Of a DNA stretch of 37,042 nucleotides, positions 1 to 37,042 are shown piece after piece; position 1 is the stretch's first letter, and each line of letters opens with the position of its first letter. Both the position numbers and the translations under genes were made by a program. The notes beneath the pieces were generated by a model, which was not told the DNA's origin, made no database searches, and worked only from the letters and a program-made list of their open reading frames with translations. This stretch comes from Gemmatimonadota bacterium (GTDB lineage: Bacteria; Gemmatimonadota; Gemmatimonadetes; Gemmatimonadales; Gemmatimonadaceae): positions 1 to 37,042 of the forward strand of contig JAGWYS010000007.1 of the NCBI GenBank assembly GCA_018969225.1, given 5' to 3'.

Positions 1-1
1 G

Positions 2-130
2 GGGACGATTGCGGTGGGGACGTGGGCGGATTTTGTGGTGCTTGGGGGGGAGGTGGTAGGAGGGAGGGTGGAGATGACGGTGGTGGGGGGGCGGGTGGGG
101 TACTGCCGGGCGGGAGGGTGTGGGTTGTAG
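2..130 (+). CDS. C-terminal fragment of an amidohydrolase-family protein (5' end outside window)
   Basis: An open frame enters from the left edge and ends at TAG 128-130, giving about 42 residues. It begins GTIAVGTWADFVVLGG and continues VEMTVVGGRV. The pattern G-x-I-x-x-G-x-x-A-D-x-V-V-L followed by a short strand and T-V-x-G-G-R-V is the usual end of metal-dependent amidohydrolases, where the chain returns to the small beta-sandwich domain. The catalytic barrel lies outside the window, so substrate and metal ligands cannot be judged. The last residues (YCRAGGCGL) are not typical and may be lineage-specific. The family call is an inference from this short motif only. Confidence 0.6.
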   Translation, partial: GTIAVGTWADFVVLGGEVVGGRVEMTVVGGRVGYCRAGGCGL

Positions 131-230
131 GTGGTAGGGGAGAGGGCGGATAGGTGGCAGGGCGGATAGGTGGTAGGACCGATAGGGAGTAGTTGGAGGG
201 ACGAGGCGATAGTGATTAGGGGGTGAATCC
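131..230. repeat. G-rich low-complexity spacer with GGTGGTAGG / GCGGATAGG units
   Basis: The 100 bases between the amidohydrolase stop and the next gene are purine- and G-rich. They contain loosely repeated units such as GGTGGTAGG (also near 50-60 and 780-787) and GCGGATAGGTGG (twice at about 145-170). No hairpin with a T-tract is visible. The final AGGGGGTGA at 218-226 could serve as a ribosome binding site for the GTG at 231. Confidence 0.5.
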
Positions 231-788
231 GTGGTGGTGCTGGCGATGGCGTTTGCGGCGGTGGTGAGCTGTGACGAGGGGGCGTGGCGGGAGGCGGTGG
301 GGCGCTATCGCGCGGCGCACCCGGCGGCGACGGTGCAGGACCTGTACAAGCTGGCGCACCAGGGGATCATGGGGAGCGAGCACGCGGTGCGGGACACGAC
401 GCGGGTGCGCGACTGGCTGGTGCGGGAACTGGCGGAGGTGCGCGCGGGGACGCGGCGGGGCGCGGGGTACGGCGCGGCGGTGGAGCCGCTGCCCCCCGAC
501 GGGCGGTTCGTGCGGGTGCACCTGCGCCCGTATGTCGAGCGCGGGGGATCGCCGGAAGCGTTGCTGCGGGCGTTCGTGGCCACGGCCAACACGGCGCGCG
601 GGGATACCGCGGCGTTTGCGTGCGCCGAGCGGGCGCTGGCGGGGGTGGAGGGGTTCGCGGGGTACGTCGCCGCACGGCGGCGGGAGGGGTTCCCGGCGGT
701 GCACCACTCGGCGGCGTACGAGGGGGCCTACGGGCCGGCGTACCGGGTGGTGGAAAGAAGGCGAGGGGAGAGGGTTGGTGGGTGGTAG
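231..788 (+). CDS. conserved hypothetical protein, possibly exported
   Basis: This 185-residue protein is not confidently recognised. It starts at GTG 231 (alternatives GTG 234 and ATG 246), just after an AGGGGGTGA purine stretch; an in-frame TGA at 213 rules out a longer start. Residues 2-14 are hydrophobic and end in VVSC, which resembles a lipobox, but the usual N-terminal Arg/Lys is missing, so lipidation is doubtful. The body is alpha-rich and has a distinctive stretch near residues 38-53 (DLYKLAHQGIMGSEHA) plus a His/Tyr-rich end (FPAVHHSAAYEGAYGPAY). Several buried-looking His and Glu residues could be an active site, but no function can be assigned. It stands alone, with spacers on both sides. 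Confidence 0.7.
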   Translation: MVVLAMAFAAVVSCDEGAWREAVGRYRAAHPAATVQDLYKLAHQGIMGSEHAVRDTTRVRDWLVRELAEVRAGTRRGAGYGAAVEPLPPDGRFVRVHLRPYVERGGSPEALLRAFVATANTARGDTAAFACAERALAGVEGFAGYVAARRREGFPAVHHSAAYEGAYGPAYRVVERRRGERVGGW

Positions 789-961
789 GGGTTCGTTGAA
801 GGGAGTGACAGAGGGTAGGGAATAGGGGCGAGGCAAGAGAACCTGGAGGGCGAGCCATCCAACGCCGACGCGAGCGTGCAGGTTGCGGGGTGCGGTGACA
901 GCACCAGCGGCTCGCAGGCGGGAGTGCCTCCGGTGGCTAGTGGCCGGACGTCAGGCGCCGC

Positions 962-2422
962 TCAGAGCCCCTCCGTGAGATCGCGCAGGTCCTGCGGAAG
1001 GAATCCGGCTGCCTCGCAGGCACGCCGATGGTGTGGCTCAAGCTCCGGTGCGACAGCTACGGGCTCCACTGTCCATCCGGCGAATTGCGGCATGGCGTTG
1101 CAGAAGCGCTGGACATGCCCTTTGGCCTGCCCCAAGGTGGCCACCAGACGATCGGCGGAACGCTTGCAGCTGCCAAGCCGGAGACGCCGTTCCTCCTCGT
1201 TGATGGCGACCAGGTCGATCTCGGTGTCGTGGCGATCCCACCATCCTCGCACCGTGGACGTGAGTGGAAAGTCGCCAACCCCGCGGCGACTCCGCTCCAT
1301 GTACAAGGACGCAACCAGCCGCTCGAGCCCATACCCTTCGGCCGAGGCCAGCCGCTCATCGGCCTGCTGCACCAGCCCATCCACGGGGCGGAAACTCGTG
1401 GACGCCACGGGCACGGCCAGCGCCGCCAGCCACGAGCGCAGGAAGTTGTCCCGGATGTAGAAGCGTCCATTGCGTGCGCGGGGTTTGCCAAACACGGGCT
1501 GCAGGCGCTCCACCATGCGATACCGTTCATCGAGGATCCGGAGATAGCCGCCCACCTGGTGTTCTCCGTCCGGTTCCACCGTCCGGACATGGGCCACCAA
1601 TTCGGCATTGCTGCACCCCGGGTGCGTCGCAATGTGCTTCAGCAGCAGGTCGTACCGGCCACGCAGCTCCTTGAGGAACCAGTGGTCGGCCTCCGTGCGC
1701 AGCGGGGAGCTGCTGCTGAAGAACATCTGTCGCAGCAGCGCCTGCCGGCTGGCACCCAGCACCCCCTGCTCGTGGCAGTCCCGGTAGAACTTGGGCACCC
1801 CTTCGAAGAGGTTCCAGAGGAAGAGCAGTCGCCCAGGGGTGGTGTCCGCGTGGGTCTGCAGCACCTCCAGCACCGACGCAATGTCCAGGTGCTCAAGCTC
1901 GATGGTGTCGGTGACGCGGTTGTAGAGCGGCGCGTGGCGGTCCTCCAGCAGCGCCGCCATCTCGGTGTGCAGCGATCCGAGAATGAGCAGGCCGCCGGGG
2001 ACCTCATTCGCACGCGCCGACAATCGATCAACTTCCGACTGCAACTGCGACGTGAATTCGAACAGCGCCTTGCGGTTGAAGTACTGGAACTCGTCCAGCG
2101 CCACGATCCACCCGTGTTCGCACAGGCGGCCGATGCTTCTGGCCAGGCCACGGAGGGTGGTGGGGCGCTCGTCCTCGATGCCAAACATGCCGAGGAAATC
2201 GCGCGCCGTGCCGATCACGCCGGCCGGGTCCGAATCGGGCACCTGGAGATACAACACGCGGTCACGCTGTCCCGGCCCCAGGGCCTGCTGCACCAGCGTC
2301 GTCTTCCCGATCCGGCGGCGACCGGACACCTTGACGAAAAACCATCGCTCGCGCCCGAGAATGGCCGTGAGTCGAGCGAGTTCATCACGCCGGCCGTAAA
2401 ATCCCCAGTTCGCTGTTGCCAT
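962..2422 (-). CDS. AAA-type ATPase with C-terminal DUF234-like nuclease region
   Basis: About 486 residues. The N-terminal half is a STAND/archaeal-type ATPase: F-x-G-R-x-x-E/D-L near the start, Walker A GRRRIGKTTL, and Walker B IVALDEFQYF. A winged-helix-like middle follows, then a C-terminal domain related to DUF234. That domain usually carries a PD-(D/E)xK nuclease core; here the stretch reads TEIDLVAIN...LGSCKR, so the acidic residue expected in E-x-K is Ser. I chose ATG 2422 because GGGGA lies just upstream; an in-frame TTG at 2434 is the alternative. Such ATPases are often mobile accessory genes of unclear role, possibly defence or TA-like. The gene is divergent from its neighbour and separated from it by an AT-rich promoter region. 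Confidence 0.88.
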   Translation of the reverse strand: MATANWGFYGRRDELARLTAILGRERWFFVKVSGRRRIGKTTLVQQALGPGQRDRVLYLQVPDSDPAGVIGTARDFLGMFGIEDERPTTLRGLARSIGRLCEHGWIVALDEFQYFNRKALFEFTSQLQSEVDRLSARANEVPGGLLILGSLHTEMAALLEDRHAPLYNRVTDTIELEHLDIASVLEVLQTHADTTPGRLLFLWNLFEGVPKFYRDCHEQGVLGASRQALLRQMFFSSSSPLRTEADHWFLKELRGRYDLLLKHIATHPGCSNAELVAHVRTVEPDGEHQVGGYLRILDERYRMVERLQPVFGKPRARNGRFYIRDNFLRSWLAALAVPVASTSFRPVDGLVQQADERLASAEGYGLERLVASLYMERSRRGVGDFPLTSTVRGWWDRHDTEIDLVAINEEERRLRLGSCKRSADRLVATLGQAKGHVQRFCNAMPQFAGWTVEPVAVAPELEPHHRRACEAAGFLPQDLRDLTEGL

Positions 2423-2613
2423 GGATCCCCACAAGGAAAAAACGTTTTTCTTGATGGTCTTCTTATTTGTAACCCGTTGTAATATATAAGGTAAAGTCCC
2501 ATCCAGAGGCCCGCCAAGGGGGTGCCGATCTCACGCGTGCTCCGACACCGATCGGCCCACCGGTCCCATTGCACGGCGCAGCAAACCCCCGCGCCGCGCG
2601 ATTAATTGGGGGC
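2423..2613. promoter_or_regulatory. AT-rich divergent promoter region with a 12-bp palindrome
   Basis: This spacer separates the minus-strand ATPase from the plus-strand Asp-box gene. It has the most AT-rich stretch I noticed: a perfect palindrome AAAAACGTTTTT at 2438-2449, and a direct repeat TTGTAA-cccg-TTGTAA followed by TATATAA around 2467-2491. It probably contains promoters for one or both genes, but I cannot fix a -35/-10 pair with confidence. A GGGGG run just before ATG 2614 can act as the downstream gene's ribosome binding site. Confidence 0.5.
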
Positions 2614-5600
2614 ATGCCTACCACCCGCCCCCTCCTGCTGGCCGCTGCGGCGGCCCTCCTGCTCCCTGCCGCGGCCCCGATGGCCCAGCAGTCCCCCCGC
2701 GCGCGCGGCGCCGCGCCTGACACCGGGCTCTCCGTCAGCTGGCGCAACATCGGCCCCAACCAGGCCGGGCGCATGGTGGCGGTGGCCGGTTCCACGGCCC
2801 GCCCCGACGAGTACTACATGGGCACCACCGGCGGCGGCGTCTGGAAGACCACCGATGGCGGCAAGACGGTGGTGCCGGTGACCGACGCCTACTTCGGCGG
2901 CACCATCGGCGCCATCGCGGTGCAGCAGAGCAACCCCGACGTGGTGTGGGTGGGCGGTGGCGAGACCCCCATCCGCGGCAACGTGTCGCACGGCGAGGGG
3001 GTGTGGAAGAGCACCGACGCCGGCAAGACGTGGCAGTCCATGGGGCTCAAGGAGACGCAGTACATCGCGCGCGTGCGCATCCACCCGGACAACCCGGACA
3101 TCGTGTACGTGGGCGCGCTGGGGCACGTGTTCGGCCCCAACAAGGAGCGCGGCGTCTACCGCACCACCGATGGCGGGAAGACGTGGAAGAACATCCTGTT
3201 CCGCAACGACTCCACCGGCGTGGCGGACATGATCCTGGATCCGACCAACCCGCGCACGATCTACGTCACCTTCTGGCAGGCCGGGCGCAAGCCGTGGCAG
3301 CTGGTGAGCGGCGGCATGGGGAGCGGGATCTTCAAGAGCACCGACGGCGGCGACACGTGGACGGAGATCACGCGCAACCCGGGGCTCCCGCAAAGCGGGC
3401 CGCTGGGGGCCATCGGCATCACGGTGTCCCCCGCCAAGCCCAGCCGGCTGTGGGCCATCGTGGAGCACGAGCCCAACGGCGGCGTGTACCGCAGCGACGA
3501 CGCCGGGGCCACCTGGCAGTTCATGACCGGCGACCGCAACCTGCGCCAGCGCAGCTGGTACTACAGCAAGCTGTACGCCGACCCCAAGGACACGAACGTG
3601 GTGTACGGCCCGCAGGTGAGCCCGCTGGTGTCCAAGGACGGAGGCAAGACGTTCACGCGCGGCTTCGGCGGCGGGGACAACCACGACATCTGGATCGACC
3701 CCGCCGATCCCAAGCGCATTGCCGTGGCGCACGACAACGGGCTCATCATCACCAAGGACGGCGGCACCACCAGCACGCGCGTGGCGGCGCCCACGGGGCA
3801 GTACTACCACGTGCACCTCACCAACCACTTCCCCTACCACGTCTGCGGCGCCAAGCAGGATGCCGGCAGCAGTTGCGGCCCGGTGCGCGCCGAGGCGGCC
3901 GGCGGGCGCATGGGGATGATGGCGATGATGGGGGGCGAGGGGGGAGCGCCGGCGGCGCCGGCGTCGCCGTTCAGCACCTTCTACGGGGTGGCCGGGGGCG
4001 AGTCGGGATATGTGTCCAGCAACCCGGTGGACCCGGACATCCTGTACGGCGCCAACTATGGCGGCAGCATGGACATGCTCAACCGCCGCACCGGCAAGAG
4101 CATGGCGCTGGACCCGTGGCCGCTCAACCCCATGGGGCACGACGCGGCCGACTCGAAGTTCCGCTTCCAGTGGACGTACCCCATCGTGCACTCGCCGCAC
4201 GACCCCAACACCATCTACGTGGGGTCCAACGTGGTGTTCCGCTCGCGCGACGGCGGGATGAGCTGGACGGCCATCTCGAAGGACCTCACGCGCAACGACC
4301 CGCGCACGCTGGGGGCCAGCGGCGGGCCGATCACGAAGGACCAGACGAGCGTGGAGTACTACGGCACGGTGTTCACGCTCGCCGAGTCGAAGCTGGTGAA
4401 GGGGCTCATCTGGACGGGGAGCGATGACGGCCTCCTGCACGTCACGCGCGACGGCGGGCTCACGTGGAAGAACGTGACGCCGAAGGGGCTCCCCGAGTGG
4501 ATGCGGTGGAGCATCATCGAGGCGAGCCCGCACGCGCCGGGGACCGCGTGGGTGGCGGGGAACCGCTACCAGATGGATGACTTCACGCCGTACCTGTACC
4601 GCACCACCGACTACGGCGCAACGTGGACGAAGATCACCGACGGGATCCCGGCGGACCACTTCACCCGCGCCGTCCGCGAGGACCTGCACCGGCCGGGGAT
4701 GGTGTACGCCGCCACCGAGCGGGGCGTGTGGTTGTCGTACAACAGCGGGGCGCAGTGGGAGAGCCTGCAGCGCAACCTGCCGCCGGTGCCGGTGCACGAC
4801 ATGATGCTGCGCGACGACGACCTGGCCATTGCCACGCACGGGCGGGCGTTCTGGGTGATGGAGAACCTCACGCCGCTGCGTTGGGCCAAGGATGCGGCGG
4901 CGGCGACGGCGACGCCGTTCCTGTACCAGCCGGTGCCGGTGTACCGGCTGAACGGGCAGGCGTCTCCCACCTTCACGTACCGGCTGCCGGCGGATTCGCA
5001 GGTGGTGACCTTCGAGCTGTTCGACGCCAGCGGCAAGCGGGTGGCGCGCGCGGCCAGCAACGACAGCACGCCCGCGGCGGCGCCCGGGGGCCCCGGGGGC
5101 GGGCGCTTTGGCGCCATGCCGACGCCCAAGCCGGGGACCCGGAAGGGGGTGAACCGCTTCACCATGCCCATGCGGCATGACAACGCGGTGACCTTCCGCG
5201 GGATGATCACCTGGGCGGGAAGTGGCGCCGGGCCGGCGATGGCGCCGGGGCGCTACAAGGTCGTGATGACCGTGGGGAGCGCGGCGCCGGTGGCGAAGGA
5301 GTTCGAGCTGCGCCCCGACCCGCGGAGCCCCGCGACCGCGGCCGACCTGCAGGAGCAGGTGCGCTTCGCGCTGCAGGTGCGCGACCGGATCACGCAGGCC
5401 AACGAGGGGGTGATCGAGGTGCGGAACCTCAAGCGCGACCTGGAGGACCGCACCGCGAAGATGGCGGCGGTGCCGGCGTTCGCGCCCGCGGCCAAGACGT
5501 TTGCGGCCAGGCTGTCGGTGTCGGAGGACTCGCTGTACCAGACCAGGAACCAGAGCGGGCAGGACCCGCTCAACTTCCCCATCCGGCTGAACGACCAGCT

Positions 5601-5820
5601 GGGGGGGCTGATGGGGTTCATCCTCAGCGGCGAGCGGCGCCCGCCGAAGCAGGCGTACGACGTGTACACCGTGCTGGGGGGGAAGCTGGACGGCGAGGTG
5701 GCGAAGCTGGAGAAGCTGATCGCCACGGAGCTCCCCAAGCTGAACGCGATGCTGAAGGGGGCGGGGGTGCCGGAGATTGTCCGGAGCAAGCGGGAGGGGA
5801 AGGACGCGACGCGGATGTGA
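2614..5820 (+). CDS. secreted sortilin/VPS10-like Asp-box (BNR) beta-propeller protein
   Basis: A 1068-residue exported protein. ATG 2614 follows a GGGGG purine run and begins a clear Sec signal peptide (MPTTRPLLLAAAAALLL...AQQ); the upstream in-frame start at 2569 would put a charged tail before it. The body carries at least seven Asp-box motifs of the S/T-x-D-x-G-x-T-W type (TTDGGKTW, STDAGKTW, STDGGDTW, SDDAGATW, SRDGGMSW, TRDGGLTW, TTDYGATW), as in sortilin and sialidase-like propellers. A Gly/Met/Ala-rich loop lies near residue 430, and a C-terminal region after about residue 780 looks like a beta-sandwich plus helical tail. These proteins are often annotated as glycosyl hydrolases, but no sialidase catalytic set is evident. 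A binding or scaffold role outside the cytoplasm is more likely; the ligand is unknown. Confidence 0.93.
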   Translation: MPTTRPLLLAAAAALLLPAAAPMAQQSPRARGAAPDTGLSVSWRNIGPNQAGRMVAVAGSTARPDEYYMGTTGGGVWKTTDGGKTVVPVTDAYFGGTIGAIAVQQSNPDVVWVGGGETPIRGNVSHGEGVWKSTDAGKTWQSMGLKETQYIARVRIHPDNPDIVYVGALGHVFGPNKERGVYRTTDGGKTWKNILFRNDSTGVADMILDPTNPRTIYVTFWQAGRKPWQLVSGGMGSGIFKSTDGGDTWTEITRNPGLPQSGPLGAIGITVSPAKPSRLWAIVEHEPNGGVYRSDDAGATWQFMTGDRNLRQRSWYYSKLYADPKDTNVVYGPQVSPLVSKDGGKTFTRGFGGGDNHDIWIDPADPKRIAVAHDNGLIITKDGGTTSTRVAAPTGQYYHVHLTNHFPYHVCGAKQDAGSSCGPVRAEAAGGRMGMMAMMGGEGGAPAAPASPFSTFYGVAGGESGYVSSNPVDPDILYGANYGGSMDMLNRRTGKSMALDPWPLNPMGHDAADSKFRFQWTYPIVHSPHDPNTIYVGSNVVFRSRDGGMSWTAISKDLTRNDPRTLGASGGPITKDQTSVEYYGTVFTLAESKLVKGLIWTGSDDGLLHVTRDGGLTWKNVTPKGLPEWMRWSIIEASPHAPGTAWVAGNRYQMDDFTPYLYRTTDYGATWTKITDGIPADHFTRAVREDLHRPGMVYAATERGVWLSYNSGAQWESLQRNLPPVPVHDMMLRDDDLAIATHGRAFWVMENLTPLRWAKDAAAATATPFLYQPVPVYRLNGQASPTFTYRLPADSQVVTFELFDASGKRVARAASNDSTPAAAPGGPGGGRFGAMPTPKPGTRKGVNRFTMPMRHDNAVTFRGMITWAGSGAGPAMAPGRYKVVMTVGSAAPVAKEFELRPDPRSPATAADLQEQVRFALQVRDRITQANEGVIEVRNLKRDLEDRTAKMAAVPAFAPAAKTFAARLSVSEDSLYQTRNQSGQDPLNFPIRLNDQLGGLMGFILSGERRPPKQAYDVYTVLGGKLDGEVAKLEKLIATELPKLNAMLKGAGVPEIVRSKREGKDATRM

Positions 5821-5825
5821 GGGGA

Positions 5826-5853
5826 TTGCTGGGTGGCCGTGGCGTGTTACGTT
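5826..5853 (+). promoter_or_regulatory. putative promoter of RHH/PIN module (leaderless)
   Basis: TTGCTG (5826-5831), a 16-nt spacer and TACGTT (5848-5853) resemble -35 and -10 boxes. The ATG of the RHH gene lies only 7 nt after the -10, so transcription would start at or next to the start codon and the message would lack a Shine-Dalgarno leader. GTTAC and CTTAC half-sites at 5846-5850 and 5856-5860 could be an antitoxin operator. Confidence 0.45.
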
Positions 5854-5860
5854 GTCTTAC

Positions 5861-6082
5861 ATGAAATCCGCCACGGTCACCATCCGCCTTGATGGGAAGA
5901 TGGAGCGCGAGCTGGACCGCCTCAGCCGGCAGCTTGGACGGAGCCGGAGCGAGGTGGTCCGCGACGCGCTGCGCCGGCAGCTGTCCCTGCTTCGGTTTGA
6001 GCAGCTGCGGCAGGAGTTGCTTCCCGTGGCGGAGGTGCAGGGGCTCCTCACCGACGAGGACGTGTTTCGCGACGTGTCGTGA
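5861..6082 (+). CDS. ribbon-helix-helix (CopG-type) antitoxin
   Basis: A 73-residue protein starting at ATG 5861 (MKSATVTIRLDGKMERELDRL). The first ten residues form the DNA-binding beta strand, followed by two helices with the typical GRSRSEVVRDALRRQL turn. The C-terminal tail (LLPVAEVQGLLTDEDVF) is the part expected to wrap the toxin. Its stop codon overlaps the GTG start of the PIN toxin gene, so the pair is translationally coupled. By family knowledge it neutralises the PIN ribonuclease and represses its own operon. No Shine-Dalgarno sequence is present; a -10-like TACGTT just upstream suggests a leaderless mRNA. Confidence 0.88.
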   Translation: MKSATVTIRLDGKMERELDRLSRQLGRSRSEVVRDALRRQLSLLRFEQLRQELLPVAEVQGLLTDEDVFRDVS

Positions 6083-6507
6083 GGGTGTTCCTCGACACGA
6101 ACGTGCTGATCAGTGCGTTCGCGACGCGCGGCCTGTGTGCCGACCTCATGCGGCACCTGCTCACGGAACACGAGGTGCTCACCGGCGAGGTCAACCTGGC
6201 GGAGCTTCGACGCGTGCTGCTGCACCGGTTCGGGGTTCCTGCGGCCCAGGCAGACGCGGTGGAGGAGCTGCTGCGGGATCAGGTGGTCGTTCCCGCCCCA
6301 CCCACCCTGCTCCCACTGGCCGTCCGCGATCCCGATGACGCCTGGGTGCTCGCCTCGGCCGTCGCCGGCGGCGCCGACCTGCTGGTCACGGGCGATCAGG
6401 ACCTCCTGGTGGTCGCGCCGGACGCGCCGATCCCCATCGTGACGCCGCGGGAGGCGTGGGGACGGCTGCGGGGCAACGGCGGGGCAGCCCCTCCGACACC
6501 CGGCTGA
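6079..6507 (+). CDS. PIN-domain ribonuclease toxin
   Basis: A 142-residue PIN protein of the COG1569-like group. It starts with GTG 6079 inside the antitoxin stop (GTGTCGTGA context) and reads MRVFLDTNVLISAF, where Asp is the first acidic metal ligand. Further conserved acidic positions are in TGEVNLAELRRVL (Glu), RDPDDAWVLASAVAGGADLLVTGDQDLL (D-D and the TGDxDLL motif). Together these form the Mg-binding site of PIN nucleases that cleave RNA. It is paired with the RHH antitoxin directly upstream. The C-terminal tail after about residue 130 is Gly/Pro-rich and likely disordered. The catalytic residues look intact, so an active toxin is plausible; the RNA target is unknown. Confidence 0.88.
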   Translation: MRVFLDTNVLISAFATRGLCADLMRHLLTEHEVLTGEVNLAELRRVLLHRFGVPAAQADAVEELLRDQVVVPAPPTLLPLAVRDPDDAWVLASAVAGGADLLVTGDQDLLVVAPDAPIPIVTPREAWGRLRGNGGAAPPTPG

Positions 6508-6603
6508 ACAGCGTCGCGAAGCACGGGGGGCGCCGGCGGCCATGTATGGGGCGGTGTTCTGGTTCGGGCTGGAGTGAGCCGAGGCGATTCGTAAACTGGT
6601 GTC

Positions 6604-6630
6604 TTTGGGTATTACCAGATAATATCCGGT
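6604..6630 (+). promoter_or_regulatory. AT-rich operator/-10 region directly before RHH gene
   Basis: TATTA-ccaga-TAATA (6610-6624) is a perfect 5-bp inverted repeat. The right half merges into TAATAT (6620-6625), a good -10 box that ends 5 nt before ATG 6631. The -35 is poor. The arrangement suggests a leaderless, autoregulated antitoxin promoter. Confidence 0.5.
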
Positions 6631-7014
6631 ATGACTTCTCCTTATGCGCGCATTTCCATCACGCTTCCCGCCACGGAACTCGCGGCGGCGGACCGTCTGG
6701 CGGCGCAGCAGGACCGATCGCGGAGTTGGATCGTGGCCGAGGCGATCCGGCGGTATGCGGCTGCGGTGGAGGAGGGGGCCGAACCTGGGGACCCGGATAC
6801 AGTTGCGACCAACGGCCGCGGGCTGGGTGCTTCGCGCATGGCGCAGGTGGACCGCGACCTGCGAATGACGGCGGCGGAGCGGGTGCGCGAGGCGGAGGCG
6901 GCCTCGGACGAGGTGGCGGCGATCGGGCGCCCGGGCGGCGCAATTGAGGAGCCCCGGTGGTTCGGGAGCTACGAGGAGTTCTCGGCGTGGCGGAAGGAAC
7001 GGCAGGGAATGTGA
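6631..7014 (+). CDS. ribbon-helix-helix (CopG/Arc-type) antitoxin-like protein
   Basis: 127 residues from ATG 6631. Residues 1-45 form an RHH domain: the strand ARISITLPATELAAADRLAA and the helix RSRSWIVAEAIRRYAA. The rest is acidic and Ala-rich and ends in WFGSYEEFSAWRKERQGM, a likely partner-binding tail. The -10-like TAATAT ends 5 nt before the ATG and there is no Shine-Dalgarno. The next frame, overlapping the end of this gene, is only the C-terminal remnant of a nucleotidyltransferase, so this looks like an antitoxin whose original partner has decayed. It may still regulate its own promoter or act on other modules. Confidence 0.8.
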   Translation: MTSPYARISITLPATELAAADRLAAQQDRSRSWIVAEAIRRYAAAVEEGAEPGDPDTVATNGRGLGASRMAQVDRDLRMTAAERVREAEAASDEVAAIGRPGGAIEEPRWFGSYEEFSAWRKERQGM

Positions 7015-7252
7015 GGAGTTGCTCGGTCGTGGCGTCACCATGATCGGGGACACGCCCAATGTTGATGTGCTGACTCGCGCGTGGAATGTCACGTGGGCGC
7101 AGGCCGCGCAGCAGGTCGCCGTGTTCGAGCTGGACGGGGTTCCGGTGCCGACCTTGGCGCTTGGGTTGCTGATCGAATCGAAGCGCACGGGACGCACGCA
7201 GGACCAAGCGGATATCGAGGTGCTGGAGGCGATCCAGGCGCGGCGGGGGTAG
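7010..7252 (+). pseudogene. C-terminal remnant of a nucleotidyltransferase-type toxin-like protein
   Basis: The frame overlapping the RHH stop reads CEELLGRGVTMIGDTPNVD, then VFELDGVPVPTLALGLLIESKRTGRTQDQADIEVLEAI in shorter segments. The end (gene-product consensus V-P-V-x-x-L-x-x-L-I-x-x-K-R-x-x-G-R-x-Q-D-x-A-D-I/V-E-x-L-E) is typical of small nucleotidyltransferases of the MNT/AbiEii-like groups found beside RHH proteins. The N-terminal catalytic half, with the G-G/S and D-x-D motifs, is absent: the frame begins within the RHH gene and encodes unrelated residues. ATG 7040 or TTG 7019 could start a 70-77-residue peptide. A deletion that joined the antitoxin to the toxin's end is the simplest explanation. 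Confidence 0.6.
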
Positions 7253-7608
7253 GGACCTGTTTCGCGGCGCGTGGTGAGTGGGGCCGGGGGGATGCCCGCG
7301 CGCACTCCATCTCCAGTGGTGTTATGCCGCGAGCGCGCCCATGGAGACCATGCTCGGCAAGGGGGGCGGGTCAATCTCAAATGGCAGTGCCGCAACTGGA
7401 TAGGCCGAAATTACCGCCGGCAGCCCAGTGGCCGACTCCCGTCTTGATGCGCGGCATAACATCCCGCTCGCGCGGATAATCGCCTGCGGCAGAGAAGGCC
7501 GTCCCGGGACCCCCCATGTGCGGCGGCTCCCTGCCTTGCCGACCCGCCCTGCCGACGCGCCGTGCCGGCCTGCCGTGTCGGCCCGCCCCTTAGCCGCCGA
7601 AGCGCCCC
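7253..7608. other. 356-nt non-coding spacer with 11-bp inverted repeat and GCCGACCCGCC-like repeats
   Basis: No credible gene is seen. GTTATGCCGCG (7321-7331) is repeated in inverted form as CGCGGCATAAC (7450-7460), bounding 140 bp whose inner parts are partly complementary (AAGGGGGGCGGG near 7359 with CCCGTCTT near 7439). The length and terminal inverted repeat recall an attC site or a decayed miniature element, but the ends do not match the attC core consensus well. From about 7530 to 7610 there are imperfect tandem copies of CCTGCCGAC/CGCCGTGCCGG and AGCCGCCG. Confidence 0.4.
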
Positions 7609-8052
7609 TCAGCCGCCGGCGCCCTGGGGGAGCCACTCCCGGATGGCCGCCGAAACCACGCCGTCATCCGCACGATTGGTGGCCACGGCCATGGTGAGCG
7701 CATACAGCTCCTCCGGCGGTGCGTCCAGCAGCACGCCGTTGAGTCCCAGGAACACCAGCGCCGTGGCCAGCCCGGTGCGCTTGTTTCCGTCGCGGAACCC
7801 CTGCACGCGGGCAAACCCGACCAGATAGGCGGCGGCGAGATCCGCGAGGTCGGCGTCGGGGTCGTAGGCCCACCGGTTGACCGGACGCGCCAAGGCCGAG
7901 AGGACCACGTTCCGGTCCAGCACACCATGCGCGCCCCCGTAGCGCTCCACCTGCTGCGCGTGAACGGCCAGCAGGATCTCCTCGGTCAACCAGTGCGGCT
8001 CACGCGGGAGCCGGCGCGGCGTGTCCCCGTCCGCAGACGTGGGGTGAGCCAC
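7609..8052 (-). CDS. Doc/Fic-family toxin (death-on-curing type) with His-to-Gln active site
   Basis: 147 residues from GTG 8052, six bases after the antitoxin stop. The fold and motif match Doc: LTEEILLAVHAQQVERYGG near the start, then GVLDRN, then the active-site loop RVQGFRDGNKRTGLATAL. Doc proteins use H-x-F-x-D-x-N-K-R to phosphorylate elongation factor Tu. Here the first position is Gln (codon CAG, checked on the minus strand) while F, D, N, K and R are kept. The phosphate-binding part therefore looks intact but the catalytic base is missing, as in some reported Doc-like variants or in an inactivated toxin. It forms a two-gene module with the AbrB-like antitoxin. The adjacent -10 and palindrome lie upstream of that antitoxin. 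Confidence 0.85.
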   Translation of the reverse strand: MAHPTSADGDTPRRLPREPHWLTEEILLAVHAQQVERYGGAHGVLDRNVVLSALARPVNRWAYDPDADLADLAAAYLVGFARVQGFRDGNKRTGLATALVFLGLNGVLLDAPPEELYALTMAVATNRADDGVVSAAIREWLPQGAGG

Positions 8053-8058
8053 GGGGGG

Positions 8059-8292
8059 CTACTTGGCCAAAGCGCGGAAGACGGCGTCGTACTTGGCCAT
8101 GACCTGCTCGTGCACGCGCATGGCGTCCTCCAACTCCGCCGTGTGCGGCACCACGCGAAACCCACCCATGCCGTCTTCAATCCACTCCAGCTCCGCCCCG
8201 GGCTCCAAGCCGAGACGGCGGACAACCTCGGCGGGGAGGGTGGTCACCACGGAGGCGCCCTGGGCGCGGGTGCGGGAGGTGAGGGAGGGCAT
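8059..8292 (-). CDS. AbrB/MazE-like (SpoVT-AbrB) antitoxin
   Basis: 77 residues from ATG 8292. The N-terminal 45 residues read as a swapped-hairpin AbrB domain: SVVTTLPAEVVRRLGLEPGAELEWIEDGMGGFRVVP. The C-terminal helix (AELEDAMRVHEQVMAKYDAVFRAL) is the expected toxin-binding segment. It precedes the Doc gene by 6 bp on the same strand; AbrB-Doc pairs are a known combination alongside Phd-Doc. It likely dimerises, binds the GTTAC-n6-GTAAC palindrome about 20 bp upstream and blocks its own transcription. No Shine-Dalgarno is seen (the leader is C-rich). Confidence 0.85.
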   Translation of the reverse strand: MPSLTSRTRAQGASVVTTLPAEVVRRLGLEPGAELEWIEDGMGGFRVVPHTAELEDAMRVHEQVMAKYDAVFRALAK

Positions 8293-8310
8293 GAGGGGGA
8301 GGGATGGGAT

Positions 8311-8326
8311 GTTACTTTAGTGTAAC
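8311..8326 (-). promoter_or_regulatory. palindromic operator with -10 box for the AbrB/Doc operon
   Basis: Read on the minus strand, GTTAC-actaaa-GTAAC has perfect 5-bp arms. It contains TACACT, a fair -10 box, 26 nt upstream of the antitoxin ATG. TTACCC about 18 bp further upstream is a weak -35 candidate. An operator overlapping the -10 is what an autoregulated TA module needs. Confidence 0.5.
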
Positions 8327-8332
8327 TGAGGG

Positions 8333-9804
<1,472 letters not shown>

Positions 9805-9862
9805 GCCGTTCTCCCTCCGTGCTCCCCCCGTTCCTCCCCTCACTCCGTTCGAGGATCAGACG

Positions 9863-10558
9863 ATGACGCGCAATACGCTCCTGGCGATCGCGGCCGCGGT
9901 CGCGATGACCCCCCTGGCCGCCACGGCCCAGGACCAGTCGATGGCCGTCAAGGGCGGCGGGATCTCCGCCCCCGGCTGGATGGGGAAGGTGGACGCCAAG
10001 GAGGCGGCCGCCGGGCTCACGGTGGACAGCGCCAAGCTGGTGACCATGGGCACGGGGATGCATGTGACCACCGGGCCGGCCATCACCTACTGGAACCCCA
10101 AGATGGTGGGGAAGGGCGACTACGTCGTGAAGGCCACCTTCTCCGAGCGCGAGTACGCGAAGCTCAACAGCCACCCGCACCCCTACGGCATCGTCATGGC
10201 CGGGAATGACATGGGGTCCGACGCCGCGTCGTACCTGTACTGCGCCGCCTACGGCGACGGGCGCTTCATCGTGCGCGGCTTCGGCCCGGCGCCGTTCCAG
10301 CTGAACGGCCGCATGGGGGAGACCAACGCCGCGGTCAACAAGGCGGAGGCCAAGGGGAAGCCGGTGTCGCAGGAGGTGGCGATGGCGGTGAAGGGCGACC
10401 AGGTCATGTGCATGATCAACGGCACCACGGTGGCCACCTACCCCAAGAGCGCGGTCATCGGCGAGGGGAAGCTCAAGACCACCGACGGCATGGTGGGCTT
10501 CCGCTTCGGGCACAACACCGACGCGCACATCTCCGGGTTCTCGCTGGGCAAGCCGTGA
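9863..10558 (+). CDS. secreted protein of unknown function, concanavalin-like/DUF1080-type beta-sandwich suspected
   Basis: 231 residues from ATG 9863, preceded by GAGGA. The signal peptide is clear (MTRNTLLAIAAAVAMTPLAATAQD). The mature part alternates short strands and polar loops: GPAITYWNPKMVGKGDYVVKATF, NSHPHPYGIVMAGNDMG, YLYCAAYGDGRFIVRGF, and near the end GMVGFRFGHNTDAHISGF. Phrases like 'the reaction condition W-N-P, G-D-Y-V-V-x-A-T-F, V-G-F-R' fit the jelly-roll LamG/DUF1080 fold, which often binds or cleaves glycans, but no catalytic residues can be named. The stop overlaps the GTG start of panE by 4 nt, so the two may be co-translated although their roles appear unrelated. Confidence 0.8.
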   Translation: MTRNTLLAIAAAVAMTPLAATAQDQSMAVKGGGISAPGWMGKVDAKEAAAGLTVDSAKLVTMGTGMHVTTGPAITYWNPKMVGKGDYVVKATFSEREYAKLNSHPHPYGIVMAGNDMGSDAASYLYCAAYGDGRFIVRGFGPAPFQLNGRMGETNAAVNKAEAKGKPVSQEVAMAVKGDQVMCMINGTTVATYPKSAVIGEGKLKTTDGMVGFRFGHNTDAHISGFSLGKP

Positions 10559-11559
10559 CCGATGCGGGACACGCCCCCGCCACGCCCCTGCGCGTGGCGG
10601 TGGTGGGGGCGGGCGCCGTGGGGATCACCCTCGGCGCCCGCTTGGCCGTTGCGGGGGCCGACGTGCGCTTCCTGGTGCGCCCCGAACGGGTGGCCGCGCT
10701 GCGCACGTCGGGGATCCGCCTGACCAGCTTCGAGGGAAACGTGTGGCTCCCCCCCGCGGGGCAACCGCCCGACGCGCCCGACGGGTGGACGATGGGCCCC
10801 CCGGCCCAGGTGTCTGGCGACCCCGCCGAGGTGGGCACGGTGGACGTGGTGCTGGTGTGTGTGAAGGCGGGGCAGGTGGCGGCGGTGGCGCCCACCCTGC
10901 GCCCCTTGCTGGAAGCCGGCTCGGCCGTCATCCCCACCCAGAACGGCGTGGAGGCCAGTGCGCTGCTGGTGGAGGCGCTGGGGCCCGCCCACGTGCTGGA
11001 GGGGCTGGCCCGGGTGATTGCCGAGCCCGTGGGCCCCGGCCAGGCGTTGCACACGGCGGTGACCCCGGTGCTGGAGCTCGGCGCCCGCGCCGGCGCCCCG
11101 TCCGACAACGAGGGGTATCCCGCATTGGCGCAGCGGGCCCCGCTGGCCGCATGGCTGCGGCGCGCGGGCGTCCACGCGGTGCAACCGCCGGACATGACCG
11201 TGGCCCTGTGGGAGAAGTTCCTGTTCATCGACCCCATCGGCGTGGTGTGCGCCGCGTCGGGGCGCCCCTTCGGCGCGGTGCGGGACGACCCGGCGTTGCG
11301 GGCGCAGGTGGACACCTGTCTGGATGAGGTGGTGGCCGTGGGACGCGCCGCCGGGGTGGCGTGGCCCGCCGACGCGGTGGCCAAGGTGTGGCGGCGCTAC
11401 GACGGGCTGCCGGCCGACGGCTTCACGTCGATGGCGCGAGACCTGCTGGCCGGACGCCCGTCGGAGCTGGACAGCCAACCCGGGGCGGTGGTGCGGCTGG
11501 GGGCCCGGTTCGGTGTGCCCACCCCGATCCATTCCCGGCTTCTGGAACAACTGTCCTGA
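10555..11559 (+). CDS. panE: 2-dehydropantoate 2-reductase (ketopantoate reductase)
   Basis: 334 residues from GTG 10555, which overlaps the preceding stop (GTGA). It reduces ketopantoate to pantoate with NADPH in pantothenate/CoA synthesis. The N-terminal Rossmann motif is VAVVGAGAVGITLGARLA. QNGVE (substrate/cofactor loop, about residues 126-130) and the C-terminal helical domain with WEKFLFIDPIG contain the conserved Lys/Asn/Glu-type contacts of the family. The usual length is about 300, so this one is slightly long. The family includes paralogues acting on other 2-oxo acids; without other pan genes nearby the exact substrate is inferred. Confidence 0.85.
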   Translation: MTDAGHAPATPLRVAVVGAGAVGITLGARLAVAGADVRFLVRPERVAALRTSGIRLTSFEGNVWLPPAGQPPDAPDGWTMGPPAQVSGDPAEVGTVDVVLVCVKAGQVAAVAPTLRPLLEAGSAVIPTQNGVEASALLVEALGPAHVLEGLARVIAEPVGPGQALHTAVTPVLELGARAGAPSDNEGYPALAQRAPLAAWLRRAGVHAVQPPDMTVALWEKFLFIDPIGVVCAASGRPFGAVRDDPALRAQVDTCLDEVVAVGRAAGVAWPADAVAKVWRRYDGLPADGFTSMARDLLAGRPSELDSQPGAVVRLGARFGVPTPIHSRLLEQLS

Positions 11560-11766
11560 TGGCGGCGCGTGCATGACGGGTCGTCCCCGGTATACGGGGG
11601 CCCACCAGCTGTCCCGCCAACGCTTTTCCCCTTCCCGTCGTAGAAACTGGTGTAAGTTATCACGGTCTGGCGTCGCTCCCGCGCGGAGCGCCGCCGTTTC
11701 GTGTCCCGGCCTCCTTCCCGCCGGGCGCGCGCAGGCTCCGAGCCACAGCTGTCGAGGAGAGCGGGG

Positions 11767-14304
11767 ATGACGGTGCTGCTGTCGGTCCTACAGGTGATGA
11801 CGCTGCTCACGATGTCGGCCCTGGTGCCGCCACCGGGGAGCACGCGCCCGGTGCCCCGCCCGACGACGGCCGCCGGCGCGGTGCCTGCCACGCATCCGGT
11901 GTTGCGTCCCGCGTGGCGCCCCGCGACGCTCCCCGCCCGCACGGTGACCCCCGCCACGGTGGTGGTGCGCGGCATCACGGCCGGGGCGCTCACGCAGACG
12001 GTGCAGCGCTACTGCGGGCAGTGCCACAACCCCACCAGCAAGCGCGGCAACCTGGACCTGCGCGGCTACACGGTGGAGGGGGCCGCCACCGACGCGGCGG
12101 TGACCGAGAAGATGATTCGCAAGCTGCGCGCGGCCATGATGCCGCCCCCGGGGTCGCGGCGCCCGGCGGGGGACACGCTGCAGGCGCTGGTGGAGACGCT
12201 GGAGACGCTGGTGGACCAGGCGGCGCCGGTGAACCCGGGGCGCCGCACCTTCCAGCGCCTCAACCGCGCCGAGTACGAGCGCGTGGTGAAGGACCTGCTG
12301 GGGTTGCGCGTGAACGCGGGCGACTGGCTGCCGCTGGACACCAAGAGCGCCAACTTCGACAACGTCTCCGACGTGCAGGCGCTGTCGCCGACGCTGCTGG
12401 AGGGGTACCTCAACGCGGCGGCGGCGATCAGCCGCATGGCGGTGGGAGACCGCACCACCGGCGTGCTGCAGGCGCAGTACAAGACGTCCCCCTTCCAGTC
12501 GCAGCACCCCTGGGACCACGTCCCCGGCACCCCCTACGGCACGCGCGGCGGGATGGTGCTGACGCACAGCTTCCCCGCCGACGGCGAGTACGTGTTCCGC
12601 CTCAACGTGGGCGGCGGCGTGGGGCGCTGGACCGAGGACATCGACATCTCCATCGACGGCGAGCGGGTGGCGCTGGTGCCGTACGACCGCGGGCTGGCGC
12701 GCAACGGCGAGTCGGCTGACGCCCCGGCCGGGGCCGACTACTTCAGCTCGGCGCCGATCCGCGTGAAGGCCGGGCAGCGCACGGTGTCGGTGGCGTTCGT
12801 GCGCACCGCCGAGGGCCCGTACGAGGACCTCATCAAGCCGCACGACTGGTCGCGCGCGTCCACGGGGACGGGGGCCGCGGGCACCACCGAGCCGCCCCCG
12901 CTCATGGAGGTCATGATCATCGGCCCCGAGAAGGTCACGGGGATCTCCGACGACTCCCCCGCGCGGCGGGCGCTGCTCAGCTGCCGCCCGGCGCCGTCGG
13001 CGGGGGTGGCGGTGCGCCGCGCCTGCGCCGAGGAGATCCTCACGGGGCTGGCCACGCGCGCGTACCGGCGGCCGCTCACGGTGGCCGACCGCGCGGCGCT
13101 GCTGCGCTTCTACGACCGCGGCGCGGCCACGGCCAAGGGGGTGGAAGGGTTCGAGGCGGGGGTGCGGATGGGGGTGCAGGCGGTGCTGGCGTCGCCGCAC
13201 TTCGTCTTCCGCTTCGAGCGCGCCCCGGCGCAGGTGGCGGCGGGCGCCGACTACGCGCTGGACGACCTGGCGCTCGCGTCGCGGCTGTCGTTCTTCCTGT
13301 GGAGCACCATCCCCGACCGCCGGCTGCTGGACCTCGCGCGCACGCGGCAGCTGTCGCAGCCCGCGGTGTTCAACGCCGAGGTGCGGCGGATGCTGCGCGA
13401 CCCGCGGGCGGAGGCGCTGGCCACGCGCTTCGCGGCGCAGTGGCTGCGGCTGCAGGACCTGGAGAAGGTGCACCCCGACGCGTTCCTCTTCCCCGACTTC
13501 GACCAGACGCTGTCCACCGCGATGCAGCGGGAGACGGAGCTGTTCTTCGAGGACCTGGTGCGCAAGGATCGCAGCGTGCTGTGGGCGTTCACCGCCGACA
13601 GCACCTTCGTGAACGAGCAGCTGGCGCGGCATTACGGCATCCCCGGCGTGTCGGGGGAGCACTTCCGCCAGGTGGGCTACCCCGACGCGGTGCGCCGCGG
13701 CGTGCTGGGGCAGGGGAGCATCCTGGTGCAGACCTCGCTGGGGAACCGCACCTCGCCGGTGCTGCGCGGGAAGTGGATCATGGAGGTGCTGCTGGGGACC
13801 CCGCCGCCGCCGCCGCCGCCCAACATCCCCGACCTGGAGCAGACCGAGGGGGCGAAGGACGGGCGGCAGCTCACCACGCGCGAGCGGATGGAGCTGCACC
13901 GCAGCAACCCCACCTGCAAGAGCTGCCACCAGTACATCGACCCGCTGGGGCTGGCGCTGGACGCCTTCGACGTGACGGGGCGCTATCGCTACCGCGAGAA
14001 CGGGGCGCAGCTGGACACGCGCGGGCAGCTGTGGGACGGGACGCAGGTGTCCACCCCCGGCGAGCTGACCGCGGCGCTCACGGCGCGGCCGATCCCGCTG
14101 CTGCGCGCGTTCACGGAGAACCTGATGACCTACGCGCTGGGGCGGCGCGTGGAGGACCATGACCAGCCCACGGTGCGCGCGATCACCCGCGCGGCCGCGT
14201 CGCAGCAGCACCGCTTCTCGGCCTACGTGCTGGGGGTGGTGAACAGCAAGGCCTTCCGCACCGCCCGCGCCGAACCGGCCGCGGCGGAGGCGTCCCAGCA
14301 CTGA
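11767..14304 (+). CDS. exported DUF1587/DUF1592/DUF1588/DUF1585 protein with two CxxCH heme motifs
   Basis: About 845 residues. ATG 11767 follows a strong GAGGAG; GTG 11701 in the same frame is the alternative. A hydrophobic N-terminus suggests export. CGQCH (residues 83-87) is a c-type heme motif, in a context (Y-C-G-Q-C-H-N) like planctomycete-type cytochrome domains. RLNRAEYERVVKDLLGL near residue 164 marks DUF1587; the middle contains DUF1595/DUF1592-like blocks (LASRLSFFLWSTIPDRRLLDLA, VNEQLARHYGIPG); GTPPPPPPPNIPDL is DUF1588; CKSCHQYIDPLGLALDAFD (717 onward) and ENLMTYALGRR are DUF1585. The family is abundant in Planctomycetes, Acidobacteria and relatives, and its function is unknown. 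It heads a three-gene exported set with a DUF1552 protein and an ankyrin protein. Confidence 0.93.
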   Translation: MTVLLSVLQVMTLLTMSALVPPPGSTRPVPRPTTAAGAVPATHPVLRPAWRPATLPARTVTPATVVVRGITAGALTQTVQRYCGQCHNPTSKRGNLDLRGYTVEGAATDAAVTEKMIRKLRAAMMPPPGSRRPAGDTLQALVETLETLVDQAAPVNPGRRTFQRLNRAEYERVVKDLLGLRVNAGDWLPLDTKSANFDNVSDVQALSPTLLEGYLNAAAAISRMAVGDRTTGVLQAQYKTSPFQSQHPWDHVPGTPYGTRGGMVLTHSFPADGEYVFRLNVGGGVGRWTEDIDISIDGERVALVPYDRGLARNGESADAPAGADYFSSAPIRVKAGQRTVSVAFVRTAEGPYEDLIKPHDWSRASTGTGAAGTTEPPPLMEVMIIGPEKVTGISDDSPARRALLSCRPAPSAGVAVRRACAEEILTGLATRAYRRPLTVADRAALLRFYDRGAATAKGVEGFEAGVRMGVQAVLASPHFVFRFERAPAQVAAGADYALDDLALASRLSFFLWSTIPDRRLLDLARTRQLSQPAVFNAEVRRMLRDPRAEALATRFAAQWLRLQDLEKVHPDAFLFPDFDQTLSTAMQRETELFFEDLVRKDRSVLWAFTADSTFVNEQLARHYGIPGVSGEHFRQVGYPDAVRRGVLGQGSILVQTSLGNRTSPVLRGKWIMEVLLGTPPPPPPPNIPDLEQTEGAKDGRQLTTRERMELHRSNPTCKSCHQYIDPLGLALDAFDVTGRYRYRENGAQLDTRGQLWDGTQVSTPGELTAALTARPIPLLRAFTENLMTYALGRRVEDHDQPTVRAITRAAASQQHRFSAYVLGVVNSKAFRTARAEPAAAEASQH

Positions 14305-14350
14305 GCTCCCGCGACTTTCTCCCCCGCCCGACCCCCACCCCGAGGCACCC

Positions 14351-15757
14351 ATGAAGTTCCTCACCCACACCACCCTGCCGCGCCGCACCTTCCTGCGCGG
14401 GCTGAGCGCCTCGATCGCGCTCCCGTACCTCGACGCGATGGAGCCGGCCGGGCGGGTGTTCGGCCGCCTCTCCAAGGCGGCGCCGAAGGCCGCGGGGCAC
14501 ACGCGCGTGGTGGCGATCGAGTCGGTGCACGGCGCGGCCGGGAGCAGCGCGTGGGGCGCCTCGAAGCACCTGTGGGCGCCGAAGGAGGTGGGGCGGCAGT
14601 TCACGCTCAACCCCGACGGGGCGCTCATCGACCTCGAGCCGTGGCGGAAGTACCTCACGATCGTGAGCAACACCGACGTGCGCATGGCCGAGGCGTTCGA
14701 GGCGCCGGAGATCGGCGGCGACCACTTCCGCTCGTCGGCGGTGTTCCTGACGCAGGCCCACCCCAAGCAGACGCAGGGGAGCGACCTGTTCGTGGGGACG
14801 TCGTGGGACCAGGTGGTGGCGCGGAAGCTGGCGGGGGACACGCCGCTCCAGTCGATGCAGCTGTGCATCGAGAACCTGGACCAGGCCGGCGGGTGCTACT
14901 ACAACTACGCCTGCGCGTACACCGACACGATCAGCTGGGCGTCCCCCAGCGAGCCGCTGCCGATGATCCGCAACCCGCGCACGGCGTTCGAGCTGCTGTT
15001 CGGCGCGGGGTCCAACAACGCCGACCGCTCGGCGCGGCGGAAGGACAACGGGTCGATCCTGGACTGGGTGGTGTCGGAGATGCGCGGGCTGCAGCGCCAG
15101 CTGGGCCCCGAGGACCGGCGGCGCGTGGACCAGTACCTGCAGAACGTGCGCGAGCTGGAGCGGCGCATCCAGGCGGTGGAGGCGAAGAACACCAGCGGCG
15201 AGGAGCGCGCGCTCCCCGAGGCGCCCGCGGGGGTGCCGGACGACTTCGCCGAGCACATGCGGCTGATGTTCGACATCCAGGTGCTGGCGTTCCAGTCGGA
15301 CATGACGCGCGTGTTCTCGTTCAAGACGGGGCGCGACGCGTCGAGCCGCACCTTCCCCGAGAGCGGGACGAACAAGGGGTTCCACCCGGCGTCGCACCAC
15401 GGCGGCCGCGAGTCGGCGATCCTGGACTTCAACCTGATCAACCGCTACCACGTGGGGATGCTGCCGTACCTCCTGAAGCGGCTGCAGGAGACGTCGGACG
15501 GCGCGGGGTCGCTGCTGGACAGCACGCTGATCGTGTACGGCTCGCCGATGGCCGACGGGAACGTGCACAACCACCGCCGGTGCCCGCTGATCCTGCTGGG
15601 CGGGGCCAACGGGATGCTGCCAGGGAACGCGCACCTCAAGGCGCCCGACGGGACGCCGATGGCGGACGTGTTCCTGTCGCTGATGCACCAGATGGGGATC
15701 GACGCGCCGTCGTTCGGGGACAGCGTGGCGCCGTTCGCGCTGTCGGTGAACGCCTGA
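14351..15757 (+). CDS. DUF1552 family protein with twin-arginine-type signal
   Basis: 468 residues from ATG 14351 after a GAGG. The N-terminus (PRRTFLRGLSASIALPYLDA) is a twin-arginine signal without extra polar residues. The body is the DUF1552 family, which almost always sits directly after DUF1592 genes: NPDGALIDLEPWRKYLTIVSN, DHFRSSAVFLTQAHPKQTQG, VVGT-like SWDQVVARKL, and the end SLMHQMGIDAPSFGDS. It resembles the DUF1501/sulfatase-related exported proteins (STLIVYGSPMADGNVHNHRRCPLILLGG in pieces), with His and Asp residues that could bind metal. Biochemical role is unknown. Twin-arginine export implies folding, perhaps with a cofactor, before crossing the membrane. Confidence 0.93.
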   Translation: MKFLTHTTLPRRTFLRGLSASIALPYLDAMEPAGRVFGRLSKAAPKAAGHTRVVAIESVHGAAGSSAWGASKHLWAPKEVGRQFTLNPDGALIDLEPWRKYLTIVSNTDVRMAEAFEAPEIGGDHFRSSAVFLTQAHPKQTQGSDLFVGTSWDQVVARKLAGDTPLQSMQLCIENLDQAGGCYYNYACAYTDTISWASPSEPLPMIRNPRTAFELLFGAGSNNADRSARRKDNGSILDWVVSEMRGLQRQLGPEDRRRVDQYLQNVRELERRIQAVEAKNTSGEERALPEAPAGVPDDFAEHMRLMFDIQVLAFQSDMTRVFSFKTGRDASSRTFPESGTNKGFHPASHHGGRESAILDFNLINRYHVGMLPYLLKRLQETSDGAGSLLDSTLIVYGSPMADGNVHNHRRCPLILLGGANGMLPGNAHLKAPDGTPMADVFLSLMHQMGIDAPSFGDSVAPFALSVNA

Positions 15758-15774
15758 CCGCGGGGGACGGGCGC

Positions 15775-17922
15775 ATGGGCATGATCCGGGCGTGGCAGGG
15801 GGCGGCGCTGGCGCTGGGCGTGCTGGCGGCCGACGCGGCGGCGCAGGGGAACGCGCCAGCCAACGGCCAGGGCGGCGCCCCGCGCGACACGCGCACGGCG
15901 GTGCGGGTGCCGACCTCGCGCGCGGTGCCGGCGCAGCAGGTGGTGCAGGCGGCGCAGCGGGGCGACCTGGCGGAGCTGCGCCAGCTGCTGGCGGCGGGGG
16001 GCGACCCCAACGCGGCCAGCGGCGATGGCATGACGCCGCTGCACTGGGCGGCCGAGCGCGGGGACTCGGCGATGGCGGCGGCGCTGCTGCGCGCCAAGGC
16101 CAGTGTGTCGGCCACCACACGCATTGGCGCGCACACGCCGCTCCACATCGCGGCGCGCACGGCCAGCGCGTCGGTGGCGCGGCAGCTGCTGGCGGCCGGC
16201 GCCGACCCCAACGCGCGCACCACCACGGGGGCCTCCGCGGTGCACCTGGCGGCCACGGGGGGGAACGCTGGCATCGTGCAAGCGATGCTGGCGAAGGGGG
16301 GCGACGCCAACGCCACGGAGAAGAACTGGGGGCAGACGCCGCTGATGTTCGCGGCCACCGCCAACCGGGCCGAGGCGGTGCAGGCGCTGCTCAAGGGCGG
16401 GGCCGACCCGGCGCGGCGCACCGCGCGGGTGGACCTCACCGAGGAGAACCAGCGCCAGCAGGCGGCGGCGCGCAAGCGGAACGAGCTGCTGTTCGCGGCG
16501 CTGCCGACGTCGGTGCAGGACTCGCTGAAGCAGGCGTTCGCCAAGGCGGCGGCCGAGCGGGCCGCGATGATGCGCCAGTTTGCGGGTGGTGGTGGTGGCG
16601 GCGGGGGTGGTCGCCCCGCTGCGGGTGATTCGGCGGCTCCGGCTGCAGCGGCTCCGGCTGCGGCGGCTCCGGCTGCAGCGGCCCCCGCGGCGGCGACGCG
16701 CCCGGATTCCACGCGTGCCGCTCCGCGCCCCTACTCCCCCGGGCTCAACACGCCGCCGGTGAACGCACTGTCGCCGGAGGTGGTGGAGCAGGCGATCAAG
16801 GCGGGGCGCGAGGTGCTGGCCGCCGCGTCGGTGCCCAAGGCCCCCACCGAACAGGGGGAGCTGTTCGAGGGGCAGGTGGCCGGGTACGAGGCCACGGTGG
16901 GGTCGCTGGGGGGGCTCACGGCGCTGCACCATGCGGTGCGCCAGGGGAACACGGCGGCGGCGCTGGCGCTGGTGGACGGCGGCGCGGACATCAACACGGT
17001 CACCGCGGGCGACAGCACGTCGCCGCTGCTGATGGCGGCGATCAACGGCCACTACGACCTGGCCCTCGCGCTCGTCAAGCGGGGCGCCAACGTGCAGCTG
17101 GCCAGCACGGCGGGGCTCACGCCGCTGTACGCCGCGCTCAACACCTTCTGGTCCCCCAAGTCGCGCTACCCGCAGCCGCAGTCGGTGCAGGTGCAGGCCA
17201 CGTCGCACCTGCAGCTGATGGACGCGCTGATCCAGGCCGGCGCCGACGTGAACGTGCGACTGCGCAAGAACCTCTGGTTCTTCGGCTACAACAACTGCGG
17301 CAACGCCAACTGCGGGCTGGAGTACCTGGACGGCACCACCCCCTTCTGGCGCGCGGTGTACGCGGTGGACCTGGAGGCGATGAAGCTGCTCAAGGCGGCG
17401 GGGGCGATCGACACGCTGCCGTCGTACCGCGAGCCCGCCAACAACCGCGCCCGCGCGGCGCTGGCGGCGCGCTTCGGAGGCGCCGGCGGCCCGCCGCTGC
17501 CGGGCACCGACTTCGCCACCGACTCGGCGGCCAAGGCGGCGCCGGTGGGGATCGGGGTGTACCCGATCCACGCGGCGGCCGGGGTGGGGTACGGCAACGG
17601 CTTTGCCGGCAACTCGCACCGCCACGCCCCCGACGGCTGGATGCCGGCGATGAAGTACCTGGTGGAGGTGCTGGGGCACGACGTGAACCAGCGCGACCTC
17701 AATGGCTACACGGCGCTCCACCACGCGGCGTCACGCGGCGACAACGAGATGATCCTGTACCTGGTGAGCAAGGGGGCGGATCCCAAGGCGGTGGCGCGCA
17801 ACGGGCGGACCACGGTGGACATGGCCAACGGCCCGGTGCAGCGGCTGCGCCCGTTCCCGGAGACGATCGCGTTGCTGGAGAAGATGGGGGCGAAGAACAA
17901 CCACCGGTGCGTGGGGTGCTGA
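15775..17922 (+). CDS. secreted ankyrin-repeat protein ending in CVGC
   Basis: 715 residues from ATG 15775 (a second ATG at 15781), 17 bp after the DUF1552 stop with a GGGGGA upstream. A signal peptide (IRAWQGAALALGVLAADAAAQG) is followed by about five ankyrin repeats (GMTPLHWAAERGD, AHTPLHIAART, GASAVHLAATGGN, GQTPLMFAATANR). Then comes a low-complexity linker (poly-Gly near 271-278, then three PAAAA units encoded by 15-bp GGCTCCGGCTGCAGC-like repeats at about 16635-16690). More repeats follow (GLTALHHAVRQGN, STSPLLMAAINGH, GLTPLYAALN, GYTALHHAASRGD). The Cys-containing loop NNCGNANCGLEYL and the terminal HRCVGC are unusual. It probably binds its exported neighbours or another surface protein; the Cys pairs may bind metal or form disulfides. 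Confidence 0.92.
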   Translation: MGMIRAWQGAALALGVLAADAAAQGNAPANGQGGAPRDTRTAVRVPTSRAVPAQQVVQAAQRGDLAELRQLLAAGGDPNAASGDGMTPLHWAAERGDSAMAAALLRAKASVSATTRIGAHTPLHIAARTASASVARQLLAAGADPNARTTTGASAVHLAATGGNAGIVQAMLAKGGDANATEKNWGQTPLMFAATANRAEAVQALLKGGADPARRTARVDLTEENQRQQAAARKRNELLFAALPTSVQDSLKQAFAKAAAERAAMMRQFAGGGGGGGGGRPAAGDSAAPAAAAPAAAAPAAAAPAAATRPDSTRAAPRPYSPGLNTPPVNALSPEVVEQAIKAGREVLAAASVPKAPTEQGELFEGQVAGYEATVGSLGGLTALHHAVRQGNTAAALALVDGGADINTVTAGDSTSPLLMAAINGHYDLALALVKRGANVQLASTAGLTPLYAALNTFWSPKSRYPQPQSVQVQATSHLQLMDALIQAGADVNVRLRKNLWFFGYNNCGNANCGLEYLDGTTPFWRAVYAVDLEAMKLLKAAGAIDTLPSYREPANNRARAALAARFGGAGGPPLPGTDFATDSAAKAAPVGIGVYPIHAAAGVGYGNGFAGNSHRHAPDGWMPAMKYLVEVLGHDVNQRDLNGYTALHHAASRGDNEMILYLVSKGADPKAVARNGRTTVDMANGPVQRLRPFPETIALLEKMGAKNNHRCVGC

Positions 17923-18055
17923 TGCCAACTGCAAATGCAACTACAACCACAACTGCAACTACAACCAGGACCTAAGGTGGTAACGACCTAGGTGGGAGTT
18001 GGAGATGAAGTTGTAGTTGTAGTTTGAGATGGAGTTGTAGTTCGAGTTGGAGGTG
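17923..18055. repeat. opposed AACTAC / GTAGTT hexamer arrays between convergent genes (likely bidirectional terminator)
   Basis: The spacer between two converging genes starts with C/A-rich units (GCAACTACAACCACAACTGCAACTACAACC) written here in pieces: CAACTGCAAATGCAACTACA and ACCACAACTGCAACTACA. It then has ACCTA...TAGGT around 17970-17993 and continues with the opposite strand of the same unit (GTTGGAGATGAAGTTGTAG, TTGTAGTTTGAGATGGAG). The two halves are partly complementary, so transcripts from either side can fold into a long imperfect hairpin. No T-tract follows. Confidence 0.55.
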
Positions 18056-18088
18056 ATGGGGGGCGGCTGCTGCGCGGCCGCCCCCTGG

Positions 18089-19165
18089 TCATTTCCGTTC
18101 CCCCGCCACCAGCAGCTGCAGGTGCTGCTGGGCCTGCCGCAGCCCGCCCTCCTGCGCGTCCCACCCGATCCGCCCGTCGGCGTTGGCATCCACGCCGGCC
18201 ACCAGCTGGTCGCACAGCGACACCAGCTGGCTGACCAGCCCCGCCGCCTCGGCGGCGCTGGCGGCCTTGCGGATCTTCTGCGCCAGCTCCACCGCCGCGT
18301 CCACGCGCGCCGCCACGGCCCTGGAGGCGGTGGCCACGTGCACGGCGTGCGTCTTCACGTTGGCCGACGCCGTCGGCTCCTTGGCGGCCATCTCGATGTG
18401 CGTGGCCGCGCCGTTGGCCGCGCGCTTCACGCCGAAGCCGCGCCCCGGTCCCTGCGCCTCCACCGACGGGTCCAGCGCGTGCAGCACATGCCCGGCGTGC
18501 CGCTGCATCGACGCCAGGTCGGCCGGGGTGCGCGCCGCAAAGGCCGCGTGCTGCTGGGCGATGGTGGCCTCCGCCACGGCGGTGGGGAGCAGCCCCCATT
18601 TCTCCGGCGTGTCCGGGAACGTGGTCCCCAGGTGCCCGATGTGCGTGCCCACCAGCCCGGAGGGGAGCTGCGCATTGGGAATGGCGCCCGGCGGCCCCCC
18701 CGCCGCGCCACCTGGTCCCCCCGCCGCCGCCGCGGCCGGCGCCGCCGGAACAACGGTGCCAGGGAGCGGCGCCCCGGTGAGCGTGGCCACCAGCGAGTCG
18801 AACGAGAAGCGCAGCCCGTTGTCCACGCTCACCAGGTACCGCTGCCGCTGGTACGCCTCGGCGGTGAGCCCCTGCCGGGCCAGCACATCGGCCAGCTGCT
18901 TGCGCTTGAGCTCGGCCAGCTCCGTCTGCCGGGCCGGTGTCTTGTTGCGCTGCCGCGACGCCTCGATGTCCGCCGAGTCGTGCACGGCACTCACGAGCAG
19001 GTGCGTCTCCACCAGCTTGCGCAGCTCGGCGGGGGAGAGCGGAGCGACGGCGCCCTGCGCATCGCCGCGCACGGGGAGGGCGAGGACGCCGGCCAGGGCC
19101 AGCAGCGCGACGCCGAGGCGAGCCGGGCGGGGCCGGGGAACCGCACGGCGGGAGAACATGGACAT
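18089..19165 (-). CDS. secreted protein of unknown function with a degenerate EF-hand-like loop
   Basis: About 358 residues from ATG 19165 (ATG 19159 is an alternative). A basic N-terminus and hydrophobic core (RPARLGVALLALAGVLALPVRGDAQG) form a signal peptide. The mature protein is mostly helical: SPAELRKLVETHLLVSAVHDSADIEA, two Lys/Gln-rich helices, then a Gly/Ala/Pro linker near residues 155-180. The C-terminal half is alanine- and histidine-rich (HIGHLGTTF, HAGHVLHALDP, HIEMAAKEP, THAVHVATA). Near the end, DANADGRIGWDAQEG resembles an EF-hand loop but has Ala at position 12, where Glu/Asp normally ligates calcium. I do not recognise the family. The His content suggests metal binding, which is only a guess. 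Confidence 0.8.
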   Translation of the reverse strand: MSMFSRRAVPRPRPARLGVALLALAGVLALPVRGDAQGAVAPLSPAELRKLVETHLLVSAVHDSADIEASRQRNKTPARQTELAELKRKQLADVLARQGLTAEAYQRQRYLVSVDNGLRFSFDSLVATLTGAPLPGTVVPAAPAAAAAGGPGGAAGGPPGAIPNAQLPSGLVGTHIGHLGTTFPDTPEKWGLLPTAVAEATIAQQHAAFAARTPADLASMQRHAGHVLHALDPSVEAQGPGRGFGVKRAANGAATHIEMAAKEPTASANVKTHAVHVATASRAVAARVDAAVELAQKIRKAASAAEAAGLVSQLVSLCDQLVAGVDANADGRIGWDAQEGGLRQAQQHLQLLVAGERK

Positions 19166-19260
19166 GACGGGAAGGGGCGAGGGACGTGCTCCATCGGGGT
19201 GCGCCGACGGCCCCGCCGGCGCACCGCACGAACGATGGCGACGGCAAGCGGAGGCGTGAA

Positions 19261-19282
19261 GCGCCCCCCAGATTAGGGGCGC
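19261..19282. repeat. 7-bp inverted repeat in divergent spacer
   Basis: GCGCCCC (19261-19267) and GGGGCGC (19276-19282) flank an 8-nt AT-containing spacer between the divergent genes. It may be an operator or a leader hairpin for the minus-strand gene; no clear promoter boxes accompany it. Confidence 0.3.
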
Positions 19283-19397
19283 ACCGTCGTCCGCACCGTC
19301 CGTTGCCAAGATACGGCCGGACCCCGTCCCCTGCTGCGTTCCCACGCGGCGACTCCATCCTGCATTCCCACCCTGCGTCTCCACCCCCGGAGTGGCC

Positions 19398-20429
19398 ATG
19401 CCCGCGCTTCCCGCCCCGCACCCCGCGTCCCCCCGTCGTCATCCGTCGCCTGTCGCGCCCGCCGCCGTCATCACGGCCGTTACCACGGTCGTCACCACGG
19501 TCGTCACCACGGCCGTCACCACGGCCGCTGCGCTGCTGGCGCTGTCCGCCGCGCCCCTGGCGGCCCAGCCCGGCGGGCAGCGCGACCCGCGCAGCATGGG
19601 GGGTGGGCAGTGCGGCGCCAACCCGTGGAACTGCGTGGACGCCCCCAACCCGCTCCCGGCGCCGAACACGGTGTGGATGGAGGAGATGACCTGGATGGAC
19701 GTGCGCGACGCCCTCAAGGCGGGGAAGACTACGGCCATCATCACCACGGGGGGGATGGAGCCCAACGGCCCGTTCCTGGTGACCGGCAAGCACAACTACG
19801 TGCTGCGCGCCAACTGCGAGGCGATCGCGCGGGCGATGGGGAACGCGCTGTGCGCGCCGACGATCAAGTTCGTCCCCGAGGGGAACATCGACCCGCCCAC
19901 GAGCCACATGACGAGCCCCGGGACCATCAGCCTGCGCGAGGCGACGTTCCGGCTCCTGCTCACCGACGTGGTCCACAGCCTCAAGCAGCACGGCTTCACC
20001 ACCATCATCCTCATCGGCGACAGCGGCGGGAACCAGGCCGGGCAGCGCGCCGTGGCGGACTCGCTGACGGGGATCTGGAAGGGGAAGCCGATCGTGGCGC
20101 ACATCCAGGAGTACTACGACTACGCGTCGGTGGCGAAGCACATGGAAGAGCACGGGATGAAGGACGCCAAGGCGGACGGGCTGCATGACGACCCGGTGAT
20201 CACGCTCAACATGTGGACCACGGACCCCAGCTCGGTGCGGCTGGCGGAGCGCAAGAAGGCCGGGCTGGCGACGATCAACGGCGTCTCGGTGGCCAACGAC
20301 AAGCAGAACCGGAAGTGGGCGGACGAGATCGTGGCGTTTCGCACGCGCGTGACGGTGGAGGCGATCGGCAAGGCGATCGCGAACGGCGGGACGCTGCCGG
20401 CGCCGCCGCGCCGGGCTCCGGGGTCGTGA
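19398..20429 (+). CDS. exported creatininase-family protein with altered metal-site residues
   Basis: 343 residues from ATG 19398 (GTG 19392 is in frame). Residues 24-43 are a hydrophobic stretch made of four-residue units (VITA VTTV VTTV VTTA VTTA), acting as the signal-peptide core before LLALSAAPLAAQPG. The catalytic region follows creatininase/MftE amidohydrolases: TGG-M-E-P-N-G-P at E121, TGKHN at H132, and IGDSGGNQ at 207-213. Typical members use E-x-H-G, T-D and G-H-G-G-N to bind two metals. Here the ligands read Glu, Asn, His and Ser, so the site has changed or belongs to a variant subfamily that uses the LVTGKHN form. FVPEGNIDPP...H...PGTISLREATF is kept. Substrate unknown. Confidence 0.87.
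   Translation: MPALPAPHPASPRRHPSPVAPAAVITAVTTVVTTVVTTAVTTAAALLALSAAPLAAQPGGQRDPRSMGGGQCGANPWNCVDAPNPLPAPNTVWMEEMTWMDVRDALKAGKTTAIITTGGMEPNGPFLVTGKHNYVLRANCEAIARAMGNALCAPTIKFVPEGNIDPPTSHMTSPGTISLREATFRLLLTDVVHSLKQHGFTTIILIGDSGGNQAGQRAVADSLTGIWKGKPIVAHIQEYYDYASVAKHMEEHGMKDAKADGLHDDPVITLNMWTTDPSSVRLAERKKAGLATINGVSVANDKQNRKWADEIVAFRTRVTVEAIGKAIANGGTLPAPPRRAPGS
19467..19526 (+). repeat. five 12-bp tandem units (GTCACCACGGTC) encoding a signal-peptide core
   Basis: Units start at 19467, 19479, 19491, 19503 and 19515, each 12 bp with at most two differences and in frame. They encode VITA/VTTV/VTTV/VTTA/VTTA. Related GTGAC-n7 units start at 20426, 20438 and 20450 across the stop codon of the same gene. 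Confidence 0.85.
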
Positions 20430-20480
20430 CCGGTGTTGTGACAGGGCTCGTGACGTTGGTTCGGTGCGGGGGGAGGATCG

Positions 20481-20541
20481 CCGAGGGGCCGGAGTCGCCG
20501 CTTGCTGCGCTTCGCGCAGAGGCGGCGCTCCGGCCCCTCGG
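20481..20541. repeat. 61-bp near-perfect hairpin (REP-like copy 1), possible terminator
   Basis: CCGAGGGGCCGGAG (20481-20494) pairs perfectly with CTCCGGCCCCTCGG (20528-20541). Inside, CGCCGC pairs with GCGGCG (20496-20501, 20522-20527) and CTGCGC with GCGCAG around a TTC loop. It lies 52 bp after the creatininase stop and lacks a T-tract. Its core 20497-20526 recurs inverted at 20630-20659. Confidence 0.85.
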
Positions 20542-20593
20542 GCCCCTCCTGAGGAGGAACCGTACGTCAGGTCGACGTCATGCGGGTGCACCG

Positions 20594-21859
20594 ATGCCCG
20601 CCGGCCGGCGGGGAGGGGGGCGGTGGAACGCCGCCTCTGCGCGCAGCGCAGCAAGCGGCGGTTCCGCCGCTCCCCGACCAAGCCGGCCCCGCACCGCACT
20701 GGCGGCCGCACTGCTCGCCGCCGCTACAGCGACCGTCGCACCCGCGCAAACGGCCCCTGCCGGCTGGGCGGAGTTCGAGCGGGCGTTCCGCGCCTACGTG
20801 GAGGCCGACGGGATCGTGGGGGCCTCGGCGGTGGCGGTGCACCGCGGGCAGGTGGTGGCGCGCGTCGCGGTGGGATACCAGGACCGCGACGCCCGCGTGC
20901 CGGTGGACACCAACACGCTGTTCCATTGGGGGTCCATCACCAAGACGCTCACCGCCGTGGCGGTGATGCAGCAGGTGCAGCGGGGGCGGCTGTCGCTGGA
21001 CCACCCCGTGGTGCGCGACCTCCCCGAGCTGCGCCGCATCCACGACCCGTTTGGCGGGGTGGAGCGCATCACGGTGCGGATGCTGCTCTCGCATTCGGCG
21101 GGGTTTCGCAACGGCACGTGGCCGTACGCGCAGGGGGCGCCCTGGGAGCCGTTCGAGCCCACCACGTGGGAGCAGCTGGTGGCGATGATGCCGTACCAGC
21201 AGCTGCTGTTTCCGCCGGGGGAGCGGTACGGCTACTCCAACCCCGCGTATGTGTATCTGGCGCGGTTGGTGGAGCAGCGCACCGGCGACCCGTGGGACAG
21301 TTACATCCACAAGAACCTCTTCACGCCGCTGGGGCTCACGCGGAGCTATTTCCGCGGCACCCCCGTGCACCTCGTGAAGCACCGGGGGTACGGGTACACC
21401 GTCGTGCGCGACAGCACGGCGCCCGGGGGGACGCGGCTGGCGGCCACGGGGCCGGACTTCGACCCGGGGATCACCACCCCCAACGGCGGGTGGAACGCCC
21501 CCGTGGGGGAGCTGGCGCGCTATGTGGCATGGCTGACCGGGGTGCTGCGCACCGAGGCCACCGACGCCGTGCTGTCGCGGGAGGCGCTGGAACTGATGTG
21601 GCGCCCCGTGGTGCCGATGGCCGAGGGGTACGAGGCCAGCCCCGACCAGGGCATCGGGCTCGGCTTCTTCGTGCGGCAGCGGGGGGCGCAGCGGATCGTC
21701 GGACACACCGGCTTCCAGGGGGGGTACCGGAGCTTCTTCTACTTCGACCCCGAGAGCACCCGGGGGATCGTGGTGGCGTTCAACACCACCAACGAGGTGC
21801 GCCCGGACACGGCCGGGTACGCGCGCGTGCACGCGCTGGGGCTGGGGCTGCTGAAGTAG
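20594..21859 (+). CDS. exported serine hydrolase, class C beta-lactamase/PBP family
   Basis: 421 residues from ATG 20594. The three active-site motifs are present: SITK (Ser114 nucleophile, Lys117), YSN (Tyr214) and HTG (371-373). Other family signatures are LFHWGSITKTLTAVAVMQ, LLSHSAGF and PPGERYGYSNPAYVYLARLVE. Such proteins act as D,D-peptidases, esterases or beta-lactamases; which one cannot be told from sequence. A signal peptide core (TALAAALLAAATATVAPAQ) begins near residue 34. The first 33 residues are Arg/Ser-rich and are encoded largely by the second REP-like hairpin, and no ATG/GTG start exists between that element and the signal core. Either the element has been absorbed into the signal peptide or the true start is a rarer codon. 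Confidence 0.9.
   Translation: MPAGRRGGGRWNAASARSAASGGSAAPRPSRPRTALAAALLAAATATVAPAQTAPAGWAEFERAFRAYVEADGIVGASAVAVHRGQVVARVAVGYQDRDARVPVDTNTLFHWGSITKTLTAVAVMQQVQRGRLSLDHPVVRDLPELRRIHDPFGGVERITVRMLLSHSAGFRNGTWPYAQGAPWEPFEPTTWEQLVAMMPYQQLLFPPGERYGYSNPAYVYLARLVEQRTGDPWDSYIHKNLFTPLGLTRSYFRGTPVHLVKHRGYGYTVVRDSTAPGGTRLAATGPDFDPGITTPNGGWNAPVGELARYVAWLTGVLRTEATDAVLSREALELMWRPVVPMAEGYEASPDQGIGLGFFVRQRGAQRIVGHTGFQGGYRSFFYFDPESTRGIVVAFNTTNEVRPDTAGYARVHALGLGLLK
20620..20670. repeat. REP-like hairpin copy 2, inverted, inside the hydrolase 5' coding region
   Basis: GCGGTGGAACGCCGC (20620-20634) pairs with GCGGCGGTTCCGCCGC (20655-20670) with one mismatch and one bulge. Inner arms CTGCGC and GCGCAG pair around GCA. 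Bases 20630-20659 match the reverse complement of 20497-20526 at 29 of 30 positions. Confidence 0.85.
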
Positions 21860-21887
21860 GGGGCGGGGGGGAAGGGCTGACGACGGA

Positions 21888-21916
21888 TTGCCAACTTCGC
21901 CAACTTGGCGTAGTTT
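21888..21916 (+). promoter_or_regulatory. promoter and operator of Phd/PIN/murB transcript (leaderless)
   Basis: TTGCCA (21888-21893), 17 nt, TAGTTT (21911-21916): a good sigma-70-like pair. ATG 21922 lies 5 nt after the -10, so the mRNA should start at or beside the start codon. The spacer holds direct repeats GCCAACTT (21890, 21899) and the palindrome GCCAA-c-TTGGC (21899-21909), a probable Phd operator. Confidence 0.65.
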
Positions 21917-21921
21917 GGGCT

Positions 21922-22215
21922 ATGCATCGGTACACCATCGGCAAAGCCCGCGACCAGTTCAGCCGGCTGGTCCGAGAAGCCCGGTCAGGGGAAACCGTCG
22001 TCATCTACGACCGGGACGAGCCTGTGGCCCTGTTGTGCCCGGTGCCCGAGGGCTTCGTCCCCCCTCCTGATCCCCATCTGGAAGACATGGCGCGGGACGG
22101 CCGGGTGATCCTAGGCTTGGGGACCGTCCCCGACTGGTTCATGCAACCGTCGGCCTTGCCCCCGCTTCCCGGCGTCCTTCAGGCCCTGCTGGAAGAGCGC
22201 GACGAGTCCTTGTGA
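21922..22215 (+). CDS. Phd/YefM-family antitoxin
   Basis: 97 residues from ATG 21922. The N-terminal 45 residues are the Phd fold that dimerises and binds DNA: YTIGKARDQFSRLVREARSGETVVIYDRDEPVALLCPV. The acidic/Pro-rich C-terminal half (DPHLEDMARDGRVILGLG, then PSALPPLPGVLQALLEERDESL) should wrap the toxin. The stop TGA overlaps the toxin's ATG (ATGA-type overlap at 22213-22217), giving strict co-translation. A palindrome GCCAACTTGGC between -35 and -10 is a plausible self-repression site. Its partner is a PIN nuclease rather than Doc or RelE, as in many Phd-VapC pairs. Confidence 0.9.
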   Translation: MHRYTIGKARDQFSRLVREARSGETVVIYDRDEPVALLCPVPEGFVPPPDPHLEDMARDGRVILGLGTVPDWFMQPSALPPLPGVLQALLEERDESL

Positions 22216-22634
22216 TGCAGTTCTGGGACAGTTCCGCGCTCGTGGCGAGGCTGGTCGGGGAGCCTGGTGCCGTAGCGCTCCAACACCTTCCGACGCCATC
22301 CCCTCTGGTGGTGTGGTGGGGTACCCGCCTGGAGTGCGAAAGTGCGCTGGCGCGGCTGGAACGCACGCTCTCGAGCAGTCGCGTGCTGGTGGACGCCTAC
22401 CGGCAGCAGCTTGGCGTTCTGGCCAACCATTGGCACGAGGTCCAACCCTCCCCCGCGATCCGTGCCCGCGCAGTGGAGCTGGTCCGACGCTGGCCGCTGC
22501 GTGCAGCGGACGCCTTGCAGCTATCGGCAGCACTGGAGGTGGCAGAGCCGGATCCGGCGCGGCTGCACTTCGTCACGCTGGATGTTCGCCTCGCAGATGC
22601 GGCCAGGGGGGAGCAATTGTCGGTGGGGCCTTGA
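22215..22634 (+). CDS. PIN-domain toxin (VapC-like)
   Basis: 139 residues from ATG 22215 (GTG 22212 is also in frame). MQFWDSSALVARLVGEPG has the first catalytic Asp; RLECESALARLER has the conserved Glu; RAADALQLSAALEV has the paired acidic Asp; and FVTLDVRLADAA matches the fourth motif (T-x-D-x-x-L). All four acidic positions of the PIN Mg site are therefore present. It would cleave RNA (tRNA or rRNA for many VapCs) unless bound by the Phd partner. Its TGA overlaps the ATG of murB, so this toxin gene is translationally coupled to a cell-wall gene. Confidence 0.9.
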   Translation: MQFWDSSALVARLVGEPGAVALQHLPTPSPLVVWWGTRLECESALARLERTLSSSRVLVDAYRQQLGVLANHWHEVQPSPAIRARAVELVRRWPLRAADALQLSAALEVAEPDPARLHFVTLDVRLADAARGEQLSVGP

Positions 22635-23614
22635 TGGGCGAAGCTTCAGCCGTGCCCATCTCGTCCACCACTCAATCGCCCGAAGCCCTGGCCGCCGCGC
22701 TGGCGCCCACGCTGGGCGCCGACCGCCTGCGCCTGCGGGAGCCGCTGGCCCCCTGCACCACCTTCCGCATCGGCGGCCCTGCCGACGTGCTGTACGAGGC
22801 CACGTCGGCCGACGAGCTGGCGGCGGCGGTGACGGCGGCGCGTGCGCTGGGCGCGCCGTGGTTCGTGCTGGGGCTGGGGGCCAACATCCTGGTGGGGGAC
22901 CGCGGCGTGCGCGGGCTGGTGATCCGCAACCGCGCCGAGGCGTTCACGCTGCACGACGACGGGCGACTGGTGGCCGAGAGCGGCGCGGTGGTGGAGGCGC
23001 TCGTGCTGGCCTCGGTGCGCGCGGGGTGGTCGGGGCTGGAGCACTACATCGGCATCCCCAGCACGGTGGGGGGGGCGCTGTGGCAGAACCTCCACTTCCT
23101 GTCACCGGCGCCCGAGCGCGAACGCACCATGTTCATCGCCGAGGTGGTGGAGGGGGCGGACGTGCTGCGGGAGGAGGGGGACCGGCGGGTGCTGCGGGTG
23201 GACGAGATGGGGTTCGGCTACGACGAGTCCATCTTCCACCACCGGCGCGACGTGGTGCTGTCCGCCACCTTCCGCCTCACGCGCGGCGACCCTGGTGCGC
23301 TGCATCGCGTGCTGCAGGAGAACCTGTCGTGGCGCGGGGCGCGGCATCCGTGGCTGGCCATCCACCCCAGCGCGGGGTCGATCTTCAAGAAGATCGACGG
23401 GGTGGGGGCGGGGCGGCTGGTGGACCAGTGCGGACTCAAGGGGTTCCGCATCGGCGACGCGCAGGTGTCGCACCTGCACGCGAACATCCTGGTGAACCTG
23501 GGGGCGGCCACCGCGGCCGACGTGCGGGCCCTCATTGCCCACGCGCAGCGCGCGGTGGCGGAGCGGTTCGGCCATCACCTGGAGCCGGAGATCGGCTTCA
23601 TTGGCGACTTCTGA
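22634..23614 (+). CDS. murB: UDP-N-acetylenolpyruvoylglucosamine reductase, divergent
   Basis: 326 residues from ATG 22634, which shares its A with the toxin's TGA. MurB reduces the enolpyruvyl group to give UDP-MurNAc in peptidoglycan synthesis, using FAD and NADPH. The FAD domain signatures are TTFRIGGPADVLYEA, VLGLGANILVGDRGVRGLVIRN and GLEHYIGIPSTVGGALWQN. The catalytic Ser is in PSAGSIFKKI and the C-terminal Glu in LEPEIGFIG; Y-D-E-S-I-F is the equivalent of Y-R-x-S-x-F. The usual N-A-G-A-Y-G stretch after the GIPSTVGGA loop is replaced by QNLHFLSP, followed by about ten extra residues. It may be the lineage's normal murB or a paralogue. It shares the promoter and translation of the upstream TA module. 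Confidence 0.92.
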   Translation: MGEASAVPISSTTQSPEALAAALAPTLGADRLRLREPLAPCTTFRIGGPADVLYEATSADELAAAVTAARALGAPWFVLGLGANILVGDRGVRGLVIRNRAEAFTLHDDGRLVAESGAVVEALVLASVRAGWSGLEHYIGIPSTVGGALWQNLHFLSPAPERERTMFIAEVVEGADVLREEGDRRVLRVDEMGFGYDESIFHHRRDVVLSATFRLTRGDPGALHRVLQENLSWRGARHPWLAIHPSAGSIFKKIDGVGAGRLVDQCGLKGFRIGDAQVSHLHANILVNLGAATAADVRALIAHAQRAVAERFGHHLEPEIGFIGDF

Positions 23615-23626
23615 GGCGACTTCTGA
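23603..23626 (+). repeat. perfect 12-bp tandem duplication over the murB stop
   Basis: GGCGACTTCTGA occurs twice head to tail (23603-23614, 23615-23626). The first copy encodes the last three residues and stop of MurB; the second supplies an additional copy of the same codons and stop in frame. A replication slip is the likely cause. Confidence 0.9.
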
Positions 23627-23648
23627 TCACGGGACCGGGCGGGCATCG

Positions 23649-25058
23649 ATGACGGGGATGACGCGGTGGGCGGTGCTGGCGGCGGCGGCGCTGGGCGCGC
23701 TGGGGGTGGCAACGCCGACGGCGGGGGCGCAGTCGCGCGCCGAGCTGGAGAAGGTGCTGCGGCGCAAGGTGCTGGCGAACGGGATGGAGGTGATCGTGGT
23801 GGAGAACCACGGCGTCCCGATCGCCACGCTGGAGATCAACGTGCGCAACGGGGCGTTCACGCAGTCGCCGGCCACCGAGGGGCTGGCGCACCTGTACGAG
23901 CACATGTTCTTCAAGGCCAACGCGGCGCTCCCCGACGCGGAGGCCTTTGCCGACCGGGCGGCCGAGCTGGGGGCGGTGTACAACGGCACCACGCAGGAGG
24001 AGCGGGTGAACTACTACCTCACGCTGCCGGCGGACTCGGTGGCGGGGGGGTTGCGTTTCCTGGCGGACGCGCTGATGTCGCCGCTGTTCCTGGAGGCGGA
24101 GCTGAAGGCGGAGAAGGAGGTCGTGCTGGGGGAGTACGACCGCAACGAGGGGCAGCCCGGGTTCCGGTGGCAGCAGGAGGCCACGGCGCTGCTGTACCCC
24201 GGGCAGTCGAGCCGCAAGAACACCATCGGCAACCGGCAGGTGATCGCGAACGTGACGCCGGCGCAGATGCGGGAGATCCAGCGGCTGTACTACGTCCCCA
24301 ACAACTGCGCGCTGATCGTGACGGGGGACGTGGTGCCCGACAGCGTGTTCGCCCTTGCGGAACGGGCGTTCGGGGGGTGGCCGCGCGGCGCCGATCCGTT
24401 CGTGACGGCCCCCATCCCGCCCATCCCGCCGCTGGCGGGGAACGCGGGGTCCATCAGCGAGGAGCCGATCAACGGCGTGGCGGTGCTACTGCAGTGGCAG
24501 GGGCCCAGCGTGGGGAAGGATCCCGGGGCCACGTTTGCGGCGGACGTCTTCAGCGACGTGCTCAATACGCCGGGGTCGGGCTTCCAGAAGCGGCTGGTGG
24601 ACAGCGGGCTCTGGCAGGGGATCGGGGTCAACTACTACACGCTCAACCAGGTGGGACCCATCTCCATCTCGGGGCAGACCACGCCGGAGAAGTTCCGCGC
24701 GGCCATGCAGGCGCTGGAGGCGGAGATCGCGCGCTTCGGCGACCCCACCTACGTGACGCCGCGCGAGCTGGAGGCGGTGAAGGCGCAGCGAGCGGTGTCG
24801 AGCGCGTTCGGGATCGAGAAGGCGTCGGAGATCGCGCACACCATCGGCTTCTGGTGGAGCGTGTCCAGCCTGGACTACTTCATGGGGTACATCGACCAGA
24901 TGGCGCAGCAGCGCATCACCGACCTGCTGCGGTACACGAGGGCCTACATCGTGGGGAAGCCGCGGGTGACCAGCCTGCTGCTGTCGCGCGAGGCGCGCCG
25001 GCAGCTGGGGGTGACCGAGGCGGAGCTGGCGCGCCCGTTCACGGCGGGGGGCAAGTGA
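23649..25058 (+). CDS. M16 (insulinase/pitrilysin-family) zinc metallopeptidase, catalytic partner
   Basis: 469 residues from ATG 23649 (ATG 23658 alternative). A signal peptide (MTRWAVLAAAALGALGVATPTAGAQS) places it in the periplasm. The inverted zinc motif HLYEH is at residues 81-85 and the third ligand Glu162 lies 76 residues after it, as in mitochondrial processing peptidase beta. VRNGAFTQSPATEGLAHLYEHMFF and EKEVVLGEYDRNEGQPGF are well conserved. At about 470 residues it is a half-size M16 that needs a partner to form the clam-shell. The partner is the next gene, whose GTG start overlaps this stop (GTGA). It likely degrades peptides in the periplasm. Confidence 0.94.
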   Translation: MTGMTRWAVLAAAALGALGVATPTAGAQSRAELEKVLRRKVLANGMEVIVVENHGVPIATLEINVRNGAFTQSPATEGLAHLYEHMFFKANAALPDAEAFADRAAELGAVYNGTTQEERVNYYLTLPADSVAGGLRFLADALMSPLFLEAELKAEKEVVLGEYDRNEGQPGFRWQQEATALLYPGQSSRKNTIGNRQVIANVTPAQMREIQRLYYVPNNCALIVTGDVVPDSVFALAERAFGGWPRGADPFVTAPIPPIPPLAGNAGSISEEPINGVAVLLQWQGPSVGKDPGATFAADVFSDVLNTPGSGFQKRLVDSGLWQGIGVNYYTLNQVGPISISGQTTPEKFRAAMQALEAEIARFGDPTYVTPRELEAVKAQRAVSSAFGIEKASEIAHTIGFWWSVSSLDYFMGYIDQMAQQRITDLLRYTRAYIVGKPRVTSLLLSREARRQLGVTEAELARPFTAGGK

Positions 25059-26449
25059 GGCGCGCCCGGTGGGGGGTGGCCGCGCTGGCGCTGCTGGCGA
25101 CGGGGGTGGCTGGCGCACTGCCGGCGCAGCCGGCCCGGCGCCCGGCGCCCGCGCCCGCCCCGAAGCCGGCGCCTGCGGCCGAGCCGGCGGCACCGGCGGA
25201 CGCGGCGGGGGGCGATACGCTCACCACGGAGTTCGAGGTGAGCGGGATCCCGGTGATCCTGCGGCGGGTGACGGCCAACAACGTGGTGGCGGCCAACCTG
25301 TACCTGCTGGGGGGGGTGCGGCAGCTGACGCCCGCCACGCAGGGGATCGAGCTGTTGCTGCTGGAGGCGAGCGAACGGGGGACGGCCAAGTATCCGCGCG
25401 AGGTGCTGCGCCAGAAGATGGCGGCGCTGGGGAGCGCCGTTGGCGTGAGCCCCGGGCTGGACTGGACGACGGTGGGGGTGCGGGCGACGGTGGGCGGGCT
25501 GGACAGCACGTGGGCCATCATGGCCGACCGGCTGATGGCGCCGCGGCTGGTGCCCGCGGAGGTGGAGCTGGTGCGCGAGCAGCTGCTGACGGCGGTGCGG
25601 CAGCGCACCGACTCGCCGGACGCGCTGCTGGACCACCTGTCGGACAGCATCGCGTTCGTGGGGCACCCGTACGCGCTGGACCCGGTGGGGACGGAGGCGT
25701 CGCTGTCGGCGCTCACGGTGGCGCAGCTGCGGCAGTACCAGCAGACGCAGCTGGTGACGTCGCGGATGCGGCTGGTGGTGGTGGGGAATGTGTCGCGGGC
25801 GCGCGTGGAGCGGCTGGTGCGCGGCACCCTCGGGCGGCTGCCGACGGGCAGCTACCGCTGGGCCCCGCCCGCGCCCCCGTCCGACCTGCCGTCGGACCGC
25901 GTGATCGTGTCGCGGTCGCTCCCCACGAACTACCTGCAGGGGTACTTCCACGGCCCGCCCGCGACGTCCCCCGACTACGCGGCGCTGCGGCTGGCGTGCG
26001 CGGTGCTGTCGGGGCGGCTGTTCGCGGAGGTGCGCGGGCGGCGCAACCTGACCTACTCGGTGAACGCGCCGTTCGAGGAGCGGGCGTTTGCGGTGGGGGG
26101 GCTGTACGTCACCACCACGCAGCCGGACGAGGTGCTGCGGATCATGCTGCAGCAGGTGGACGCGCTGCGGAACGGCACCATCACCGACGAGGGGCTGGAG
26201 CGGCTGGTGCAGCAGTTCATCGTGACGTACTTCCTGGACAACGAGACCAACGCCGACCAGGCGAACCTGCTGGCGCGCGCGGCGCTGTACCAGGGGGACT
26301 TCCGGCGGGCTGGCAAGTTCGTGGAGGAGCTGCGGGCGGTGCGCCCGGAGGACATCCGCCGGGCCGCGCGGAAGTACATGACCAACCTGCGGTGGGCATA
26401 CGTGGGCGACCCGTCGCGGGTGACGCCGGCGCGGTTGCTGCGGTTCTGA
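25055..26449 (+). CDS. M16 family non-catalytic partner subunit
   Basis: 464 residues from GTG 25055. After a signal peptide (VAALALLATGVAGALPAQ) comes a Pro/Ala spacer (PAPAPAPKPAPAAEPAAPAD) and an M16 domain. Where the catalytic subunit has GLAHLYEHM, this one has GIELLLLEA: all three zinc ligands are gone. It keeps the late R-x-x-x-L-x-Y signature (RGRRNLTYSVNAPF), which supplies substrate-binding Arg/Tyr in two-subunit M16 peptidases, so the two genes would complement each other in a heterodimer. The family's C-terminal region (ALRNGTITDEGLERLVQQFI, TNADQANLLARAALYQGD) is intact. Confidence 0.93.
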   Translation: MRRARWGVAALALLATGVAGALPAQPARRPAPAPAPKPAPAAEPAAPADAAGGDTLTTEFEVSGIPVILRRVTANNVVAANLYLLGGVRQLTPATQGIELLLLEASERGTAKYPREVLRQKMAALGSAVGVSPGLDWTTVGVRATVGGLDSTWAIMADRLMAPRLVPAEVELVREQLLTAVRQRTDSPDALLDHLSDSIAFVGHPYALDPVGTEASLSALTVAQLRQYQQTQLVTSRMRLVVVGNVSRARVERLVRGTLGRLPTGSYRWAPPAPPSDLPSDRVIVSRSLPTNYLQGYFHGPPATSPDYAALRLACAVLSGRLFAEVRGRRNLTYSVNAPFEERAFAVGGLYVTTTQPDEVLRIMLQQVDALRNGTITDEGLERLVQQFIVTYFLDNETNADQANLLARAALYQGDFRRAGKFVEELRAVRPEDIRRAARKYMTNLRWAYVGDPSRVTPARLLRF

Positions 26450-26552
26450 CAGGCCGGGTGCCACCCCCCCGTCTTCCGGACCCCCGGTCGGCGGCGTATA
26501 TCCCTGTCGGCGGCCGTTGGGCGCCGCTCCCACCTCCTTGCCGATCCCCGCC
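26450..26552. promoter_or_regulatory. spacer with GTCGGCGGC direct repeat around TATATC
   Basis: GTCGGCGGC occurs at 26487-26495 and 26506-26514, flanking the AT-richer GTATATCCCT. TATATC could be a -10 box for the downstream oxidoreductase gene; no matching -35 is convincing. No terminator hairpin with a T-tract follows the peptidase gene. Confidence 0.3.
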
Positions 26553-28067
26553 ATGATCGAGAAGCCCACCTCGCGCCGCGACTTCGTCGGCACCTCCGCC
26601 ACCCTCGCGCTGGGCGCGATGATCGTGCCGCGCCACGTCCTGGGGGGCCCCGGCTACCAGCCCCCCAGCCGCACGCTCAACATCGCCGTGTGCGGCGTGG
26701 GCGGGATGGGGATGAGCAACCTGTCGATGCTCCTCTCCGAGAACATCGTGGCGCTGTGCGACGTGGACTTCGGCTACGTGGAGCGGTCGCTGGCGCAGCG
26801 GGTGAAGCCGGCGCGCGGGGAGCCGAAGCCCGAGGACGTCAAGCTGGGGGAGGCGTACGCCAAGGCGGCCAAGTACGCCGACTTCCGCGTGATGCTGGAG
26901 AAGCAGAAGGACATCGACGCGGTGGTGGTGGCCACTCCCGACCACCTGCACGCCCCGATCGCGCTGGCGGCGATGGCGGCCGGCAAGCACGTGTACGTGC
27001 AGAAGCCGCTCACCTACTCGGTGCACGAGGCGCGGCTGCTGGCCAAGGCGGCGGCCGCCAACCCGGCGCTGGCCACGCAGATGGGGAACCAGGGGCGCAG
27101 CGGCGAGGGGTCGCGCCGCGTGAACGAGATTGTCGCCTCGGGGGTGCTGGGGAAGATCAGCGAGGTGCACGTGTGGACCGACCGCCCGGTGCGCTACTGG
27201 GCGCAGGGGATCCCGCGTCCGCGCAACGCCGGCTCCCCCATCCCGGTGGCCCCGCTCCGCCCGGCGTGGAACCTGGGGACGGTGGAGAACGCGCTGCGCG
27301 CGGCCATGCAGCTGAACGACTACACGCCCCCCGCCGGGATGAACTGGGAGCTGTACCTGGGGCCGGTGCCTGACATGCCGTACCACCCGGCGTACCACCC
27401 GTTCACCTGGCGCGGGTGGATCGAGTTCGGCACCGCGTCCCTGGGCGACATGGGCGCCCACCTGCTCGACCAGCCCTTCTCGGCGCTGGGGCTCACCACC
27501 CCCACGTCCATCGAGGCGTCGTCCACCCCGTGGGGCGGCGGCGAGAAGACCCCCGCGTCGTATCCGCTGGCCATGACGGCGCGCTACGAGTTCCCCGCCG
27601 TGGGGAAGCGCGGCCCGGTCACGCTGCACTGGTATGATGGCGGGCTGCTTCCGCCGCGTCCGGCGATGCTCCCCGACAGCGAGCCGCTGGTGGCGCCGCT
27701 CAGCGACGGCGGCGGCGGCGTGTTCATCGGCGAGAAGGGGATCATGTTCTACGAGACCTACGGCAACAAGCCGCGGATCTTCCCCGAGGCCATCGCGAAG
27801 AAGGCGGAGGCGGTGCCGAAGACGCTCCCGCGCGTCACCACGTCGCACGAGATGAACTGGGTGAACGCGGCCAAGGGGGAGGGGACGACGAGCTCGCCCT
27901 TCAAGGAGGCCGCGGCCCTCACGGAGACGATGCTGCTGGGGATCGCGGCGCTTCGCGCGGGGCAGGGGAAGAAGGTGCGGTACGACGGGGCCGCGATGGC
28001 GTTCACCAACGCGCCGGACGCGAACCAGTACCTGACGCGCGTGTACCGCAAGGGGTGGGAGCTGTAG
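26553..28067 (+). CDS. Gfo/Idh/MocA-family oxidoreductase with twin-arginine signal
   Basis: 504 residues from ATG 26553. SRRDFVGTSATLALGAMI at residues 6-23 is a twin-arginine signal, so the folded enzyme with its bound NAD(P) is probably exported. The Rossmann fingerprint is IAVCGVGGMGMSN; ALCDVD is the end of beta-2; DAVVVATPDHLHAPIALAAMAAGKHVYVQKPL carries the conserved K-P (normally E-K-P, here Q-K-P). The C-terminal GFO domain has GDMGAHLLDQPFSALGL with the usual D...H pair. The secreted subfamily, common in Planctomycetes, Verrucomicrobia and Bacteroidetes, often acts on sugars with tightly bound cofactor. Its stop abuts the hisIE stop with no gap. Confidence 0.93.
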   Translation: MIEKPTSRRDFVGTSATLALGAMIVPRHVLGGPGYQPPSRTLNIAVCGVGGMGMSNLSMLLSENIVALCDVDFGYVERSLAQRVKPARGEPKPEDVKLGEAYAKAAKYADFRVMLEKQKDIDAVVVATPDHLHAPIALAAMAAGKHVYVQKPLTYSVHEARLLAKAAAANPALATQMGNQGRSGEGSRRVNEIVASGVLGKISEVHVWTDRPVRYWAQGIPRPRNAGSPIPVAPLRPAWNLGTVENALRAAMQLNDYTPPAGMNWELYLGPVPDMPYHPAYHPFTWRGWIEFGTASLGDMGAHLLDQPFSALGLTTPTSIEASSTPWGGGEKTPASYPLAMTARYEFPAVGKRGPVTLHWYDGGLLPPRPAMLPDSEPLVAPLSDGGGGVFIGEKGIMFYETYGNKPRIFPEAIAKKAEAVPKTLPRVTTSHEMNWVNAAKGEGTTSSPFKEAAALTETMLLGIAALRAGQGKKVRYDGAAMAFTNAPDANQYLTRVYRKGWEL

Positions 28068-28679
28068 CTACCCTTCCGCCCGCTTCCGCAGCACCGCCGC
28101 CACCGCCGCCCACTCCACCCCCAGCGCCCTGACGGCCACCAGGGTGTGGTACACCACATCCGCGGCTTCCTCCGCGGCGCGCTCGGCGTCGCCGTCGGCG
28201 CAGGCGGTGGCCAACTCCACCGCCTCCTCCCCCAGCTTCTTGAGGCGCAGGTTCCGGTTGGCCAGGAGCTTCCGCGTGTAGCTGGGGCGCTCCGCCGCCG
28301 TCCCCTCGGGCTCGGCGGCCCGCGCGGCAATGACGGCGTCCAGCCGCGCCAGCGTGTCGGCGGCCTGCGCCTCCGCCCCGAAGCAGCTCACCGCCCCGGT
28401 GTGGCAGGCGGGGCCGGCGGGGAGCACGCGGGCCAGCACCGCGTCACCGTCGCAGTCGGCCGACAGCGACTCCACGCGCTGCACGTTCCCGCTGGTGGCC
28501 CCCTTGTGCCACAGCCCGCGCGTGCGCGAACGGTAGTGCATCTCGCCGGTGGACAGCGTCAGCTCCAGGGCCTCGCGGTCGGCGTGGGCCACCATCAGCA
28601 CGGCGCCGGTGCGGGCGTCCTGGGTGACGACGGTGACCAGGCCGGCGCCTTTGGTGAAGTTGAGGGTGGAGAGGTTCAT
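28068..28679 (-). CDS. hisI: bifunctional phosphoribosyl-AMP cyclohydrolase / phosphoribosyl-ATP pyrophosphatase
   Basis: 203 residues (HisIE fusion) from ATG 28679; the last gene of the his operon. The N-terminal HisI part opens the adenine ring of [27 protein letters not shown] and the Cys/Asp-rich metal site ([20 protein letters not shown]). The C-terminal HisE part removes pyrophosphate from [32 protein letters not shown] and [20 protein letters not shown], with the EE-x-x-E and D-x-x-Y helices. It is separated from hisN by a 55-bp gap filled with a C-rich (G-rich on the plus strand) repeat that runs up to the start codon, with no Shine-Dalgarno. Confidence 0.97.
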
Positions 28680-28680
28680 G

Positions 28681-28725
28681 GGTTGGGGTTGGAGTTGGAG
28701 TTGGGGTTGGAGTTGGAGTTGGGGG
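28681..28725. repeat. GTTGGG-GTTGGA-GTTGGA higher-order repeat (18-bp period) between hisN and hisI
   Basis: From 28682 seven hexamers read GTTGGG, GTTGGA, GTTGGA, GTTGGG, GTTGGA, GTTGGA, GTTGGG: a perfect 18-bp period repeated 2.3 times. It begins directly next to the hisI ATG. The plus strand is G-rich with TT spacers (quadruplex-capable), and the mRNA strand is CCAAC-rich. Confidence 0.9.
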
Positions 28726-28734
28726 TGCGGGTGC

Positions 28735-29517
28735 TTAGGCGGTGCTTCCGGATTTGTCGTGCAGGCGGGTGCGTACGGGCGCGGCCAGGGCGGCGTTCGT
28801 GGCGATCACGTCGCCGCCGAAGGCGGTGGTGCGGCCGCGCCAGTCGGTGAAGGCGCCGCCCGCCTCGGTCACCAGCGGCAGCACGGCGGCGGCGTCCCAC
28901 GGGTTCATGCGGTCGTCCACCATGATCTCCGCCCGCCCGGTGGCCAGCAGCAGGTAGCCGTAGCAGTCCCCCCAGGTGCGAACCACGCCGCAGTCGGCGG
29001 CCAGCGCGCGCCACTGCGCCGCGCGGTGCGGGCGCCCGGGGAAGCGCTCGTCGGTGATGCACGCCGTGGCCGCCCCTAGCGCGTCCACCGCGGAGACGCG
29101 CGCGCGGCTGCCGTTCCACCAGCACCCTTCCCCCACGGCGGCCACCAGCGTCTCCTGCACCGCCGGGTAGCAGACGGCGCCCGCCAGCACGGTCTCCCCC
29201 TCGCAGCACGCCACCAGCGTGCCCCACAGCGGCACGCCGCGCACGAAGGCCTTGGTGCCGTCGATGGGGTCGATGATCCAGCGCCGCGCCGCCTCCGGGC
29301 GCACGACGCCGAACTCCTCCCCCATCACGCCGTCGGCCGGGAAGCGCTGCGCCAGCCACGCCCGCGCCGCCTGCTCCGCCTCGCGATCGGCGATGGTGAC
29401 CGGCGACCCGTCCCCCTTGGTGTCCACCGCCACGCCGGCGCCGTACCAGCGCATGGCCACGCCGGCCGCACGCCGCGCCAGCTCCTCGGCCGCCTGCAGC
29501 AGCAGCGACGGGGTCAC
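28735..29517 (-). CDS. hisN: histidinol-phosphatase (inositol monophosphatase family)
   Basis: 260 residues from GTG 29517, overlapping the hisF stop (GTGA). It removes phosphate from histidinol phosphate, the step before HisD. The IMPase-type metal motifs are [28 protein letters not shown] and [17 protein letters not shown]. The DPIDGTK-x-F-x-x-G-x-P form is typical of HisN-type enzymes, and the position within the his operon supports that role over general inositol phosphatase. hisB here is a single-domain dehydratase, so a separate phosphatase is needed. Stop TAA at 28735-28737. Confidence 0.93.
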
Positions 29518-30278
29518 GGCGCCTCCCGCACGTCCACCCCGGCCGCCCGCATCCCGCCCTTGAGCGCCCCCACCGTGGTCACCCCGTCGTGCAGGATCCC
29601 CGCCACCAGCACCGCGTCCGCCTTCCCCTCCCGCACCGCCTCCACCAGGTGCCGCGCCTCGCCGGCCCCCCCCGACGCGATCACCGGCACCGACACCGCC
29701 TCGGCCACCTGCCGCGTGAGCGCCACGTCGTACCCCGCACGGGCGCCGTCGCGGTCGATGGCCGTGAGCAGGATCTCCCCCGCGCCGCGCGCCACGCACT
29801 CCTGCGCCCACGCCACCGCCTCCAGCGGCGTCGCCTCGCGCCCTCCCTTCACCCACACGCGCGCCACGCCGTCGGCGTCGCGCCTGGCGTCGATGGACGC
29901 CACCACGCACTGCGCGCCGAAGCGCTCCGCCGCCTCGGTGAGCAGCGCCGGGCGGGTGACCGCGGCGGAGTTGACCGACACCTTGTCGGCGCCGGCGCGC
30001 AGGGCGCGCGCCATGTCGTCGGCGGTGCGCACGCCGCCGCCGATGGTGAGCGGGATGAACAGCCGCTCGGCGGTGCGCCGCGCGACCTCCAGCAGCGTGG
30101 CGCGCGCCTCGGCGCTGGCCGAGATGTCCAGGAAGGTGATCTCGTCGGCCCCTTCGGCTTCGTAGCGCGTGGCCAGCACCACCGGGTCCCCCACGTCGCG
30201 GAGCCCGACGAACCGCACCCCCTTCACCACGCGGTCTCCCTGCACGTCCAGGCAGACGATCAGCCGGCGGGTCAGCAT
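29514..30278 (-). CDS. hisF: imidazole glycerol phosphate synthase, cyclase subunit
   Basis: 254 residues from ATG 30278. A (beta-alpha)8 barrel that takes ammonia from HisH and closes the imidazole ring, giving IGP and AICAR. IVCLDVQGDRVVKGVRF holds the first catalytic Asp; FLDISASAEARATLLEV, IPLTIGGGVRT, DKVSVNSAA and LLTAIDRDGARAGYD (second Asp) are all canonical. PVIASGGAG binds phosphate. It follows hisB after a 13-bp gap, the only internal gap from hisG to hisN. Its stop overlaps the hisN start. Confidence 0.97.
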   Translation of the reverse strand: MLTRRLIVCLDVQGDRVVKGVRFVGLRDVGDPVVLATRYEAEGADEITFLDISASAEARATLLEVARRTAERLFIPLTIGGGVRTADDMARALRAGADKVSVNSAAVTRPALLTEAAERFGAQCVVASIDARRDADGVARVWVKGGREATPLEAVAWAQECVARGAGEILLTAIDRDGARAGYDVALTRQVAEAVSVPVIASGGAGEARHLVEAVREGKADAVLVAGILHDGVTTVGALKGGMRAAGVDVREAP

Positions 30279-30291
30279 CGTGCGCGCGCCC

Positions 30292-30831
30292 TCAGGGGGT
30301 GACGTCGAGCCGCACCGCGCCCTTGGTGCTGAACACCGCCCCCGTCTCCACGAACGCCTCGCGCAGCGCCAGCCCCAGCGCCTTGAACGCCGCCTCCACC
30401 ACATGGTGCCGGTCGGTGCCGCGCAGCACGCGCACGTGCACCGTGGCGCGCGCGTGGTCGGCGAAGGAGCGGAAGAAATGGTCGTACAGCGGCGCGGGAA
30501 GCGGACCGCGGTAGTACGGGCGCCCTCCCAGGTCCACCACCACCTGCACCAGCGCGTCGTCCATGGGGACCGTGCGCTCGCCGTAGCGCGCGCACCCCGC
30601 GGGGAGGAACGCCGCCACCGCGTGCCCGAGGGTGATGGCCACGTCCTCGATGAGGTGGTGCGGCAGGTCGCCCGTGGCCTCACACACCAGGTCCACCCCG
30701 GCGTAGCGCGCCAGCGCCACCAGCATGTGGTCCAGGAAGGGCTCGGTGGTGGCCACCTGCGCGGCGCCGGTGCCGGCGGTGAGGGTGATGCGAACCTTCG
30801 TCTCGCGCGACTCGCGCGCCACGGTCGTCAT
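30292..30831 (-). CDS. hisB: imidazoleglycerol-phosphate dehydratase (monofunctional)
   Basis: 179 residues from ATG 30831, overlapping the hisA stop by 4 nt. It dehydrates IGP to imidazole acetol phosphate. The two duplicated metal motifs HHLIED and HHVVEA are present, along with FLDHMLVALARYAG near the start and TKVRITLTAGTG-type N-terminal strand. It lacks the N-terminal HAD phosphatase domain of the E. coli fusion, which fits with the separate HisN. The length is slightly short of the usual 190-200, because the N-terminal and C-terminal tails are trimmed. Confidence 0.96.
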   Translation of the reverse strand: MTTVARESRETKVRITLTAGTGAAQVATTEPFLDHMLVALARYAGVDLVCEATGDLPHHLIEDVAITLGHAVAAFLPAGCARYGERTVPMDDALVQVVVDLGGRPYYRGPLPAPLYDHFFRSFADHARATVHVRVLRGTDRHHVVEAAFKALGLALREAFVETGAVFSTKGAVRLDVTP

Positions 30832-31559
30832 GCGCCGAACTCCTCCGCGGTGTGGCGCGCGTCCAGCGCGCCGGTGTAGAGCGCCATCCCCAGCACCGCG
30901 CCGGCCGCGCCGCGGTGCGCCAGGGCGCGCAGGTCGTCCAGCGTGGCCACCCCGCCCGAGGCGAGCAGGGGGACGGCGGCCTCCGCCGCCAGCTCTTCCA
31001 TCAGCGGCAGGTCGGTGCCCGCCATCCGCCCTTCCAGCTGCACGGCGGTGACCAGCAGCGCCGCCAGCGGCAGGCCGTCGCACGCGCGCACCAGGTCCGT
31101 GACGTCGTGCGCGGAGGTGGCGCTCCAGCCGCGCGTCACCACCTGCCGGCCGCGCACGTCGGCGGCCAGCACCAGCTGCCCGGGATAGCGGAGCGCCATC
31201 GCCTCGCGCCAGTGCGCGTCCTCCACCGCGCGCGTCCCCACCACCACGGCGGCTGCGCCGTCGTCCAGCAGCGCCGCGATGTCCTCCTCCTCGCGCACCC
31301 CGCCCCCCACCTGCACGGGGACGGCGCCCGCGCCCTCGCGCGCCACCTCGCGCAGCAGCTCGCGCACCAGCGCGCGGTTGCTCCCCCGCCCGGTGGCGGC
31401 GTCCAGGTCCACCACGTGCAGACGGGCAAAGCCGGTGCGCACCCACTCGCGCGCCACCTCCACCGGGTCGTCCAGGCGCACGCGCTCCTGCGCGTAATCG
31501 CCCCCCACCAGCTGCACGCAGCGACCCGCGCGCAGGTCCACCGCCGGGATGGCAATCAT
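30828..31559 (-). CDS. hisA: ProFAR isomerase
   Basis: 243 residues from ATG 31559. It performs the Amadori isomerisation of ProFAR to PRFAR. The first catalytic Asp is in IPAVDLRAGRCVQLV; the second is in LVLAADVRGRQVVTRGW; the catalytic Thr is in LLVTAVQLEGRMAGTD. The last motif is usually T-D-I-x-x-D-G-x-x-x-G and here reads T-A-V-x-x-E-G, so the Asp after Thr is lost and D-G is E-G. VQVGGGVREEEDI and PLLASGGVATLDDLRAL are the two phosphate sites. The gene overlaps hisH and hisB by 4 nt each. Confidence 0.95.
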   Translation of the reverse strand: MIAIPAVDLRAGRCVQLVGGDYAQERVRLDDPVEVAREWVRTGFARLHVVDLDAATGRGSNRALVRELLREVAREGAGAVPVQVGGGVREEEDIAALLDDGAAAVVVGTRAVEDAHWREAMALRYPGQLVLAADVRGRQVVTRGWSATSAHDVTDLVRACDGLPLAALLVTAVQLEGRMAGTDLPLMEELAAEAAVPLLASGGVATLDDLRALAHRGAAGAVLGMALYTGALDARHTAEEFGA

Positions 31560-32179
31560 GCGGCCACTCCCGCCGCCATGGCCAGGAACGCGCGCAAGAA
31601 GGCGAGCCCGGGGGCGCTGGACTTCTCCGGGTGGAACTGCACCCCCACCGCGCTCCCCGCGCGCACGGCGGCGGGGAAGCGGTCCCCTTCGTGCTCACTC
31701 CACGCCACGACGGCCTCCTGGGCGCCCGCGGCGGGGCGCAGCACGTAGGAGTTGGCATAGTAGGCCAGGCGAAGATCCGCCGCCTGCAGCAGCGGATCGC
31801 GCACCGCCTCCAGCCGGTTCCAGCCAATCTGCGGCACGCGCACGCTGCGTAGCCGCTGCACCCGCCCGGCCACGAGCCCCAGCCCCTCGCCGGGCCCCTC
31901 GTCGCTGGTGTCGGCGAACAGCTGCATGCCCAGGCAGATCCCCAGCACCGGAAGCCCGGCGGCCACGGCGTCGCGGATGGCGTCGCGCCCCGGGGCGAGG
32001 CGCGCGGCGGCGGGGGCGAAGGCGCCCACCCCCGGCAGCACCACGGCGTCCGCGTCGCGACACAGCGTCTGCGGGTCGGGGTCCACCCGCACGGTGGCGC
32101 CCCCCGCCTCCAGCGCCTTCACGAGCGAGTGGAGGTTACCCGCGCCATAGTCGAAGCAGGCCACGCGCATGGTGCTCAT
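31556..32179 (-). CDS. hisH: imidazole glycerol phosphate synthase, glutamine amidotransferase subunit
   Basis: 207 residues from ATG 32179 (a second ATG at 32170 precedes RVACFDYGAGN). It hydrolyses glutamine and passes ammonia to HisF. The nucleophile Cys is in LGICLGMQLFAD; the His and Glu of the triad are in GVQFHPEKS; the oxyanion strand is VVLPGVGAF. The start ATG overlaps the hisC stop (ATGA), and the stop overlaps hisA. hisF is separated from it by hisA and hisB in the order H-A-B-F, rather than the common B-H-A-F. Confidence 0.96.
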   Translation of the reverse strand: MSTMRVACFDYGAGNLHSLVKALEAGGATVRVDPDPQTLCRDADAVVLPGVGAFAPAAARLAPGRDAIRDAVAAGLPVLGICLGMQLFADTSDEGPGEGLGLVAGRVQRLRSVRVPQIGWNRLEAVRDPLLQAADLRLAYYANSYVLRPAAGAQEAVVAWSEHEGDRFPAAVRAGSAVGVQFHPEKSSAPGLAFLRAFLAMAAGVAA

Positions 32180-33276
32180 GTCTCCAGGTCCCGGGGTCCG
32201 GCCAGCACGGCGTCCAGCGCCTCCAGCAGCACGGTCATCTGCTCCCACGGCCCCACGCTGATGCGCAGGGCGTCGCCCACCCGCGGGAGCGCCTCGAAGG
32301 GGCGCACGGCCACGCCGCGCGCGCGCAGCGCCTGCCCCACCGCCACGGCGCCCGGCACCGGCACGCACACGAAATTGGCCCCCGACGGCAGTGGCGACAG
32401 CCCGCGCGCGCGCAACGCGTCGGCCAGCCGCTCGCGCACGGCCACCGCCAGCGCCACGTGCGCGTCCACCCAGGCCGCGTCGTCGCGCACCGCGGCCAGC
32501 GCGGCGCGCTCGGCGGGCGCCGACACCTTGTACGGCCCGCGCGCCTTCTCCAGCTCGTGCACCACCAACGGCGCCCCCAGCGCGTACCCCACGCGCAGCC
32601 CCGCCAACCCGTACGCCTTGGAGCAGGTGCGCACCACCAGCAGGTTGTCGGCGCGCGCCAGGAGCTCCACCGCCGACGTGCCGGCGAACTCCGCGTACGC
32701 CTCGTCCACCACCACCAGCCCGGGGGCCTCGGCCACGGCGCGCTCCAGCAGCGCGCGCGCCACCACCACGCCGGTGGGGTTGTTGGGGGAGCAGAGGTAG
32801 AGGATGCGCGGGCGCGCCGCCAGCAGCGCGTCCAGGTCGGGCTGGTGCGCCGCGTCCTCCGTCACGCCCACGTAACGCAGCGCGTTGCCGCGCGCGAAGA
32901 GGGGCACCATGGCAAACGACGGCACCGGCGCGGCCACCACCATGTCCGGCTCGGCAAAGGCGCGGAAGGCGCAGTCAAGCAGGTCGTCGCTGCCGCAGCC
33001 GGTGACGACCATGTCGACCGAGACGCCCGCGCGCGCGGCGAGCGCCGCCTTGAGCTCGGCGGTGTACAGCGACGGGTAGCGGGTGACCGCCTCGGGGTCG
33101 AGCGCGCGCAGCGCGGCGGCCGCGTGCGGGGGGATCCCCCAGCGGTTGGTGTTGTCGGTGAGGTCCAGCGCCACGGGGGCACGCCGCGGGTCGTACAGCG
33201 GCACGTCGGCCAGTGCGGCCCGCGCCAGGCGGTGGCGGGGAGGGGCATGCCCTTCCGCATTCATGGTCGCACTCAT
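32176..33276 (-). CDS. hisC: histidinol-phosphate aminotransferase
   Basis: 366 residues from ATG 33276 (4-nt overlap with hisD). A fold-type I PLP enzyme that transaminates imidazole acetol phosphate with glutamate. LDLTDNTNRWGIPP is the N-terminal substrate strand, GCGSDDLLDCAFRAF is the PLP-phosphate loop, YLCSPNNPTGVVV, LVVVDEAYAEF (Asp contacting the pyridine nitrogen) and TCSKAYGLAGLRVGYALG (Schiff-base Lys) follow. ISVGPWEQM carries the conserved C-terminal Arg-region (LRISVG). Two in-frame ATGs near the start (residues 1 and 5) leave the exact N-terminus open. Confidence 0.96.
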   Translation of the reverse strand: MSATMNAEGHAPPRHRLARAALADVPLYDPRRAPVALDLTDNTNRWGIPPHAAAALRALDPEAVTRYPSLYTAELKAALAARAGVSVDMVVTGCGSDDLLDCAFRAFAEPDMVVAAPVPSFAMVPLFARGNALRYVGVTEDAAHQPDLDALLAARPRILYLCSPNNPTGVVVARALLERAVAEAPGLVVVDEAYAEFAGTSAVELLARADNLLVVRTCSKAYGLAGLRVGYALGAPLVVHELEKARGPYKVSAPAERAALAAVRDDAAWVDAHVALAVAVRERLADALRARGLSPLPSGANFVCVPVPGAVAVGQALRARGVAVRPFEALPRVGDALRISVGPWEQMTVLLEALDAVLAGPRDLET

Positions 33277-34637
33277 GGGCGCGCCTCGGCGGCGACCCGT
33301 CGCGCCGCCGCGGCGTGCCCCGGCAGCCCTTCGGCGTCGGCAAAGCGCGCCACGTCATCGGCCAGCCGCGCGGCCGCGTCTGGGGACACCTCCTGCCAGC
33401 TGGTCCAGCGCACGAAGTCCGCGGTGGAGAGCCCCGAGTGCAGCACGCCGGCGCCGCCGGTGGGGAGCACATGGTTGGCCCCCGTCATGTAGTCGCCAAA
33501 CGCCACGGCGCTGTGCTCCCCCACGAACACGGCGCCCGCGCCACGGAGCCCCTCCAGGAGCGGGGCGCGCCACGGCTCGGCCACCATGAGCGACAGGTGT
33601 TCGGCCGACCACTCGCTGGCAAAGGCCATCGCCTCCCCGTGCGAGGGGACGGTGATGAGGGCGCCGCGGGCGGCCAGCGCCTGGGCGATCACCTCCAGCC
33701 GCGGCATCTCGCGCCCCTGCGTGGCCAGCGCCTCCTCGACCTGGCGCAGCTGGGCCGCCGCGGTCTCCCCCGGCCCCACCAGCAGGGCCAGGACGGCGGC
33801 GTCGGGGTCGTGCTCGGCCTGCGCCAGCAGTTCACGCGCCACGGCGGCGGCCGAGGCGGTGCCATCGGCGATGATGAGCAGCTCGGAGGGGCCGGCGGGG
33901 GAATCGATGCCGCACCAGGTGCTCACCTGTCGCTTGGCTTCGGCCACCCAGGCGTTGCCCGGTCCCACGATGCGCGCCACGCGGGGGATGGTGGCGGTGC
34001 CGTAGGCCATGGCCCCGACGGCCACGGCACCCCCCACGGCAAAGAGGCGGTCCACCCCGGCCAGCGCGGCGGCGGCGCACACCACATCCGAGGGGAACCC
34101 CGTGCTGGAGGGGGGCGAGCAGACGATGACGTCGGGGACGCCGGCCACGCGTGCGGGGATGGCGCCCATCAGCAGCGAACTGGGGTAGGCCGCCTTTCCG
34201 CCCGGGGCGTAGATCCCCACACGCGGGAGGGGATCGGGGCGGCGCCCCACGACGATCCCCGGCTCGGGGGTGCACTGCACCGGGACCGGCTTGAAGGCCT
34301 CGTGCACCGTGCGGATGTTGCGGGCGGCGCGCTCCATGGCGGCGCGCAGCGCCGGGTCGAGGGCGTCGAGCGCCCGCATCCAGTGCGCGCGGGGCACCTC
34401 GAGGTGCTCGAGGACGAGGCGGTCGATGGAGCGGGAGAGGGCGCGGATGGCGTCGTCTCCCCCCTGCTTGACGTCCTCGAGGATGCGGGCGGTGCGGCTG
34501 CGGACGCTGGCGTCCGCGGCCACCCCGGCGCGGTCCATGAGGAGGGCGCGGGTGGCGGGGGGGAGGTCGGCGAGGGGTCCCCGGTACCGCACGCGCAATG
34601 GCGCGGCCGGCGCGGGGGTCGGCGCGGGGGCGTTCAT
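33273..34637 (-). CDS. hisD: histidinol dehydrogenase
   Basis: 454 residues from ATG 34637 (overlaps the hisG stop by 4 nt). It oxidises histidinol to histidine in two NAD-dependent steps. Conserved blocks are RVGIYAPGGKAAYPSSLLMGAIPARVAGV split over residues about 137-165, then GVDRLFAVGGAVAVGAMAYGT, KIVGPGN-like RIVGPGNAWVAEAKRQV, GPSELLIIAD, QAEHDPDAAVLAL (zinc-binding and catalytic Glu/His region), and SAEHLSLMV, GDYMTGANHVLPT, FVRWTSWQ. An Ala/Pro-rich N-terminal 12 residues precede the domain. It is the second gene of the operon, as in most bacteria. Confidence 0.96.
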   Translation of the reverse strand: MNAPAPTPAPAAPLRVRYRGPLADLPPATRALLMDRAGVAADASVRSRTARILEDVKQGGDDAIRALSRSIDRLVLEHLEVPRAHWMRALDALDPALRAAMERAARNIRTVHEAFKPVPVQCTPEPGIVVGRRPDPLPRVGIYAPGGKAAYPSSLLMGAIPARVAGVPDVIVCSPPSSTGFPSDVVCAAAALAGVDRLFAVGGAVAVGAMAYGTATIPRVARIVGPGNAWVAEAKRQVSTWCGIDSPAGPSELLIIADGTASAAAVARELLAQAEHDPDAAVLALLVGPGETAAAQLRQVEEALATQGREMPRLEVIAQALAARGALITVPSHGEAMAFASEWSAEHLSLMVAEPWRAPLLEGLRGAGAVFVGEHSAVAFGDYMTGANHVLPTGGAGVLHSGLSTADFVRWTSWQEVSPDAAARLADDVARFADAEGLPGHAAAARRVAAEARP

Positions 34638-35503
34638 GGCACCAGCCGTTCGATGCGGGTCACCAGGATCCCTTCGGCGCCAAGGGTGCGGAGCTGCGCG
34701 ATGGTGCGGTACACGGCGTTGGCGGCCACCACGGCATGGACGGCCACGAAGGCGCCGGCGGAGGCGATGTCGATGACGGTGGGGCCGTTGAGCCCCGGGA
34801 GGATGGCGCGGACGTGGTCCACGGCGCTGCGCGGCACGTTGGCCATGAGGTAGCGCTGTCCGCGGGCACGGATGACCGAGGCGAGGGCGCTGGCGAGTTC
34901 CTCGACCTCGGCGGCGCGCGGGGTGGCGGCGATGGCGTCGGCGGTGACGAGGTGGGCGCTGGAGGTGAGCACCGTGGCGACCTCGCGGAGGCCGTTGACG
35001 CGGAGGGTGGAGCCGGTGGAGGTGAGGTCGACGACGACGTCGGCGATGCCGAGGTGGGGGGCGATTTCGGCGGCGCCGGAGACGGGGACGATCTCGGCGG
35101 GGATCCCCTGAGCGTCCAGGTAGCGGCGGGTGATGCGCGGGAAGACCGTGGCCACCCGGGTGGGGGCGGGGGCGGCGCGGAGGGCGTCGAGGGAGGGGGG
35201 GGAGCCGTCGTCGCGGGTGGCGACGACGAGGCGGCAGCGCCCGAAGCCGAGGTCGAGTCGGGAGGCGAGGGGTCGCCCGGACTCCTGGACGAGGTCCCAG
35301 CCGGTGACGCCGGCATCGGCGGCGCCGTCGGCGACGAATTCGGGGATGTCCTGGGCGCGGACGAAGATGGCCTCGTACTCGCCGCCGAGGGAGGCGGTGA
35401 GGGCGCGGTCGCCGGCGGTGCGGACCTCGAGGCCGGCGTCGTTGAAGAGGTCGCGCGTGTCTTCGGCGAGGCGGCCCTTGTTGGGGAGGGCGATGCGGAG
35501 CAT
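34634..35503 (-). CDS. hisG: ATP phosphoribosyltransferase, long form
   Basis: 289 residues from ATG 35503. It commits PRPP and ATP to histidine synthesis. MLRIALPNKGRLAEDTRDLF, FVRAQDIPEFVADGAADAGVTGWDLVQE and the PRPP-binding strand DVVVDLTSTGSTLRVNGL are canonical. The C-terminal about 75 residues (YLMANVPRSAVDHVRAILPGLNGPTVIDIA) are the ACT-like domain of the long form, which binds histidine for feedback inhibition, so HisZ is not needed. The longer in-frame start upstream would read through the leader and repeats, so 35503 is preferred. A purine run GAGGGGGG lies about 22 nt upstream. Transcription is controlled by the attenuator described at 35542-35716. Confidence 0.97.
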   Translation of the reverse strand: MLRIALPNKGRLAEDTRDLFNDAGLEVRTAGDRALTASLGGEYEAIFVRAQDIPEFVADGAADAGVTGWDLVQESGRPLASRLDLGFGRCRLVVATRDDGSPPSLDALRAAPAPTRVATVFPRITRRYLDAQGIPAEIVPVSGAAEIAPHLGIADVVVDLTSTGSTLRVNGLREVATVLTSSAHLVTADAIAATPRAAEVEELASALASVIRARGQRYLMANVPRSAVDHVRAILPGLNGPTVIDIASAGAFVAVHAVVAANAVYRTIAQLRTLGAEGILVTRIERLVP

Positions 35504-35541
35504 TGGGGGGTCGGGGTGTGGGGAGCCCCCCTCAGGGCATG

Positions 35542-35568
35542 AAAAAAGCCCGTCCGGGGGGGACGAGC
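35542..35568 (-). terminator. intrinsic terminator of the his attenuator
   Basis: On the minus strand GCTCGTCC (35568-35561), loop CCCCC, GGACGGGC (35555-35548), then TTTTTT (35547-35542). This is an 8-bp stem with one G-T pair, directly followed by a six-T run, about 40 nt before hisG. It is the best Rho-independent terminator in the window, placed before rather than after a gene. Confidence 0.85.
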
Positions 35569-35640
35569 CGAGGGATGGTGTGGGGGGGGTCCGGGGAGCC
35601 GGAACCGAATTACCGCCGCACGTGGGGGCCCCTCGGCCCG
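35564..35640 (-). promoter_or_regulatory. antiterminator helix of the his attenuator
   Basis: On the minus strand CGGGCCGAGGG (35640-35630, inside the leader ORF, after the His run) can pair over 11 bp with CCCTCGGCTCG (35574-35564), with one G-T pair. This uses five of the eight bases of the terminator's 5' arm, so the two structures exclude each other. Segment 35639-35626 can also fold locally (GGGCC-gagg-GGCCC), which could sequester the antiterminator arm. Confidence 0.7.
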
Positions 35641-35681
35641 GTCGGGCGGGGGCGATGGTGGTGGGTGCGGGCGGCGAGCAT
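35610..35681 (-). CDS. hisL: histidine operon leader peptide (HHH)
   Basis: A 23-codon frame from ATG 35681 to TAA 35612-35610 starts MLAARTHHHRPRP and has a fourth His near its end (GPHVRR). Codons 7-9 are CAC CAC CAT (35663-35655). It lies between a good promoter and a terminator in front of hisG, so it has the structure of a his attenuator leader: starved ribosomes would pause at the His run and favour the antiterminator. The ATG is 7 nt past the -10 and has no Shine-Dalgarno, so translation is probably leaderless. The His run is short (three) compared with seven in enteric bacteria. I infer function from arrangement; translation is not shown. Confidence 0.75.
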   Translation of the reverse strand: MLAARTHHHRPRPTGPRGPHVRR

Positions 35682-35687
35682 CCGTGG

Positions 35688-35716
35688 ATCGTACGGTGGG
35701 CGGGGGGGGGAGTCAA
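35688..35716 (-). promoter_or_regulatory. his operon promoter
   Basis: On the minus strand TTGACT (35716-35711), 17-nt spacer, TACGAT (35693-35688). Both boxes match sigma-70 consensus closely and the spacing is ideal. Expected transcription start is around 35681, the A of the leader ATG. Confidence 0.8.
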
Positions 35717-35717
35717 G

Positions 35718-35783
35718 GAGGTGGAGATGGAGATGGAGATGGAGTTGGAGGTGGGAGTTGGAGTTGGAGGTGGGGGTGGAGAG
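35718..35783. repeat. GGAGAT/GGAGTT hexamer array upstream of the his promoter
   Basis: Plus strand units: GGAGGT, GGAGAT (three), GGAGTT, GGAGGT, then GGGAGTT, GGAGTT, GGAGGT, GGGGGT. On the transcribed side of the promoter this is a pyrimidine-rich tract immediately upstream of the -35. Purine-strand asymmetry makes triplex or unusual helix structure possible. Confidence 0.8.
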
Positions 35784-35810
35784 GCGGGGGGTGCCATTCC
35801 CGGGGGGCTT

Positions 35811-35824
35811 GTGAATAAATTCAC
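35811..35824 (+). promoter_or_regulatory. CRP/FNR-like palindrome upstream of the cupredoxin gene
   Basis: GTGAAT-aa-ATTCAC is a perfect 6-bp-arm palindrome; with its flank it reads TTGTGA-n6-TCACGA, close to the TGTGA-n6-TCACA consensus of CRP/FNR-family regulators. It lies about 95 bp before ATG 35919 and about 95 bp upstream of the his -35, so it could serve either. Confidence 0.4.
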
Positions 35825-35831
35825 GAAGCTC

Positions 35832-35886
35832 GCAGGGCCCTGCGGGCCTCAGGGCGGCCCGTTCCGTGGTTTCCCTGATGCATCAG
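35832..35886 (+). promoter_or_regulatory. two perfect 12-bp palindromes in the cupredoxin leader region
   Basis: GCAGGGCCCTGC (35832-35843) and CTGATGCATCAG (35875-35886) are each perfect self-complements. They lie between the CRP-like site and the GGAGG (35905-35909) that serves ATG 35919. They may be operators or RNA leader elements; no function can be assigned. Confidence 0.4.
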
Positions 35887-35918
35887 ACATTCCGAATAGG
35901 CTCTGGAGGCCTCTTCAC

Positions 35919-36419
35919 ATGCGGTTCCTCGGCTTTGTGGCGGTGACCGGCGCGGCGATCGTGCTGGGTGCGTGCGGTGGTGGTGAGAAGGCCCCGGCGG
36001 CCGATTCGGCGGCGGCGGCTCCGGCGGCGGAGGCGGCGCCGGCGGCGTCGGCTCCTGCGGCCCCCGGTGCGATGGCCCCCATCACGGGGCAGACCGTGAC
36101 CGTGAAGATGGTGGGTGACGAGAAGGGCTATCGCTTCGAGCCCGCGGAGATCACGATCAAGGCCGGCGACGGCATCAAGTTCGAGATGGTGTCCGGCGGC
36201 CCGCACAACGTGGCCTTCGACCCGGCCACGGTCGGCGCGGCCAAGGCCGCCCTGGCGGCCAACATGCCCGAGCAGATGGGCGAGCTGTCCGGCAAGATGA
36301 TGATCAACGCCGGCGAGAGCTACACCATCTCGTTCGCGGGCGTCCCGGCTGGCAGCTACGAGTTCCACTGCACGCCGCACCTCGCGATGAACATGAAGGG
36401 GAAGGTCATCGTCCAGTAA
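35919..36419 (+). CDS. cupredoxin (plastocyanin-like) lipoprotein
   Basis: 166 residues from ATG 35919, with GGAGG nine bases upstream. The signal MRFLGFVAVTGAAIVLGAC ends in a lipobox (LGAC), so Cys19 is lipidated and the protein is anchored to a membrane on the periplasmic side. An Ala/Pro linker (residues about 24-50) tethers a type 1 copper domain: GYRFEPAEITIKAGDGIKFEMVSGGPHNVAFD gives His96; SYEFHCTPHLAMNMKGKVIV gives Cys151, His154 and Met159 with the plastocyanin-like C-x2-H-x4-M spacing. It should carry single electrons, probably to a terminal oxidase or a photosynthetic or denitrification partner; neighbours do not identify it. Confidence 0.93.
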   Translation: MRFLGFVAVTGAAIVLGACGGGEKAPAADSAAAAPAAEAAPAASAPAAPGAMAPITGQTVTVKMVGDEKGYRFEPAEITIKAGDGIKFEMVSGGPHNVAFDPATVGAAKAALAANMPEQMGELSGKMMINAGESYTISFAGVPAGSYEFHCTPHLAMNMKGKVIVQ

Positions 36420-36425
36420 GCCGCC

Positions 36426-36497
36426 CGGGCGCCTCGGCGCCCGCGCACGCCGCTGGGGGTGAAGCACGGGGGCGGGGCCGACATCGGTCCCGCCCCC
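36426..36497. terminator. two stem-loops after the cupredoxin gene
   Basis: CGGGCGCC-tc-GGCGCCCG (36426-36443) is a perfect 8-bp stem starting 7 bases after the stop. GGGGGCGGG-g-CCGA-ca-TCGG-t-CCCGCCCCC (36468-36497) is a second, 13-bp stem with a mismatch. Neither has a T-tract. They probably stabilise or end the cupredoxin transcript. Confidence 0.6.
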
Positions 36498-36565
36498 ATT
36501 GCCGTTCGCGCCCCCGGCGACGGGACCGTTGGCGCCATCGCGCCGCACCGCTTAGCGTTCGCCGC

Positions 36566-37000
36566 ATGTGGGCCGACACCCTCCTGGCACTCGAGCGGGG
36601 GCACCTGCTGCGCCTCGCGCTCTGGGGCGGCGGCAGCGTGCTGGCGGGCTCCGCGCTGCTCGCCTGGCTGGCGCTGGCGCACCGCGTCGCGCCGCTGCTG
36701 CGCCACTTCGCCATCCAATGCGCCGCCTGGGGGCTGGTGGACCTCGCCATCGTGGCGTGGGCGTGGCGCGGGCTGGCCCTCCGCGACTTCGCGGGCGCGC
36801 AGGGGCTGGTGAGCTTCCTGTGGTTCAACGTGGGGCTCGACGCCGGGTACGTGGCGGTGGGCGCCACCCTCGCGCTCACCGCCTGGCGGTGGGGGCCGCG
36901 CCCCGGGGCGGTGGGCGCCGGCGCCGGCGTCATCGTGCAGGGGCTCGCGCTCGCCCTCCTCGACCTCCGCCTCGTGGCGCTCATCGGCCCCGTGCGCTGA
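36566..37000 (+). CDS. small four-helix membrane protein (DUF6992-like)
   Basis: 144 residues from ATG 36566. Four hydrophobic segments are visible: about residues 17-38 (GGGSVLAGSALLAWLALAHR), 47-65 (IQCAAWGLVDLAIVAWAW), 78-104 (GLVSFLWFNVGLDAGYVAVG) and 112-135 (AVGAGAGVIVQGLALALLDL). Phrases such as W-G-L-V-D-L-A, L-W-F-N-V-G-L-D-x-G-Y-V and GVIVQGLALALLDL fit a small conserved membrane family of unknown function found in Bacteroidetes and Gemmatimonadetes. No catalytic residues stand out; the Asn and Asp in helix 3 are within the membrane. It follows the cupredoxin gene after two stem-loops. Confidence 0.8.
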   Translation: MWADTLLALERGHLLRLALWGGGSVLAGSALLAWLALAHRVAPLLRHFAIQCAAWGLVDLAIVAWAWRGLALRDFAGAQGLVSFLWFNVGLDAGYVAVGATLALTAWRWGPRPGAVGAGAGVIVQGLALALLDLRLVALIGPVR

Positions 37001-37029
37001 CCCCGCCACCCGCACCCCGCCCGCCCCGC

Positions 37030-37042
37030 ATGGAACCCGTCA
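37030..37042 (+). CDS. possible start of the next gene (truncated by window)
   Basis: ATG GAA CCC GTC begins 13 bases before the window end, 30 bp after the preceding stop. Too little is visible to say what it encodes or whether it is real. Confidence 0.25.

Follow-up and report, generated by a model that had tools for sequence, protein, structure and literature searches.

A predicted histidine attenuator with a putatively leaderless leader peptide in front of hisG in Gemmatimonadota

The region preceding hisG in the stretch of DNA analysed here (the window, 37,042 nucleotides, contig 108 of a draft assembly of a soil/water bacterium with 375 contigs and 86% completeness) very probably carries a histidine-responsive, ribosome-mediated transcription attenuator, the leader peptide of which is read from a leaderless message. 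It lies between hisG, encoded on the minus strand, and a divergently transcribed cupredoxin gene. The elements of this switch, their conservation, the spacing between promoter and leader start, the coevolved pairing and the dependence of folding on ribosome position were all obtained computationally. Comparison of upstream regions confirmed that the putative leaderless-type his attenuator extends far beyond the window, over Gemmatimonadota and some myxobacteria. The parts of the leader region and the genes of the operon are as follows.

35711..35716, minus strand: −35 element TTGACT; relatives mostly have TTGAC(G/C/A/T)
35688..35693, minus strand: −10 element TACGAT, with a 17-nt spacer to the −35 element
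35610..35681, minus strand: putatively leaderless leader-peptide ORF of 23 codons, MLAARTHHHRPRPTGPRGPHVRR and stop; ATG at 35681, 6 nt past the −10 element
35655..35663, minus strand: three putatively regulatory His codons, CAC CAC CAT; the run is conserved in relatives
35628..35653, minus strand: protector (1:2) hairpin within the leader ORF, from folding without a ribosome and with a ribosome at the stop codon
35630..35640, minus strand: antiterminator 5′ strand CGGGCCGAGGG, from the minimum-energy structure and the cognate pairing test
35564..35574, minus strand: antiterminator 3′ strand CCCTCGGCTCG, overlapping the terminator 5′ arm
35547..35569, minus strand: intrinsic terminator hairpin GGCTCGTCC-CCCCC-GGACGGGCT, 9 pairs, −14.3 kcal/mol
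35542..35547, minus strand: six-T run of the terminator (TTTTTT)
34634..35503, minus strand: hisG, long form with C-terminal domain, ATG at 35503 (TIGR00070, PF01634, PF08029)
33273..34637, minus strand: hisD, overlapping the hisG stop (TIGR00069)
32176..33276, minus strand: hisC-like aminotransferase (TIGR01141, 265 bits, cut-off 277 bits)
31556..32368, minus strand: hisH (TIGR01855); ORF as listed, the match starting near residue 70
30828..31559, minus strand: hisA (TIGR00007, 210 bits, cut-off 229 bits)
30292..30837, minus strand: hisB, corresponding to the IGP dehydratase portion of a longer ORF (residues 331–504 of ORF 30292–31827; NF002111 and other HisB models, none of them reaching its cut-off)
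29514..30278, minus strand: hisF (TIGR00735, residues 136–386 of ORF 29514–30683)

NCBIfam cut-offs were passed by hisD, hisH and hisF, while hisC, hisA and hisB are best matches that remained below theirs. The preliminary description of this DNA had proposed the promoter TTGACT-17-TACGAT, a leader frame with three adjacent His codons and an 11-bp antiterminator followed by a terminator with a six-T run ahead of hisG, and all of them were recovered on the minus strand and in that order. One of the 11 antiterminator pairs is G-U. The proposed sharing of bases between antiterminator and terminator also holds, its extent being 5–6 bases (35569–35564) rather than exactly five. In shuffled sequences of 1.3 kb a match to the promoter occurred 0.0 times and one to the terminator 0.2 times on average.

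The start of transcription and, in the cell, initiation by 70S ribosomes, stalling and termination are inferred; the switch would then operate in the following way. Transcription would most likely start at the leader AUG or a few bases from it, and the first ribosome to load, presumably a 70S particle, would therefore bind directly to the 5′ end. Under a shortage of charged tRNA-His this ribosome would stall on the His run and mask the protector hairpin's 5′ arm. The proposed role of this hairpin is to sequester the antiterminator 5′ strand once the ribosome has gone past. With the ribosome stalled, CGGGCCGAGGG would be free to pair with CCCUCGGCUCG, and the antiterminator so formed would deprive the terminator of its 5′ arm and let RNA polymerase read through into hisG, hisD, hisC, hisH, hisA, hisB and hisF. 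If histidine is plentiful, the ribosome would move on, the protector hairpin would re-form, and the terminator would fold and stop transcription in the U run. Two of the features that characterize attenuators of the trp/his type, clustered codons for the pathway amino acid in a leader ORF and an intrinsic terminator between the leader and the first gene, were found directly, and the third, a mutually exclusive antiterminator controlled by the ribosome, was found as a prediction.

Relatives were collected via hisG (133 of 179 genomes of the family and 264 of 370 of the phylum, plus named genomes), and their upstream DNA was then compared; this survey covers the families other than those with a distant form of HisG (most of f2, f7, f10 and f11), and its loci are phylogenetically related, so that their counts are not independent. 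In the window's own genus and in genus g10, all 29 relatives compared (loci L090–L118) have TTGAC(G/C) and TAnnnT separated by 17–18 nt, followed within a few bases by a leader of the type MxxxxxxHHHAHHGHGPTGRG and, 3′ of it, by the terminator GGCCCGTCC-loop-GGACGGGCC-T run. On a wider scale His leaders occur in four families of Gemmatimonadota, in Myxococcaceae and in a few MAGs labelled Eisenbacteria, altogether at 137 hisG loci, where the −35/−10 spacer is 17 nt long in 112 cases and the start codon is ATG in 118 and GTG in 13. The loss of His codons and stems in relatives had been set beforehand as a test of the proposal; both are kept, the His codons being even more numerous than in the window (4–10 per leader, mode 6), and the promoter-to-start spacing, terminator and antiterminator are retained likewise. 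No His leader was found at hisG of L142 (genus g4) and of L219, L221 and L223 (f6), where hisG stands in other contexts.

One may suppose that the terminator is constitutive, the short ORF has no regulatory function, and the run of His is just a by-product of a C-rich, CAC-rich region. The region is indeed C-rich, and the CT-rich repeats upstream of it recur elsewhere in the genome. However, a stricter scan, which demanded a short ORF 5–10 nt past the promoter with at least four His in nine residues and covered loci with at least 200 nt of upstream DNA, was passed by 119 of the 142 hisG upstream regions with His as the clustered residue, Gly coming next with 22, and the controls (reversed and reverse-complemented strings) yielded 0 His clusters. 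Moreover, both CAC and CAT codons are in use, and the terminator arm and its antiterminator partner have evolved in concert. We therefore regard such a by-product as scarcely probable at all. The window copy itself fails the stricter scan, because there are only three His in its run.

A simple scan picked up a terminator in 126 of 133 loci, and the remaining 7 have imperfect hairpins with T runs when inspected by eye. The leader ORF pairs more strongly with the region of the terminator 5′ arm than its codon-shuffled versions do, with a mean z of −2.5 and a place among the first 5 of 100 in 72% of cases. Among 64 genus representatives the cognate pairing amounts to −32.3 vs −28.7 kcal/mol with partners from other genera, energies being approximate for GC-rich RNA, which pairs easily, and none of 5,000 partner-swap permutations (sd 0.41) was as good as the cognate set. 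Taken alone, the leader of the window does not pair with its cognate unusually strongly as compared to other GC-rich partners, and the claim of coevolution therefore rests on the whole set of loci. The RNA encoding the conserved PTGRG after the His run forms the protector hairpin (CCCGA-CGGG-UCGGG in many relatives) and the antiterminator strand; judging from this, it may be the RNA rather than the peptide that is conserved at this place.

The effect of the ribosome was modelled by masking an assumed footprint with 15 nt on the 5′ side of the A site and 12 nt on its 3′ side. In partial transcripts of 126 loci, with the 3′ arm of the terminator not yet made, the antiterminator has a mean probability of 0.79–0.81 as long as the A site is still 3–9 codons short of the last His of the run; the value falls to 0.47 on this last His and to 0.24–0.28 three to six codons further on. 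With a ribosome at the stop codon mean predicted antitermination is intermediate (0.60), and release of the ribosome is therefore needed. Folding of the full transcript of the window gives terminator probabilities of 0.10, 0.10 and 0.21 with the A site at its three His codons, as well as 0.98 without a ribosome and 0.88 with a ribosome at the stop codon, and the corresponding minimum-energy structures are the antiterminator versus the protector plus terminator. At equilibrium the response of the full transcript to a stalled ribosome is visible in the window and in about a quarter of the loci. Most relatives favour the terminator even then (median 0.95–0.98), because it is very stable, and for them the model therefore needs co-transcriptional kinetics.

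The small number of His codons raises the question of whether the window copy is a degenerating attenuator, which has lost its second His block (HHGH) and is now only weakly regulated. Its run comprises three His (four in the whole peptide) against the 4–10 typical of relatives, and the conserved HHGHG block is missing. Nevertheless, the copy has kept an intact promoter, frame, stop codon, protector hairpin, antiterminator and terminator, and it is predicted to switch more sharply than most relatives do, which makes degeneration rather unlikely. The copy is shortened, yet in the model its predicted switch falls exactly at the three His codons.

Leaderless translation is suggested first of all by the position of the promoter. 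The distance from the −10 element to the start codon is 5–10 nt in 127 of the 137 loci with a His leader, that is in 86 of 91 from the window's family, 20 of 21 from f6, 8 of 8 from f8 and 2 of 3 from f2, as well as in 8 of 10 from Myxococcaceae and 3 of 4 from MAGs labelled Eisenbacteria; some of the misses reflect a choice of the finder, as in L094, where an upstream TTG was picked, though the ATG of this locus is 9 nt past the −10. In these 127 loci, the first purine that occurs 6 nt or more past the −10 opens the start codon in 83 cases. The ATG of the window, 6 nt past the −10, thus coincides with the expected transcription start, as had been proposed, this start itself being a predicted one. 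With the promoter so close, there is no room for a Shine–Dalgarno site. The absence of such a site had also been suggested, and it found support when the 17 nt before the leader were paired with the 16S tail: pairing of −5 kcal/mol or stronger was registered for 5.6% of leaders vs 9.7% of shuffled sequences, while for hisG itself it reached 19.8%. Both the promoter spacing and the missing Shine–Dalgarno site fit a leaderless mRNA with a predicted start position. In about half of the genus, however, the start codon is 9–10 nt past the −10, and a UTR of a few bases is therefore possible there; we infer leaderlessness from promoter spacing, which in some relatives would allow a 5′ UTR of 1–4 nt.

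Titles and abstracts of the literature yielded no transcription start site data for Gemmatimonas or Myxococcus. The predicted status of the start gives some space to a true His attenuator that is not leaderless, transcribed from another promoter further upstream and translated by internal initiation independent of Shine–Dalgarno pairing, and weak matches to −35 or −10 in L126, L128, L130, L167 and L178 point in the same direction. Against this, the promoter-to-start distance is preserved in four families and Myxococcaceae, SD-like sequence before the leader start is absent, and ATG and GTG serve as starts at one and the same position, which is what a start set by the promoter should give. An upstream start thus appears quite improbable.

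Attenuation of his operons is well established in enteric bacteria. Like enterobacterial hisL (RF00514, His_leader), the window has a leader with His codons and mutually exclusive antiterminator and terminator before hisG; unlike hisL, its leader starts at the predicted transcription start without a Shine–Dalgarno site, and the leader sequence of the window and its relatives is different (HHHAHHGHGPTGRG-like). Rfam search of the window gave no match to RF00514 at the gathering score and no other relevant match, and in eight relatives there was no match to RF00514 at E up to 1. Leaderless genes are widespread in bacteria (PMC3160421), and the transcript of S. meliloti trpL (rnTrpL), controlled by transcription attenuation, has its 5′ end at the AUG of the leader ORF (PMC7298713), the amino acid being Trp there and His here, and the host belonging to Alphaproteobacteria. 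Leaderless cysteine attenuators of mycobacteria (Canestrari et al. 2020, by its title as a reference in PMC13236596) resemble the window, as far as the title tells, in that a short ORF, itself leaderless, contains a run of the amino acid under regulation and acts as attenuator, but this amino acid is Cys rather than His, and the phylum is another one. In Firmicutes, also another phylum, his attenuators outside RF00514 were predicted in 2022 with 3–5 His codons in the leaders and alternative hairpins before his genes, leaderlessness not being mentioned in the passages considered (PMC9413887). The his operons of C. glutamicum are transcribed as leaderless mRNAs; unlike the window, the structural genes themselves are leaderless there and a His leader peptide is missing (PMC3896937). 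Before the Firmicutes additions made by a survey of 2010, leader peptides were known only from Proteobacteria and Actinobacteria (PMC2965389).

Thus, a leaderless leader of an attenuator is not new per se, given S. meliloti trpL and, by title, the mycobacterial Cys systems. For his attenuation in Gemmatimonadota or Myxococcota, leaderless or not, no description was found in the open-licence literature, which agrees with the preliminary description in knowing of no case in this lineage. What is added here is classical his attenuation with an apparently leaderless leader, placed across a whole phylum. It suggests that a ribosome landing site is not needed for building a textbook gene switch, and it provides a resource of well over a hundred naturally occurring versions of the same switch. 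Since the promoter fixes the start codon, the speed of 70S loading on a bare 5′ end becomes testable, coupling to RNA polymerase being needed before the terminator about 110 nt downstream, and cultured hosts exist (Gemmatimonas, Myxococcaceae).

Seven loci of Myxococcaceae (L049, L050, L057, L065, L073, L076 and L088) have a His leader of the HHHHAHHRLGPDG type with GTG starts 6–9 nt past the −10 and a terminator before hisG. In the HisG tree Myxococcaceae are placed among sequences of the window's family, while f6 and f8 form groups of their own; this placement fits a putative transfer of hisG together with its leader, in a tree that is unrooted and sampled with a bias towards window-like HisG.

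In the single-contig genome of a genus mate (G043) the pattern of a promoter with adjacent ATG has 9 matches vs 2 for the reversed pattern. Besides hisG, one of them precedes the gene of DAHP synthase, with a leader RFYYPPTRMGPG rich in Phe/Tyr codons. This arrangement, together with a terminator, is present at 17 loci of the genus (L236–L252, Gemmatimonas), most of which match the promoter pattern: a TTGACA-type promoter, a start 5–9 nt past the −10, Phe/Tyr codons of the RFYYVPTRMGPG type and then the terminator GAGGCCCGTGC/GCACGGGCCTC. Judging by these elements, the DAHP synthase gene in the genus is preceded by a second putatively leaderless attenuator leader. A third, of the Leu type, probably precedes ilvB in the genome of the window (L262, G000:C311), where TTGCCA-17-TATAGC-9-ATG opens a leader (MSSTTLLLLTQPG...; MSSTTLLLLTQPGAPVGALGV) with four Leu codons, and a terminator-like stretch CCCAACGCCCCACC...GGTTGGGGC-TTTTT separates it from ilvB. 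This genome has a fragment of leuA and full ilvB; among seven Gemmatimonas genus mates searched leuA was not found and ilvB was found in only two, and the case of ilvB therefore rests mainly on one genome. In the upstream regions of trpE no leaderless leader was found. Based on these data one can tentatively assume, at somewhat less than even chances, that leaderless leader peptides are the standard means of amino-acid attenuation in Gemmatimonadota (phylum-wide for his, in the genus for DAHP synthase and in this genome for ilvB), Myxococcaceae having received or shared the his version together with hisG. If so, 70S initiation at the 5′ end would be a prerequisite for the control of amino-acid synthesis, and this control could respond to the state of ribosomes and initiation factors besides tRNA charging.

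Directly 5′ of the promoter, at positions 35718–35775 of the window, there are CT-rich imperfect repeats (CCATCTCCATCTCC and CCAACTCC, minus strand), and about 25 similar tracts are present elsewhere in the genome.
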